Of a stretch of DNA of 47,275 bases, positions 1 to 47,275 are shown piece by piece. A program made the translations under genes and the position numbers. This DNA comes from Sulfobacillus sp. (GTDB lineage: Bacteria; Bacillota; Sulfobacillia; Sulfobacillales; Sulfobacillaceae), in assembly GCA_027309085.1 (NCBI GenBank), contig DAIDDL010000032.1, forward strand, positions 1 to 47,275, read 5' to 3'. How positions within the stretch are numbered: position 1 is the stretch's first letter; each line of letters begins with the position of its first letter. Below the pieces are notes generated by a model. The model worked only from the letters and a program-made list of their open reading frames with translations. It was not told the DNA's origin and ran no database searches.

Positions 1-84
1 TCTTGCGCAAGTGGGAGCGAGAGCCGATGAGAGTGTGACGGTAGAGGTTTTTAGAACCCCCCGGCTTTAGCCGTGGGCAGGTTC
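1..84 (+). mobile_element. Right end of a TnpB-type (IS200/IS605/IS607) element, partial
   Basis: Positions 54-84 form a nested inverted repeat: GAACC pairs with GGTTC and CCGGCT with AGCCG around a TT loop. This is the usual shape of the right end of TnpB elements, which is also the 3' end of the guide (omega) RNA scaffold. The tnpB gene itself would lie upstream of the window; short open frames reach in at 1-36 but are too short to identify. The sequence right after position 84 would be the flanking target and, in an active element, the guide segment. Identification rests on hairpin shape and on similarity to the left-end hairpin at 7596-7616. Confidence 0.5.
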
Positions 85-90
85 AGAGGC

Positions 91-270
91 ATGGCTTCCA
101 CTGTTGTTTTGCTGTTGGTGGTGCTTCTTTTTGTATTTCCCGCACTGTTGATGTGGCTGTGGAATCTCACCTTGCCGCAGCTCTTTGGCTGGCCCCGTTT
201 GCGGTACTGGCAGGCTTTCCGGCTGCAGTTGATTTCAGCTTTGCTCTTTGGTGCGGCCCGCTTCATGTAA
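91..270 (+). CDS. Small membrane protein (59 aa), WNxxLPxLFG type
   Basis: The product has one clear hydrophobic helix (about residues 4-20) followed by a WLWNLTLPQLFG segment and a YWQAFRLQLISALLFG segment. This two-part pattern (aromatic-N-x-LP-x-LFG, then YWQAxxLxLxSxxLFG) occurs in many very short, uncharacterised bacterial membrane proteins, so I consider it real despite its size. The ATG at 91 is preferred; a GTG at 73 lies inside the insertion-sequence hairpin. The ribosome site is poor (AGAGG one base before ATG), so the insertion upstream may have removed the native promoter and leader. Function unknown. Confidence 0.55.
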   Translation: MASTVVLLLVVLLFVFPALLMWLWNLTLPQLFGWPRLRYWQAFRLQLISALLFGAARFM

Positions 271-526
271 GGCGGCTGGGCGGGCGCCCTGCTCCGTGAG
301 GAGCGCAGACTGGCTTTCCCAGGGCCTATCGGCGGATGACCTTCCAGCGAAGCGCCGGGGGAAGCCAATAGAGGGGCTGTGGAACGGCTTCGTCCCGTTA
401 GGCCTGACATCCCATCTTCAGCATACCGGGACGAAATTCCTCAGTCGAATTGAGCTGGGTCTCGACCCAAGGACCAGACTGGCCTTGTTGTCTTGAGGTC
501 CCCTGCGCATCTGCCAAGCGTTTGCT

Positions 527-912
527 TTACTCCCGCCCGAAACTGGCAAACCACTGGCCGTGTCTGTAGTGTTCGATGGCCTGCTTCACATAGGGGCTAG
601 TATTGGTTGGCAGCCGGTGGGAGCGAGACCACCGTAACTCACCGCATTTGTGGTCCCCACTCCAACGATTCCCTGCCACAAAGAAATCTATCCGTTCGTC
701 CCGCCCGTCGGTGCATTACGCCGACTACCTCCAAGTCCTATGGGGCAATCCCTATGCCGCATTCTTCTTCGGCTTCCCGGATCATAGCCGACCTGGCTGA
801 TTCGGCGCCTTCATATGTCCGGCGGGAACGCTGTAATTGCCGTCCTCATATCCGGTATTGAAACGCCTCAGCCAACAAGGCACTCCCCTGGGACTCGTCA
901 AGATATCATTGG
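527..912 (-). pseudogene. Decayed Nudix hydrolase
   Basis: Read on the minus strand, successive frames spell a Nudix protein in order: WLRRFNTGYEDGNYSVPAGH, then after a frameshift EGAESARSAMIREAEEECGI, which is the Nudix box (REAEEECG in place of REUXEEXG). An in-frame TAG follows, then DLEVVGVMHRR. After another shift come DERIDFFVAGNRWSGD and the C-terminal NTSPYVKQAIEHYR, ending at a TAA at 527-529. The order, spacing and total length (about 128 codons) fit a 130-150 residue Nudix hydrolase of the group with an FFxxxRWxGxxxxxE C-terminal half. At least two frameshifts and one nonsense codon mean it cannot make the protein. No single long open frame covers it, so a routine gene caller would miss it. 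Confidence 0.75.
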
Positions 913-1107
913 GGCGTTTCGAACCTCGTCCGCTCGGAGGGAATTATGGAAATGGCGGCGCAAATTCCGGCTGTGCATTCCCTGAATTTTTCTCTTGCAG
1001 TGGCTCAAGAGGATGGTGGTACACGCTTTCAGGCAACATTCAGCCGCAGTTCAGGCGAGATTCAGGTGGCGCTGGTACACTCCTCCTTGAGGAAAAGGGG
1101 GAGAGTT

Positions 1108-2430
1108 ATGGCTGTCTCACGGGTGTCGCGGAGATCGTTCGGTCCGTTTTTCTATGTCGTGGCGCTGCTGATTGCCTTAGCGCTGACGGTCCGGCTGAGC
1201 GTTTTTGCTGTGGATGGCGGGCAGCTCAGCTCTTACGGGCTGCCGTCCGCGACCATGTTCGGCATTGATGCGACCCACACCCCGGTCCCCGGCATGATCC
1301 AAGAGCCTTTGGATGTGCACTGGACCTATGACGGGGGTGCGGTCATGAATCCGGTGGCGGTGAGAGGGGTAGTGTATGGCGGCACCGTCACGGCGCCGTA
1401 TATGGTGGTGGCGCTGAACATTAAAAATGGCCGGCCGCTCTGGACAACCGAAATGACCAATCAAGTGATGACGATGCCCCTGGTGGTTGGCAGCACGGTG
1501 TATGTCGGCACAGGCAACAGTTTGTTCGCCCATGTGCCGGCGGCGGGACACAGTGCCGTGCGCGGCACCGGGAGCAGCAGTCTGGTTGCCCTGTCCACCA
1601 AGACCGGCCGGATTCTCTGGCAGGACACCACCGCCGGGGAAGATATGCCGACGCCGGTGTTCTGGCATGGGAATCTGTATGCCGTGGGCGGTTCGGACCA
1701 GCTGATGGAAATCAATCCCGCCACGGGTCAGATTATGCGCACACTGGCTATCCCCAGCTATGTGAGCATGTCCTCACCCGTGGTATCGCATGGCCTGTTG
1801 TATTTTGGCGGAGCGTATCCGTATAATTTTTACTCCGTCAATCTGACCCGGTGGAGTGTGCAGTGGAGCACCTTGATTCCCGGGGCTTCTGGGGCGGTGG
1901 ATGACTGCCCGCCCCTGCTGGCAGGAAACAACGTCTATACGGAAGCTGTCAAGACCACGGGTGGGCGCAATGAATTTTATGCGGTGGACCTTAATAGGAC
2001 AACCGGTCAGATCGTGTGGCAAAGAGCCTTGGGGTCGGGCCCCTTGCCCTTTTCCGCAAGCGGGCGGGCCAGCAATGAGTCGGGAATTCCCGTATTTCAC
2101 GGGGGCGTCTTGTACCTCGGCAACCCCATCACGAAGACCCTCTACGCGCTGAATGCGCATACCGGTGCCGTGCTTTGGAGCAACGGGCTCAATCACCAAG
2201 GAATTACCCAGGCTCCTTTGTACGTGGACGGGCAGCTGTTGGTAGGGGATGGGGGCGGAACCCTGTGGGATGTCAACGCACAAACCGGGCAGGTGATCAA
2301 CAAGACAGCAGTAGGAGGCGCCTTCATGCCGAGCATGCCGCTGTTGATTGGACAGACGTTGATTGTGGGCACCCGCGCTCCGGCTCTGGATGCCCTGTCT
2401 CTGAAGACTGTGGCCCCGTCGCTGCGGTAG
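1108..2430 (+). CDS. Membrane-anchored PQQ-type beta-propeller protein
   Basis: A 440-residue protein with a basic N-terminus and one hydrophobic segment (about residues 9-31: FGPFFYVVALLIALALTVRL), then an extracytoplasmic domain made of repeated PQQ/quinoprotein blades. Each blade has the form VVYGGT...VVALNIKNGRPLW, SLVALSTKTGRILWQD, FYAVDLNRTTGQIVWQ, LYALNAHTGAVLWSN and LWDVNAQTGQVINK. These are the AxDxxTGxxxW signatures of PQQ-like propellers. No quinoprotein dehydrogenase catalytic residues or extra domains are visible, so it may be a scaffold or binding protein like BamB rather than an enzyme. The ATG at 1108 follows GGGGGAG and opens the signal anchor; the open frame extends upstream to 946 but that part is not protein-like. 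It stands alone. Confidence 0.85.
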   Translation: MAVSRVSRRSFGPFFYVVALLIALALTVRLSVFAVDGGQLSSYGLPSATMFGIDATHTPVPGMIQEPLDVHWTYDGGAVMNPVAVRGVVYGGTVTAPYMVVALNIKNGRPLWTTEMTNQVMTMPLVVGSTVYVGTGNSLFAHVPAAGHSAVRGTGSSSLVALSTKTGRILWQDTTAGEDMPTPVFWHGNLYAVGGSDQLMEINPATGQIMRTLAIPSYVSMSSPVVSHGLLYFGGAYPYNFYSVNLTRWSVQWSTLIPGASGAVDDCPPLLAGNNVYTEAVKTTGGRNEFYAVDLNRTTGQIVWQRALGSGPLPFSASGRASNESGIPVFHGGVLYLGNPITKTLYALNAHTGAVLWSNGLNHQGITQAPLYVDGQLLVGDGGGTLWDVNAQTGQVINKTAVGGAFMPSMPLLIGQTLIVGTRAPALDALSLKTVAPSLR

Positions 2431-2600
2431 GTGAAATGCCCGCCTGACCGCCAGGCCTGGCTTCGGCAGGAGAGCCCGCCAATCCGGGTAGAAATCACTG
2501 GGTTTTGCCCGGGGAATGCCACTTTCACGGCTGAAGCAGCGCGCCGCAGACGTTTGTGAGCGGAGCCCATGCTTGGCATACTGTCAGTGGAGGCGATCAT

Positions 2601-3890
2601 ATGGGCACAATGGATCCGCACCAGGCGATACTGTCATGGATAGCGGAATATGGGGCAGAGGGCGTCAATGCCGGCTGGCTTTTAGTGGGGCGCCACAGCC
2701 AGGCTGAGCCGGAGCGCGCAGCGTTTCATCTGGTGACTGGGACAGGGGAAGACACCACCTATACTTTTGCCATGCTGGATGAGCTGACCGCGCGTGTGGC
2801 GGGAGGGTTGAGAGCTTTGGGGGTGGGAGCGGGCGACCGGGTGGCAGCCCTGTTGCCCAAAGGGCTGCCGCTGCCGCTGACGGCATTGGCCGCCTGGCGT
2901 CTGGGGGCAGTCTACGTGCCGCTGTTTACCGCGTTTGGAAACGAGGCGGTCAGCTACCGCTTGTCAGACAGCGAAGCGCGGGTGGTGGTGACGGATGCAG
3001 CGAACCGGCACAAAGTGCAGGGCGGGGCAGGAGCGCTGGTCGTTGTGGCGCCGTCGGCACAGTCGGACCAAGACCGGTCCTTTGACGATTTGCTGGGCGC
3101 GGAGCCTTACCGGACGTGGACGGCGCGCAAGGGGTCAGACCCGATGATTCTGCTCTATACTTCGGGTACGACCGGGCAGCCCAAGGGAGTGATTGTCCCT
3201 ATTTGGGCTCTGGCCGCATTTGAAGCATACATGCGCTTCGGGCTGGACCTGCAAGAAGGGGACCGGTTCTGGAACCTGGCGGATCCCGGCTGGGCCTACG
3301 GCCTGTATTTTGGCCTCATCGGCCCCTTGCTCTTAGGCCAGGAGACACTGGCGTATCAGGGGCCGTTTGAACCGGAGCAGGTAATGAAGCTGTTGAAGGA
3401 GCACCACATCACGAATTTCGCTGCAGCCCCCACCGCATTTCGCGCGATGCGGGCGTCCGGACTGCAGCCGCAGCAAACGGACCTGCGGGTGTTGTCCAGC
3501 GCCGGAGAGCCCTTGAATCCCGAGGTCAGCGTGTGGGCGGAAGAAATATTCGGTCTCCCCATCTTTGACCATTATGGCCAGACCGAGTTGGGCATGGTGA
3601 TCAACAATCATCACATGCCCGCATTGCGCCGGGATATTGTACCCGGATCTATGGGAGTGGCCATGCCGGGAATTAAGGCGGCCGTGGTGGATGACGGCGG
3701 GCGGGAGGTTCCGCCTGGCCTGGAAGGCCACGTGGCCATTGATGCCAAGGCGTCGGCGCTATTTTGGTTTGCAGGGTATTACCACGCTCCAGAACGTACC
3801 CGGGAGCGCTTTACGGCAGATGGGCAATACTATCTCACGGGAGACGACGGCAGCCAGGATGTCGACTGAAACTTCTTCTTCTCTGGCCGG
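2601..3890 (+). pseudogene. Truncated AMP-forming acyl-CoA synthetase
   Basis: The first 422 codons (ATG 2601 after TGGAGG, stop TGA at 3867) encode the large N-terminal domain of an acetyl/acyl-CoA synthetase of the ANL family. It has the P-loop ILLYTSGTTGQPKGV, the A5 motif DHYGQTELG and the A7 motif YYLTGDDG. Family members run to about 540-570 residues. Here the frame stops exactly where GSQDVDG would continue into the A8 hinge. After the TGA the same frame still reads NFFFSGRG, matching the family's YFxFSGR, and then meets an unrelated gene at about 3890. The hinge, small C-terminal domain and A10 catalytic lysine are lost. Such a protein might still adenylate poorly but should not complete thioester formation. 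Confidence 0.85.
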
Positions 3891-4127
3891 GGTCACAATG
3901 ATTTTTTCGGGAGCGAGCCCATGGCGCACCAGTGCCTGCCCGACTTGCACCGCGTTCCATGCATGGTAGACATCATACGGTGCCAGGTGCGGATGCCACC
4001 GGTCCACTGTCGCGTCCACGTGCAGGCGGGCCAACCCTTCCTGAAGCCGCTGTGCCGACATGACATTCCCCCCGGTGGGAGGCGTGTCGGCGGGCACGAT
4101 CAGTCCCACTCTCAATATAACTTCCAT
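3891..4127 (-). pseudogene. N-terminal fragment of a family 1/4-type glycosyltransferase
   Basis: On the minus strand the reading VGLIVPADTPPTGGNV, SAQRLQEGLARLHVD, YDVYHAWNAVQVGQAL and GLAPEKIIVT matches the first ~78 residues of a GT-B glycosyltransferase (donor-independent N-terminal Rossmann domain with a GGN loop). It ends abruptly at about 3891, where the acyl-CoA ligase sequence begins in the opposite direction, so the donor-binding C-terminal domain is missing. Start is ATG 4127, or a TTG twelve bases downstream with a better-spaced AAAGGA. The two broken genes meet tail to tail, which points to a deletion that joined them. The open frame continues on into the ligase antisense strand but that part is not glycosyltransferase. 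Confidence 0.6.
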
Positions 4128-4241
4128 CCTTTCGCCCCGTCGCGGTTTCACGGTATAATTGCGGTCAGCAATGTTTTCGATTGCACGCAGTTGGTCCCCT
4201 AGATAAACCTCCCGGTGCCGCTGCAAAAATATCTTTCTGCT

Positions 4242-4276
4242 GGAGCTGCGGCCCCCCTTCAGGGGTTGTAGCTCCT
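4242..4276. repeat. Strong hairpin upstream of a decayed gene
   Basis: GGAGCTGCGGCCCC faces GGGGTTGTAGCTCC across a short CCTTCA loop (six matched bases, four mixed, four matched). There is no T tract on either side. It lies between the divergent glycosyltransferase fragment and the flavoprotein pseudogene. It could be a leader attenuator or a leftover insertion-sequence end; nothing decides between these. Confidence 0.4.
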
Positions 4277-4313
4277 CCTAATTTTCATTGCGGCGCCGCA
4301 AGGGAATAGCGTT

Positions 4314-4330
4314 ACTATAAATTGTATAGT
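4314..4330. promoter_or_regulatory. Candidate operator: ACTATA-N5-TATAGT palindrome
   Basis: A perfect 6+6 inverted repeat with a 5-base spacer sits in an AT-rich patch within GC-rich surroundings, about 200 bases upstream of the flavoprotein start at 4528. The overlapping TATAGTATTAT could serve as a -10 region. The layout is typical of a dimeric regulator site. The regulator is unknown. Confidence 0.35.
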
Positions 4331-4527
4331 ATTATAAGTCAAGTGAGGTCGCTTTCCGTAGTGGAGCTTGGGATGTCTGCAGCGTCAGCTCCTTTCGGGC
4401 TGTGTGCATGCCAAGAAGGTGAGGAACTGGGCTGAATCACCGGGTTCCGGTCGGAACGATTCTATCAGGGTCACCACCATATTCGGCAAGCGTTCACCAA
4501 TTCCGTGAGTCCTGAGGAGGTAGTTTC

Positions 4528-5579
4528 ATGTCCAAACGCATTGTGATTGTCGGCGGGGATGGCGCCGGGATGAGCGCGGCATCACAAGCGAAGCGGCGGG
4601 ACCCCTCGCTTGTGATCACCGCTTTTGAAAAAGGCCCAGTGGTCTCTTATTCCGCCTGCAGCATTCCCTATTATGTGGGCAACGTGGCTCCCTCTATCCA
4701 GGAGCTAATTGCGCGCACCCCAGAGGAGTTTCGGAGCCTCGGCATTGGGGTGCGCACAGGTCATGAAGTGATGGCCCTCGATCTCCCGCGCCAGCGCGTC
4801 GCGGTGCAAGGAGATGGCCGCATATTCTGGGAAGATTACGACGAACTGGTCCTGGCGACCGGAGCTGTGCCCATTGTGCCGCCATGGCCGGGGGTGGGTG
4901 CTGCCGGAATTTTTCGGTCAAAACTCTGGCGGATGGCGACCGGATCCGCAGGGACATCGAGGAGGATCCTCCCCGCACGGCGGTCGTGGTCGGGGGCGGC
5001 TATATTGGATTGGAAATGGCCGAAAACCTGCGCCATTGGGGCATCGAGACCACTTTAATGGAGCAGCAAGCCCAGGTCATGCCGGGGTTCCTGGACGCCG
5101 ACATGGCGGGCCTGGTCTCGAGGCGCTGACGGACTGTGGCGTCAAGGTCTCCCTGCAGGAAGAGGTCGTGGGTTTTGACAGCGCCCACGGCCGCGTGCAG
5201 GCCGTCGTCACCCGCCACCGCACACTGCCCGCATCGGCACCACCGAGGTGGCCCGCACAGGTCTCACGCTCGCCCAAGCCCAAGATCACGGGATTGCGGC
5301 CCGGGAGACCCGGATCCAGGCCGAGACAAAACTCGGCTATTTTCCGGATGTGTCGGCCATGACTGTGAAATTAGTCGCCGAAGTGGGAACAGGCCGGGTT
5401 CTGGGCGGGCAAATTGTCGGCGGCAGCAGCAGTGGCAAACGGATCGACACCATTGCCACGGCCGTAACCGCGCGCATGACGGTCACCCAGGTCGTGGATC
5501 TCTCTCGTACGCGCCCCCCTTCTCGGATGTCTGGGATCCGGTGCAAATTGCGGCGCGGACGCTGGTGTCCAAACTGTAG
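4528..5579 (+). pseudogene. Decayed FAD/NAD disulfide oxidoreductase (CoA-disulfide reductase family)
   Basis: The ATG at 4528 follows GAGGAGG. The first frame gives the FAD-binding N-terminus (IVIVGGDGAGMSAASQAKR) and the redox region SYSACSIPYYVG, where the single active-site cysteine of CoA-disulfide reductases is expected. It then reaches ELVLATGAVPI and loses frame near 4910. A second frame gives the NAD-binding motif AVVVGGGYIGLEMAENL, a third ALTDCGVKVSLQEEVVGF. After an internal loss of roughly 90-100 codons the C-terminal dimer domain appears (EVARTGLTLAQA, KLGYFPDVSAMTVKLV), with a last shift before FSDVWDPVQIAARTL at 5579. At least four frame changes plus the deletion make it nonfunctional. 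Intact relatives are about 445 residues. Confidence 0.85.
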
Positions 5580-5707
5580 CCCACTCATGTGGCCACCGGC
5601 AGGCACACGCTTGCCGGACAGTAAAAATTAATGGGGGAAACAGGCAGGAGTATGTGGCAATCCCTGCTCCCCTCCGCTTGGTCAGAGCGAGAAAGAAGGA
5701 GATATTT

Positions 5708-6493
5708 GTGGAGAAAATACCGCAGCTTCCCATTGCGGAAATGGCATTAGACGTGTGGTACGAAGGGCCCGGCTTTGTGGTGGCCGACAAGCCGCAGGGC
5801 ATGAGTGTGCATCCCGGGAGCCCCGAGGGCAACCACACCTTGGTCAACGGCCTGTTGCAGTCCAACCGTTGGCTGGCCGAAATGGAAACCAGCCACACGC
5901 CCGGAGTGGTTCACCGATTGATGCCGGGAGACCGCGGCTTAGTCGTCGTGGCTAAGAGCGACGACATGGCCACGGCGCTGCGCGAGCTCCACCGAGACCA
6001 CGCGCTCACGTTTTCCTACCGTGTGCGCCTCCCCCAAGAGGTGGTCCCGCTGCCCACAGCACTGGTGACCGTGCGCGACCACCAAGTTTATGACCAGGTG
6101 GCTGTGTGGGATATCGACAGTCCCCTTGGCGATACAGACCTCTTGCGCGCCGAATGGCTGGGTGATGTGAGCGTTGAGGCTTACTTTGTGGCTTACCGCG
6201 TCGACATTCCCGCCCCGGATAAACGCGTTCAGGTGGGATTGGGAGACCGGTTGTGGCTCCCGGCGATTGATCTGTATACGGTGCCTCCCTGCAGCATCTG
6301 CAACGGGACGAAAGCGCTGCTATCCTCCTACGGCTTTGGCTACCGTGATCACTCGCTAGACAACGACGCCGCCATCGCGGAAATGCGCCGTCTGCGCGGC
6401 CCAGAACGGGGGATTCCGGTGATTTTGATCAACGGCGTAGTTTCTGTGGGATTTGACCGCCACCGCCTCAAGCACACACTCGGTCTCTATTAA
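5708..6493 (+). CDS. Fusion of degenerate RluA-type pseudouridine synthase region with C-terminal glutaredoxin
   Basis: GTG 5708 follows a near-perfect AAGGAGATATTT, giving 261 residues. Residues about 16-110 align by eye to the first half of RluA family enzymes: FVVADKPQGMSVHPG, TLVNGLL and TPGVVHRL. In true enzymes HRL is followed by the catalytic Asp (HRLDxxTSG); here the next residue is Met72 (HRLMPGDRGLVVVAK), and the rest of the RluA catalytic fold is absent. After a bridging segment of about 75 residues comes a full glutaredoxin-like domain (187-261): IDLYTVPPCSIC with CxxC at 195-198, then GIPVILINGVVSVGFD, which is the TVP and GFD pattern of glutaredoxin/NrdH proteins. The redox domain looks intact, so the likely role is a thiol-disulfide protein with a non-catalytic RNA-binding-derived domain. 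The RNA-binding part is inference. A terminator follows directly. Confidence 0.8.
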   Translation: MEKIPQLPIAEMALDVWYEGPGFVVADKPQGMSVHPGSPEGNHTLVNGLLQSNRWLAEMETSHTPGVVHRLMPGDRGLVVVAKSDDMATALRELHRDHALTFSYRVRLPQEVVPLPTALVTVRDHQVYDQVAVWDIDSPLGDTDLLRAEWLGDVSVEAYFVAYRVDIPAPDKRVQVGLGDRLWLPAIDLYTVPPCSICNGTKALLSSYGFGYRDHSLDNDAAIAEMRRLRGPERGIPVILINGVVSVGFDRHRLKHTLGLY

Positions 6494-6510
6494 TTAAGAC
6501 TCGTGGTCCA

Positions 6511-6549
6511 AAAGCCGGGAGCGCCCTCGTATGAGGCGCTCCCGGCTTT
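6511..6549 (+). terminator. Terminator after the RluA-glutaredoxin gene
   Basis: A perfect 15-bp stem (6511-6525 with 6535-6549) starts with AAA and ends with TTT around a 9-base loop, 18 bases after the stop codon. The symmetric A/T flanks let it work in both directions. Confidence 0.8.
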
Positions 6550-6639
6550 CCTGTCGACTTCCCGGGGTCAGTTGTCCGGCAGCCAATCGCTGTGCCGCAC
6601 CTGACCTGTTGTTGGCTAACGCTTGCAGCGATGGGGGGG

Positions 6640-7515
6640 CGCTGAACCGATGAAGTGTAGGATTCTTCTGGTTCGACATATCGCCAGCCGTAACGCGCAC
6701 AAAGGTTCTCTAATTGGTTGCGGAGTTGCCCGTGCGGAATCTGCACAAAGTTTTGATTGTTCCGCTTGCTTATGTTCAAGTCACGTTTCCAATCGGGATT
6801 GTAACCGACCACGATTGTCCCAATCTCATTAGCACGGCAGTAGTTTGCAATGTACCGCGCCGACTTCATCATGTAGTCTCGCACTTGATTGTTGCGATTT
6901 ATCGTAATACGTGCCATCCGCTCAGAACGCGGTAACTTTTGCTGATCAAGGATAGACTGCAACTTTGCCATACGCACGTTGTACTGATGGTTGATAGATT
7001 TTAGATGTTTTCCGTCGAGGATGAACGACGACCCATCGGTACTGTTTACACATGTAGCGAGATTATCCAAACCCAAATCAATGGCGAGGGCCTTGTCTTC
7101 CGACCACGTCGGTTGTGGTTCTTCCTTCACGTCATAGACGAATTGCACTTTGAAGAACCGCGCTTTCTCAATCGGCAGGATGCGAACTTCTCATCCGCAC
7201 ATCATGAAAGCGATACTCGCCTTTCTTCGCCTTCTTGAGTAGGTTAAAAAAGGAACGGAATGAGCGGTCGACTACTTTGAGAATTTGCTGGCTCACACCG
7301 GCTTGCAGTAAAACGTAATTCTCGTTATCCTTCACGGCCCTATAGGTCGACTCGTAGCGCAAATACCGTCCTTCCGCAAAGAAATACTGGCGGATCGAAT
7401 ACAAGCCAACGTTGTAGAGATTCTTCGCATACCGGCACATTTCCCGCAAGGCTTCGTATTCACTTTTGTCGAGTCCCTTGATTTGGTTACTCTGTGCCAA
7501 GTACACATTCGTCAC
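6640..7515 (-). pseudogene. tnpB: Broken TnpB (RuvC-like guide nuclease) of an IS200/IS605-type element
   Basis: The N-terminal part (start 7515) reads EMCRYAKNLYNVGLYSIRQY and SFFNLLKKAKKGEYRFHDVR, the usual TnpB wedge/REC region. About 50-60 codons of the middle are then missing, and the sequence resumes in another frame with EVRILPIEKARFFKVQF and the first RuvC motif (ALAIDLGLDNLATC, catalytic Asp present). The second motif region IGTIVVGYNPDWKRD and the RYVEPEESYTS segment follow. Beyond that the frame is scrambled: the zinc-finger cysteines and the final ADxNGAxNI motif with its catalytic Asp are not found. So there is an internal deletion with frameshift and loss of the C-terminus. The element's right end is also gone. 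Confidence 0.85.
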
Positions 7516-7595
7516 CTTCTTTCTACATAGATAGGATATGCCAAGTGGTTAGTGTGTAAATACCAAAAATTCCCCTGACGGCGAGCGTCTTATAT

Positions 7596-7616
7596 CCCCA
7601 TAGCTGAAGCTAGGGG
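7596..7616. repeat. Left-end hairpin of the broken TnpB element
   Basis: CCCC-A-TAGCT / AGCTA-GGGG folds into a 9-bp stem with one bulged A and a GA loop, about 80 bases upstream of the tnpB start. Imperfect subterminal hairpins of this kind are recognised by the Y1 transposases of IS200/IS605 elements. It places the element's left boundary near 7620-7640. Confidence 0.6.
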
Positions 7617-7878
7617 TTTTACGGCGCTTTTGATAATTTTATAGGACCGGACTATAGGCGCGGCCACCGGGGAGCGGCGGCCTATCCGTAGGGAGGATTT
7701 GTAGTCTTGTGGGGGACAAGCGGTCTGCGGGGTAGTGAGCGCCCGAGGGGAACCCGGCGCATGCTTGGCAGAAGTGGGCATGGCGGCTTGCTCTTCTGGA
7801 TTTTACCGGCATATTTCGCTGGCTTCCCTGCTATATCTGCAGTAAGGAGCAGGGGATGGGCCTCAGGCCGTTCTCGAC

Positions 7879-7884
7879 TATAAT
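7879..7884 (+). promoter_or_regulatory. -10 box (TATAAT) of the LysR gene
   Basis: An exact TATAAT lies 44 bases before the LysR start. No good -35 is seen at 16-18 bases, which is common for autoregulated LysR genes. A 6-bp inverted repeat (ATAGGC...GCCTAT, about 7654-7687) lies further upstream and may be regulatory. Confidence 0.45.
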
Positions 7885-7927
7885 GGGGGGTAACAATTGC
7901 TGAGGCAGCATGAGGGGAGCGATGGGG

Positions 7928-8854
7928 ATGACTCTGCGCCAATTAGAATTCCTGATCGGGATTGCGGATCTGGGAAGCATCTCTGCTTGCGCTGAATATT
8001 TCGGGGTGACCCAGCCGGCCGTGACGAACCAGATTTTGCAGCTGGAAGAAGAATTGTCGGCCCCACTCTTGATCCGTGGCGTCCGTGGCGCCACGCTGAC
8101 AGAAAGCGGGAAGAAGGCTGTCCTCCAGGCCCGGACAGTGCTGCAGGAGGTTAAGCGGATTCCCGTGAGCATTGAAGAAGCGAGAAATGCGATTGCGGGA
8201 AAGATTATTCTGGGAGTGAGTCCACTGTCGCCCGTGTCCATTCACCATTTCCCGAGGATCTACCGGCCATTTCACAGGGCCTTTCCCGAGATCCGCATTG
8301 AAGTGCTGGAAAACGAGGCTCTCCACCTGGCCGATCAGGTGAGAAAAAGCCAAGTGGATTTAGCTCTGACGCCCCTTCCCCTGTTTACCACCAAGGTGCA
8401 GTTTGAACCGCTGTGGAGCGAGGAACTGGTGGTCATTTCCAGCCCGGACGAAAATCTCGGGGACCCCGTCCCCATGGTGTCGCTGCGCGATAGCGATTTT
8501 GTGTTTATGAAGCCGGGGTACAGCGTCAACCTGACCGTGGCCCGGTTGGCCCAGCACGCTGGCTTCGTGCCGCGCATTGTCAGCGAGGCCACGAGCATTC
8601 ATGCTCTCTTGGGATTTGTCGCCGCGGGCATCGGCATCGCGATTGTCCCGATGGACACCGTATCCTTGGAGGCCAAAGCCGGGCTGATCCATGTTGCGCG
8701 GCTTGTGCCGAAGGCCCACCGCCGTCTGGCCATGGTCTTTCGGGACCGGGAGGAGATCAGCCCCGCCGTCGAAGTCTTCATGCATTATATCCGCTGCTAT
8801 TCGGAAGAGGTCCCGCACGACCGTACCCACTTGATGGTGGACGGAAGCCGTTAA
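7928..8854 (+). CDS. LysR-family transcriptional regulator
   Basis: A 308-residue LysR-type regulator, the normal length. Residues 1-60 form the winged helix-turn-helix (MTLRQLEFLIGIADLGSISA, then EYFGVTQPAVTNQILQLEEEL). The substrate-binding domain follows, with the RIEVLENEALHLADQV and TSIHALLGFVAAGIGIAIVP segments typical of the effector pocket. The ATG at 7928 is chosen because GGGGAG at 7914-7919 is 8 bases upstream; ATGs at 7910 and 7922 are in frame but badly spaced. The downstream neighbours (a broken oxalyl-CoA decarboxylase gene and the formate dehydrogenase operon, same strand) suggest it controls oxalate or formate metabolism. The effector is not evident. Confidence 0.9.
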   Translation: MTLRQLEFLIGIADLGSISACAEYFGVTQPAVTNQILQLEEELSAPLLIRGVRGATLTESGKKAVLQARTVLQEVKRIPVSIEEARNAIAGKIILGVSPLSPVSIHHFPRIYRPFHRAFPEIRIEVLENEALHLADQVRKSQVDLALTPLPLFTTKVQFEPLWSEELVVISSPDENLGDPVPMVSLRDSDFVFMKPGYSVNLTVARLAQHAGFVPRIVSEATSIHALLGFVAAGIGIAIVPMDTVSLEAKAGLIHVARLVPKAHRRLAMVFRDREEISPAVEVFMHYIRCYSEEVPHDRTHLMVDGSR

Positions 8855-8904
8855 CTAGTCCTGTCTGGGAACATGTTTAGAGGGGCAGCCGGGGAGGGAA
8901 CCTC

Positions 8905-9595
8905 ATGGGGACCGCATTCGGGGAACTCGGTGTCACGCAGTCGCCGCTCTGGGCAGAGAACGGGTGCAGCACAGAAATTCGTTCGCGCTTTACCCAAGGG
9001 ACCAGGGAATGGGAGATGGTTCTGTGGGTCAGCGGCTCCGGGAGCATCGAAGGCCGCTGCGGCGGCAAAGTATTTGGCCGCGATGTGCATGGAGTGTACC
9101 GGCCCGGAAACGATCTGGAGGTCCGCCTGGGCGGCAGGATGTTCGGCGAGACATTGCGCCTGGCCATGCAAAGCCGTGCGCACATCTCGGGACGGATTGT
9201 CGGCATGGGAGATGCCATTGGCGCGGCCACCGTGAGCAATAAGCCTGTCGTCGCCATTGAAGGCGACAGCGCCTTCAGCGGAATGGAAATCGAAACGCTG
9301 TGCCGCTATCACCTGCCCGTCGTGATTCTGGTCTTCAACAACGGGGGGATTTATCAGGGTGACAAAGTCGGCACCGCCCCCTCCCCCACAGGATTTGTGC
9401 CGAATGCCCGCTACGACGTTCTCATTGAGGCATTTGGCGGCCGCGGCTATCACGTGGAAGATGCAGCCGGGCTCACCAACGCTCTGACCGACGCTCTCGC
9501 CGCGGCGGAGCCCGCTTTGCCTTATCGACCCGGCGGCGGGCACCGAGAGCGGACATATTCAGAGCCTCAATCCGAAGAGCGCTCTGTCGAAGTGA
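8905..9595 (+). pseudogene. Broken oxalyl-CoA decarboxylase-like ThDP enzyme (C-terminal domain)
   Basis: From about 9195 the frame gives the ThDP-binding domain of oxalyl-CoA decarboxylases: GMGDAIGAATVSNKPVVAIE, then GDSAF...NNGG (the GDG-N26-NN ThDP/Mg motif with Ser in the third place), VPNARYDVLIEAFGGRGYHV and ALTDALAAAEPAL. Near 9522 the frame is lost by one base; the true end continues in the next frame as LIDPAAGTESGHIQSLNPKS and stops at 9593-9595. Upstream of 9195 I cannot recognise the central or N-terminal domains, although an ATG at 8905 with GGGAGG is open. Intact enzymes are about 560-570 residues; this has at most 230. It converts oxalyl-CoA to formyl-CoA in the family, which fits the formate dehydrogenase nearby, but this copy should be dead. 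Confidence 0.75.
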
Positions 9596-9675
9596 AGACG
9601 GGGAGGGTGCTCGGGAACAGGGCAGCTGGCCCCCTAGTCCTCCCCCGAAATTTCTAGAAAAAAGGAGCGGCTTTT

Positions 9676-10107
9676 ATGGATTTTGATCTTGCACACTTCT
9701 CTGCCCAACTCGTACAGTCCATGCCGGATGCTGTTGTCTACGCCGATGCGGGGGGGAAGATCCGGTTCTGGAATAGCGGCGCTGAGCGAATTTTTGGCTA
9801 CGCCGAATCTGAGACTCTAGGGCAGACGCTCGATATCATCATTCCCGAAAATCTCCGCCGGCGCCACTGGGACGGGTTTGAATCCACGATGCGTTCGGGA
9901 GAAAGCCATTACGGGGCGGGGGCGCTTTTAGCGGTGCCGGCGGTCCGCAAAGACGGGGCGCGGATATCGGTAGAATTCACCATCGTGCTGTTTCGCGGGG
10001 AATCCGCACGGATGGGGGGCATCGCGGCGGTCATGCGGGACGTCACCACGCAATTTGCAGAATTGCGGGCTCTGCGCAAGCAACTCGCGGCAAGAGGGCC
10101 ATCTTAG
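9676..10107 (+). CDS. Single-domain PAS sensor protein
   Basis: A 143-residue cytosolic protein that is essentially one PAS domain plus a short helix: VQSMPDAVVYADAGGKIRFW, NSGAERIFGYAESETLGQ, RKDGARISVEFTIVLF and IAAVMRDVTTQFAELR. These are the usual PAS core, FGY and S2-box elements. There is no kinase, cyclase or DNA-binding part, so it must act through a partner. AAAAGGAG is 10 bases before the ATG. It sits 230 bases before the formate dehydrogenase catalytic gene on the same strand and may sense redox state, oxygen or a ligand for that operon; the ligand cannot be read from the sequence. Confidence 0.85.
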   Translation: MDFDLAHFSAQLVQSMPDAVVYADAGGKIRFWNSGAERIFGYAESETLGQTLDIIIPENLRRRHWDGFESTMRSGESHYGAGALLAVPAVRKDGARISVEFTIVLFRGESARMGGIAAVMRDVTTQFAELRALRKQLAARGPS

Positions 10108-10337
10108 ATTCCGGCCAGTTTGCCGCGAATGATGAAGGCATGCCGCTGGCGCCGCGGGCCGCTGCCTCCTCAGACAGTGGCCTGCTTTGCTGTTTGCTAG
10201 ACAATGCTGAAAATGGCAGGACCTCCCGCTATACCAATGGAGCATGTTGCCGTAAAATGAGGAGGAAGAGGTGAAGGCTGCCGCGTGCTGCGCTTGCAGC
10301 CGTCGCCAGAGCATAGAAGGAGAAGGAGGGTTAATGC

Positions 10338-12263
10338 ATGGCCACTGTCATCCGCAAATCCGAACGCACCAGGCTTAGCACGCCTTTAGTGCGCAAGAAC
10401 GGGCAATTGCGGCCAGCCACATGGGAGGAAGCTCTTCAGCGCGCCGCGGAACTTTTTGCTGGCGTCAAGACTCAGTACGGGCCGAATGGGCTGGGAGTTT
10501 TCAGCTGTTCCAAGTCCACCAACGAGCTCAATTACCTGGCATCAAAATTTTCCCGAGTCGTCTTTGGCACGCACAACATCGATTCATGCAACCGGACGTG
10601 ACACGCTCCTTCGGTCGTGGGTCTCACGACTGCGTTTGGAAGCGGTGCCGGCACAAGTTCTTATGAAGATTTTCACCATACGTCCTTCATTCTCCTAGTG
10701 GGGTCGAATGCGGCGGAAGCCCACCCCATTATTTTCCACCACATTATGAAAGGGGTGCACAACGGAGCGGAGCTGGTCGTGGTGGACCCTCGCAAGACGC
10801 TGACCACCAAGCGGGCCCACGAACATGTGCAGGTTACGGTCGGGTCGGATATCGCGCTGGTGAATGCGATGGCCCATGTCATCATCCGTGATCACCTGTA
10901 CCGTGAGGACTTTGTCAAACGGGCTACTGTAGGGTTTGACCAGTTTGCGGCTAGCGTTGCCGGGTGGACCCCTGAGCGCGCGGCAGCCATCACCGGAATT
11001 TCCGCCGAGCGCATCGAATCCTTGGCGCGCCGCTACGGCCAGGCGCCTTCGGCCATGATCGGCTGGACGCTCGGAATCACCGAGCACCACAATGCCGTCG
11101 ACAATGTGTTCTCCCTGATTAACCTGGCGCTGCTGTGCGGCAACGTGGGGCGGCCAAACGCCGGACTCAACCCCCTGCGCGGGCAGAACAACGTCCAGGG
11201 CGGAGGCGATATGGGGGCACTGCCCAACCGGCTGCCAGGCTTTCAAGACGTGCTCGACCCGGCAGTTCGGCAGAAGTTTGAACAGGCGTGGGGCGTGCCG
11301 CTGGCTGACAAACCCGGGTGGAACCAGACGGAAATGTTTGAGGCAATCGACCACGACAAGATGCGTGGACTCTATGTGATTGGCGAAAATCCTATTCAGT
11401 CGGAAGCTGACAGTGACTACATGCGCCGCCTGTTCAGCAAGCTCGATGCCCTGGTGGTGCAGGATATCTTTTTGACAGCCACTGGAGAAATGGCCGATGT
11501 GGTCTTTCCCGCCCGGGTGTCCTTTGCCGAAAGTGAAGGAACTTACACCAACAGCGAGCGGCGCGTGCAGCGTGTCAAACCCGCGCGCAAGGCTCCGGGG
11601 GACGCGCAGGACGACTTGTGGATTGTGGCGTCTTTAGCGCGGGCGATGGGATATCCCTGGCCAGTGCAAGGAGCCCAAGAGGTCTTTGACGAAATGCGCC
11701 ACCTGACCACCAATTTTCTGGGGATGACCTATGAGCGCCTAGAACAGGAGAACGGCCTGCAGTGGCCGGTGCCGGAGATGGGCCACCCTGGCAGCAAAGT
11801 GCTCCACGAACGGCTGTGGGCGCCGGAAGTGATGGACAAAGCGGCCTTTACCCCCGTGGAGTGGTCGCCGCCGGTGGAACTGCCCACTCCCGACTACCCG
11901 TTTTTGCTGACGACAGGCCGGAGACTGGCGTTCTTCAATACAGGAGTGCAGTCGAATGTCTATGACCACCCCCATAAAATTGGCGAGTGGATGGAAATCC
12001 GGGCTGAGGATGCCAAGGCGCTCGGTATGGAAGATGGGGAAGTGATTGCCGTGATTTCCCGGCGCGGGCGGGTGGAGGTTCCGGCCTACTATTCGGACGC
12101 GGTCATGTCCGGCACGGTGTTTATGACTTTCCACTTTCCCGACGAGGTGATGACCAACAGCCTGACGATTGACGCGACCGACCCGAGGTCGGGCACGGCG
12201 GAATTCAAGGCCGCCGCTGTCCGCTTGGAGCGCCTGCAAGATTCGCGGGCAGAAGGCCTGTAA
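10338..12263 (+). CDS. fdhA: Formate dehydrogenase catalytic (molybdopterin) subunit, selenoprotein
   Basis: Reading the in-frame TGA at 10599-10601 as selenocysteine gives one 641-residue protein; without read-through there are two pieces (10338-10601 and 10602-12263). The context NIDSCNRT-U-HAPSVVGL is the family's active-site loop, where U88 (or Cys) and the following His bind Mo/W and formate. Further motifs: FILLVGSNAAEAHPI, VVVDPRKTLTTKRA, RPNAGLNPLRGQNNVQGGGD, GLYVIGENPIQSEAD and the MopB C-terminal domain (TGRRLAFFNTGVQS...). The N-terminal [4Fe-4S] domain that normally precedes TPLVRKNG is missing here and is carried by the product of the 13971 gene. GGAGGG lies upstream of ATG 10338. 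It oxidises formate to CO2 and should pass electrons to the NuoE/F/G-like partners. Confidence 0.9.
10599..10632 (+). promoter_or_regulatory. SECIS element for selenocysteine insertion
   Basis: Ten bases after the UGA codon an 8-bp stem (10612-10619 with 10625-10632, one G-U pair) closes the loop GGUCU. Bacterial SECIS hairpins, exemplified by E. coli fdhF, have an apical GGUCU-type loop at the same distance and are bound by SelB. UGA followed by CACG and this loop is very close to the E. coli arrangement. All of it also codes for the conserved HAPSVVGLTTAF stretch. Confidence 0.85.
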
Positions 12264-12292
12264 GGGGCCAGAAACAGAAAAGAGGGTGACGG

Positions 12293-12742
12293 GTGGACAC
12301 TCAAGATTTAGCCATCAATACGGAGGTCGCGGCGCTGCTTCAGGGAATGCCGCGGGACCGGTCTCAGCTTTTGCCGGCGCTGTGGCGGGTGGTGGACCGG
12401 TATCAGGAGCTCACCCCGGGGGTCATTGACGCCGTGTCCCAGAGTCTGAACATTCCTTACGCGGAGGTTTATGGGGTCGCGTCGTTTTACACGCTGTTCG
12501 ACAATGCGCCAGGAAAGGTGCCGGTGCATATCTGCACCGATGTGATGTGTGCCCTGCAAGGAGCCGGGAGCCTGCAAGAGGCCGCAGAGGACGCCGCTTT
12601 AGGACGTCCGGTGGCGGTGCGCGAATCCGCCTGCCTGGGGCAGTGTGACCATGCTCCGGCGGCGTGGATTGGATCGCAGGTTATGCGCCGCGCGACGCCA
12701 GAGGCGGTCCGGGCTGCGGTGAAGGCGGTGGGTCATGAATGA
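12293..12742 (+). CDS. NuoE-like [2Fe-2S] subunit of formate dehydrogenase
   Basis: A 149-residue thioredoxin-fold ferredoxin of the NuoE/HoxE family. N-terminal helices (LLPALWRVVDRYQELTPGVI, then LNIPYAEVYGVASFYTLF) precede the cluster ligands: CTDVMC (C-x4-C) and CLGQC (C-x3-C), the standard NuoE spacing. It bridges electrons to or from the flavin subunit. GTG 12293 follows GAGGGTG; the catalytic gene ends 29 bases upstream, and the next gene starts inside this one with an 8-base overlap, so the three are co-translated. Together with the next gene it indicates an NAD(P)-linked, soluble enzyme. Confidence 0.9.
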   Translation: MDTQDLAINTEVAALLQGMPRDRSQLLPALWRVVDRYQELTPGVIDAVSQSLNIPYAEVYGVASFYTLFDNAPGKVPVHICTDVMCALQGAGSLQEAAEDAALGRPVAVRESACLGQCDHAPAAWIGSQVMRRATPEAVRAAVKAVGHE

Positions 12743-13952
12743 AGTGCGCCGGCTTCTTCCGGACCTGCGATCCGCCTCAGGACCTGCATCCCCTGAGCGG
12801 CTGGCAGAGCGCGGATTCGACCAGGCCCTGACGAAAGCGTGGGCGATGAGCTCCCAGGCCATTATCGACGAGGTGACGGCAAGCGGGATCAAAGGCCGGG
12901 GCGGGGCGGCATTCCCGACCGGGCTGAAGTGGTCGAGTGTGAATAAAGCCGAGGGGCAGACCAAGTACGTGGTGATGAACGCGGATGAAAGCGAACTGGG
13001 TACGTTCAAAGACCGGGTGCTGCTCGAAGAAGACCCTCTGGGCGCCCTCGTGGGGCTGCTGATTGCGGCCCATGCGGTCGGGGCGCGCAAGGCTTTTTGC
13101 TATATCCGCGGGGAATACCGGGAAGTGGAGCAGATGCTGGCGAAAGCCATCGACACCCTAACGCAGCTGGGTTGGGCGGGGCCGGGCCGCATCGATGTGG
13201 AGATTCGCCGGGGAGCGGGAGCTTATATCGCCGGAGAGGAAACAGCCCTGTTCAACAGTATTGAGGGCAAACGTCCCGAGCCGCGGGTGAAGCCCCCTTT
13301 TCCCACCAACAAAGGGCTGTGGGGGTCTCCGACACTTATTCAGAATGTCGAGACGCTGGCCAATGTGGCCATCTTATTCGCCCATGATGCCCAGTGGTTT
13401 GCGGAGTATGGCACGAAAGCCACTGCGGGGACCAAACTGGTCGCGTTAAGCGGCCACATCCAGCGTCCCGGCGTGTACGAAGTGCCGTTTGGAATGGCGC
13501 TGGCAGACATTTTGAACGCGCCGGATTTAGGGGGCGGGGTGGCAGGAAGCGGACGGCTGCGCGCTGTCCTGTTAGGCGGGGCAGCCGGGACCTTTCTGTC
13601 TCCCGACGAAGTTGCTCAGAGCCAGCTGGATTACGCGTCTTTGGGCGCTTTCGGCGCCAGCATCGGGTCGGGGGCGGTTATGGTCTTCGATGATACGGTG
13701 GATTTGCAGTGGGTTTTGACCAAGCTCGCCCGCTTCTTTGCCGATGAATCCTGCGGCCAGTGCGTGCCCTGCCGCATCGGCACGCAGAGGATTTGGGAGA
13801 TCGCTGAAAAAGGCGGCTTGTGGACCAGAACCGAGGACTTGCGGGAACTGGGCCAGGCTATGCGCGATGCGTCCATCTGTGGTCTGGGCCAGACAGCGCC
13901 CCTGGCGCTTTTGTCGATTTTGGACCGGCCTGGGCTGAGGCAGGACGTTTAA
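12735..13952 (+). CDS. NuoF-like FMN/NAD(H)-binding subunit of formate dehydrogenase
   Basis: A 405-residue NuoF/HoxF-type diaphorase subunit. Motifs in order: SGIKGRGGAAFPTGLKW (FMN), NADESELGTFKDR (NAD/FMN), RRGAGAYIAGEETALFNSIEG, PPFPTNKGLWGSPTLIQNVE, an SLBB segment, then the [4Fe-4S] ligands ESCGQCVPCRIGTQR with a later Cys in ASICGLGQTAP. It lacks the extra N-terminal ferredoxin domain seen in some clostridial NADH subunits. It reduces NAD(P)+ with electrons from formate. The start overlaps the NuoE-like gene by 8 bases; the next gene begins 18 bases after the stop. Confidence 0.92.
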   Translation: MNEVRRLLPDLRSASGPASPERLAERGFDQALTKAWAMSSQAIIDEVTASGIKGRGGAAFPTGLKWSSVNKAEGQTKYVVMNADESELGTFKDRVLLEEDPLGALVGLLIAAHAVGARKAFCYIRGEYREVEQMLAKAIDTLTQLGWAGPGRIDVEIRRGAGAYIAGEETALFNSIEGKRPEPRVKPPFPTNKGLWGSPTLIQNVETLANVAILFAHDAQWFAEYGTKATAGTKLVALSGHIQRPGVYEVPFGMALADILNAPDLGGGVAGSGRLRAVLLGGAAGTFLSPDEVAQSQLDYASLGAFGASIGSGAVMVFDDTVDLQWVLTKLARFFADESCGQCVPCRIGTQRIWEIAEKGGLWTRTEDLRELGQAMRDASICGLGQTAPLALLSILDRPGLRQDV

Positions 13953-13970
13953 TCCAGAAAGGGGAACGAA

Positions 13971-14819
13971 TTGACAATGGGGAATTCCGTAACCCTGCAG
14001 ATAGACGGCCAGCCGGTTACTGTGGCTCAGGGCACCACCTTGCGCGCCGCCTGTGATGAGGCGAACCACGCCGTGCCCACCTTGTGCTGGCACGAGAATC
14101 TGACTCCCGCCAATGCCTGCCGGGCCTGCGTGGTAGAAGTCAAGGGATCGCGCACTCTCGTCGCGTCATGCTCCCGGGTGGCAGAAGACGGCATGGAGGT
14201 GCAGACTGCCAGTGAGCGCGTGCTGAATGCCCGGAAGGTAGTCGCCGAACTTTTGCTGTCCACCTCGGATGCCTCGCTGGCGCCGGACCTACTCAGTCTG
14301 GCGGATACGTCGGGCGCCAATCCAGACCGCTTTGGCGGCGGCGCGACGTGGCAGCAGCCTGTGCGTGAGGACAACAATCTCTACATCCGTGATTTATCCA
14401 AATGCATCTTATGCTACCGCTGTGTGGAAGCCTGCGGGGATGACGCGCAGAACACCTTTGCCATCGCCGTAGCCGGCCGCGGATTTGGGGCGCATATTGA
14501 TGCCGGATTCGGGCGCGACCTGCCTGAATCGGATTGTGTGTATTGCGGCAACTGTGTGGCCGTGTGTCCCACGGGAGCACTGATCGGGAAGACCGAATGG
14601 GATTTGCGGAGCCAGGGACAGTGGGATGAGAGCAAAATCACCCAGACTGAAACGGTCTGTTCTTACTGCGGGGTGGGATGTGAATTGGACCTGCACGTGA
14701 TGGACAACCGGATCGTCAAAGTGACATCCCCGGCAGATCATCCGGTCACCCATGGAATGCTGTGCGTGAAGGGCCGTTATGGCTACGAATTTGCGCAGAG
14801 TGAAGAGAGAACCGATTAG
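13971..14819 (+). CDS. NuoG/ferredoxin-like subunit carrying the formate dehydrogenase N-terminal [4Fe-4S] domain
   Basis: A 282-residue, three-part iron-sulfur protein. Residues 7-75: [2Fe-2S] plant-type domain with C39, C50, C53 and C67. Residues 140-205: two [4Fe-4S] motifs, KCILCYRCVEAC (C145, 148, 151, 155) and CVYCGNCVAVCP (C189, 192, 195, 199). Residues 228-275: VCSYCGVGCELDL...GMLCVKGRYGYEF (C230, 233, 237, 265), which is the cofactor-proximal [4Fe-4S] domain that in other formate dehydrogenases begins the catalytic subunit. It ends at SEERTD, just where the catalytic gene begins (KSERTRLSTPLV). The His-Cys3 cluster motif usual in NuoG between the first two parts is absent. Start TTG 13971 is 6 bases from AAAGGGG; ATG 13977 is the alternative. 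Confidence 0.88.
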   Translation: MTMGNSVTLQIDGQPVTVAQGTTLRAACDEANHAVPTLCWHENLTPANACRACVVEVKGSRTLVASCSRVAEDGMEVQTASERVLNARKVVAELLLSTSDASLAPDLLSLADTSGANPDRFGGGATWQQPVREDNNLYIRDLSKCILCYRCVEACGDDAQNTFAIAVAGRGFGAHIDAGFGRDLPESDCVYCGNCVAVCPTGALIGKTEWDLRSQGQWDESKITQTETVCSYCGVGCELDLHVMDNRIVKVTSPADHPVTHGMLCVKGRYGYEFAQSEERTD

Positions 14820-14868
14820 GACCCGTTAGACCGCAGCACTGTTAATGCCAGTACAGGGAGAGTTCCAT

Positions 14869-14920
14869 GCGCTCCCCGCTGTGATGGGCGCCGCCATGTG
14901 CCCATCACAGCGGGGAGCGC
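14869..14920 (+). terminator. Terminator of the formate dehydrogenase operon
   Basis: A perfect 21-bp stem (14869-14889 with 14900-14920) with a 10-base loop is followed by TTT, 50 bases after the last operon gene. Confidence 0.9.
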
Positions 14921-15289
14921 TTTAGAATTCTGAGCGCCTGCCCGGCGCTCAGCGGAGCCAGCCAGTTTCTGCCTTCCTCCTGGCGTCTTCCGTCTTCATC
15001 AGGACATCGCAATTTTCCGGCAGTCACAGGTAGGCCGGCCGCGCATCATTGAAGCTTTTCGGGAAACTGCCCATACCCCCGGCCCAATTGGCGCGTCGCC
15101 ACGTCCCATCTCATATCCGCCGGCGCTTGGGTTTCCTGCCAAGAATTGTTATTATGTAATGCTATGGGCTGGCGCCTCAGGGTGAAGAGTGCGGTATCAT
15201 GCAATTTTCTCTATCGGTCAGCACTGGGGATCTATTAGGATCACACGAGACAACTGGCGCTGACCCGGCATGGGCTGCACAGCTAACGG
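14921..15289. other. Intergenic region without a recognisable gene
   Basis: I find no protein-like reading on either strand. An AT-rich stretch at about 15143-15166 (TTGTTATTATGTAATGCTATGG) could hold the promoter of the downstream hydrolase, but no clear -35/-10 pair can be assigned. Confidence 0.4.
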
Positions 15290-16135
15290 GTGAAGGGAAG
15301 AGGGATCCTCATAGAAGTCTTTGCACAGGTCGAGGGAACAGGCAGTCCCGTAATTTTTCTTCCGGGAATGGGCTGGACGGCAGAGTCCGTCTGGCCGCTT
15401 CTAGCACTCCAAGAACGTTATGCTGTGCACGCCCTCGATCTTCCCGGACTGGGCCGCAGCGCCCCGCTGCCCCGGGAAGCGGACTGGGACCAAATAGCCG
15501 GCTGGGTAAAAGGTTACTGTGACGGTCAGGGATTTTCCACGGTCCGCGTGATTGGACACTCTGCTGGCGGCCTCACGGCGCTGGCGTTTGCGGACCGCTT
15601 TCCGGAAAGAGTCCACCAACTGGTGCTGCTGGATGCCGGATACCAGAAAATGTCCAGATTTCCCACAAACATTTCCAAACCTCTGCGCTATTTGACGCCG
15701 CTGTTGAGCCTCATCGCGCACAAAGGGGGCGTGGAGTGGGTAACGCGCCTGGCTGAACGGTCCGAACCGCGCGATGTCAGCCCGGAGGGCATGGAGAGAC
15801 AATTTCAGACATTTGTTCAGGAAGAAAATCTTGTGGTAAGCCGCCTTCTCCGCGAGGCTTTTTATGCGGCCATGCGGGAGGTCATGGTAACTCCTGCCGG
15901 TGTTTCTTATTTGATGGCGCTGTACCGGGCCAACCCGGTTCAGGCGTTCAGCCACCTCAAACCGCCCACATTGCTCGTCGTGCCGGAGGCTATGACGAAT
16001 CGCCCGCCCTTGACGGCGATCGATGAGCTGGGACTGCCAGTGCTGCTGTATGAGGTGCCGGGCGGGCACTTTGTCCACTTTTCCCACCCCGAGATCACTG
16101 GGGTGATCCAGGATTTCTTTGATCACTGGAGTTGA
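15290..16135 (+). CDS. Alpha/beta hydrolase
   Basis: About 281 residues of alpha/beta-hydrolase fold. PVIFLPGMGWTAE holds the oxyanion-hole turn, VHALDLPGLGRS follows strand 4, VIGHSAGGLTALAFADRFPE is the nucleophile elbow (GHSAG) and VPGGHFVHFSHPE supplies the catalytic His. The cap region (about 130-205) is helical. The acid residue is not certain from sequence (region LLVVPEAMTNRPP). The start is doubtful: GTG 15290 has no good ribosome site, while a GGAAGAGGG just downstream precedes only rare start codons. It stands alone between two terminated units. Substrate unknown; esterase, lactonase or haloperoxidase-like activities are all possible. Confidence 0.8.
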   Translation: MKGRGILIEVFAQVEGTGSPVIFLPGMGWTAESVWPLLALQERYAVHALDLPGLGRSAPLPREADWDQIAGWVKGYCDGQGFSTVRVIGHSAGGLTALAFADRFPERVHQLVLLDAGYQKMSRFPTNISKPLRYLTPLLSLIAHKGGVEWVTRLAERSEPRDVSPEGMERQFQTFVQEENLVVSRLLREAFYAAMREVMVTPAGVSYLMALYRANPVQAFSHLKPPTLLVVPEAMTNRPPLTAIDELGLPVLLYEVPGGHFVHFSHPEITGVIQDFFDHWS

Positions 16136-16222
16136 CAGGTCTCCTGCGCGTTTTCGTCATATCTTGGTGTACAGCTGTGCGGTCAGACGGGACCATTGAG
16201 CGGAAGTTGGGCAAGCGGCCTA

Positions 16223-16249
16223 TTGCGTCGGCAGATAATTCTGTACAAT
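16223..16249 (+). promoter_or_regulatory. Candidate promoter of the APC permease
   Basis: TTGCGT (16223-16228) and TACAAT (16244-16249) are separated by 15 bases, slightly short, upstream of the permease gene and downstream of the hydrolase stop. Confidence 0.35.
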
Positions 16250-16364
16250 AGTAGAGGCGGCGGGCACTATGATAAGGCTGCGGCGCTTGTGGCCAGCCCT
16301 GCCTGATTGTTTTTAATTGGGGCGCAGGGCCTGTAAGGTGCCGCCCGAATTCTTTCTTCGCACT

Positions 16365-17978
16365 ATGCTCCACGGGCCACAGCGCGGTGGAATCACTCTG
16401 GCGAAGGAGCGTGACACCCTGAACAATCTAAAAAAGCATCTGACTCTGTTTGATTTGATTATTATCGGCGTGGCTGGGGCAGTGGGAACAGGAGTGCTTT
16501 TCAGCACAGCAGGCATGGCCGCAGTTGCTGGGCCAGGAGTCGTGCTGGCGTGGCTGATTGGTGCCGTCATGTATCTTTTTGTGGGGCTCACTTATGTCGA
16601 CCTCAGCCACCTCTATCCAGAGGCGGGCGGGCCATCGCGGTACAGTCTGTACAGCTATGGAAAGACGACCAATATGATTAACGCCTTTGCCGATTTGATT
16701 TGGTATCTGTTTATTCCGCCGGTTGAAGCGCTGGCCACCGTGGAGGGGCTTAATTATTTTTACCCCCACTTCATCAATTCCCTGGGCAATCCGACCACGG
16801 AGGGCGCTGTGCTGGGCGTCGTGCTGATGCTCTTGTTTCTCCCGTTCAATTACTATGGCGTGCGCATGTTTGCGAACTCGACCAATGTGTTCGGCACCGT
16901 GAAGCTGCTGCTCTATGCATTGGTTGGCATTGGGTTTTTGTCGTTAGCGCATTACAGAAATTTTACTGCCTACGGTGGGGTGGTGCCGTTCGGCGTCAGT
17001 GGACTTTTTGCAGCCATCCCGTTGGGCATGTTTGCTTTTGGCGGGATCCGGGTGATTCCCGACTATGCGGAGGAAGTCAAACATCCCGAAATTATCGGCA
17101 AGGCGATTTTGTGGTCTGTCCTCGGGCAGACGGTCATCTATGTCGTTCTCAGCATGGGATTCCTCACCGCTCTCAACTGGTCCCAGATTAAGATTCACCC
17201 TGGTTCCTGGGGAGCGATTTCGACCATTGCCGGCAATCCCTTCTTAGCAATTGCCAACGGGGGGCATATCGGCTGGCTGATCTTCCTGACCGTCATCATC
17301 GCGGTCATCGGTCCCTTTGTCACCGGCTACATCTATCAGGGCGCGGGCAGCCGCATTCTCCTGGCGATGGGCCGCACGGGCCTCGTGAGCGCAAAAATGC
17401 AGGAGCTGAGCGAACGCTATGCCATCCCCATTTGGGCTCTGCTGGCATTCACCGTCATCGGCGCGGTGGTCGCCTATATTGCCGCGCCCCTGCCGTCGAT
17501 TTACAGTCTGATTACGGATGCAGTGGTGGCAGGCTACTTGGGTTTCGCCGTCAACCCGGTAGTCATGCTGGCTTTACGGAAAGAAGGCCGGCCTGGCAAA
17601 CTGAAAAACGGCGGACTGGTGGCCGTGGTCGCCTTTGCCTCCGCCTCTCTCATCGTGTATTGGAGCGGGTGGCCTTCTGTGCCGTACGCCACCGTGCTGC
17701 TGGCAATTGCCGCTGTCGTGTTCGGCTTGATTTACAAGGTCAAAGAAGGATTTGTCAACGCCGTCTGGTACATCGTCTATGTGCTCTTCCTAACGTTCAT
17801 GACATATGTGGGCGGGGTGGGAGCCCTTAAATGGTTCAGTATTTATACGGGCAGCGCGGTCGTTGTCGTGGTGTCTCTGGTGCTGTTCCTGCCCTGGGGG
17901 GTGGCGTCGAGAATGCCCCCGCAGGTCAACCCTGACGTGGCGGCTGGCGGTGGTTCCATAGACGGCAGCGCTTCGTGA
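16365..17978 (+). CDS. APC-superfamily amino acid permease
   Basis: About 537 residues with 12 or more hydrophobic segments. The first is LTLFDLIIIGVAGAVGTGVLF, the TM1 GxGxxGTG substrate-binding break of APC transporters. FAFGGIRVIPDYAEEVKHPE corresponds to the conserved TM6 FxxGGxE-loop region. It should be a cytoplasmic-membrane symporter or exchanger for amino acids or amines. The start is uncertain: ATG 16365 is used, but AAGGAG at about 16403 suggests initiation a few codons before the first membrane segment. A terminator follows at 18112. No neighbouring biosynthetic gene hints at the substrate. Confidence 0.85.
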   Translation: MLHGPQRGGITLAKERDTLNNLKKHLTLFDLIIIGVAGAVGTGVLFSTAGMAAVAGPGVVLAWLIGAVMYLFVGLTYVDLSHLYPEAGGPSRYSLYSYGKTTNMINAFADLIWYLFIPPVEALATVEGLNYFYPHFINSLGNPTTEGAVLGVVLMLLFLPFNYYGVRMFANSTNVFGTVKLLLYALVGIGFLSLAHYRNFTAYGGVVPFGVSGLFAAIPLGMFAFGGIRVIPDYAEEVKHPEIIGKAILWSVLGQTVIYVVLSMGFLTALNWSQIKIHPGSWGAISTIAGNPFLAIANGGHIGWLIFLTVIIAVIGPFVTGYIYQGAGSRILLAMGRTGLVSAKMQELSERYAIPIWALLAFTVIGAVVAYIAAPLPSIYSLITDAVVAGYLGFAVNPVVMLALRKEGRPGKLKNGGLVAVVAFASASLIVYWSGWPSVPYATVLLAIAAVVFGLIYKVKEGFVNAVWYIVYVLFLTFMTYVGGVGALKWFSIYTGSAVVVVVSLVLFLPWGVASRMPPQVNPDVAAGGGSIDGSAS

Positions 17979-18111
17979 GCGGAGCCTCGAAGCGGCCGGG
18001 TCAGCCTAGCGGAATCTTCTGCGCCAAAGGGGCGCGGACTGCAATAAGCAGGTCGTATCCCATAAGTTAGGCCGTGGGAAGCGGGGCATCATGCACCCTG
18101 GGCTGGCGCAA

Positions 18112-18147
18112 AAAGGTGGGGACGCTGGTTTATGCGTCCCCACCTTT
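18112..18147 (+). terminator. Terminator after the APC permease
   Basis: A 14-bp stem (AAAGGTGGGGACGC with GCGTCCCCACCTTT) around an 8-base loop, preceded by A and ending in TTT. Confidence 0.8.
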
Positions 18148-18438
18148 CTGACTCGCGCAAGGGCTCGCAAGAATCCGGGACATCCAGGCCTTCACGTGTG
18201 TTTTCATAGGACCACTCTAGCAGGAATCGGCCAAAGTATGCAGCCCTAATTTTCATGGTGATTCTCTTGGCATGACTTTATTGGTCAAAAGCCGGGTCTT
18301 CCGAATATGTACAACCATAGGTTGTCATCAACGCCTCTCTTTGGTGGTTTCGGGCGTCCAGCACTGCGACGTTGGCTCGCTTCGCGTGTGTTGGGCAGAT
18401 ACCCTGCACGACCGCGGCAGTACCCCCGTTCAGGCGGT

Positions 18439-18690
18439 TCACCGACGGTTAGCCCACTGCCACTCATGCTGTAAGAGCCACTGCTTTCGTTCGAGACCAC
18501 CCCCATACCCGCCTAACTCGCCATTAGTGTTGATGACCCGGTGGCACGGAATCACCAAAGCGAGCACGTTGGCGCCATTAGCACGGGCTACGGTCCGAAA
18601 CGCCGTCGGCCGCTCAATGATCCGTGCGATCTCTCCATACGTTCGCGTCTCACCCGGGGGTATGGTACCCAGCGCGACCCACACATCGGC
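18439..18690 (-). pseudogene. C-terminal fragment of methylated-DNA-cysteine S-methyltransferase
   Basis: The minus strand reads VWVALGTIPPGETRTYGEIA, then ANGANVLALVIPCHRVINTN and GELGGYGGGLERKQWLLQHE. PCHRV is the active-site cysteine motif of O6-alkylguanine-DNA alkyltransferases (Ogt/Ada) and RTYGEIA leads the helix-turn-helix. So the whole catalytic domain (about 84 residues) is present. Sequence upstream of VWVAL is lost: at about 18690-18712 it changes to a tyrosine-recombinase reading on the other strand. The N-terminal domain and native start are gone. A product from an internal start would contain the active Cys, but expression is unsupported. Confidence 0.75.
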
Positions 18691-18711
18691 GATGTCCGCA
18701 ATGCGCCGAAT

Positions 18712-19110
18712 ACATGGCGGGACCGGCTGCATATCACCGAACAGAAGACCGGGAAGACGAAAGACTTCCCGCTCAGCGCGAGCGCCAAAAAAGCGTTGGC
18801 CACCTACTTGGCCACCCGGCCGGAGGCGCACGCGTCCGATCCGCTCTTTCCCTCCCGCAAACACGGACGGCCGTTGCAGCGCGGCCAGGCGTGGCAATTG
18901 CTCCGGGAGGCCGCGCAAGCGGTGGGCGTGACGGATCCGGTGGGGACGCACACGTTGCGGAAGACGTTTGGGTATCATGCCTATCAATCGGGGGTCGATC
19001 TCGCGGTGATTCAGCAAATTCTCAATCACAGCAGCCCCGGCACGACGCTGGCGTATATCGGCATTCGCCGGGAAGATCGGGATGCGGTGTATTTGGGGCT
19101 GAATTTATAA
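18712..19110 (+). pseudogene. C-terminal part of a tyrosine recombinase/phage integrase
   Basis: About 132 residues of the catalytic domain: DRLHITEQKTGKTKDFPLSA (with the conserved Lys in the beta-hairpin), then THTLRKTFGYHAYQSG (HxLRKTF, R and H catalytic), LNHSSPGTTLAYIGI (HxS...Y with the nucleophilic Tyr), ending REDRDAVYLGLNL. The N-terminal arm- and core-binding domains and the first catalytic Arg are missing, so it cannot recombine DNA. It abuts the MGMT fragment at the 5' side. Its last 57 bases are repeated at 20041-20097. Confidence 0.8.
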
Positions 19111-19113
19111 GAG
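19057..19113 (+). repeat. 57-bp direct repeat, copy 1 (integrase 3' end)
   Basis: Matches 20041-20097 at 54 of 57 positions and covers the last codons and stop of the integrase fragment. Together the copies bracket the MNT/HEPN cassette. Confidence 0.9.
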
Positions 19114-19212
19114 GCCACTGTGAGGGTGCCTCTCTAACTTAACCGGGATCTAGGATGTATGAAACATTTTAGCCTCAAGAGGTATACTACATATATCAGG
19201 GGGAGCGTAGAC

Positions 19213-19527
19213 ATGAACACGAAAGCCATTGAGGATCAGGTCGTTGGCAATGTTGTGACCCATTTTCCTGAAGTCGAACGCATTATTCTCTTCGGATCAC
19301 ATGCACGGGGTGATGCGCGTCCTGATAGCGACTGGGACTTTCTGATAATCATGCCGTCGCAGGAGCGACCTACTCGTCGGGGAATTGCCGTCAGACAAGC
19401 CGCACGCATTCGGGGCATTCCTATGGACTTTTTGGTGAGAACCCCCGCAGAGGTTAAGGAAGGGTTTCCCATGATGGCTGATGACATTTTAGGCGAGGGT
19501 AAGATTCTCTATGAACGCCGCAGTTGA
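19213..19527 (+). CDS. MNT-type minimal nucleotidyltransferase (antitoxin-like)
   Basis: A 104-residue nucleotidyltransferase with the defining motif ILFGSHARGDARPDSDWDFL (GS-x10-DxD), followed by IPMDFLVRTPAEV with the third acidic position. MNT proteins of this size pair with HEPN proteins; in characterised pairs MNT AMPylates and neutralises the HEPN RNase. GGGGGAG precedes ATG 19213 by 7 bases. A TATACT at 19183-19188 could be the -10 box. The HEPN gene starts inside the last codons (17-base overlap), giving translational coupling. Here the partner is frameshifted, leaving a possible orphan antitoxin. Confidence 0.9.
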   Translation: MNTKAIEDQVVGNVVTHFPEVERIILFGSHARGDARPDSDWDFLIIMPSQERPTRRGIAVRQAARIRGIPMDFLVRTPAEVKEGFPMMADDILGEGKILYERRS

Positions 19528-19893
19528 AATATGGATGGCGTATGCCCGTGAGGATCTGGAAGTCGCTCGCCATGCGGTGTCGGTCGGGTGGCTCAAGTCA
19601 GCATGCTTTCATGCGCAACAATGCGGAGAAAAATGGTTGAAGGCACTCTTGACATATCATGGGCAGCCTTCGCCGCGAAGCCATGACTTGGATTATCTGG
19701 CTGATTTGCTCGAACCGTTCGCAAAGAATGTGGCTGTTATCCAAGAAGTACTCTGGTGTTAACGGAATACGCCGTGTCATCCAGGTATCCCCATCGTTTG
19801 GAGATTGATGTGGATGAGGCGACGCAAGCTGTCATTTATGCTCAACAAGTACAAGAGTGGGCCGAAGCTCACCTAGTCACTTCGGGGGATTAA
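19511..19893 (+). pseudogene. Frameshifted HEPN-domain protein (toxin-like partner of MNT)
   Basis: The first frame (ATG 19511) gives the HEPN N-terminus: WMAYAREDLEVARHAVSVGW, then ACFHAQQCGEKWLKALLTYH and SHDLDYLADLLEPF. It hits TAA at 19760-19762. The adjacent frame continues the family C-terminus without a gap (VLTEYAVSSRYPHRLEID, then EATQAVIYAQQVQEWAEAHL) to TAA 19891-19893. So a single indel near 19755 splits a protein of about 127 residues. The AREDL, FHAQQCGEKWLKALL and RYP segments are the usual HEPN landmarks. Loss of the toxin half is easily tolerated, so a recent inactivating mutation (or a sequencing error) is plausible. Confidence 0.8.
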
Positions 19894-20040
19894 TTTGGCA
19901 CGCCAAATCAAAGAAGTCGGACAAAAAATCTTTATTTGGCCAAACCGTTCAGCCCCACTCACGGCATCGAAGAATGGCAACCGCAGTTGCGGTTCGCCAC
20001 CCCCAGTGGGAACCCGTTCAGGCCCTACCCGAACCCCTGG

Positions 20041-20097
20041 ATCGGCATTCGCCGGGAAGACCGGGATGCGGTGTATTGGGGGCTGAATTTGTAAGAG
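20041..20097 (+). repeat. 57-bp direct repeat, copy 2 (integrase 3' end)
   Basis: Encodes IGIRREDRDAVYWGLNL and stop, almost identical to the end of the integrase fragment at 19057-19113 (three substitutions). Sequence upstream of it is unrelated to the integrase, so only the tail is duplicated. Confidence 0.9.
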
Positions 20098-20397
20098 CGT
20101 GCAAGATCACCGACGCTCGGTCACGCCACGGTGGCGGTAGACGGGATAGAGCGCTGCACGTTCCACAGGCCGGTGTCCGGTGGGCGAGAAGGTGCGCAGA
20201 GACGGGTCCTCATGGGGCCTGGCCTATCCTCCGCCAGGATACGCCCGCACTAGTGGTGTGACGCTCCGCTATGGCAAAGGCTGGTGGGATGGCCAAACCC
20301 CGTCCTCTATCCCTCCGGCTATTCCGGGCGGTCGCCGCCGTCCCCAGTGCCTTCAGTCGCGCCTCGGCTAACCGCACTTGCGCTTGTCCCAGTTTCA
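20098..20397. other. Region of degenerate sequence before nagB
   Basis: A short reading at about 20180-20290 (VRRDGSSWGLAYPPPGYART, then GVTLRYGKGWWDG) resembles the mu-type C-terminal beta-barrel of some transposases, but it is short and unsupported by a second motif. Nothing else is recognisable. Confidence 0.25.
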
Positions 20398-21150
20398 CTA
20401 ACTCCGCGATAACTGGAAAAATGTTTCGGTCCCCAATTCAATAGCCGCCTCCTTGTCTAGAACAAACGTGACGTTCGGATGCATCTGCAGAAAACTGGCC
20501 GGAACGCGAGTCGAAACTTCTCCCGACAAGGCGCGCTTGACGGAATGGGCCTTGTTCCGTCCAAAAGCCATTAAAATAATGACCTTGGCCTGCAGAATCG
20601 ACTGAATCCCCATCGTAATCGCCTGCGTCGGCACCGCTTTGGGCTCAGAAAAGAATCGGGCATTGGCTGCAATGGTGTCAGGAGACAACGTGATGACATG
20701 CGTTAAGGTTTTTAAAGAAATATCCGGTTCATTAAACCCAATATGACCATTGCGGCCAATGCCCAAGATCTGTAAATCAATGGGATACGATGAGATAATG
20801 CGATCATAACGCTCACATTCCGCTGCCACGTCGGTGGTTACACCGTTGAGCAAAAATGTTTGATCTGCCGGAATATCGAGGTGCTCAAACAGATGACAAT
20901 GCATAAATTGATGATAACTTTGGGGATGACCCGCCGGCAGACCAACATATTCATCCAAATTGACCGTTGTCACATGGGAGAAACTTAACCCTTGTTGGTG
21001 AAATTCCACCAATTGCCGATAAAGATTGACCGTCGTCGCGCCTGTAGCCAAGCCCAAAACCGGGTTGGCCTTAGTCGCCATCAAACTCTCAATTATCGCC
21101 GCAACGTACACCGTCGCCAGATGTTCCGTATCAAATCGGTAGATTTTCAT
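20398..21150 (-). CDS. nagB: Glucosamine-6-phosphate deaminase
   Basis: A 250-residue full-length NagB. It has VLGLATGATTVNLYRQLVEF (phosphate-binding loop), VTTVNLDEYVGLPAGHPQSY (catalytic Asp), LQILGIGRNGHIGFNEPD (the LGIGxDGHIGFNEP signature with Asn for Asp at the middle position, and the catalytic His) and AITMGIQSILQAKVIILMAFG. It converts glucosamine-6-P to fructose-6-P and ammonia in the cytoplasm. GTGGTGG lies before the ATG. It is monocistronic here: the upstream side is pseudogene debris with its own promoter (21173-21202). Proximity to the GH4/PfkB/ABC cluster on the same strand suggests amino-sugar or chitooligosaccharide use. Confidence 0.93.
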   Translation of the reverse strand: MKIYRFDTEHLATVYVAAIIESLMATKANPVLGLATGATTVNLYRQLVEFHQQGLSFSHVTTVNLDEYVGLPAGHPQSYHQFMHCHLFEHLDIPADQTFLLNGVTTDVAAECERYDRIISSYPIDLQILGIGRNGHIGFNEPDISLKTLTHVITLSPDTIAANARFFSEPKAVPTQAITMGIQSILQAKVIILMAFGRNKAHSVKRALSGEVSTRVPASFLQMHPNVTFVLDKEAAIELGTETFFQLSRS

Positions 21151-21172
21151 CGTGTCACCACCACTTTCTTGA

Positions 21173-21202
21173 AATATCGTGCTGGCTCAAAGAGTTCGTC
21201 AA
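21173..21202 (-). promoter_or_regulatory. Candidate nagB promoter
   Basis: On the minus strand TTGACG (21202-21197) and GATATT (21178-21173) are spaced by 18 bases, with the -10 ending 22 bases before the nagB start. No obvious operator palindrome is seen. Confidence 0.5.
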
Positions 21203-21560
21203 CGAATCGCCCTCCCATCGAGAAATCTTGCTCGTCCTTAATGGCCTCGTAGCCCCTGCAAAGCCATACTGCGGTGACCCACCGGTGTTTTCATAAAATG
21301 CCTTGCGCTCGGTACGTCACTGTCAACCAGATGTGTCACGCAGTCGAATTCCGTACGGTCACGCTCACAAACTGGTACCGGAGATCAGAGACGGTTGGCG
21401 CACCTACCGCTATATTCATCGGTGGCCAACCTGCCTCGCGATCTCTTGCAGCGGATTCGCAGTCAACTGCTGCAATTGGGCGGATGCCCGACAACAGGGC
21501 TTACCCGTCATGGAGTATCTCCAACAGGGACCCCATACCAGCTCCCTGCGACCTTGCCGG
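21203..21560. other. Intergenic region without recognisable genes
   Basis: Open frames exist on the plus strand, but none gives a protein-like or family-like reading. No long hairpin or repeat was noticed. Confidence 0.4.
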
Positions 21561-22110
21561 CTACTGAGAAGAACCAGACGATGGATAATGAGTAGCGTTC
21601 ACGCGGCCCTGCACTACAGAATCGTCGGGGGTTTTGGCCGTGATCTTGCCCAGCCGACGTTCAGGATAGGCGGACTCGGTTTCCGGATCTTCCACCATGG
21701 TAACGCGGTCCATAAAGGCGCAGATTGGTGGATTACAGGAGCTGGCCTCATTAAAATCGCCGACGATGGCGTAACCACGGACCGCAATTAAGCCCAGCAC
21801 ACAGGGCATCGAAAATTTTGCCTGATGCGTGGCCGCGGCACGCGCTGGCTCGAGGACGTCTATCCGCACGATGGACATGCGCGGTCACGGTAAGAATGTC
21901 CTCTGCTTTGAGGTGATAGGTCTCCATCCCCTGACGCACGGCGTCGGCAGAAGGATGCGTAGGCCAACAGGACGTATGCCATTTCAGCGACGTCTCTAAA
22001 ATTGCCCACGGGTCGCCTAATCCGTGACCCACCGCGTCGGACGACCGTCGCGTTCTAAGCGTTGGTCTCCTTCTAAAATCCGGCGGGCAGCGCTTATGCC
22101 CCATGGAGCG
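21561..22110 (-). pseudogene. Decayed MmgE/PrpD-family dehydratase (C-terminal half)
   Basis: Minus-strand frames in order give ILEGDQRLERDG, DPWAILETSLKWHTSCWPTH, PSADAVRQGMETYHLKAEDI, then after a shift near 21880 IDVLEPARAAATHQAKFSMP and CAFMDRVTMVEDPETESAYP, RLGKITAKTPD. Order and motifs (HQAKFSMPC for the family's HxAKFSLPY; MxRVxxxxDP) match the second half of MmgE/PrpD proteins such as 2-methylcitrate dehydratase. There are at least two frameshifts and no N-terminal half. It lies directly downstream of the DppC-like permease on the same strand, so it was probably the last gene of that cluster. Confidence 0.75.
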
Positions 22111-22229
22111 GTATAACGGTGAGCAACCCGTCGCTCGCCGCTTTGGCCGTATGCAGTTGCTTGGCGTGGGGCTCAGCATTCATTCTTCATCCCGATCACC
22201 AACGCGGTGGTTACTCTTACGTTCAGTGG

Positions 22230-23105
22230 TCAGGAACTAAGCTCCTGCAGACCCTGGCCCACGATAGTGACTGCCCAGACAGTCAACGCAATCGCCAAGC
22301 TAGGTCCGAAGATCAGCCAGGGAGCTTGTGACAGGTAATTGACATTGGAACTCACCATAAAGCCCCAACTTGGCGCCGGGGGCTGAAGACCCAGCCCCAA
22401 ATAGGCTAATGAAGCCTCCACGATAATGGCACTGCCCACATCCAATGTGCCGAGGACCAAAATGGGTTGCAGGATGGACGGTAAGATATGTCGCCACAGA
22501 ATGCGCATCGATCCGGCCCCTGCGGATTGGGCAGCTTCCACAAAAGGCAGGGTGCGCACCGTCAGAACTTTGGAGCGCACCACGCGGGCAAACTGGGGAC
22601 TAAAAATCACGGAAATGGCAAAAATCGCATTCACCATACCGGATCCCAGAATAAACGCCAAGGCCAGCGCCAGTACCAGTGGCGGAATGACCAAAATCGC
22701 ATCCATGAGCCGCATGAGCATTTCATCCAGGAGCGAGTGTGGCCAATAGCCTGCAGCCAATCCGATGACAGTGCCCGCGCCAAGCGCCAATCCTACGGCT
22801 CCCATACTCGCTAGCAACGAGGCATTGGTGCCATAAATAATCCGACTGAGTACGTCCCGCCCCAAGGAATCGGTCCCGAATAAATGATGCCACGATGGCG
22901 GCCGAAGAGCGCTCGCAAAGTGCGTGGCGTTCGCTGGATAGGGAGCGATCCAGTGAGCTCCCAACCCGGCGCAGACAATACCGACAATCAATAGGAGACC
23001 CATCATGTTAATGGGGCGGCGCGAAAATCGGCGCAGCATCCGGTGGCGGATATCGGGTGTTGCGGTCACCTCTTGGCGAGGGTCAGGAATGGTAACCGTT
23101 AACAT
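22230..23105 (-). CDS. ABC transporter permease, DppC/OppC type
   Basis: 291 residues with the OppC_N start (MLRRFSRRPINMMGLLLIVG), the characteristic LFGTDSLGRDVLSRIIYGTN loop and five or six membrane helices. The coupling segment is VVRSKVLTVRTLPFVEAAQS followed by AGSMRILWRHILP (EAA loop, ATPase contact). It imports peptides or, in some clusters, oligosaccharides or glycosides. The C-terminus is a little short: it ends VGQGLQELSS where relatives have GDxLRDxLDPR, so the end may have been altered by the rearrangement that damaged the next gene. The DppB-like gene ends 9 bases upstream of this start. No ATPase gene follows. Confidence 0.9.
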   Translation of the reverse strand: MLTVTIPDPRQEVTATPDIRHRMLRRFSRRPINMMGLLLIVGIVCAGLGAHWIAPYPANATHFASALRPPSWHHLFGTDSLGRDVLSRIIYGTNASLLASMGAVGLALGAGTVIGLAAGYWPHSLLDEMLMRLMDAILVIPPLVLALALAFILGSGMVNAIFAISVIFSPQFARVVRSKVLTVRTLPFVEAAQSAGAGSMRILWRHILPSILQPILVLGTLDVGSAIIVEASLAYLGLGLQPPAPSWGFMVSSNVNYLSQAPWLIFGPSLAIALTVWAVTIVGQGLQELSS

Positions 23106-23114
23106 AACAGCCTC

Positions 23115-24059
23115 CTAATGGTAAGAAATCCGTGGATCGATCAGGGCATAGACCGTATCCACCAGGAAGTTTACGATAATTACCATAAAGGCCATGGCCA
23201 GGATGCCGCCTTGCACCACAGGATAATCTTTGTTGAATATGGCAGTCACAATTAAGCTGCCCATGCCGGGGATGGCAAAAATTTCTTCAATGATGACCAC
23301 GCCTCCCATCAATAGTGCGAGTTGCGTGCCCAAAAACGTGAGACCGGGAATCAGAGCGTTTTTGAAGACCCATTTCCACAGGATTCGCCGTTCGGAAATC
23401 CCCATCATTCGCACGGTGCGAATGTAATCACTTCCCGCAGCCTCCATCACCTCCACGCGCAAGACCCGCATGAGCGGCCCCGCCAGACCAATGGCCAGGG
23501 TTAGCCCTGGCACCAGATAGACGAGAGGATTAATCCATGGGGAGATACCCGTATGGGCAATGCCGGCAATTTCCATCCAATGCCAGCGAAAGGTAAACAG
23601 ATAAATAAACACGAGGGCAATGACGAATCCGGGAAGAACGACACTCAAGGTGGCAATGCCAAGAGACAGCCGATCCCAGAGGCCCCCGTGATGAAAGCCG
23701 GCCAATAATCCAACAGGGACCCCGATGATGACCGACAGTATCATTGCTACCAGTGACAATTCGATGGTGCGCGGTAGACTTTGGAAGATGAGATGGATGA
23801 CGGGTTCGTTGTAAATAAGCGAGGTTCCCAAGTGCCCCATCAATAGCTGGCCCAGCCAGTCGCCGTACTGGTGCCAGACAGGCAGGTTCAAGTGTAGCTC
23901 TTGGTCCAGCCGGTGCACATCCGCGGGACTAGCTTGCACGCCCAGAATGACGAGGGCGGGATTGCCTGGAACCAGGTGCACCAGGCTGAAGACAATGGTG
24001 GCCACGAGCCAGGCGGTCACAAGACTTAAAAGCAGGCGTCGCACGACGTACTGAACCAT
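23115..24059 (-). CDS. ABC transporter permease, DppB/OppB type
   Basis: 314 residues, normal for DppB: N-terminal MVQYVVRRLLLSLVTAWLVA, FSLVHLVPGNPA (family signature), periplasmic region with LGQLLMGHLGTSLIY, six helices, and the EAA coupling loop EVMEAAGSDYIRTVRMMGIS. It ends VDTVYALIDPRISYH, the normal family terminus. It forms a heterodimeric channel with the DppC-like protein, fed by the lipoprotein encoded just upstream. GGAGGAA precedes the ATG. Spacing to neighbours is 9 and 32 bases. Confidence 0.93.
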   Translation of the reverse strand: MVQYVVRRLLLSLVTAWLVATIVFSLVHLVPGNPALVILGVQASPADVHRLDQELHLNLPVWHQYGDWLGQLLMGHLGTSLIYNEPVIHLIFQSLPRTIELSLVAMILSVIIGVPVGLLAGFHHGGLWDRLSLGIATLSVVLPGFVIALVFIYLFTFRWHWMEIAGIAHTGISPWINPLVYLVPGLTLAIGLAGPLMRVLRVEVMEAAGSDYIRTVRMMGISERRILWKWVFKNALIPGLTFLGTQLALLMGGVVIIEEIFAIPGMGSLIVTAIFNKDYPVVQGGILAMAFMVIIVNFLVDTVYALIDPRISYH

Positions 24060-24091
24060 GGTCTTCCTCCTTCGGACCTCCTCGGTTGGGA

Positions 24092-25660
24092 TTAGTGGGA
24101 CACAGACACACGTCCAAGATAGAAATACTGGGTGGGAAAATTCACAAATCCATGCACGGTGTGGCCCACGCCCAGTAATATAGCGGGATTGATTAAATCG
24201 ACCATGGGCACATCGCGGCTCATCCGTTGCGCCACTTGCTGATAATCTTTTGTGCGGGCCGTCTGATTAGGTGTCGTCAGGGCGGCATTCATCAAGTGAT
24301 TCACCACGGGGTCGTTGAATCCGTTTTTAACCACATTGACGGACGATTCATCAAAGATGTAAGACACGGAGTTTGGGTCCAGGGACCCGCTCATATTGAT
24401 GAAGTTGGCCTGATACGCGCCGGAATTCAGATTCGTCAGGTATGTGGACAGTGCCAGCAGCTGGATATGCATCGTAATGCCCACTTTTGCCAGTTCGGAT
24501 TGCAGCACTTGGGTTAGCGTAATGTATTTGCTGGTGTTCTGCGCCTGGACGGTAAACGTAAATCCTTGGGGATTGCCCGCGGCGACCAGTTCCTTTTTGG
24601 CTTGGGCGGTACTGTACGGCACAGATAAATGCGGATCGTATGCCCACGATGTGGGAGAAAATTGGCTATAGGCGAGGCTGCCTGTGTTATGAAATACGAG
24701 TTGGCGGATGACCGCGCGATTAATGGCATATTGAACTGCCCGCCGGTTATGCACGTTGGCCAACGGACCGGACGCCGAATTCAAATTGAAACCAAACCAG
24801 CCTAGACCGGGCACCTCGCTGACATGGGCCGTGGAGGACTGGACCTGACTCAATTGAGTGGGATCCAACACGTCGGCAATTTGAATTTGGCCATTGTCCA
24901 GCGAATCGACCAGAGTCGACGCAGACAATATCGGATCGAAGATCACGGTGTTCAACAGCGGATATCCGGTCTTCCAATAGTGGGAATAGCGCGTTAACGT
25001 TACCGCGCCGTTGGGAACCCAGCTCTGGAAGGCAAAGGGTCCGGCGCCCACTGGATGGGAGCCAAACGAGGCACCCTCTTTTTGAATCGCGGTCGGCGAC
25101 GCAATCATCCCGATGGGGCCGGTTAAATTATCCATGAACGGTGCAAATGGCTGAGAAAATGCCACGGTCAACTGAGTTGGGCTATTGACAGTAATCTTCG
25201 ATACCGGGCCTAAATTGGAAACCTGCACGGACGCGGTGGCCGGATTTAGAATCCGTTCCCAATTGTATTTGATGGCCGTTGCAGTAAACGGTGTCCCGTC
25301 TTGGAACTGAAGCCCTTTGCGTAAGGTAATCACATACTGCAGTCCGTTGGCACTGACGGAGACGTGAGTGGCCATGTTCGGGACGATTTGGCCTGAGGGA
25401 GAGACTTGCAACAGGGTCCCGTAAATATTATCCATGATCTGCTGGTCCAAGAGCGTATGCGAGGTGGCAGGATCAAACGTTTCATAGGTCGTGTAGGTTC
25501 CAATAGTGAGGGTTCCTCCGGCATGAGTGGCTGTTTTGGTTCCTGCCGTCGGGGACGCACTGGAATTTGTGGTAGATCCACAGGCCGCGAGAAGCGATGC
25601 GCCCAGAAGGCAGACGAGAGCGCCCGTGACTTTGTTTGTGATGGTCATTTTTTCGTTCAT
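24092..25660 (-). CDS. Solute-binding lipoprotein of an ABC transporter (SBP_bac_5/DppA type)
   Basis: About 522 residues. The lipoprotein signal GALVCLLGASLLAAC has the lipobox LAAC, then a Ser/Thr-rich linker. The mature part shows the family 5 pattern: TLTIGTYTTYETFDPATSHT, ITLRKGLQFQDGTPFTA, GAGPFAFQSWVPNGAVTLTR and NVHNRRAVQYAINRAVIRQL. It captures the substrate outside the membrane and delivers it to the two permeases. Family 5 proteins bind peptides, nickel, or glycosides and oligosaccharides; the GH4 and PfkB genes upstream favour a sugar-like ligand. ATG 25660 sits right at AGAGGAG; ATG 25648 is the alternative start with 12-base spacing. Confidence 0.92.
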   Translation of the reverse strand: MNEKMTITNKVTGALVCLLGASLLAACGSTTNSSASPTAGTKTATHAGGTLTIGTYTTYETFDPATSHTLLDQQIMDNIYGTLLQVSPSGQIVPNMATHVSVSANGLQYVITLRKGLQFQDGTPFTATAIKYNWERILNPATASVQVSNLGPVSKITVNSPTQLTVAFSQPFAPFMDNLTGPIGMIASPTAIQKEGASFGSHPVGAGPFAFQSWVPNGAVTLTRYSHYWKTGYPLLNTVIFDPILSASTLVDSLDNGQIQIADVLDPTQLSQVQSSTAHVSEVPGLGWFGFNLNSASGPLANVHNRRAVQYAINRAVIRQLVFHNTGSLAYSQFSPTSWAYDPHLSVPYSTAQAKKELVAAGNPQGFTFTVQAQNTSKYITLTQVLQSELAKVGITMHIQLLALSTYLTNLNSGAYQANFINMSGSLDPNSVSYIFDESSVNVVKNGFNDPVVNHLMNAALTTPNQTARTKDYQQVAQRMSRDVPMVDLINPAILLGVGHTVHGFVNFPTQYFYLGRVSVSH

Positions 25661-25703
25661 CTCCTCTTTCTTGGTTGGTTTGGTCTCAAGTGTGGGGGGG
25701 CAA

Positions 25704-27086
25704 TTAGGTGCCCTCCTCCAAAAGCGCGGGGGATTGGGGCTGGGATCGCCGAGCATCAATAATCTGTCGGGCTAAAGCGGTGTTGCCGCCGAGCAAGGGA
25801 TTGGCAGCCAGGGCCGTGACGATATCATCGCGATGCCGTGATTGCACCGCTTCGACGGTCCGCACCTCGAAGTTTTTCACCGTGCGCATCAAGTCCAGGC
25901 ACGATGCCGGCGGGGACTGGGTGAAGGGCAGCGGCACAATCCCATGACGATCAATATAAGATGTGCATTCGATAACATCGGAGGCGAATCCTGGCAGGAT
26001 GCCGTGGGCGGGGACGTTGACGATTACCGGATGCGTCCCCATGCCCAGAACACCTTCCATCACGCGAATGGCCACTCCTTCATAGCCTTCACTGGCAAAC
26101 AGGGAATCGGGATCCAGTCCGCGGGGGAATGCGCTGCCCGTTTCCGTCGCTAGATAGGAATTAGACCGGCGGGTAATCACTTGCCCGTACTCGCGCCATG
26201 CCTCCGTCAGACGGCCGACACGGACGGTGTCATGAAATGGCGGCCAAAAGGCCTCGGCCTGGTCACGAATGACTTCGCCCCGGGTCTGTTTGTCCTTCAG
26301 ACGGGCCAAGACTTCGGGAGCCTGTAGATAAAAATACACATATTCCGTAGGCAGCGCACGGTTCTGTTGGATGTAGGCGGGGTCAAAAAAACTCAGGGGT
26401 CGGATAGCCTGTTGCACAGCTTTGAGATGATCCAGAAGATCAGGCAGCAGATCATGGCCATTGGCCCAAATTCGTTGAAACCAGCCCAAATGGTTGAGTC
26501 CCACCGATTCCACCCGAAGATCCTCCACGGCGAGCTGCAGAAAGTCTGCGATTTCCATTTGGAGGTGGTAGGGGGTATCACATACTCCGACAAATCGGTG
26601 GTCTCCGGCGCGTGCGACTGCCTCGGCGACTGTTCCGGCCGGATTGGTGAAATTAATGACCCAGGCATCGGGGACGATCCGGCGAATGTCCTCCATATAC
26701 TGCAAGGTCACCGGGATACTGCGTAGAGCCATGAAGAATCCGCCCGGACCTACAGTTTCTTGGCCCAGCACTCCGTTGTCCATCGCAACACGTTCGTCAA
26801 TGGCCCGTCCTTCTTCACCCCCTACGCGGTAAGTCAGCAGCACAAATGCGGCGTCACGGCACGCTTCGAGCAAGGAGGGCTGAGCGCGCAGAATAATGGG
26901 ACTGCCCAGCAGATCCGCCACATACTGTCCCATCGCCAGCATGCTGGCAAGTCGGTCTGAAGAGACATCATACAGGTCGATGCGGTCAATCCGCAACGAC
27001 TGCACGTGTTTTATCAACCCATACAATAGGCGGGGCGTGCGAAACGCTCCGGCGCCGATAATGGTGAGCTTTACGCCTTGCGCCAT
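25704..27086 (-). CDS. Glycoside hydrolase family 4 (phospho-glycosidase type)
   Basis: 460 residues. The N-terminal NAD-binding motif is LTIIGAGAFRTPRLLYGLIK (GxGxxRTPxL). VLGQETVGPGGFFMALRSIP, VINFTNPAGTVAEAVAR, VGVCDTPYHLQ (metal Cys) and VGLNHLGWF (metal His) are all classical GH4 elements. GH4 enzymes use NAD and Mn to cleave 6-phospho-alpha- or beta-glycosides by an oxidation-elimination route. In this cluster the adjacent sugar kinase, not a PTS, would provide the phosphate, which is unusual for GH4. The start overlaps the kinase gene by 16 bases. Confidence 0.92.
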   Translation of the reverse strand: MAQGVKLTIIGAGAFRTPRLLYGLIKHVQSLRIDRIDLYDVSSDRLASMLAMGQYVADLLGSPIILRAQPSLLEACRDAAFVLLTYRVGGEEGRAIDERVAMDNGVLGQETVGPGGFFMALRSIPVTLQYMEDIRRIVPDAWVINFTNPAGTVAEAVARAGDHRFVGVCDTPYHLQMEIADFLQLAVEDLRVESVGLNHLGWFQRIWANGHDLLPDLLDHLKAVQQAIRPLSFFDPAYIQQNRALPTEYVYFYLQAPEVLARLKDKQTRGEVIRDQAEAFWPPFHDTVRVGRLTEAWREYGQVITRRSNSYLATETGSAFPRGLDPDSLFASEGYEGVAIRVMEGVLGMGTHPVIVNVPAHGILPGFASDVIECTSYIDRHGIVPLPFTQSPPASCLDLMRTVKNFEVRTVEAVQSRHRDDIVTALAANPLLGGNTALARQIIDARRSQPQSPALLEEGT

Positions 27087-27985
27087 GACGGCGACACCCC
27101 CATTCTTAAAAATTCCTCGACTTCCTGCCATGTGGGCGCACCGGTACTGCCGCCCAAAGCCGCGACTGTTTGCGCGGCGGCCCAATTGCCGATCCGCAGC
27201 CGTTCGACTAAAGGCAGACCGCGCAGCTGCGCGGTCAAGTAGCCAGTGGCAAAGACGTCTCCGGCTCCTGTGGCATCGACAATCACACAAGGAGCCGCCG
27301 CGGCTTCGGCATACTCTCCGTCCACCAATGCCACCGCCCCTTCTGCTCCGCGGGTAATGACCACATTGGAAATCGATTCCCCGAGAATATACAAGGCGCG
27401 CTGAAAATCAGTTTGTCCCGTGGCGAGCAGAGCTTCCGGAACGTTGCACAGCAATATGTCCGTCCACGGAAACAATTGCGGCAAGGCCCGGGACGTCAGA
27501 AAATCTGGTTGCCACGATAACATCATGGCAACGGTAAGGTGATGTTCTCGGGCCAACCGCGCAATGTCATGGGCGAAGGGATGGCGTGCTGCCAGCAAAA
27601 CCAGGCCATCTTGGTCGGGCAAAATCGTTTCGAGTGCCGCGAACGGATTATGAAACGGCTGGGTGTAGGAAATAATGCCGCGGTCGCCGTTCCAATTTAA
27701 CGACACCGCGATGTTTGTGCGGCCGACAGCCGGTGGCGATATCACCTGCACCCCGTCCGCCAGAAGTTTTTGCTCCAACGCCGTACCCAATGCATCATCG
27801 CCCAGTTCTGTCACTAACTGGGTAGACAGCCCTAAGCGGCTAAAGGCAGTGGCACTGATAGCATAACCGCCGGGAGCCCAGGAGGCGCTGTGGGCATGAA
27901 TTTCTTCGCCGGAGGCCGGCAAGCGGTCCATTTCGGCCATAATAATATCCATGAAGACGGGGCCAACAACGATGACGGGAGTCAT
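27071..27985 (-). CDS. PfkB-family sugar kinase
   Basis: 304 residues, ribokinase fold. N-terminal part: VGPVFMDIIMAEMDRLPASG and WAPGGYAISATAFSRLG (PfkB signature 1 region). The C-terminal signature is VIVDATGAGDVFATGYLTAQ with the catalytic Asp and anion hole GAGD. It should phosphorylate a sugar or glycoside with ATP. The start ATG overlaps the amidohydrolase stop (ATGA) and the end overlaps the GH4 gene, so translation is tightly coupled. A kinase next to a GH4 enzyme suggests that the imported glycoside is phosphorylated before cleavage; this is inference. Confidence 0.9.
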   Translation of the reverse strand: MTPVIVVGPVFMDIIMAEMDRLPASGEEIHAHSASWAPGGYAISATAFSRLGLSTQLVTELGDDALGTALEQKLLADGVQVISPPAVGRTNIAVSLNWNGDRGIISYTQPFHNPFAALETILPDQDGLVLLAARHPFAHDIARLAREHHLTVAMMLSWQPDFLTSRALPQLFPWTDILLCNVPEALLATGQTDFQRALYILGESISNVVITRGAEGAVALVDGEYAEAAAAPCVIVDATGAGDVFATGYLTAQLRGLPLVERLRIGNWAAAQTVAALGGSTGAPTWQEVEEFLRMGVSPSWRKA

Positions 27986-28920
27986 TCCTGCAACCCTCCC
28001 TCGTGAGGATGTAATAGGTGCCAGGCATTGGTATGCAGAATGCACTGGAGATCCCTATCCGGCATACCGTTATAACGTGCTGCCCGGATCAAATCAAGAA
28101 GATAGCGTTCTGCAAATCCCCGTGGAAAATAGCTGGAGTCTGTGCCGAAAATAATGCGCTGGGGGCCGAAGGTTTCGTAAGCCTTGCGCAAGAGTGATTC
28201 TAGGGTGACCGTGTAAGGCATCCAGCGCATCCATTGATTGGACCCGGAGGTGTCCACGTAAATATTCTCATTGGCCCAGCCTAATTGGAGCAGGTCACCC
28301 CAATAGGAGGTCCCGAAGTGTGGAATCACTATGGGCAGGGTCGGGAAGTTCCGCGCGACAGGATCCACCGTCAGGGGATTCATACGGTCATGATAAACAA
28401 TCCCGCCCCCGCCGCCGAGAATGCCGAAGTGAATCAACAGCGGCACGTGGCGTTCCGCAAGGAATTCCCAGATAGGCCAATAGGCGCGGTCTTCAAAAGG
28501 TTTTTGCAGGCGCGGACCAAACATTTTTAGCCCGCGAAGCCCCCGTTGATCAATATCCTGGGTGATTTTCACCAAAGCCTCAGGGTCATCCGGACTGACA
28601 TGGGAGAAGGCATAAATGCGGTCAGGGTATTGTTGTTGAGCGGCACTCATAAAATTTGCTCCGGCGCCGGTCACGAAGACCATACCGTCTAACTCATAAC
28701 GCTCAATTTCGTTAATCCACCGTTCTAATACCGTGGTAGCGGGAGGAATGGGAGTTTCCGGAGTAGGAAAATCCCAGGACTCCAACATCCAGCGGTAACT
28801 GCGCTGTGAATAGGTGAGGGCATCGGCTGAGGCTCCGGAGGCGCGTGTTGACCCCTCTGCGGACTCCACTAGAAAATGCACATGAAAGTCCAGGACTTTA
28901 AACGGATAATTGTGTGTCAT
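27982..28920 (-). CDS. Amidohydrolase (metal-dependent TIM-barrel, amidohydrolase_2 type)
   Basis: 312 residues. It begins with the metal-binding LDFHVHFLVES (HxH) and shows VPLLIHFGILGGGGGIVYHD, a third His in LPIVIPHFGTSYWGDLL, NIYVDTSGS and RIIFGTDSSYFPRGF with the final Asp, the complete metal-ligand set of the TIM-barrel hydrolase/decarboxylase group. Substrate unknown: members hydrolyse lactones or amides or decarboxylate aromatic acids. A sugar lactonase role would suit the cluster but is only a guess. First structural gene after gntR (11-base gap). Confidence 0.85.
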   Translation of the reverse strand: MTHNYPFKVLDFHVHFLVESAEGSTRASGASADALTYSQRSYRWMLESWDFPTPETPIPPATTVLERWINEIERYELDGMVFVTGAGANFMSAAQQQYPDRIYAFSHVSPDDPEALVKITQDIDQRGLRGLKMFGPRLQKPFEDRAYWPIWEFLAERHVPLLIHFGILGGGGGIVYHDRMNPLTVDPVARNFPTLPIVIPHFGTSYWGDLLQLGWANENIYVDTSGSNQWMRWMPYTVTLESLLRKAYETFGPQRIIFGTDSSYFPRGFAERYLLDLIRAARYNGMPDRDLQCILHTNAWHLLHPHEGGLQE

Positions 28921-28931
28921 ATAATGGCTCC

Positions 28932-29600
28932 TTAAAGAAAGTTCTCTTGTTCTCGAAGATGCTGGCGAAGCTTGGACAGCACTGCATCGCGCAGGTGGCT
29001 GAGATGGACGACCATAAGCGAACCTGCCAGTTCAAAATCTCGCAATTCTACCGCCACAAAGATTTGTCGGTGTTCTTCGTTGAGCGCGCTCATCACGGCG
29101 GGATCGAGCGCTAGCGATCCCATCGCGCGGGCGGTTTGATCTACTAATACTCCGAGTGCCGCCCGTTTGCGGGGCTGAACTATCGATCCGTATAAGCCAT
29201 GGTGGAACGCGATTTCGGGATCGACTGCATGACTCTGCGGCCCCTCCGACGGATCCCGGCTCTCCTGAGAGAGAGAAGGAACGGGAACGTTCGCCAATTG
29301 TGCCGTCAAGTCTTTCTCCAACAAGATGCGAAATTGGAAAACCTCCACCATGTCTGCCAGAGTAATTTCGGAAACCACATAGCCCACCCGCACGACGGCA
29401 CGCACCATACCTTGTAGGGCCAGCAGCTGCAACGCTTCCCGCACTGGGGTCTTGCTTACACGCAGTTCGGCAGCCAATGTCTGTTCCTGAACAATTTGTC
29501 CGGGAGTCCATTCTCCATGCACCAGCCGTTGGTGTAGATGATCGTAGACATCGAGTCGAGATAGGCGCCGAGCGGGGTGTCCGTCCGATTGGTGCTCCAT
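28932..29600 (-). CDS. GntR/FadR-family transcriptional regulator
   Basis: 222 residues. The winged helix is at 12-75: DVYDHLHQRLVHGEWTPGQI, then LAAELRVSKTPVREALQLLA (TPVREAL recognition helix) and VRVGYVVSEITLADM. An all-helical FCD effector domain follows with acidic and His metal-ligand candidates (FHHGLYGSI, HRQIFVAVELRD). It is the first gene of the minus-strand cluster and most likely the local regulator responding to the imported sugar. AAAGGAG precedes the ATG. Confidence 0.92.
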   Translation of the reverse strand: MEHQSDGHPARRLSRLDVYDHLHQRLVHGEWTPGQIVQEQTLAAELRVSKTPVREALQLLALQGMVRAVVRVGYVVSEITLADMVEVFQFRILLEKDLTAQLANVPVPSLSQESRDPSEGPQSHAVDPEIAFHHGLYGSIVQPRKRAALGVLVDQTARAMGSLALDPAVMSALNEEHRQIFVAVELRDFELAGSLMVVHLSHLRDAVLSKLRQHLREQENFL

Positions 29601-29636
29601 TACATACTCCTTTAAATATATTTACGAGATATCATC

Positions 29637-29665
29637 AATATGTTCTAAAGGGAAGCAGATGTCAA
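29637..29665 (-). promoter_or_regulatory. Promoter of the gntR-amidohydrolase-pfkB-GH4-ABC cluster
   Basis: On the minus strand an exact TTGACA (29665-29660) is followed after 17 bases by CATATT (29642-29637, 4 of 6 to TATAAT), 36 bases before gntR. Immediately downstream the AT-rich stretch TGATGATATCTCG...AAATATATTT overlaps the transcription start and is a good place for a GntR operator. Confidence 0.6.
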
Positions 29666-29993
29666 GAGGCAATTTTACGAATTCATTCATTAACCTGACG
29701 GGAAATTAAAGAATGGGGGTGTATTCTGGGTCGTGTTGTTAAGACAAGTTTTGCCGCGCCACCTCAGATCCGTCCGTGGCCACCAACACGGGGCAGGGGT
29801 CCCTCCCAAGACCTTGTCAAGTACCGGAAAACACTGATGGTGTATCCCTTTTCTTCTCGATTGGATTTTTTCTAGCGGGCGTGGCAAAATAGCGTGAGAT
29901 CTACAACAAGGCATATATTGGGATGAATTAAGGCGGAAAGAATGCCACAGGAGAGAGGGTCCGGGGACTAGGGGTCTGTGTATCATTGGAACT

Positions 29994-30154
29994 AAAAACC
30001 GGAATAAGAGGCGATTCTCTTGGAAACACGGTCATATCCCGTCGGTGATCCGTGTTGATGGCATCTTTTTCGAGAAAAACTCCGTACCATCAAGCTTTCC
30101 CGTCCCATATTGAAACCGTTATGGAGCAACGGTTTCGAGCTTATTCCGATTTTT
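29994..30154. mobile_element. Small inverted-repeat-bounded element (MITE-like)
   Basis: The 15-mer at 29994-30008 (AAAAACCGGAATAAG) is repeated inverted at 30140-30154 with one mismatch. A perfect 9-bp stem hairpin (GAAACCGTT/AACGGTTTC, 30114-30138) lies inside, near the right end. The 161-base segment has no convincing gene. Size and ends suit a MITE or a solo transposon remnant; target duplications could not be seen. The preceding 29690-29993 holds nothing recognisable. Confidence 0.4.
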
Positions 30155-30182
30155 GGTACGGTTGCTACACAAACCCATGGAC

Positions 30183-30329
30183 CTTTGGTACATGCTCAAA
30201 CGGCAGCAAGCCTATGTCGACCTTGGCGTCGAGTACTTCGATCAACGCGACCACGAACGGGTCGCGCGCCAGGCCATTAAACGCCTCGAAGGCCTCGGTT
30301 ACCATGTCACGCTGAACCCCGCGTCCTGA
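30183..30329 (+). pseudogene. C-terminal fragment of a transposase
   Basis: The plus strand reads LWYMLKRQQAYVDLGVEYFD, then VARQAIKRLEGLGYHVTLNP and a stop, the usual C-terminus of a group of bacterial transposases (xYxxLGxDYF...RLExLGYxVTL). About 48 codons remain; all catalytic parts are missing. I am not sure of the IS family. Confidence 0.55.
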
Positions 30330-30382
30330 GCGAGTGTCCGGCCCCGGATCCGCCGACAAGGCCCGGGCTTGAGTGATGGTGG

Positions 30383-30715
30383 CTAGGTGCCCGTTTCTCG
30401 GGGGAATTTTCCGGAACAGCTTGATAGTTTGCTGGAGAGAACAGAACATCCACCAAGCAACCCGCCCATCGCAGTGGCATAAGATTGCCCGGTTTGCATA
30501 ATGTCATTGGTATTCGTCACACCGACACCATAGCTACTCTCAAACGCACAGATGGCTAGAACAGCCTTAGTATCGACTTGATGTACCATGGCTGCCAGAT
30601 TTACTAATGTTTCCAAGTGTGCGTAAACTGCATTGCGCCGGTTTATAATTGAATCCCGAAGAGTGTCAGCAGTGTCGCTGTCAAGATAAGAGCCGACAGG
30701 ATGACGGCCGCCCAC
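30383..30715 (-). CDS. Hypothetical small protein, doubtful
   Basis: An open frame of up to 110 codons whose central part (HLETLVNLAAMVHQVDTKAV, then CAFESSYGVGVTNTNDIMQT) looks composition-wise like protein, downstream of and partly overlapping the coiled-coil gene in another frame. No family recognised and no good ribosome site. It may be a genuine accessory gene or chance. Confidence 0.2.
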   Translation of the reverse strand: MGGRHPVGSYLDSDTADTLRDSIINRRNAVYAHLETLVNLAAMVHQVDTKAVLAICAFESSYGVGVTNTNDIMQTGQSYATAMGGLLGGCSVLSSKLSSCSGKFPRETGT

Positions 30716-31209
30716 GCCAGGTGGTTTGCTGTTGCGGATTTTGGTGACTCCTCGGCTAATTTCATAGCAATTTCTTGGAGGCTGTCTACCATCGCCCGTT
30801 GAATCTCTCGATTTTCTGCTGCCTGCTCGGCGAGTTCCTCCCGCAACTCTTGCAAGTGATGCACCTCAGGACGTTGGAGTATTCCCGGAGTAAATCTCGG
30901 TATGTTAGGCGCCTCGGGGTGCAATGGTGGGAGTTCTGGAACTTTGATCGTCGATCTCATCCGGATTAATTGGTCAGTAAACTTTGTGAGACCGGACAAT
31001 TCTGCGAGTTTAGGGAAATTATTCGCTAATGGACCTATGGAAGACCTAAGGTTGGTCTCATAGCGCGCCTTCCACGTGTTAACAAAGCGCTCGAAATAGT
31101 TGGTACCGGCAGCATTGGCCAATTCGTCACGGAATGTGTCATCGACCAATTTGTCTAACGCCTCTGTGATCGATGAATCGTTAAGGGTCGCGATGTCAGT
31201 GGGTGGGTG
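30643..31209 (-). pseudogene. C-terminal part of a coiled-coil, membrane-anchored protein cut at the IS630 boundary
   Basis: The frame is open from the edge of the IS630 transposase (TAA CGG at about 31207-31215) and gives about 185 residues. The soluble part (DKLVDDTFRDELANAAGTNY, then YETNLRSSIGPLANNFPKLA) is followed by a predicted coiled coil (LQELREELAEQAAENREIQR) and a single C-terminal helix AWAAVILSALILTATLLTLF. The native start is missing; the only internal start is a TTG at 31149. It was probably longer and interrupted by the insertion. The layout (effector-like soluble part, coiled coil, tail anchor) occurs in several phage-defence and stress proteins, but I do not recognise the family. 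Confidence 0.5.
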
Positions 31210-31212
31210 CCG

Positions 31213-32055
31213 TTAAATCCGGACGCAGAGACGATCGATGATGGTCATCGGATCCTGGCTGATCGTGGCGAGGAACGTGTCCACCGCGGCGATAATGGCC
31301 TGCACAGACTTAAAAAACACGTGGTAAATGACGGAGGATTTCAGCCAGCCCCATAAGCCTTCGATCGGATTCAGTTTAGGACTATAGGGCGGCAAAAACA
31401 GCAGGGTTAACGTCTCCCGGTGGTCCGCTAGGAATGGCTGAATCAGCTTCGCGTGGTGAATGCGGGCATTATCCAAAATCAGCACGAGGCGTTCTCCGGG
31501 ATAATGGGCGACGATCTCCTGGAGAAAATCGAGGAATTCTTTGGCATCATATTGGGTCGCATGACGGCAGAGGATGTCGCCGCTCTCATAATCCAAGATG
31601 CCCAGCAACTTGTCACCCCAGTGCTTCCCATAGGTGGGGATCACCTTTTGCTGACCTTTCGGAAACCAGGTGCGGCCGATGGCTTGGTAATCGCGAATCA
31701 TCGATTCATCCTCAAAGAGGATGTGGTCAATGTCGCCCTGCAGGAGGCGTTGGCGTTGCTTCTCAAAAGTTTCGCAGAAGGCGGCTTGCTTCTCGGGATC
31801 CGCCTTCGCCAACGTATAGGTGGAGCGTGTGCACGCGAATCCCAGACGATAGAGCAGGTGGCGCACGCCACGTTCGGAGAACGTGACCCCAAACCGATCC
31901 TGAATCAAGCGCCGCACCAGCGGCGCCGTCCCATTCATTTCTGCAGGAAAGTCGACGTCTTGTACCAGGCTCTTTCTCAAAGACGGTGATCCGGACCGAT
32001 TGCGTGAAAGCGGAACATCGCAACAGGCGCGAAAGCGGACTCGCCGGCATAGCAC
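31213..32055 (-). pseudogene. IS630-family transposase, N-terminally truncated
   Basis: 280 open codons containing the full DDE catalytic core: HILFEDESMIRDYQAIGRTW (first Asp), RLVLILDNARIHHAKLIQPF (second Asp) and FLPPYSPKLNPIEGLWGWLK (Glu). The region GVTFSERGVRHLLYRLGFAC is the end of the DNA-binding part. Intact IS630 transposases are about 340 residues with two N-terminal helix-turn-helix domains; here the first ~90 residues are absent or out of frame (LCRRVRFRACCDVPLSR is not family-like). Terminal inverted repeats and the TA target duplication could not be identified. Likely an immobile remnant. Confidence 0.8.
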
Positions 32056-32205
32056 GGCTTAATGACTAGAAGGTGCCCCACGGTTAACCCTCCAAGCATA
32101 ACGATCACCGGATATGAGAAAGAGCCATGTACCATAGCGAATTCTCGAGGGATTGTCCAGACAAAATTTACCAGTTGCCACGGCGGCTTGCATTTATAAA
32201 TCTTT

Positions 32206-32406
32206 ATGGCCGCATATATAGATTGCCCTAAAACATTTATCTTCGGCGAAGACTCGTTGCCAGACCCAGAAATGCAGGTGTTGAACGATCACGGGGTCCA
32301 CATTGAAGTGGTGCCCAAGGCGGGTCATTCAATGGCGTGGGAGAATCCGAAAGGTTTGGCAGACGCCATAAAGAATGGCATTGAGCGAGACTCACGAGAA
32401 CTTTGA
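32206..32406 (+). pseudogene. C-terminal fragment of an alpha/beta hydrolase
   Basis: About 64 codons read CPKTFIFGEDSLPDPEMQVL and HIEVVPKAGHSMAWENPKGL. This is the acid-bearing strand 7 turn (GEDS) and the catalytic His loop (GHSMAWENP) that end many alpha/beta hydrolases. There is a stop just upstream in frame and no nucleophile elbow, so only the last quarter of the gene remains. Confidence 0.65.
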
Positions 32407-33482
32407 GTGTGCCCTTAGTAGCTGCGGTGCGGTGGGGGATTGGGCCGGTGGTTGACCTGTCGCCAGCACCCTCCGAACTGGATGCCGCATGGCACTGTGT
32501 AAATCTGGAAATACCGCGATCCGATCCCCGGCGAATGCCAAATGATTCGATGAGTTGACCATCAACTCAGGGATACCCAGATCGTTACCTAGTGCCCGCA
32601 GTTACCAGAAATGTCCTGCACCGCAGTTCCTAAGCCTTCCGGCCGCTTGGCCTTTTCTGATGTTATGGCGCCGCGCGGCGAGATGACGCGCTCCACCATG
32701 CGACGAAGCGGCTCCTTGTGTGAGTATTCCGTGGTGAGATAGGTGGCGGAATAACCGGGGCAGGACCGGGCGCCATGACGGTAAGAATGCCGACGGATGG
32801 CAAGAGCCTGAGGGATCTCCACGCCACGCAATCCTCAAAAATTCAGGGACCCATGTTCCAAGGCGAGCGAGTTGGACTCCAAATCCGACTAGGGTGGATT
32901 CGATTCCCACGGCCTCTGCCAGTCTTTGTCTCATGGGAGAAAGGAGATGTTGATGTGATGCGCGACTGCTCGCCTCTTGTATAAATATAGGCAAACTTTT
33001 ACGAAACTGTTAAAACCCTCTAGCGTTAACACATAGCGGGACCGCGGCATAAAACTGGGTGGGGAATCAATGTCCCACAGGCGCATAGCTCCGGGGACGT
33101 CTTGCTGGGCCATATAGTGGTCATACAGCAACTGGTCAAACTATGTCCTCATGTTCAGGAATATCCTCGTGTGGTCATCATTGCCTTTCCAGTTGTTATC
33201 TCTCCAGTATGGATTTCCCCGTTCAACAGCGACAAGATCGCGTCCACAAAAATCGGTAAGGAGACTGCCATCCCTCCTGCTCCTGACCCAGTCGGCGTTT
33301 TCCGGGCGAACTTCCGCGGCAGTGGCGGAATGAACCTTAGCAATTTACTGCTAGGAGGTCGAGTTATTCAGCGGGCCTTTCCTTATCTGGCCTATTCTTG
33401 TGATTAAGGAACCACGTTGAGCAACCTTGTCCGCCGCGAGAATTAATACGTGATCCTTCCCAGTGGGCTTATTGACCGCTTT
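32407..33482. other. Degenerate accessory stretch
   Basis: Apart from the tRNA-like structure at 32845-32921 I find no protein family here. Open frames on the minus strand at 32589-32994 and 33155-33343 give no recognisable motif. Confidence 0.35.
32845..32921 (+). tRNA. tRNA-Trp(CCA)-like gene, probably degenerate
   Basis: The 77 bases can be folded as a tRNA. Acceptor AGGGACC (32845-32851) pairs with GGCCTCT (32911-32917) at six of seven positions, one of them G-U, one A-C mismatch. GTTC/GAGC (32855-32858, 32865-32868) is a D-stem with GG in a shortened loop. The anticodon arm TTGGA-CTCCAAA-TCCGA (32872-32888) has anticodon CCA. The variable loop is CTAGG. The T arm GTGGA-TTCGATT-CCCAC (32894-32910) has the invariant TTCGA but an A-C closing pair. 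It ends with encoded GCCA. Defects (A-C pairs, extra bases between D and anticodon stems) suggest a pseudo-tRNA or a divergent element-borne tRNA. Confidence 0.55.
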
Positions 33483-33721
33483 CGGGGCGAGGTCCATGAG
33501 ACCGGACAAGTGCGTCACTACCTCGCTCAGTGTTCTTCTTTTATGACGGCTGCGTGTTTCGGATGGCAGACTCGCTTAGTGGTGGTGGGCAAGTGTCCCT
33601 GAGACTCGCGCAGCTGATGCAGCAGGGGATCCCTACGCTGGTCTTGGACGAGCTTATCAACCATCTAGACATCGAGTCCGCGCGAGGTTTTTGCCTGAAT
33701 CGTCCGCACGCTCTTTCGTGA
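33483..33721 (+). pseudogene. Fragment of an ABC-F type ATPase
   Basis: Two adjacent frames give GEVHETGQVRHYLAQ and then, after a -1 shift at 33530, FFFYDGCVFRMADSLSGGGQ, VSLRLAQLMQQGIPTLVLDE, LINHLDIESARGF. This is the YL-x-RFLF-x-G-x-D-V / LSGGE / LLLDEPTNHLDI region of ABC-F proteins (ribosome protection or translation factors). The signature Glu is changed (LSGGG) and DEPTNH is DELINH, so even the remaining domain is degenerate. The Walker A part and the rest of the protein are absent. Confidence 0.7.
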
Positions 33722-34053
33722 GCCATGGGGAATCCGTGCGCGGGACTGCCGAGAGTGATTGGTCCCGCTATTTTGGATGGCGCGCGCGGGGTAAGGCATC
33801 CAGGCATGACGTTTCAGACCACGTTTCATCATGACAGTACGACAATAGGGGTGTCGATAGATTGGCGAGGGAAGCAGAAATGGTCGAACTTTGACCCGGA
33901 TGCGCCGGAGGCCGGGCCCTTCATGCGAAATTGTTGCGGGATTTGCCATGTAAAAATTGGAAGCCATTGGAGGAGGGATCGCGCGGGAAAGAGAATAGGG
34001 GCGTATCTGCCGCACTGCGGGCAGAGAGTAAATTGGGCAGAGGAGGTTTTCCA

Positions 34054-36267
34054 TTGGGTCATTCATGGTTTCGCATTTCCGCTTCAGGAGTATTGTCCGC
34101 AACACTGCTCGGGGTGTCATCGCTGGGGCTCGCCAGCACAGCGGGCGCGGCATCCGCGCCCGCGCGCCTGCCCCCGACCATGCAGCTCGCGCCTCCCTCG
34201 GCGCTGAGAGGCAGCGCCAATCTAGGACCGCTCAGCGGACAGAAATCCTGGGGTTTTGGACTGGTGCTGCCCTCTCAGAATCTTGCGGGCCTCCTGGCTT
34301 ATTCGCAGGCGGTCAGCAACCCCAATTCCGTCGACTACCACCACTTTCTCACCCATCAGGAACTGGTGGACCGGTACGGCCCGTCTCCTGCCCAGGTGGC
34401 TCAACTGACGCAGTATCTGACGGCCCACGGCTTCACGGTGCGGCCGAGCGGGCAGATATTGGAAGCCCGCGGCACGGTGTCTGCTGTCAACCGTCTATTT
34501 TCCACGACGATGACGGCATTTCAAAAGGGTCCGCGCCATTTTGCCGCTCCGTCGGGGCCCATCAGCGTGCCTTTGGCCCTGCAGAGCGCGCAAGGATTGA
34601 CGGGTCTGGTTACTAACGACGCCGTGCCCTTGAACACCGGAAAACCGGCTGCCCAGGTTCCGCTCATGCGCTATGCGGCTGCCGGCCCGGGCCCTGTGTC
34701 GGGAGGCAGCAGCACGCAGACATCTGGAGACTTTGCCGTCACGGCCCGGCTTTTGTCGCAAGGACCCCGCGTGCCTGGCATGGCGGTGCGGTACCTCATC
34801 ACCGCCGAGCTGCACGGGGCGCCGGACGTCAGTGCTGCGTTTTCTTCCCTGTCGGGCGCTTTCCAGGGAGCAGGGTCGGTGGTGGACTACAGCGCCACCA
34901 ATCAGGCCGGCCAGTTTCTCGTCGACTTTACCTTTTCCAAAGCACAGACGACCAGCATGGCACTGACGGTGGCCACCAGCTCCAAACCCCATGCCAAGAC
35001 TTTGACGCTGCCGCTTCCCGCTGCCACCTTTGTGGGGCCCTCCACTAAAATCGCCCAGGTGTCTTCGCTGTTTGCCGGGTCGGGAACGATTGTTGCTCCG
35101 TGGAACCCCGCCAGCAATAGCGTCAATCAGGCCTTTGACGCCACTCAGCTGGCCCAGGAGCCTGTCATCCACGGTCCGGCCCGTCTGGCGGTATTCACGG
35201 CGGGCAATGACAGCGCGGTCTCCGAAGCGGATGTCAACCTGTTTGCACAGAAGTTCGGGCTGCCGGCCCCGCACGTGACGATTGCCTACACGGGGCCGAA
35301 TGTCGCCACGACAGATCTGACCGGTTACGAGGAAGAGGAGAGCCTCGACCTGCAAATGATGGAAACATCGTCGCCTGGCGCAAATATTGAGGTGTATGCA
35401 GCAGGCAGCCTGCGCAGCGCTCTGAACCAGGTGGTGAGTCAGGATACCGCCCAGGTATTCAGCATCAGCTACGGGGAGGGTGAGCTGGCCGAATCGGAGG
35501 CGGCGCCGGGGGCCCAGAGCGACTGGGACATGCTGGCGGCGGAAGCCAATGCCGAGGGCATCACGGTGACGGTGTCTGCGGGCGATAGCGGGGCGTATGA
35601 GGGTGCCGAAGAGGGGATAGACACACCCATGCCTTCCTATCCCGCCAACAGCCCTTACGTCAGCGCGCTGGGCGGTACGGAGGCCTCTGTGAATCCCGAC
35701 GGGTCTCTGAACCAGAGCGCTATGTGGGGAGGGAATATCGGCAAGGAATTGACGCCGCCTACCCTGCTCTCCTTTCTGTCGATGGAGAACATGATTGCCG
35801 GGGGAGGCTACTCGACGTTGGAGCCGGCGCCAGCATATCAGGCAGGACTGGTGCTGCCAGGAGACGGGCGCGGCAATCCGGACTTTTCTTTTCCCGCGTC
35901 TGTGGTGACGCCCGGGTATTTTGCCTATTTCGACGGCACGGCCTATTTCTTCGGCGGGACTAGTGCCAGCGCCCCTCTCTTTGCAGGCTGGACAGGCGAT
36001 CTGGCGCTGGCCGAAGGCAGCGGGCTCGGCAATGTCAATCCGGTGATTTACGGATTGGCGCAGACGGACCCGCAGCCGCTGATTTCCGTAGCTTACGGCA
36101 ATAACGGGGTGTACGGGGTGACAGCAGGCTATAATGCGGCAACGGGTCTCGGCGAGTTGAACATGGGTGCTCTTCTGAAGGCGGTCGCCGCACCCCCGGC
36201 GCCAGGTCCCACGCCCCGTCCGGGACCGACGCCTCCCGCTCCCGGAGGGCCGGGTTCCGGGCAATAG
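34054..36267 (+). CDS. Secreted S53 (sedolisin/kumamolisin-type) acid peptidase with prodomain
   Basis: 737 residues from TTG 34054 (AGAGGAGG 7 bases upstream); the open frame goes further up but lacks a signal there. Signal peptide: SGVLSATLLGVSSLGLASTA ending near GAASA. Prodomain (about 60-190): WGFGLVLPSQNLAGLLAYSQ, VDYHHFLTHQELVDRYGPSP, HGFTVRPSGQILEARGTVSA. A segment of about 130 residues (about 220-350, ending LTLPLPAATFVG) with beta character follows, not usual in kumamolisins. Catalytic domain: E428 and D432 in YEEEESLDLQMM, oxyanion Asp D511 in VSAGDSGAYEG, nucleophile S637 in FGGTSASAPLF, and the Ca site near GYNAATGLGELN. The tail is proline-rich (PTPRPGPTPPAPGG). It should degrade protein outside the cell at low pH. 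Confidence 0.93.
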   Translation: MGHSWFRISASGVLSATLLGVSSLGLASTAGAASAPARLPPTMQLAPPSALRGSANLGPLSGQKSWGFGLVLPSQNLAGLLAYSQAVSNPNSVDYHHFLTHQELVDRYGPSPAQVAQLTQYLTAHGFTVRPSGQILEARGTVSAVNRLFSTTMTAFQKGPRHFAAPSGPISVPLALQSAQGLTGLVTNDAVPLNTGKPAAQVPLMRYAAAGPGPVSGGSSTQTSGDFAVTARLLSQGPRVPGMAVRYLITAELHGAPDVSAAFSSLSGAFQGAGSVVDYSATNQAGQFLVDFTFSKAQTTSMALTVATSSKPHAKTLTLPLPAATFVGPSTKIAQVSSLFAGSGTIVAPWNPASNSVNQAFDATQLAQEPVIHGPARLAVFTAGNDSAVSEADVNLFAQKFGLPAPHVTIAYTGPNVATTDLTGYEEEESLDLQMMETSSPGANIEVYAAGSLRSALNQVVSQDTAQVFSISYGEGELAESEAAPGAQSDWDMLAAEANAEGITVTVSAGDSGAYEGAEEGIDTPMPSYPANSPYVSALGGTEASVNPDGSLNQSAMWGGNIGKELTPPTLLSFLSMENMIAGGGYSTLEPAPAYQAGLVLPGDGRGNPDFSFPASVVTPGYFAYFDGTAYFFGGTSASAPLFAGWTGDLALAEGSGLGNVNPVIYGLAQTDPQPLISVAYGNNGVYGVTAGYNAATGLGELNMGALLKAVAAPPAPGPTPRPGPTPPAPGGPGSGQ

Positions 36268-36279
36268 TCTTAGGTGAGG

Positions 36280-36314
36280 GAAGGGCGGGATCTGCGCAGC
36301 AGATCCCGCCCTTC
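36280..36314. terminator. Bidirectional terminator between the S53 peptidase and the flippase
   Basis: A perfect 16-bp stem (36280-36295 with 36299-36314) with a GCA loop, followed by GTTCTCTTCTT on the plus strand. It serves the two converging genes. Confidence 0.85.
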
Positions 36315-36382
36315 GTTCTCTTCTTGGCTTCGGCGCATCTAACTCTTGATGGGATCCGGGCTACCAGCAGCCAAAGGGGCGT

Positions 36383-37966
36383 TCACGACAGGTTGCGGAA
36401 GACGGGCAGCAGCCGGACCTTCTGCGCCGCGGCAATCCAGCGGGCAGGCAGGATGCGCCTGACCCGTTCATAATCGGAACGGCGGTAGAATCTGAACAGC
36501 CGCAGGGACATAAAGAACAGGCCCGTGTACAGGAGGCCTAAAAGGCTGAGGACAATCAGGGTTCCTCCCCTCCCTGCGGGCAGGCGGGCCTGCTGGCTGA
36601 TAGCGAAGGTCAGGCCGCCGCTGACGGACGCAGAGAGGACAACGGGGCCAATCCATGACCACAGGCCTTCACGCCAGGACAGCCGCAGATAGCGGAGAAT
36701 GCTCCACAGAAAGTACACGGAGCCAATAACCGTGCCGATGGCCGTGCCCAGCAGAATGCCCACCAATTTGAAGCGGGCGGCAAGGGCGAGGCTGATGGCC
36801 ACTTTGATGGCTGCGCTCATCACCGCATAGAAGGTTTCCTGGCGCGGCTTGGCTATGCCCTGCAAAATGGTGGTGCCGACGCGGGTGAGGTTATTCACCA
36901 AGACCGCAAGCGTCAACAGAATGAGCGCGGTATATTCTCCAGAATAGTGGTGCTTCAGCCACAGGTGGAATACGAACCGCTCGCTGCTCACGGCGAAGAT
37001 CCCGATGAAGAAGGTTGCGGCGGCTAGGTACCGGCTGGCATCTTCATACGCGGCGCGGATGCGCGCCCCTTCATGGGACGCCTCCCAGGCCGAGACGACG
37101 GGCAAGAACGCCCCCATGAACATCGAGGGAAACTGCCGCGCCATCTGGGCAACCTGGTAGGCAATCTGAAACACCCCGGCAGTGGCCGTATTGACGTAAA
37201 TTCCGATGAGAATGCGGTCGGCTTCGTTCGTGATGCGTCCGGCGATCCGGGTAATCTGCAGCCAGCCGCCAAAGGCCAGCAGGGCCTTGGCGAGGGCCTT
37301 GGGAAAGGGCCACAGTCCCACAAACGGGAAAGTCCTGAGAGCCCGGTAGGCGGATACAAAATAAATGAGGCTGGAGACGAGCCACGAGGCGTAGAGCGCA
37401 ATGACGAAAGATTTCAGTCCCACGTGCTCCAGCAGCAAAAGGATGAGCAACCCGTAGTTCACCAGCTGCCCGATAATGCCGGTGACGGACACCATCACGA
37501 GACGCTGGGAGGCCACGGCGAAAGCCCCCAGAGATGAAAATGCTTCCGCCAGAAAGACAAAACCGTAGATCCACCAAATCAGGGGTTTCATCACGGCCCA
37601 GTCCGTTCGGGAGACGTGGAACCAGACGGGGAGGTGTCCCATCAGCAGAAAGATCACCGGCGACAGCACCACCGCAAAGGCCCCATAGAACAACACACTG
37701 AGAGTAATCACCTGCCGCATCTGTCGCGCATCCTGACGGGTCCGGGCCATGGCCAGCTGGGTCACAAAGGTGCTGCCCACTCCTAAGTCCAGGACCGTCA
37801 GCATTTTCACCATGCCAAAGACGATGACCCAGATGCCGTACAGGGTCATGCCGATAGAACTGATGATGACAGGCAGGGCGGCGAACCCGATGAAGAGGGT
37901 GACCACGCGCGCTGCGGCCATCGCTGAGGAATTTTTGAACAGGCGGCGTGTAATGGGAGCGCTCAT
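36383..37966 (-). CDS. Polysaccharide flippase (Wzx/MATE-like, MOP superfamily)
   Basis: 527 residues with about 14 hydrophobic helices. It starts LFKNSSAMAAARVVTLFIGF, followed by LYGIWVIVFGMVKMLTVLDL (the YGxW...DLG pattern of oligosaccharide flippases), RIAGRITNEADRILIGIYVN and AFLPVVSAWEASHE. It should move lipid-linked sugar units across the cytoplasmic membrane for an envelope or exopolysaccharide. No glycosyltransferases or polymerase genes adjoin it (only the broken glycosyltransferase 33 kb away), so its partner pathway is not in view. Start ATG 37966, which has only a weak ribosome site. Confidence 0.88.
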   Translation of the reverse strand: MSAPITRRLFKNSSAMAAARVVTLFIGFAALPVIISSIGMTLYGIWVIVFGMVKMLTVLDLGVGSTFVTQLAMARTRQDARQMRQVITLSVLFYGAFAVVLSPVIFLLMGHLPVWFHVSRTDWAVMKPLIWWIYGFVFLAEAFSSLGAFAVASQRLVMVSVTGIIGQLVNYGLLILLLLEHVGLKSFVIALYASWLVSSLIYFVSAYRALRTFPFVGLWPFPKALAKALLAFGGWLQITRIAGRITNEADRILIGIYVNTATAGVFQIAYQVAQMARQFPSMFMGAFLPVVSAWEASHEGARIRAAYEDASRYLAAATFFIGIFAVSSERFVFHLWLKHHYSGEYTALILLTLAVLVNNLTRVGTTILQGIAKPRQETFYAVMSAAIKVAISLALAARFKLVGILLGTAIGTVIGSVYFLWSILRYLRLSWREGLWSWIGPVVLSASVSGGLTFAISQQARLPAGRGGTLIVLSLLGLLYTGLFFMSLRLFRFYRRSDYERVRRILPARWIAAAQKVRLLPVFRNLS

Positions 37967-38145
37967 GGGAGCGCCTGCCGGCTTGTTGCAGGGAAGTCTG
38001 TCCGCCGCCTCATCATCGCGCCAGGCACCCAGCCAATGTTTTCATGCAATTGTCCATAACGCATAGCATAGGAAATAATGGCGAGATCTGCAATCCGGCA
38101 AGGCCGGAGCCTGTTGCCAATGACTTCCGGGCGGTAGAATTGGCG

Positions 38146-38901
38146 TTACTCTTCGGCGAACAGGGCGTGCAGCATACCTTGGGGATTGTCTAAAAAGCTG
38201 CGGGTGACAAAATAGGCGGCGGTGTCTTCGAGACGCACGGCCGAGACGGGATGGCGGTCGAAATCATAGATGGCGGCGCCCGGATAGGAGAGAAGGATGG
38301 GGGAGTGCGACGCCGCAATCACCTGCACGCGGCCCGAAGCTTCCCACTGGTGCATGATGCGCAAAAGGGCCATCTGCCCGACCGGAGACAGGGCAGCTTC
38401 CGGCTCGTCGAACAAATACAGGGATGGGCTCAAGGACGCGAGCCGGTGCGTGAACAGAGCTAAGAAGGATTCGCCATGAGACCGGCGATGCAGGGACTGG
38501 TTTCCGTATGGTCTGTAAACTTCTTCGGGGGAGTTGCCGGGCTCCGCCGCCATAGCGTCAAGCTGGCTGGCGAACTCGAAAAAGCTCTCAGCCCGGAAAA
38601 AGAAGCCGTGGGCCACCTTGCGGTTCCAGACAAGCCGGAGATGGGACCCGAATAAGTCAGGAGCCTCCGCGGTGGCAAACTGGTGGTTGCGGCTGCCGCC
38701 TTCTACATTAAAGCCGCAGGCGCTGGCGAGAGCCTCGAGCACGGTGGACTTGCCGGTGCCGTTATCCCCGGCGAAGAACGTGACGGGGCGCGGAAATGGC
38801 AGACGGTCAAGGGTTTGCAGGGCGGGCAGGGACCAGGGGTAGGCGCTCCGGTCTTCAGGAATGGCGCGCCATTGAATTTCTCGCAAAAAAACACTGTCCA
38901 A
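38146..38901 (-). CDS. AAA/ABC-type ATPase, predicted (COG3910-like)
   Basis: 251 residues: Walker A TFFAGDNGTGKSTVLEAL, a Q-loop-like region, signature-like SHGESFLALFTHRLAS, Walker B SLYLFDEPEAALSP and the H-loop IAASHSPILLSYPGA. The sequence MDSVFLREIQWR...RSAYPWSLPALQTLDRLPF before Walker A is typical of stand-alone RecF/SMC-like ATPases of unknown cellular role. No toxin, nuclease or transporter partner is adjacent, so it does not look like a two-gene defence module. The start is TTG 38901 after GGGGGAA; this is moderately sure. Confidence 0.88.
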   Translation of the reverse strand: MDSVFLREIQWRAIPEDRSAYPWSLPALQTLDRLPFPRPVTFFAGDNGTGKSTVLEALASACGFNVEGGSRNHQFATAEAPDLFGSHLRLVWNRKVAHGFFFRAESFFEFASQLDAMAAEPGNSPEEVYRPYGNQSLHRRSHGESFLALFTHRLASLSPSLYLFDEPEAALSPVGQMALLRIMHQWEASGRVQVIAASHSPILLSYPGAAIYDFDRHPVSAVRLEDTAAYFVTRSFLDNPQGMLHALFAEE

Positions 38902-39154
38902 AGTGTTCCCCCCATAATGAGTCTGCTGCCTTTATTATGGCGGGCCTCAGCCGGGGGGGCAAGGTCTGGCCACAGAACAACCAGCGCGCTTTGACCACAC
39001 CGCAAGGGGAGAGGAATCCGGGTCTATCTGCGCCGCATCCTTGCGCGGTCGTCAGATTCGTATTGCGCCACAACACTGGCGGGAATTTCCTTGGTATAGT
39101 GAGTGGAGGGAAAGTCGGGTATGGTGTCAGCAAGATGAGAGAAGGGATATGTCA

Positions 39155-40423
39155 ATGCCAGGAATCCATGGGGTGCATGTGCTGGGGTCCGAATCTCAGG
39201 TTCACATCCTTTGGGATGCCAACGGGGTGATTACGGCAGTGGAGCCCTGCCAGCAGGGGCCCAACGTCTTGCGGCCCACGGTGGGGGATGCCTCTTGCGG
39301 GGAGGTTGCGCCCATGGGATTTGACGGGCAGGGCGCCTTGGTCCTGCCGGGATTCGCAGATATGCACACCCATTTGGACAAGACCGGCACCGCTGGGCAG
39401 TTTTCTCCCCAGGCAGAGACTCTGTCCGGGGCGGTTAAGGCATTTGCAGAGGTCCGGAATTCCTTAACTCCCGAGTCGGTTTACGTGAAGGCGCTGGCGG
39501 CGGCAAAGCGCTGTGCGGATTATGGCACCACGCTGCTGCGAACCCATATTGACTCCTATTATCCCGATCAGGCCCGTCTGGCCGGAGTGCTCACGGCCAT
39601 TATGGCGGTCAAGGGCCAGGTGCGGGACTCTCTGGACTTGGAGATGGTGCTGATGTGCCCTACGGTGTCTGACCCTGTGTGGGCGCAAGGCCTGTGCCAG
39701 ATAGCCCCTCAGCTTGCGGCGCTGGGAGGGGCTCCGGGGCTCGCCCCTGATCCGGCCCGGAATTTGCGGTGGATTCTCGATCAGGCCGAAAAATATGCAC
39801 TGCCTGTCGATCTGCATGTGGATGAGACCTTGGACCCGGACGCCAACTTGCTGGAATTGCTGGCAGACGAAGTGGCGAGGCGCCGATTTCCCTTCCCGGT
39901 GACGGCTGCCCATGTGGTGTCCCTGGCGTCCCAGCCTCTGGCGGACCAAAGGCGCGTGGCGCGCAAGGTGAGTGACATGGGAATTCACATTGTGAGCCTT
40001 CCCCAGACCAATTGCTACCTGCAGGGACGGGAGAAATTCGGGCAGGGCCAGCGGGGGCTGACAGCCTTGGCAGCTTTTCAGGAAGCCGGGGTCGATGTGG
40101 CCTTTGCCTCGGATAATATGGAGGATCCCTTTCATCCTTGGGGCAATGGGGACTTGCTGCAAGTAGCTTCTCTGGCTCTGTATGCAGGCCACATGGGATA
40201 TGGCGACAGCGAAAAGGTCCTGCGCGCCATTGCTGAAATTCCCGGCCAATTTGCCCGCGGCGCCGGCTACGGTCTGCGGCCGGGCAATCCCGCGGAAATG
40301 GTCGTGTTGCGAGCATCCTCTGCCCATGAGGCCATGGCCAGGCTGCCGGCCGAGCGGGCAGTCATCCGCCAGGGCAAACTGATTCATGTGCGCGGCCTGA
40401 CCAGGCGTTCCGCTCTTTCCTAA
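39155..40423 (+). CDS. Cytosine-deaminase-like amidohydrolase
   Basis: 422 residues. Metal ligands: DMHTHLDKTGT (HxH plus the Lys typical of CodA-like enzymes), LPVDLHVDETLDPDANLLEL (third His), VTAAHVVSLASQPLADQ (fourth His) and VAFASDNMEDPFHPWGNGDL (Asp and C-terminal loop), all as in cytosine deaminase and N-isopropylammelide hydrolase relatives. The C-terminal RPGNPAEMVVLRASSAHEAM is the closing beta-sandwich. It deaminates a heterocyclic amine in the cytoplasm, with cytosine or a related ring as likely substrate. ATG 39155 is 8 bases from AAGGG; ATG 39149 is closer than usual. A shared terminator follows. Confidence 0.9.
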   Translation: MPGIHGVHVLGSESQVHILWDANGVITAVEPCQQGPNVLRPTVGDASCGEVAPMGFDGQGALVLPGFADMHTHLDKTGTAGQFSPQAETLSGAVKAFAEVRNSLTPESVYVKALAAAKRCADYGTTLLRTHIDSYYPDQARLAGVLTAIMAVKGQVRDSLDLEMVLMCPTVSDPVWAQGLCQIAPQLAALGGAPGLAPDPARNLRWILDQAEKYALPVDLHVDETLDPDANLLELLADEVARRRFPFPVTAAHVVSLASQPLADQRRVARKVSDMGIHIVSLPQTNCYLQGREKFGQGQRGLTALAAFQEAGVDVAFASDNMEDPFHPWGNGDLLQVASLALYAGHMGYGDSEKVLRAIAEIPGQFARGAGYGLRPGNPAEMVVLRASSAHEAMARLPAERAVIRQGKLIHVRGLTRRSALS

Positions 40424-40522
40424 AAATCCGCTGCGAGGGGTCCTCCTAGGGGTCCTTGCCGGGCGGCAAGAGAGAATGCTGTTGAGTGAGAGCAGACCAT
40501 GGGCGGCAGGCGTTTGCACGCA

Positions 40523-40571
40523 GTCAAAGCCATGCCCCGCCCAATCACGGACGGTAGGGCATGGCTTTGAC
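40523..40571. terminator. Bidirectional terminator between amidohydrolase and peroxiredoxin genes
   Basis: A 15-bp perfect stem (GTCAAAGCCATGCCC at 40523-40537 with GGGCATGGCTTTGAC at 40557-40571) around a 19-base loop lies between converging genes. Confidence 0.75.
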
Positions 40572-40589
40572 AAGGGAACGAAGGCGATC

Positions 40590-41126
40590 TCAGGACTTCA
40601 GCATCGGTTTGCCCGGAGTCCAGTCGACAGGACAGAGGCCACCGGCCTGAATGGCCTGCAGCACCCGCAGAGTTTCGTCCACGGAGCGGCCGACGTTCAA
40701 GTTGTGAACCACTTCATATTCGACGATCCCGTCTGGGTTGATGATGAACAGGCCACGGTAGGCGGCGCCTTCTTCGGGAACATAGACCATATAGCGGCGG
40801 GAAACATCATGGGTCCAGTCGCTGGCCAGAGGATAGCGGATAGGCCCAATGCCGCCTTTGTCCGGACTTTGCTCCATCCATGCCTTATGTACGTGGGGAC
40901 TATCGGTCGACACCCCGACGATTTCAGCGTCCAAGTTGCGGAAACGGTCATAGGCGCTGGACAAAGCGGTGATTTCTGTGGGGCACACAAATGTGAAGTC
41001 ATGGGGATAGAAAAACAGCACGAGCCACTTTCCCCGGAACTGCTCTAAACGGACTTGCTCGGTTTCGCCCCCCGGCATAATCGCGGGCATGTCAAAGGAT
41101 GGTGCGGGTTTTCCTACGAGTGCCAC
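40590..41126 (-). CDS. Typical 2-Cys peroxiredoxin (AhpC/TSA family)
   Basis: 178 residues. Peroxidatic Cys48 lies in FYPHDFTFVCPTE, resolving Cys165 in GGLCPVDWTPGKP; GVSTDSPHVHKAWME and FIINPDGIVEYEVVHNLNVG complete the family pattern. It reduces H2O2 and organic peroxides using thioredoxin or an AhpF-like reductase; none is adjacent. GTG 41126 follows a perfect AGGAGG. Monocistronic. Confidence 0.95.
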   Translation of the reverse strand: MALVGKPAPSFDMPAIMPGGETEQVRLEQFRGKWLVLFFYPHDFTFVCPTEITALSSAYDRFRNLDAEIVGVSTDSPHVHKAWMEQSPDKGGIGPIRYPLASDWTHDVSRRYMVYVPEEGAAYRGLFIINPDGIVEYEVVHNLNVGRSVDETLRVLQAIQAGGLCPVDWTPGKPMLKS

Positions 41127-41361
41127 AGTGTTTCCTCCTATGTCCTGTCATTTTGCGTCGCCCTATGGCATCCTGTGCGGCCTGGTGTTTTTCCGGGGCC
41201 GGACGGGAAAGAGCGCTCTGTGAGGAAGAAGTCCTCTGCTCCTATTATGAGCTAATGTTGGGTGCCGTTGTCAAATCGGGGGAATAATGGGGAATAAGGT
41301 CCCCTTCCCGTCCATGCACTCCCCACTTGCATTGTCTTCGCCGCGCGCGGGCGGTATTCTT

Positions 41362-43587
41362 ATGGCAATGACATTGCGGCAGTGGACGCGAAGGGTGGAT
41401 GCATCGATGAAGGCTGGGTGGACAAGGTTTACGATTCGGTATAAGTGGCTTGTGATAATTCTCTGGGCGGTCCTCGTTCTAGCCACTATCCCGCTGGCCT
41501 TGAAAGTGACCCGCCACCTAACCGCCAATGGATTCGACAATCCCCGCAGCCAGGCCCTTTGGGCGACCAATCAGCTCAGTCTCCTGAATCCACCCAAAGG
41601 ACCCGACCCGCTGCTGGTGAGTGGTCTGTCCTTTCACGAAGTGGCCATGCTGGCCAAAGAGGCCCGCATTGCCCCGGCTGCTTTGCACCGTGTGGCGCCG
41701 AACCAAGTGCTGTACCTGCCAGCCGCGCGGGACACAGTGGCCACCTCCCGCCATCTGGAGGGTTTAGTCGCGGCCCGCCGGGGACACTGGAAGGACGTCA
41801 CGCAGGGATCCGTAGGGGAGACTGTCGCCAATGACAGCTCCAAGACGCTGGCGCTGAGCGGTGTGTTGGCCATACCTTTTCTCGCGGTGCTGCTATTTGC
41901 CGTATTCGGGTCGGTGGCGGCAATCAGCCTGCCGCTGCTGATTGCCGTGGTGGGGTCAGAAATTGCGCTGTCCGTGATTACCTTGGTGGAAACGCATATC
42001 CAGCTGTCGGTGTTTCTGACCGATATCGTCACTTTTTTGGCTTTGGGGGTAGGCATTGACTATGCCCTGTTTATCAGCACCCGCTTTCGCCAGGCCCTCG
42101 ACCGGGGAAGCAGCGTCGATGACGCGGCAGCGGAGAGCATGCGCCACGCGGGGCGTTCGGTGCTGTATTCCGGGGTGGCTGTGGCCCTGGCCGTAGCCAC
42201 CCTGCTGCTTGGAGGGAACGCCTACTGGCAGGGGCTGGCGCTCGGTGGGGCGGTGGCCATTGCCTCAGTGCTTCTGGCCACCCACTCCCTGCTGCCCGCG
42301 GTGATGAGCGTGATGGGGCGCCGCATGCGCTGGGGCGGGCTGTCCCGTATGCCCGACTTCGGGTTCTGGCGCGGCATCGGCCGATTCGTGGTGACCAAGC
42401 CCTGGCTGTCTGTGGGCGTCAGCGTGGTGCTGCTGGTGCCACTGGCCGTATTCGGGCCGGGCATGCAGATGCGTACCCCGGCCAATCTGGCCAGCATGCT
42501 TCCCGTCAACAGTCCCATCCGCCAGGCCGTCACCTTGGAGCAGAAAATCCAGGGGCCCGGCAGCATAGCGCCTTTGGGCGTGGTGATGAAGTTTTCCTCC
42601 CCGCTGACGGCTGCCACCACCTGGCAGGCGGTCGCTCGGGCCACGTCCCATCTCAGCGCCATGAAGGGGGTGAGCCATGTGTCATCCCCAACCCAAATAG
42701 GGTTGGCGCCGGCGATGCTGGCGGGGATGCTGGCGCATCCCGCAACTGAGCCCCCGACTGTGAAAACGGGTCTGGCCAATTTCATCAACCCGTCTGTGGC
42801 TCCCCATATGGTTGTGGTCTATGTGGTCGCGGCTACAGGTCCGGACAGCCCGGCTACGGCCCACCTGTCGGAGAGCATTGACCATCAGCTCCCCCGGTGG
42901 CTGCCGCCCGGCAGCCGGTCTGCTGTGGGCGGACAGGTGCCAATTCTCCGCAGCTTCAACAATCTGACGGCAAGCCGGCTCCCCTGGATTATCGGCGCCG
43001 CCCTGATAGTCGCTCTGGTGGTGCTCTCCCTGGCTACCGGATCAATTGTCCAAGCCCTGATGGGGGTGATTTTTGATGCCGTGGTGGCGCTGGCCACGGC
43101 GGGGCTGCTGGTGGTGGTCGTGCAGCACGGCCTGCTGGGATTTCAGGCGCAGCCTCTGGATAGTTCCATCACTCCCTTGATATTTGTCCTACTGTTCGGC
43201 CTGTCTATGGACTATGAAGTCATCTTGCTGCACCGCATTCAAGAGCCAATGCGCAGCGGGGCCTCCGTCTCCGATGCGGTCTACACAGGACTGTCGACGA
43301 CCGGGTCCATGATTACCGGAGCGGGAATGATTATGGTCGTCGTATTTCTGTCGTTGCTCGTCAGTCCTTTGCAGGTCATGAAGACCTTAGCCCTGGGACT
43401 GAGCTTTGCGGTGCTTATCGATACCTGGATTGTGCGCTCCCTCCTTGTGCCCAGTGTGATCGTGCTGCTAGGCCGCCATGCGTACTGGCCGTGGCGCATC
43501 CCGTCCCCGCATCCGGACAGCGGGGACTCCCCCGAGATTGTGGCCCGCCCGGCCAAAAAGGGCCTTGCTGGTCCCAAGCGCACATAG
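41362..43587 (+). CDS. MMPL/RND-type membrane transporter
   Basis: About 741 residues with the two-fold repeat of MMPL proteins. TM1 (FTIRYKWLVIILWAVLVLAT) is followed by an external domain (about 60-170), then five helices with GVGIDYALFISTRFRQALDR (first GxxxDY motif, proton relay Asp). A second half contains another external domain and FGLSMDYEVILLHRIQEPMR (second motif). It exports lipids or hydrophobic compounds by proton motive force in the family. The start is uncertain: ATG 41362 or 41368 suit the first helix best; an in-frame ATG at 41287 after GGGGGAATA is possible. A terminator follows. Confidence 0.9.
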   Translation: MAMTLRQWTRRVDASMKAGWTRFTIRYKWLVIILWAVLVLATIPLALKVTRHLTANGFDNPRSQALWATNQLSLLNPPKGPDPLLVSGLSFHEVAMLAKEARIAPAALHRVAPNQVLYLPAARDTVATSRHLEGLVAARRGHWKDVTQGSVGETVANDSSKTLALSGVLAIPFLAVLLFAVFGSVAAISLPLLIAVVGSEIALSVITLVETHIQLSVFLTDIVTFLALGVGIDYALFISTRFRQALDRGSSVDDAAAESMRHAGRSVLYSGVAVALAVATLLLGGNAYWQGLALGGAVAIASVLLATHSLLPAVMSVMGRRMRWGGLSRMPDFGFWRGIGRFVVTKPWLSVGVSVVLLVPLAVFGPGMQMRTPANLASMLPVNSPIRQAVTLEQKIQGPGSIAPLGVVMKFSSPLTAATTWQAVARATSHLSAMKGVSHVSSPTQIGLAPAMLAGMLAHPATEPPTVKTGLANFINPSVAPHMVVVYVVAATGPDSPATAHLSESIDHQLPRWLPPGSRSAVGGQVPILRSFNNLTASRLPWIIGAALIVALVVLSLATGSIVQALMGVIFDAVVALATAGLLVVVVQHGLLGFQAQPLDSSITPLIFVLLFGLSMDYEVILLHRIQEPMRSGASVSDAVYTGLSTTGSMITGAGMIMVVVFLSLLVSPLQVMKTLALGLSFAVLIDTWIVRSLLVPSVIVLLGRHAYWPWRIPSPHPDSGDSPEIVARPAKKGLAGPKRT

Positions 43588-43632
43588 GGACGCTCCTGAA
43601 ACACTTCCCCGCTGGCCGCAAAGAGGGCAGGT

Positions 43633-43669
43633 AAAGAGACACGCGTCAGGAAGCTGGCCGTGTCTCTTT
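43633..43669 (+). terminator. Terminator after the MMPL transporter
   Basis: AAAGAGACACG (43633-43643) pairs with CGTGTCTCTTT (43659-43669) over a 15-base loop and ends in TTT. Confidence 0.75.
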
Positions 43670-43792
43670 GCTTGCGCATCCCGCCCCACAGGGGATATGG
43701 CGCACTTAATCTGTCCGGCCAGAGAAAAACCGGAAACGCTTAGGAAAACCATGAATATGGTAGAAACAAATGGCAACACAAGGAGGTATCCG

Positions 43793-44656
43793 ATGTTCAC
43801 TTTGGCATTGTCAGGGGGGGGCCTCTTGGGCGCAGCCCATTTAGGGGTTCTCCAGGTGCTCGGGGAGAAGGGGCTGCACCCAGCGGCCGTAGCCGGGACC
43901 TCAGCTGGAGGTCTGGTGGCGTCCATGTTGGCGTCCGGGGTCAGTGTCGGCGCGATGGTGGCATGGGGACAAGACGTGACGGAGCATCCGTGGGACTTTT
44001 TTGATATGAACACCCATGGGCTCGTCAGGGAGATTTGGCCGTGGGACAAAGCACCAGCCACAGGATTGGTGAACCCCGCCAAATTCCTGGCCAGTCTCAT
44101 CAATTTGGCTCCGGCGGTTCAGGATATCCAGCACTGGAAAATGCCGTGCGCCGTCATTGCGACGGATATCGCCCAAATGCAGCCGGTCGCATTCAGTCCA
44201 GTCTCCCGCCTCGCCCCGCCGGGGCCAGGCTGGCGGGTCATTCACGAAGCAGACCTGCTCTGGGCGCTGGGATCGACGATGGCGATGCCGGGACTGTTCG
44301 AGGGGGTGCGGCGGGGGCAAGCGCTCTATGTCGACGGGGGCGTGGCCGACACGCTGCCGATCAATTGGGCGCATCAGTTGGCGCCCGGGCCCGTCATTGG
44401 CGTGAATGTGGCCCCGACTCATCCCGTCAGCGGGGAGGGTATGGGCATTGCTGATATTCTTTCGCGATCGGAGGCCTTTGTGACCAAGGAACTGTCTGAC
44501 GTGCAGAACCAGGACTATCTGGCGGTGGTTGTGAGCCCGCCGACGGAAGGCACTCCTTTTTTTGGCTTCGCAGACTATCTTCACCTGATCCAGTTGGGGC
44601 GGAAAGCCACCCTCGCGGCGTGGCCTGAAATTCAGCGGGTGTTAGGCGCGGTCTGA
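43793..44656 (+). CDS. Patatin-like phospholipase
   Basis: 287 residues. The oxyanion GGG loop is LALSGGGLLGAAHLGVL (residues 4-20), nucleophile Ser37 in AGTSAGGLVASM (GxSxG) and catalytic Asp181 in YVDGGVADTLPIN (DGG). These make a complete Ser-Asp dyad of the RssA/patatin group. It is probably an intracellular lipid acyl hydrolase. ATG 43793 has an ideal AAGGAGG 6 bases upstream. It precedes the murein-peptide pair by about 300 bases but there is no direct sign of co-transcription. Confidence 0.9.
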   Translation: MFTLALSGGGLLGAAHLGVLQVLGEKGLHPAAVAGTSAGGLVASMLASGVSVGAMVAWGQDVTEHPWDFFDMNTHGLVREIWPWDKAPATGLVNPAKFLASLINLAPAVQDIQHWKMPCAVIATDIAQMQPVAFSPVSRLAPPGPGWRVIHEADLLWALGSTMAMPGLFEGVRRGQALYVDGGVADTLPINWAHQLAPGPVIGVNVAPTHPVSGEGMGIADILSRSEAFVTKELSDVQNQDYLAVVVSPPTEGTPFFGFADYLHLIQLGRKATLAAWPEIQRVLGAV

Positions 44657-44961
44657 TGGAAGCTGGCTGCCGTGCACCCGAGGAGTCCCGCCCATACCGG
44701 GTTGGGAGTCCTGCCCGTGCCGACCAGCCCGGGCTTTCGGGGGGACAACCCCGCACCGCCACGGGTTAGGTGCGCCACTGGGGAATATTTTCTTAAAAAT
44801 GAAGCGCATGCACAGGAACTTGCCGGGGCGGAGGCGAATCTTTGCAGCAACAGGCCTGAGCCCCGCCTGACGCGGTTCAGCACGTTTGCGCGGGGATGGA
44901 GGGCTCGGCCGCGCCAGAAATTTACACAAGAATTGAGGAACGACCGGAAAGGGGAAAGATC

Positions 44962-46044
44962 GTGCGTTTAGAAGAAACTTCTGTGCAAGTTGTGCAGCTG
45001 CCGCTCAGCACGCCGTTTCGCACCAGTCTGCGGCAGGTGACGGCAGTGGAGGATGTGCGCGTCACCCTTGTTGCTGAATCGGGGGTGAAGGGGGTGGGTT
45101 CCGCCTCGCCTACGGCCGCTATTACGGGAGAGAGCACACAGGGCATCGCCGCAGCGATAGAGGACTACATTCTGCCGCTGCTGCGCCAGACGGATCTGGA
45201 GGACAGGAATCAGGCTTACCAGACCGTGCAAAAAGCTCTGCAGCATAATTCTTCGGCCAAAGCGGCTGTGGACATCGCGCTGCACGACCTTTACGCACGC
45301 GAGGACGGGGTCTCCCTCCTGCGCCACTTGGGCGGAAGTCCCGGGCCTTTGCCGACCGATGCGACGGTCAGCCTGGCGGATCCGGAGGCAATGGAGCGCC
45401 AGGCCCTATCTTTGACCGCCCAGGGATTTTCGCAGCTGAAAATCAAACTGGGAGGAAAGGACGGGCAGGACAGGGCGCGTGTCCGCAGAATCCGGGAAGC
45501 GGCAGGACCCGGCGTGCGGCTGTGGGTGGATCCCAACCAGGCCTGGTCTGTCCGCGAAACCTTGCGCCACGCTGAAGCAATCGCTCCGTATGATGTCGAA
45601 TTCATTGAGCAGCCCCTGCCGGCAAGAGACTTGGAAGGAATGGCTGAGGTGCGCCGTCTGAGCGCCTTGCCGATTTGCGCCGACGAAGCCGTCTACGGGC
45701 CGGATGATCTCCGGCGTGTGATGGATTTGCGGGCGGCGGACATTCTCAATGTCAAACTCATGAAGGCCGGCGGCCTGACACAAGCCGCTCTCCTCTTATC
45801 TTGGGCACACGCCGGCGGCATGATGCTGATGGTGGGCAGCATGATGGAAGGCCCGGCATCGGTGAGCGCAGCGGCCGCGCTGGCTCAGGCTTTTCATTGC
45901 CCTTATGTCGATCTGGATGCGGGATACTTCCTGCAAAATGCCAAAGCTGCAGGGGGAATCGGCTATGACCGGGGCATGATTCACTTTCCGGCGGGGCCAG
46001 GGCTAGGCATTATCTGGGATGGCGCCGAAGGGGGTCTGGCATGA
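44962..46044 (+). CDS. Enolase-superfamily dipeptide epimerase (L-Ala-D/L-Glu epimerase type)
   Basis: 360 residues. The N-terminal capping domain (VVQLPLSTPFRTSLRQV) precedes the barrel: QLKIKLGGKDGQDRARVRRI (KxK general base), LWVDPNQAWSV, VEFIEQPLPARDLEGM and LPICADEAVYG (Asp, Glu, Asp metal ligands), then NVKLMKAGGLTQAALLL (second Lys), MLMVGSMMEGPASVS. The K-x-K plus K-x-x-K-x-GG set is that of Ala-Glu epimerase/muconate cycloisomerase subgroup enzymes. The ATGA overlap with a YkfC-like peptidase points to murein dipeptide recycling, as in the Bacillus ykf locus. GTG 44962 follows AAAGGGGAAA. Confidence 0.9.
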   Translation: MRLEETSVQVVQLPLSTPFRTSLRQVTAVEDVRVTLVAESGVKGVGSASPTAAITGESTQGIAAAIEDYILPLLRQTDLEDRNQAYQTVQKALQHNSSAKAAVDIALHDLYAREDGVSLLRHLGGSPGPLPTDATVSLADPEAMERQALSLTAQGFSQLKIKLGGKDGQDRARVRRIREAAGPGVRLWVDPNQAWSVRETLRHAEAIAPYDVEFIEQPLPARDLEGMAEVRRLSALPICADEAVYGPDDLRRVMDLRAADILNVKLMKAGGLTQAALLLSWAHAGGMMLMVGSMMEGPASVSAAAALAQAFHCPYVDLDAGYFLQNAKAAGGIGYDRGMIHFPAGPGLGIIWDGAEGGLA

Positions 46045-47132
46045 TTCCTTATGTGACGGAGGCGATGCTTCATCCGGAATTTTGGACGGAACAAATGAGT
46101 GGGGAGGCAGCCACGGCAGTGCATGACGCCGTGGCGATCAACCAGGGGATGAGCCGCTCCCCAGCTCTTGTGCCGGTAAAGACGGTCGCCCAGGCCCTGC
46201 TCGACGGCCATGGCCCTGGGGGATTCGTCCGGGCGCCAGACCCGCTCCCAGATGGGTTCGGCTCCGGTGGCGCCGCGCGGGATGATTCATGCAAAGAAAA
46301 GACCCGGACCAATGCCGTGCTCAAGCCTTTTAAAGCGCTGCTCGGATTCGCTGTGCGCAGGGCTGCCTTAAGGTCCTGGCCCACAGAGGGCCAGGTGTTC
46401 CGCACCGTTGCTGACCGTGAGTTTGACCAGTTGCAGCAAACCCGCATCGCGGTGTTTGAGCCCGTGGCAATCTTGGGACAGAGCCAGGATGAAGCGTGGT
46501 TCCTGGTGCAGTCGTCTATTTACCAGGGATGGGTGCTCCAGGACAGCGTCGCCTGGACGGACTCCGAAATGTTCGCGCGCTTTCAGGCTGTTGGGGAGGT
46601 AGTGGTCATCACCAAGCCCAACCAGGCGGTAGAGCCATCGCCTTATGACGGGGACTTCGACCCGCACCTGGCGGGAACGGGCACAATTTTGCCGTGGGCG
46701 GGCCACGGCCAAACTGTGCCCAGTCAGGAGAAACTGCACCCTGCGCTCCTGCCCAAAGGACCGGGAGTGAGCCGCGGATTTTTGCCAGCCACCCGGTCCC
46801 ACCTGCTGCACAGCGCCTTTGGCATGCTTGGGGAGCGCTACGGCTGGGGTGACAGTTTTGACCGCCACGACTGCTCCAGCTTCGCGCGTGATGCTTTCCG
46901 CACCCTGGGGATTTTCCTGCCCCGCAATACCGCGGCGCAAGAACAGGCGGTAGGTCCGCGGGTGATGCTCAGCGGATCCTATTCCCAGCGGCTGGCACAG
47001 TTGGACTGGGCCCTGCCTGGAGACCTGCTGTTTATGAAGGGCCACGTGATGGTGTACCTGGGACGCGATCAGGGGCGGCCTTATGTGCTGCATGCCTTTG
47101 TCGGGTTCCGCCATGAGGGAGTTACTATATAG
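46041..47132 (+). CDS. NlpC/P60 endopeptidase (YkfC-like), C-terminally truncated
   Basis: 363 residues. An N-terminal region and a bacterial SH3 module (VADREFDQLQQTRIAVFEPV, then WFLVQSSIYQGWVLQDSVAW) lead to the NlpC/P60 domain: FGMLGERYGWGDSFDRHDCS (catalytic Cys278 in DCSSFARDAFRTLGIFLPRN) and GHVMVYLGRDQGRPYVLHAF (catalytic His in GHVMVYLG; the third ligand is the HAF His). YkfC-type enzymes continue for a further ~20-40 residues; this one stops at HEGVTI where IS607-like sequence begins. The catalytic core is complete, so activity may survive. It cleaves gamma-D-Glu-diamino acid bonds in murein peptides, supplying the epimerase. The start overlaps the epimerase stop by 4 bases. Confidence 0.85.
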   Translation: MIPYVTEAMLHPEFWTEQMSGEAATAVHDAVAINQGMSRSPALVPVKTVAQALLDGHGPGGFVRAPDPLPDGFGSGGAARDDSCKEKTRTNAVLKPFKALLGFAVRRAALRSWPTEGQVFRTVADREFDQLQQTRIAVFEPVAILGQSQDEAWFLVQSSIYQGWVLQDSVAWTDSEMFARFQAVGEVVVITKPNQAVEPSPYDGDFDPHLAGTGTILPWAGHGQTVPSQEKLHPALLPKGPGVSRGFLPATRSHLLHSAFGMLGERYGWGDSFDRHDCSSFARDAFRTLGIFLPRNTAAQEQAVGPRVMLSGSYSQRLAQLDWALPGDLLFMKGHVMVYLGRDQGRPYVLHAFVGFRHEGVTI

Positions 47133-47142
47133 CTTGCAATAA

Positions 47143-47162
47143 GATGCACAATGATGCATAAT
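47143..47162. repeat. Tandem decamers at the left end of the IS607-type element
   Basis: GATGCACAAT is followed directly by GATGCATAAT (9 of 10 identical), 7 bases before the recombinase start. Short repeats at this place are the expected binding sites of IS607 serine recombinases. Confidence 0.5.
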
Positions 47163-47168
47163 AGTGGT

Positions 47169-47275
47169 ATGGATAAGACCTACACGATTACGGATGTTGC
47201 CAGGTTGTTGGGCGTCAAAGTTAAGACGGTCCAGCGGTGGGATCGGGAGGGGCGCTTGAAAGCGGCAGGCCGCAC
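47169..47275 (+). CDS. tnpA: IS607-family serine recombinase TnpA, partial (5' end)
   Basis: The first 35 codons before the window edge read MDKTYTITDVARLLGVKVKT, then VQRWDREGRLKAAGRT, the MerR-like helix-turn-helix that begins IS607 transposases (LGVxxxTxQRWDREGRL). The catalytic serine domain lies beyond the window. No good ribosome site is visible (AATAGTGGT). The element probably starts within about 47125-47145, in the 3' part of the YkfC-like gene. Confidence 0.8.
   Translation, partial: MDKTYTITDVARLLGVKVKTVQRWDREGRLKAAGR

Follow-up and report, generated by a model that had tools for sequence, protein, structure and literature searches.

The window, a 47,275-nucleotide stretch of a Sulfobacillus genome, was found to encode a formate dehydrogenase whose catalytic subunit begins at its Mo-pterin domain, the proximal [4Fe-4S] domain being located instead at the C-terminus of a ferredoxin-like subunit encoded last in the operon (Table 1). 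The operon very probably specifies an NAD-linked, selenocysteine-containing enzyme in which the first electron step would cross a subunit interface; we infer its assembly, electron path, direction, and use of NAD as the acceptor. The host genome (4.49 Mb, 99% complete) is distributed over 172 contigs, with the operon on contig 98, and Sulfobacillus thermotolerans, S. benefaciens, and S. harzensis are among its named relatives. From the catalytic ORF, which starts at ATG 10338 with the Shine-Dalgarno sequence GAGAAGGAGG, the plus-strand gene order was shown to be CAT-NuoE-NuoF-ferredoxin, and the NuoE and NuoF genes thus lie between the two halves, as given in a preliminary description of this DNA. 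That description was right on the split itself, and did not include the selenoprotein, the loss of a His-ligated cluster, the oxalate context, or the widespread family of single origin presented below.

Table 1. Features of the split formate dehydrogenase operon and its upstream region (window coordinates)
Feature	Coordinates	Strand	Basis
Formate dehydrogenase catalytic chain (641 aa) with its N-terminus at the Mo-pterin domain; active-site Sec88-His89 and Arg281	10338..12263	+	Pfam, TIGR01591, structure matches
NuoE/FdsG-like [2Fe-2S] thioredoxin-fold subunit	12293..12742	+	PF01257
NuoF/FdsB-like NAD-/FMN-binding subunit with one [4Fe-4S]	12735..13952	+	Profile matches
Ferredoxin-like subunit, 280 aa: Fer2_4, 2x[4Fe-4S], then Molybdop_Fe4S4	13977..14819	+	Pfam
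Displaced proximal-cluster domain (CSYCGVGC...CVKGR)	14643..14798	+	Pfam; alignment of 24 homologues
In-frame TGA = selenocysteine, context SCNRTUHAPSV	10599..10601	+	Reading frame; relatives' codons
SECIS-like hairpin, GGUCU apical loop, just 3' of UGA	10604..10644	+	RNA folding
PAS-domain protein, upstream neighbour kept in Sulfobacillus-like genomes	9676..10107	+	Neighbourhood comparison
Remnant ORF with C-terminal part of oxalyl-CoA decarboxylase	8905..9657	+	Neighbourhood comparison
LysR-type regulator adjoining oxalate/formate genes	7910..8854	+	Neighbourhood comparison

Pfam analysis of the catalytic chain detected the Molybdopterin (residues 12-435) and Molydop_binding (522-626) domains and no Molybdop_Fe4S4 domain, and the chain matched TIGR01591 at 667.7 bits, over the cut-off. 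The last ORF of the operon was shown to contain Fer2_4 (4-80), Fer4 domains, and Molybdop_Fe4S4 (224-275). Upon alignment with FdsA from Rhodobacter capsulatus (PDB 6tg9_A, 958 aa), the small subunit covered residues 22-308 and the catalytic subunit residues 307-931, and thus the two halves tile one fused protein. The domain content and this tiling bore out the earlier claim that the catalytic gene starts just after the proximal-cluster domain. In all 15 fused rows in which the motif was found, exactly 10 residues separated CxKG[x] from the RL of the pterin domain, and sequence comparison confirmed that the split falls in this 10-residue linker between the proximal [4Fe-4S] and pterin domains, a conserved position. 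The similar chain ends (SEERTD and KSERTR) that had been noted alongside it were absent from relatives; an overlap left as a trace of duplication was thereby ruled out, and the resemblance is probably due to chance. The proximal domain indeed forms the C-terminus of the ferredoxin-like subunit, the start of which is most likely ATG 13977 (280 aa) and not, as first assumed, TTG 13971 (282 aa).

An additional Molybdop_Fe4S4 domain serving the catalytic subunit, which the preliminary description had named as evidence against its reading, was sought with PF04879, and no other free-standing domain of this type was found in the whole genome. The remaining matches were large fused proteins, except for one weak partial match; this odd partial match, C117, was attributed to a different molybdoenzyme with a disrupted frame near a contig end. 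AlphaFold models were predicted for single chains. Modelled by itself (pLDDT 84), the catalytic chain matched FDH-H and FdsA with a query TM-score of about 0.9, and the FDH-H and HDCR FdhF catalytic domains among the structure matches were 38-44% identical to the chain. For the small chain, the prediction was confident in the C-terminal domain (residues ~221-270) and poor in the middle [4Fe-4S] region.

The identity of the displaced domain was assessed from its conserved residues. In an alignment of 24 diverse homologues, C229, C232, C236, C264, and K266 of the small subunit were all invariant, as were C/U88, H89, and R281 of the catalytic subunit in the alignment of its relatives. K266 is the counterpart of E. 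coli FDH-H Lys44, an essential residue for which only the Lys-to-Arg substitution retained some activity (7.1%) and two other substitutions lost more than 90% of the cluster (PMC12176258). Meanwhile, the small subunit might be regarded as a truncated NuoG carrying an N7-type remnant, in which case the catalytic subunit would work without a proximal cluster; NuoG ranked high for this subunit in the NCBIfam search, complex I subunits ranked high in the fold search, and a 2014 Sulfobacillus genome paper terms the neighbours NuoEFG-like (PMC4378227). However, the proximal domains of the split and fused formate dehydrogenases all read CGxGC...C[VI]KG, whereas the NuoG rows read C(P/S)VGC...CDRG (8/8), and in the tree of the N-terminal halves NuoG formed its own clade (100/100) far from the split group. 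With neither the N7-type signature nor the NuoG placement found in the small subunit, and with the four cysteines and the formate dehydrogenase lysine invariant, a NuoG origin was ruled out by signature and tree, and this reading as a whole is very improbable. By its invariant Cys and Lys residues, the Lys44 equivalence, and the differing NuoG signature, the displaced domain is, at the sequence level, a formate dehydrogenase proximal domain.

It is also conceivable that the displaced domain is only structural and that the catalytic subunit hands its electrons to another partner, since some enzymes of the DMSOR superfamily lack the N-terminal [4Fe-4S] (PMC10100899). Such enzymes are, however, mainly oxide reductases with other pathways, every cluster ligand is kept in the present domain, and linkage of the two genes holds in nearly all genomes; the distances of the two genes also correlate (r 0.91), as operon partners generally do. 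We therefore consider this possibility to be slight, and favour a functional cluster domain acting in trans.

A further explanation to be weighed is that a fused gene, or one with a broken frame, looks divided through an artefact of sequencing, assembly, or annotation, as might be suspected from the 172 contigs and the TGA within the frame. Against this, contig 138 of the host genome was found to carry a second copy with the same gene order, two intact genes lie between the halves, and the order recurred in complete chromosomes, including the single-contig CP019454.1, and in many independent assemblies. Because of the second copy and the independent complete genomes, the artefact that the preliminary description had itself named as a possible refutation was excluded, its probability being practically negligible. 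In 61 genomes of relatives, some assembled in one or two contigs, most of the close ones encoded the catalytic subunit in a frame of its own, ~640-750 aa long and containing a single TGA.

The search for the same arrangement elsewhere, proposed in the preliminary description, revealed a widespread family. When the fetched loci were made non-redundant at 90% identity, 66 catalytic subunits remained, of which 60 displayed the order CAT-NuoE-NuoF-Fer+PROX, five were cut by contig ends, and one (L057) was incomplete. In this last locus (G005:C46), the split catalytic gene was followed by NuoE pieces only, neither NuoF nor a ferredoxin subunit being encoded within 8 kb, and the same genome contained a second, complete copy. 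The split relatives were named as records of Bacillota, Gemmatimonadota, Planctomycetota, and Actinomycetota, with single MAGs of Rhodospirillales and Deltaproteobacteria, names that are to be treated with care. In the class of the window, the separate small subunit was detected above 429 bits in 45 of 154 genomes, the next match being at 358 bits (L158) and the rest at 273 bits or lower. Three genomes (G099, G100, and G101) each carried both split and fused TGA-containing formate dehydrogenase-like frames.

In a tree of 86 catalytic domains, the 66 split rows all fell on one side of a single branch (SH-aLRT 100), with the clade lying amid enzymes of the fused and FdhF types; L073, the fused relative closest to it, likewise bears a TGA. 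In the tree of N-terminal halves, the split subunits grouped with L158 (98/99). Since the split catalytic subunits constitute one fully supported clade among fused enzymes, the fission is judged from these trees to have happened once. The order C-E-F-N had been described as a circular permutation of the usual one; this holds with respect to the E-F-A order of L115, L123, L126, and L158, but not to L073, in which the order is A-F-E. C-E-F-N may have arisen from an E-F-A operon through tandem duplication with deletion, or else through fission followed by translocation.

For the catalytic frame to stay open, TGA 10599-10601 must be read through as residue 88, the position of the Mo/W ligand. Of 58 non-redundant split relatives examined at this codon, 57 had TGA and one had TGC (Cys), and tRNA-Sec, SelA, and SelB were all present in the genome over their cut-offs; the conserved in-frame UGA was thus accompanied by the complete set sought for a selenoprotein. 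A hairpin with a GGUCU loop was predicted in three loci, with z values of -1.2 (window), 0.4 (L037, not significant), and -2.5 (L077), so that folding as a SECIS is weakly supported by energy. The GGUCU loop after the UGA resembles that of the known element of E. coli fdhF. In the copy from a Pseudonocardiales MAG (L128), Cys (TGC) replaces Sec, and a relative of formyl-CoA transferase (55% identity) is encoded upstream.

As for the remaining clusters, the domain order of the usual FdhA in the preliminary description left out the His-ligated [4Fe-4S] of FdsA. Besides one [2Fe-2S], FdsA from R. capsulatus binds four [4Fe-4S] clusters, of which one, A4, has a His ligand; A4 lies at the interface of the dimer and outside the route taken by the electrons (PMC7171172). 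The A4 motif HxxxCxxCxxxxxC was absent in 74 of the 75 rows classed as separate subunits and present in five fused rows, and its counterpart was also absent from the translation of L158. The absence of A4 suggests an oligomeric state different from that of FdsA.

On the basis of these observations, we propose that an FdsA-type polypeptide was cut between its proximal [4Fe-4S] and Mo/W-pterin domains, the N-terminal half becoming a separate ferredoxin-like subunit. On reassembly of the two chains, the ferredoxin subunit would bring its conserved lysine and proximal cluster up to the pterin bound by the catalytic chain. Formate-derived electrons would then leave Mo/W for the proximal cluster by crossing between the two subunits, and continue over two [4Fe-4S] clusters and the [2Fe-2S] cluster to FMN in the NuoF subunit and on to NAD+. 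Mechanistically, the best-supported view is that of an FdsABG-like enzyme in which the ferredoxin subunit would supply the proximal cluster and its lysine in trans. It is rather unlikely, though less so than the alternatives above, that the split is of functional rather than neutral character, the catalytic subunit, devoid of a cluster, being a module that can detach and whose regulated or oxygen-sensitive docking on the proximal-cluster subunit gates the first electron transfer of formate oxidation.

In Sulfobacillus-like genomes, frc (for formyl-CoA transferase), oxc (for oxalyl-CoA decarboxylase), and the gene of a small PAS protein precede the fdh genes, and a LysR regulator is located near them; the stand-alone PAS protein sits between oxc and fdh. 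Based on this frc-oxc-PAS-fdh neighbourhood, oxalate-derived formate is likely the substrate, and NADH the product, in these bacteria, in which formate would be formed mainly from oxalate via frc and oxc. In the window, frc and most of oxc have been lost, while the contig-138 copy and those of relatives are intact, and hence the window copy may serve another formate source. The remnant ORF of Table 1 is chimeric, the start of a small unrelated protein being joined to the C-terminal oxc piece. An IS605 OrfB-type transposase (6468-7148) adjoins the damaged oxalate genes, the small ORF at 7168-7515 gave no Pfam match, and the ORF at 5654-6493 combines pseudouridine synthase-like and glutaredoxin-like domains, an unusual pairing. 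In seven loci of other phyla, FdhD, which is needed for formate dehydrogenase maturation, was encoded directly downstream.

Published accounts place the proximal [4Fe-4S] on the pterin-binding subunit in all formate dehydrogenases, and our literature search, which covered open papers outside subscription and preprint sources, found no description of a split one. Among known systems, FdsABG(D) from R. capsulatus (PDB 6tg9; PMC7171172) shares the MopB core with U/C-His-Arg and the NuoE and NuoF partners, and its FdsA carries the [2Fe-2S], two [4Fe-4S], and the proximal cluster in the same order as the combined split protein. The present enzyme differs from FdsA in its two polypeptides, so that the proximal [4Fe-4S] and pterin domains are not on one chain, as well as in its C-E-F-N order, its lack of the His-ligated A4, and its selenocysteine. 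E. coli FDH-H and HDCR FdhF share the Lys44 equivalent, and FDH-H also has Sec, but both carry the proximal cluster and the lysine on the catalytic chain. Formylmethanofuran dehydrogenase (FwdB/FwdD) is another MopB enzyme divided into two subunits; there, the cut lies at the C-terminal dinucleotide-binding domain and the [4Fe-4S] remains on the catalytic chain. A replaced C-terminus has been described for the Methanothermobacter enzyme (PMC7171172). The nearest relative of the split family in its diaphorase and A4-free ferredoxin is L158 (G134:C1:328000-346000), located on a complete chromosome of the same class, in which NuoE, NuoF, and a ferredoxin of the split-family type precede a separately encoded catalytic chain of the Cys type with the proximal domain still attached; the break thus falls before that domain, giving the order E-F-Fer-[PROX-CAT]. 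The putative Sec formate dehydrogenase with NuoEFG-like neighbours reported in 2014 from all Sulfobacillus genomes corresponds to the same loci, and the accessible part of that paper makes no remark on the proximal domain of the NuoG-like subunit (PMC4378227). Compared with these systems, a whole clade departs from the one-polypeptide rule while keeping every ligand, and represents a natural domain-splitting experiment: a ready two-component system for the role of covalent linkage in the ~6 A cluster-pterin contact, a source of separable modules for the engineering of CO2 reduction, and an example of how a fused redox subunit could be divided in a single event, along with a rearrangement of its operon, before spreading to several phyla.
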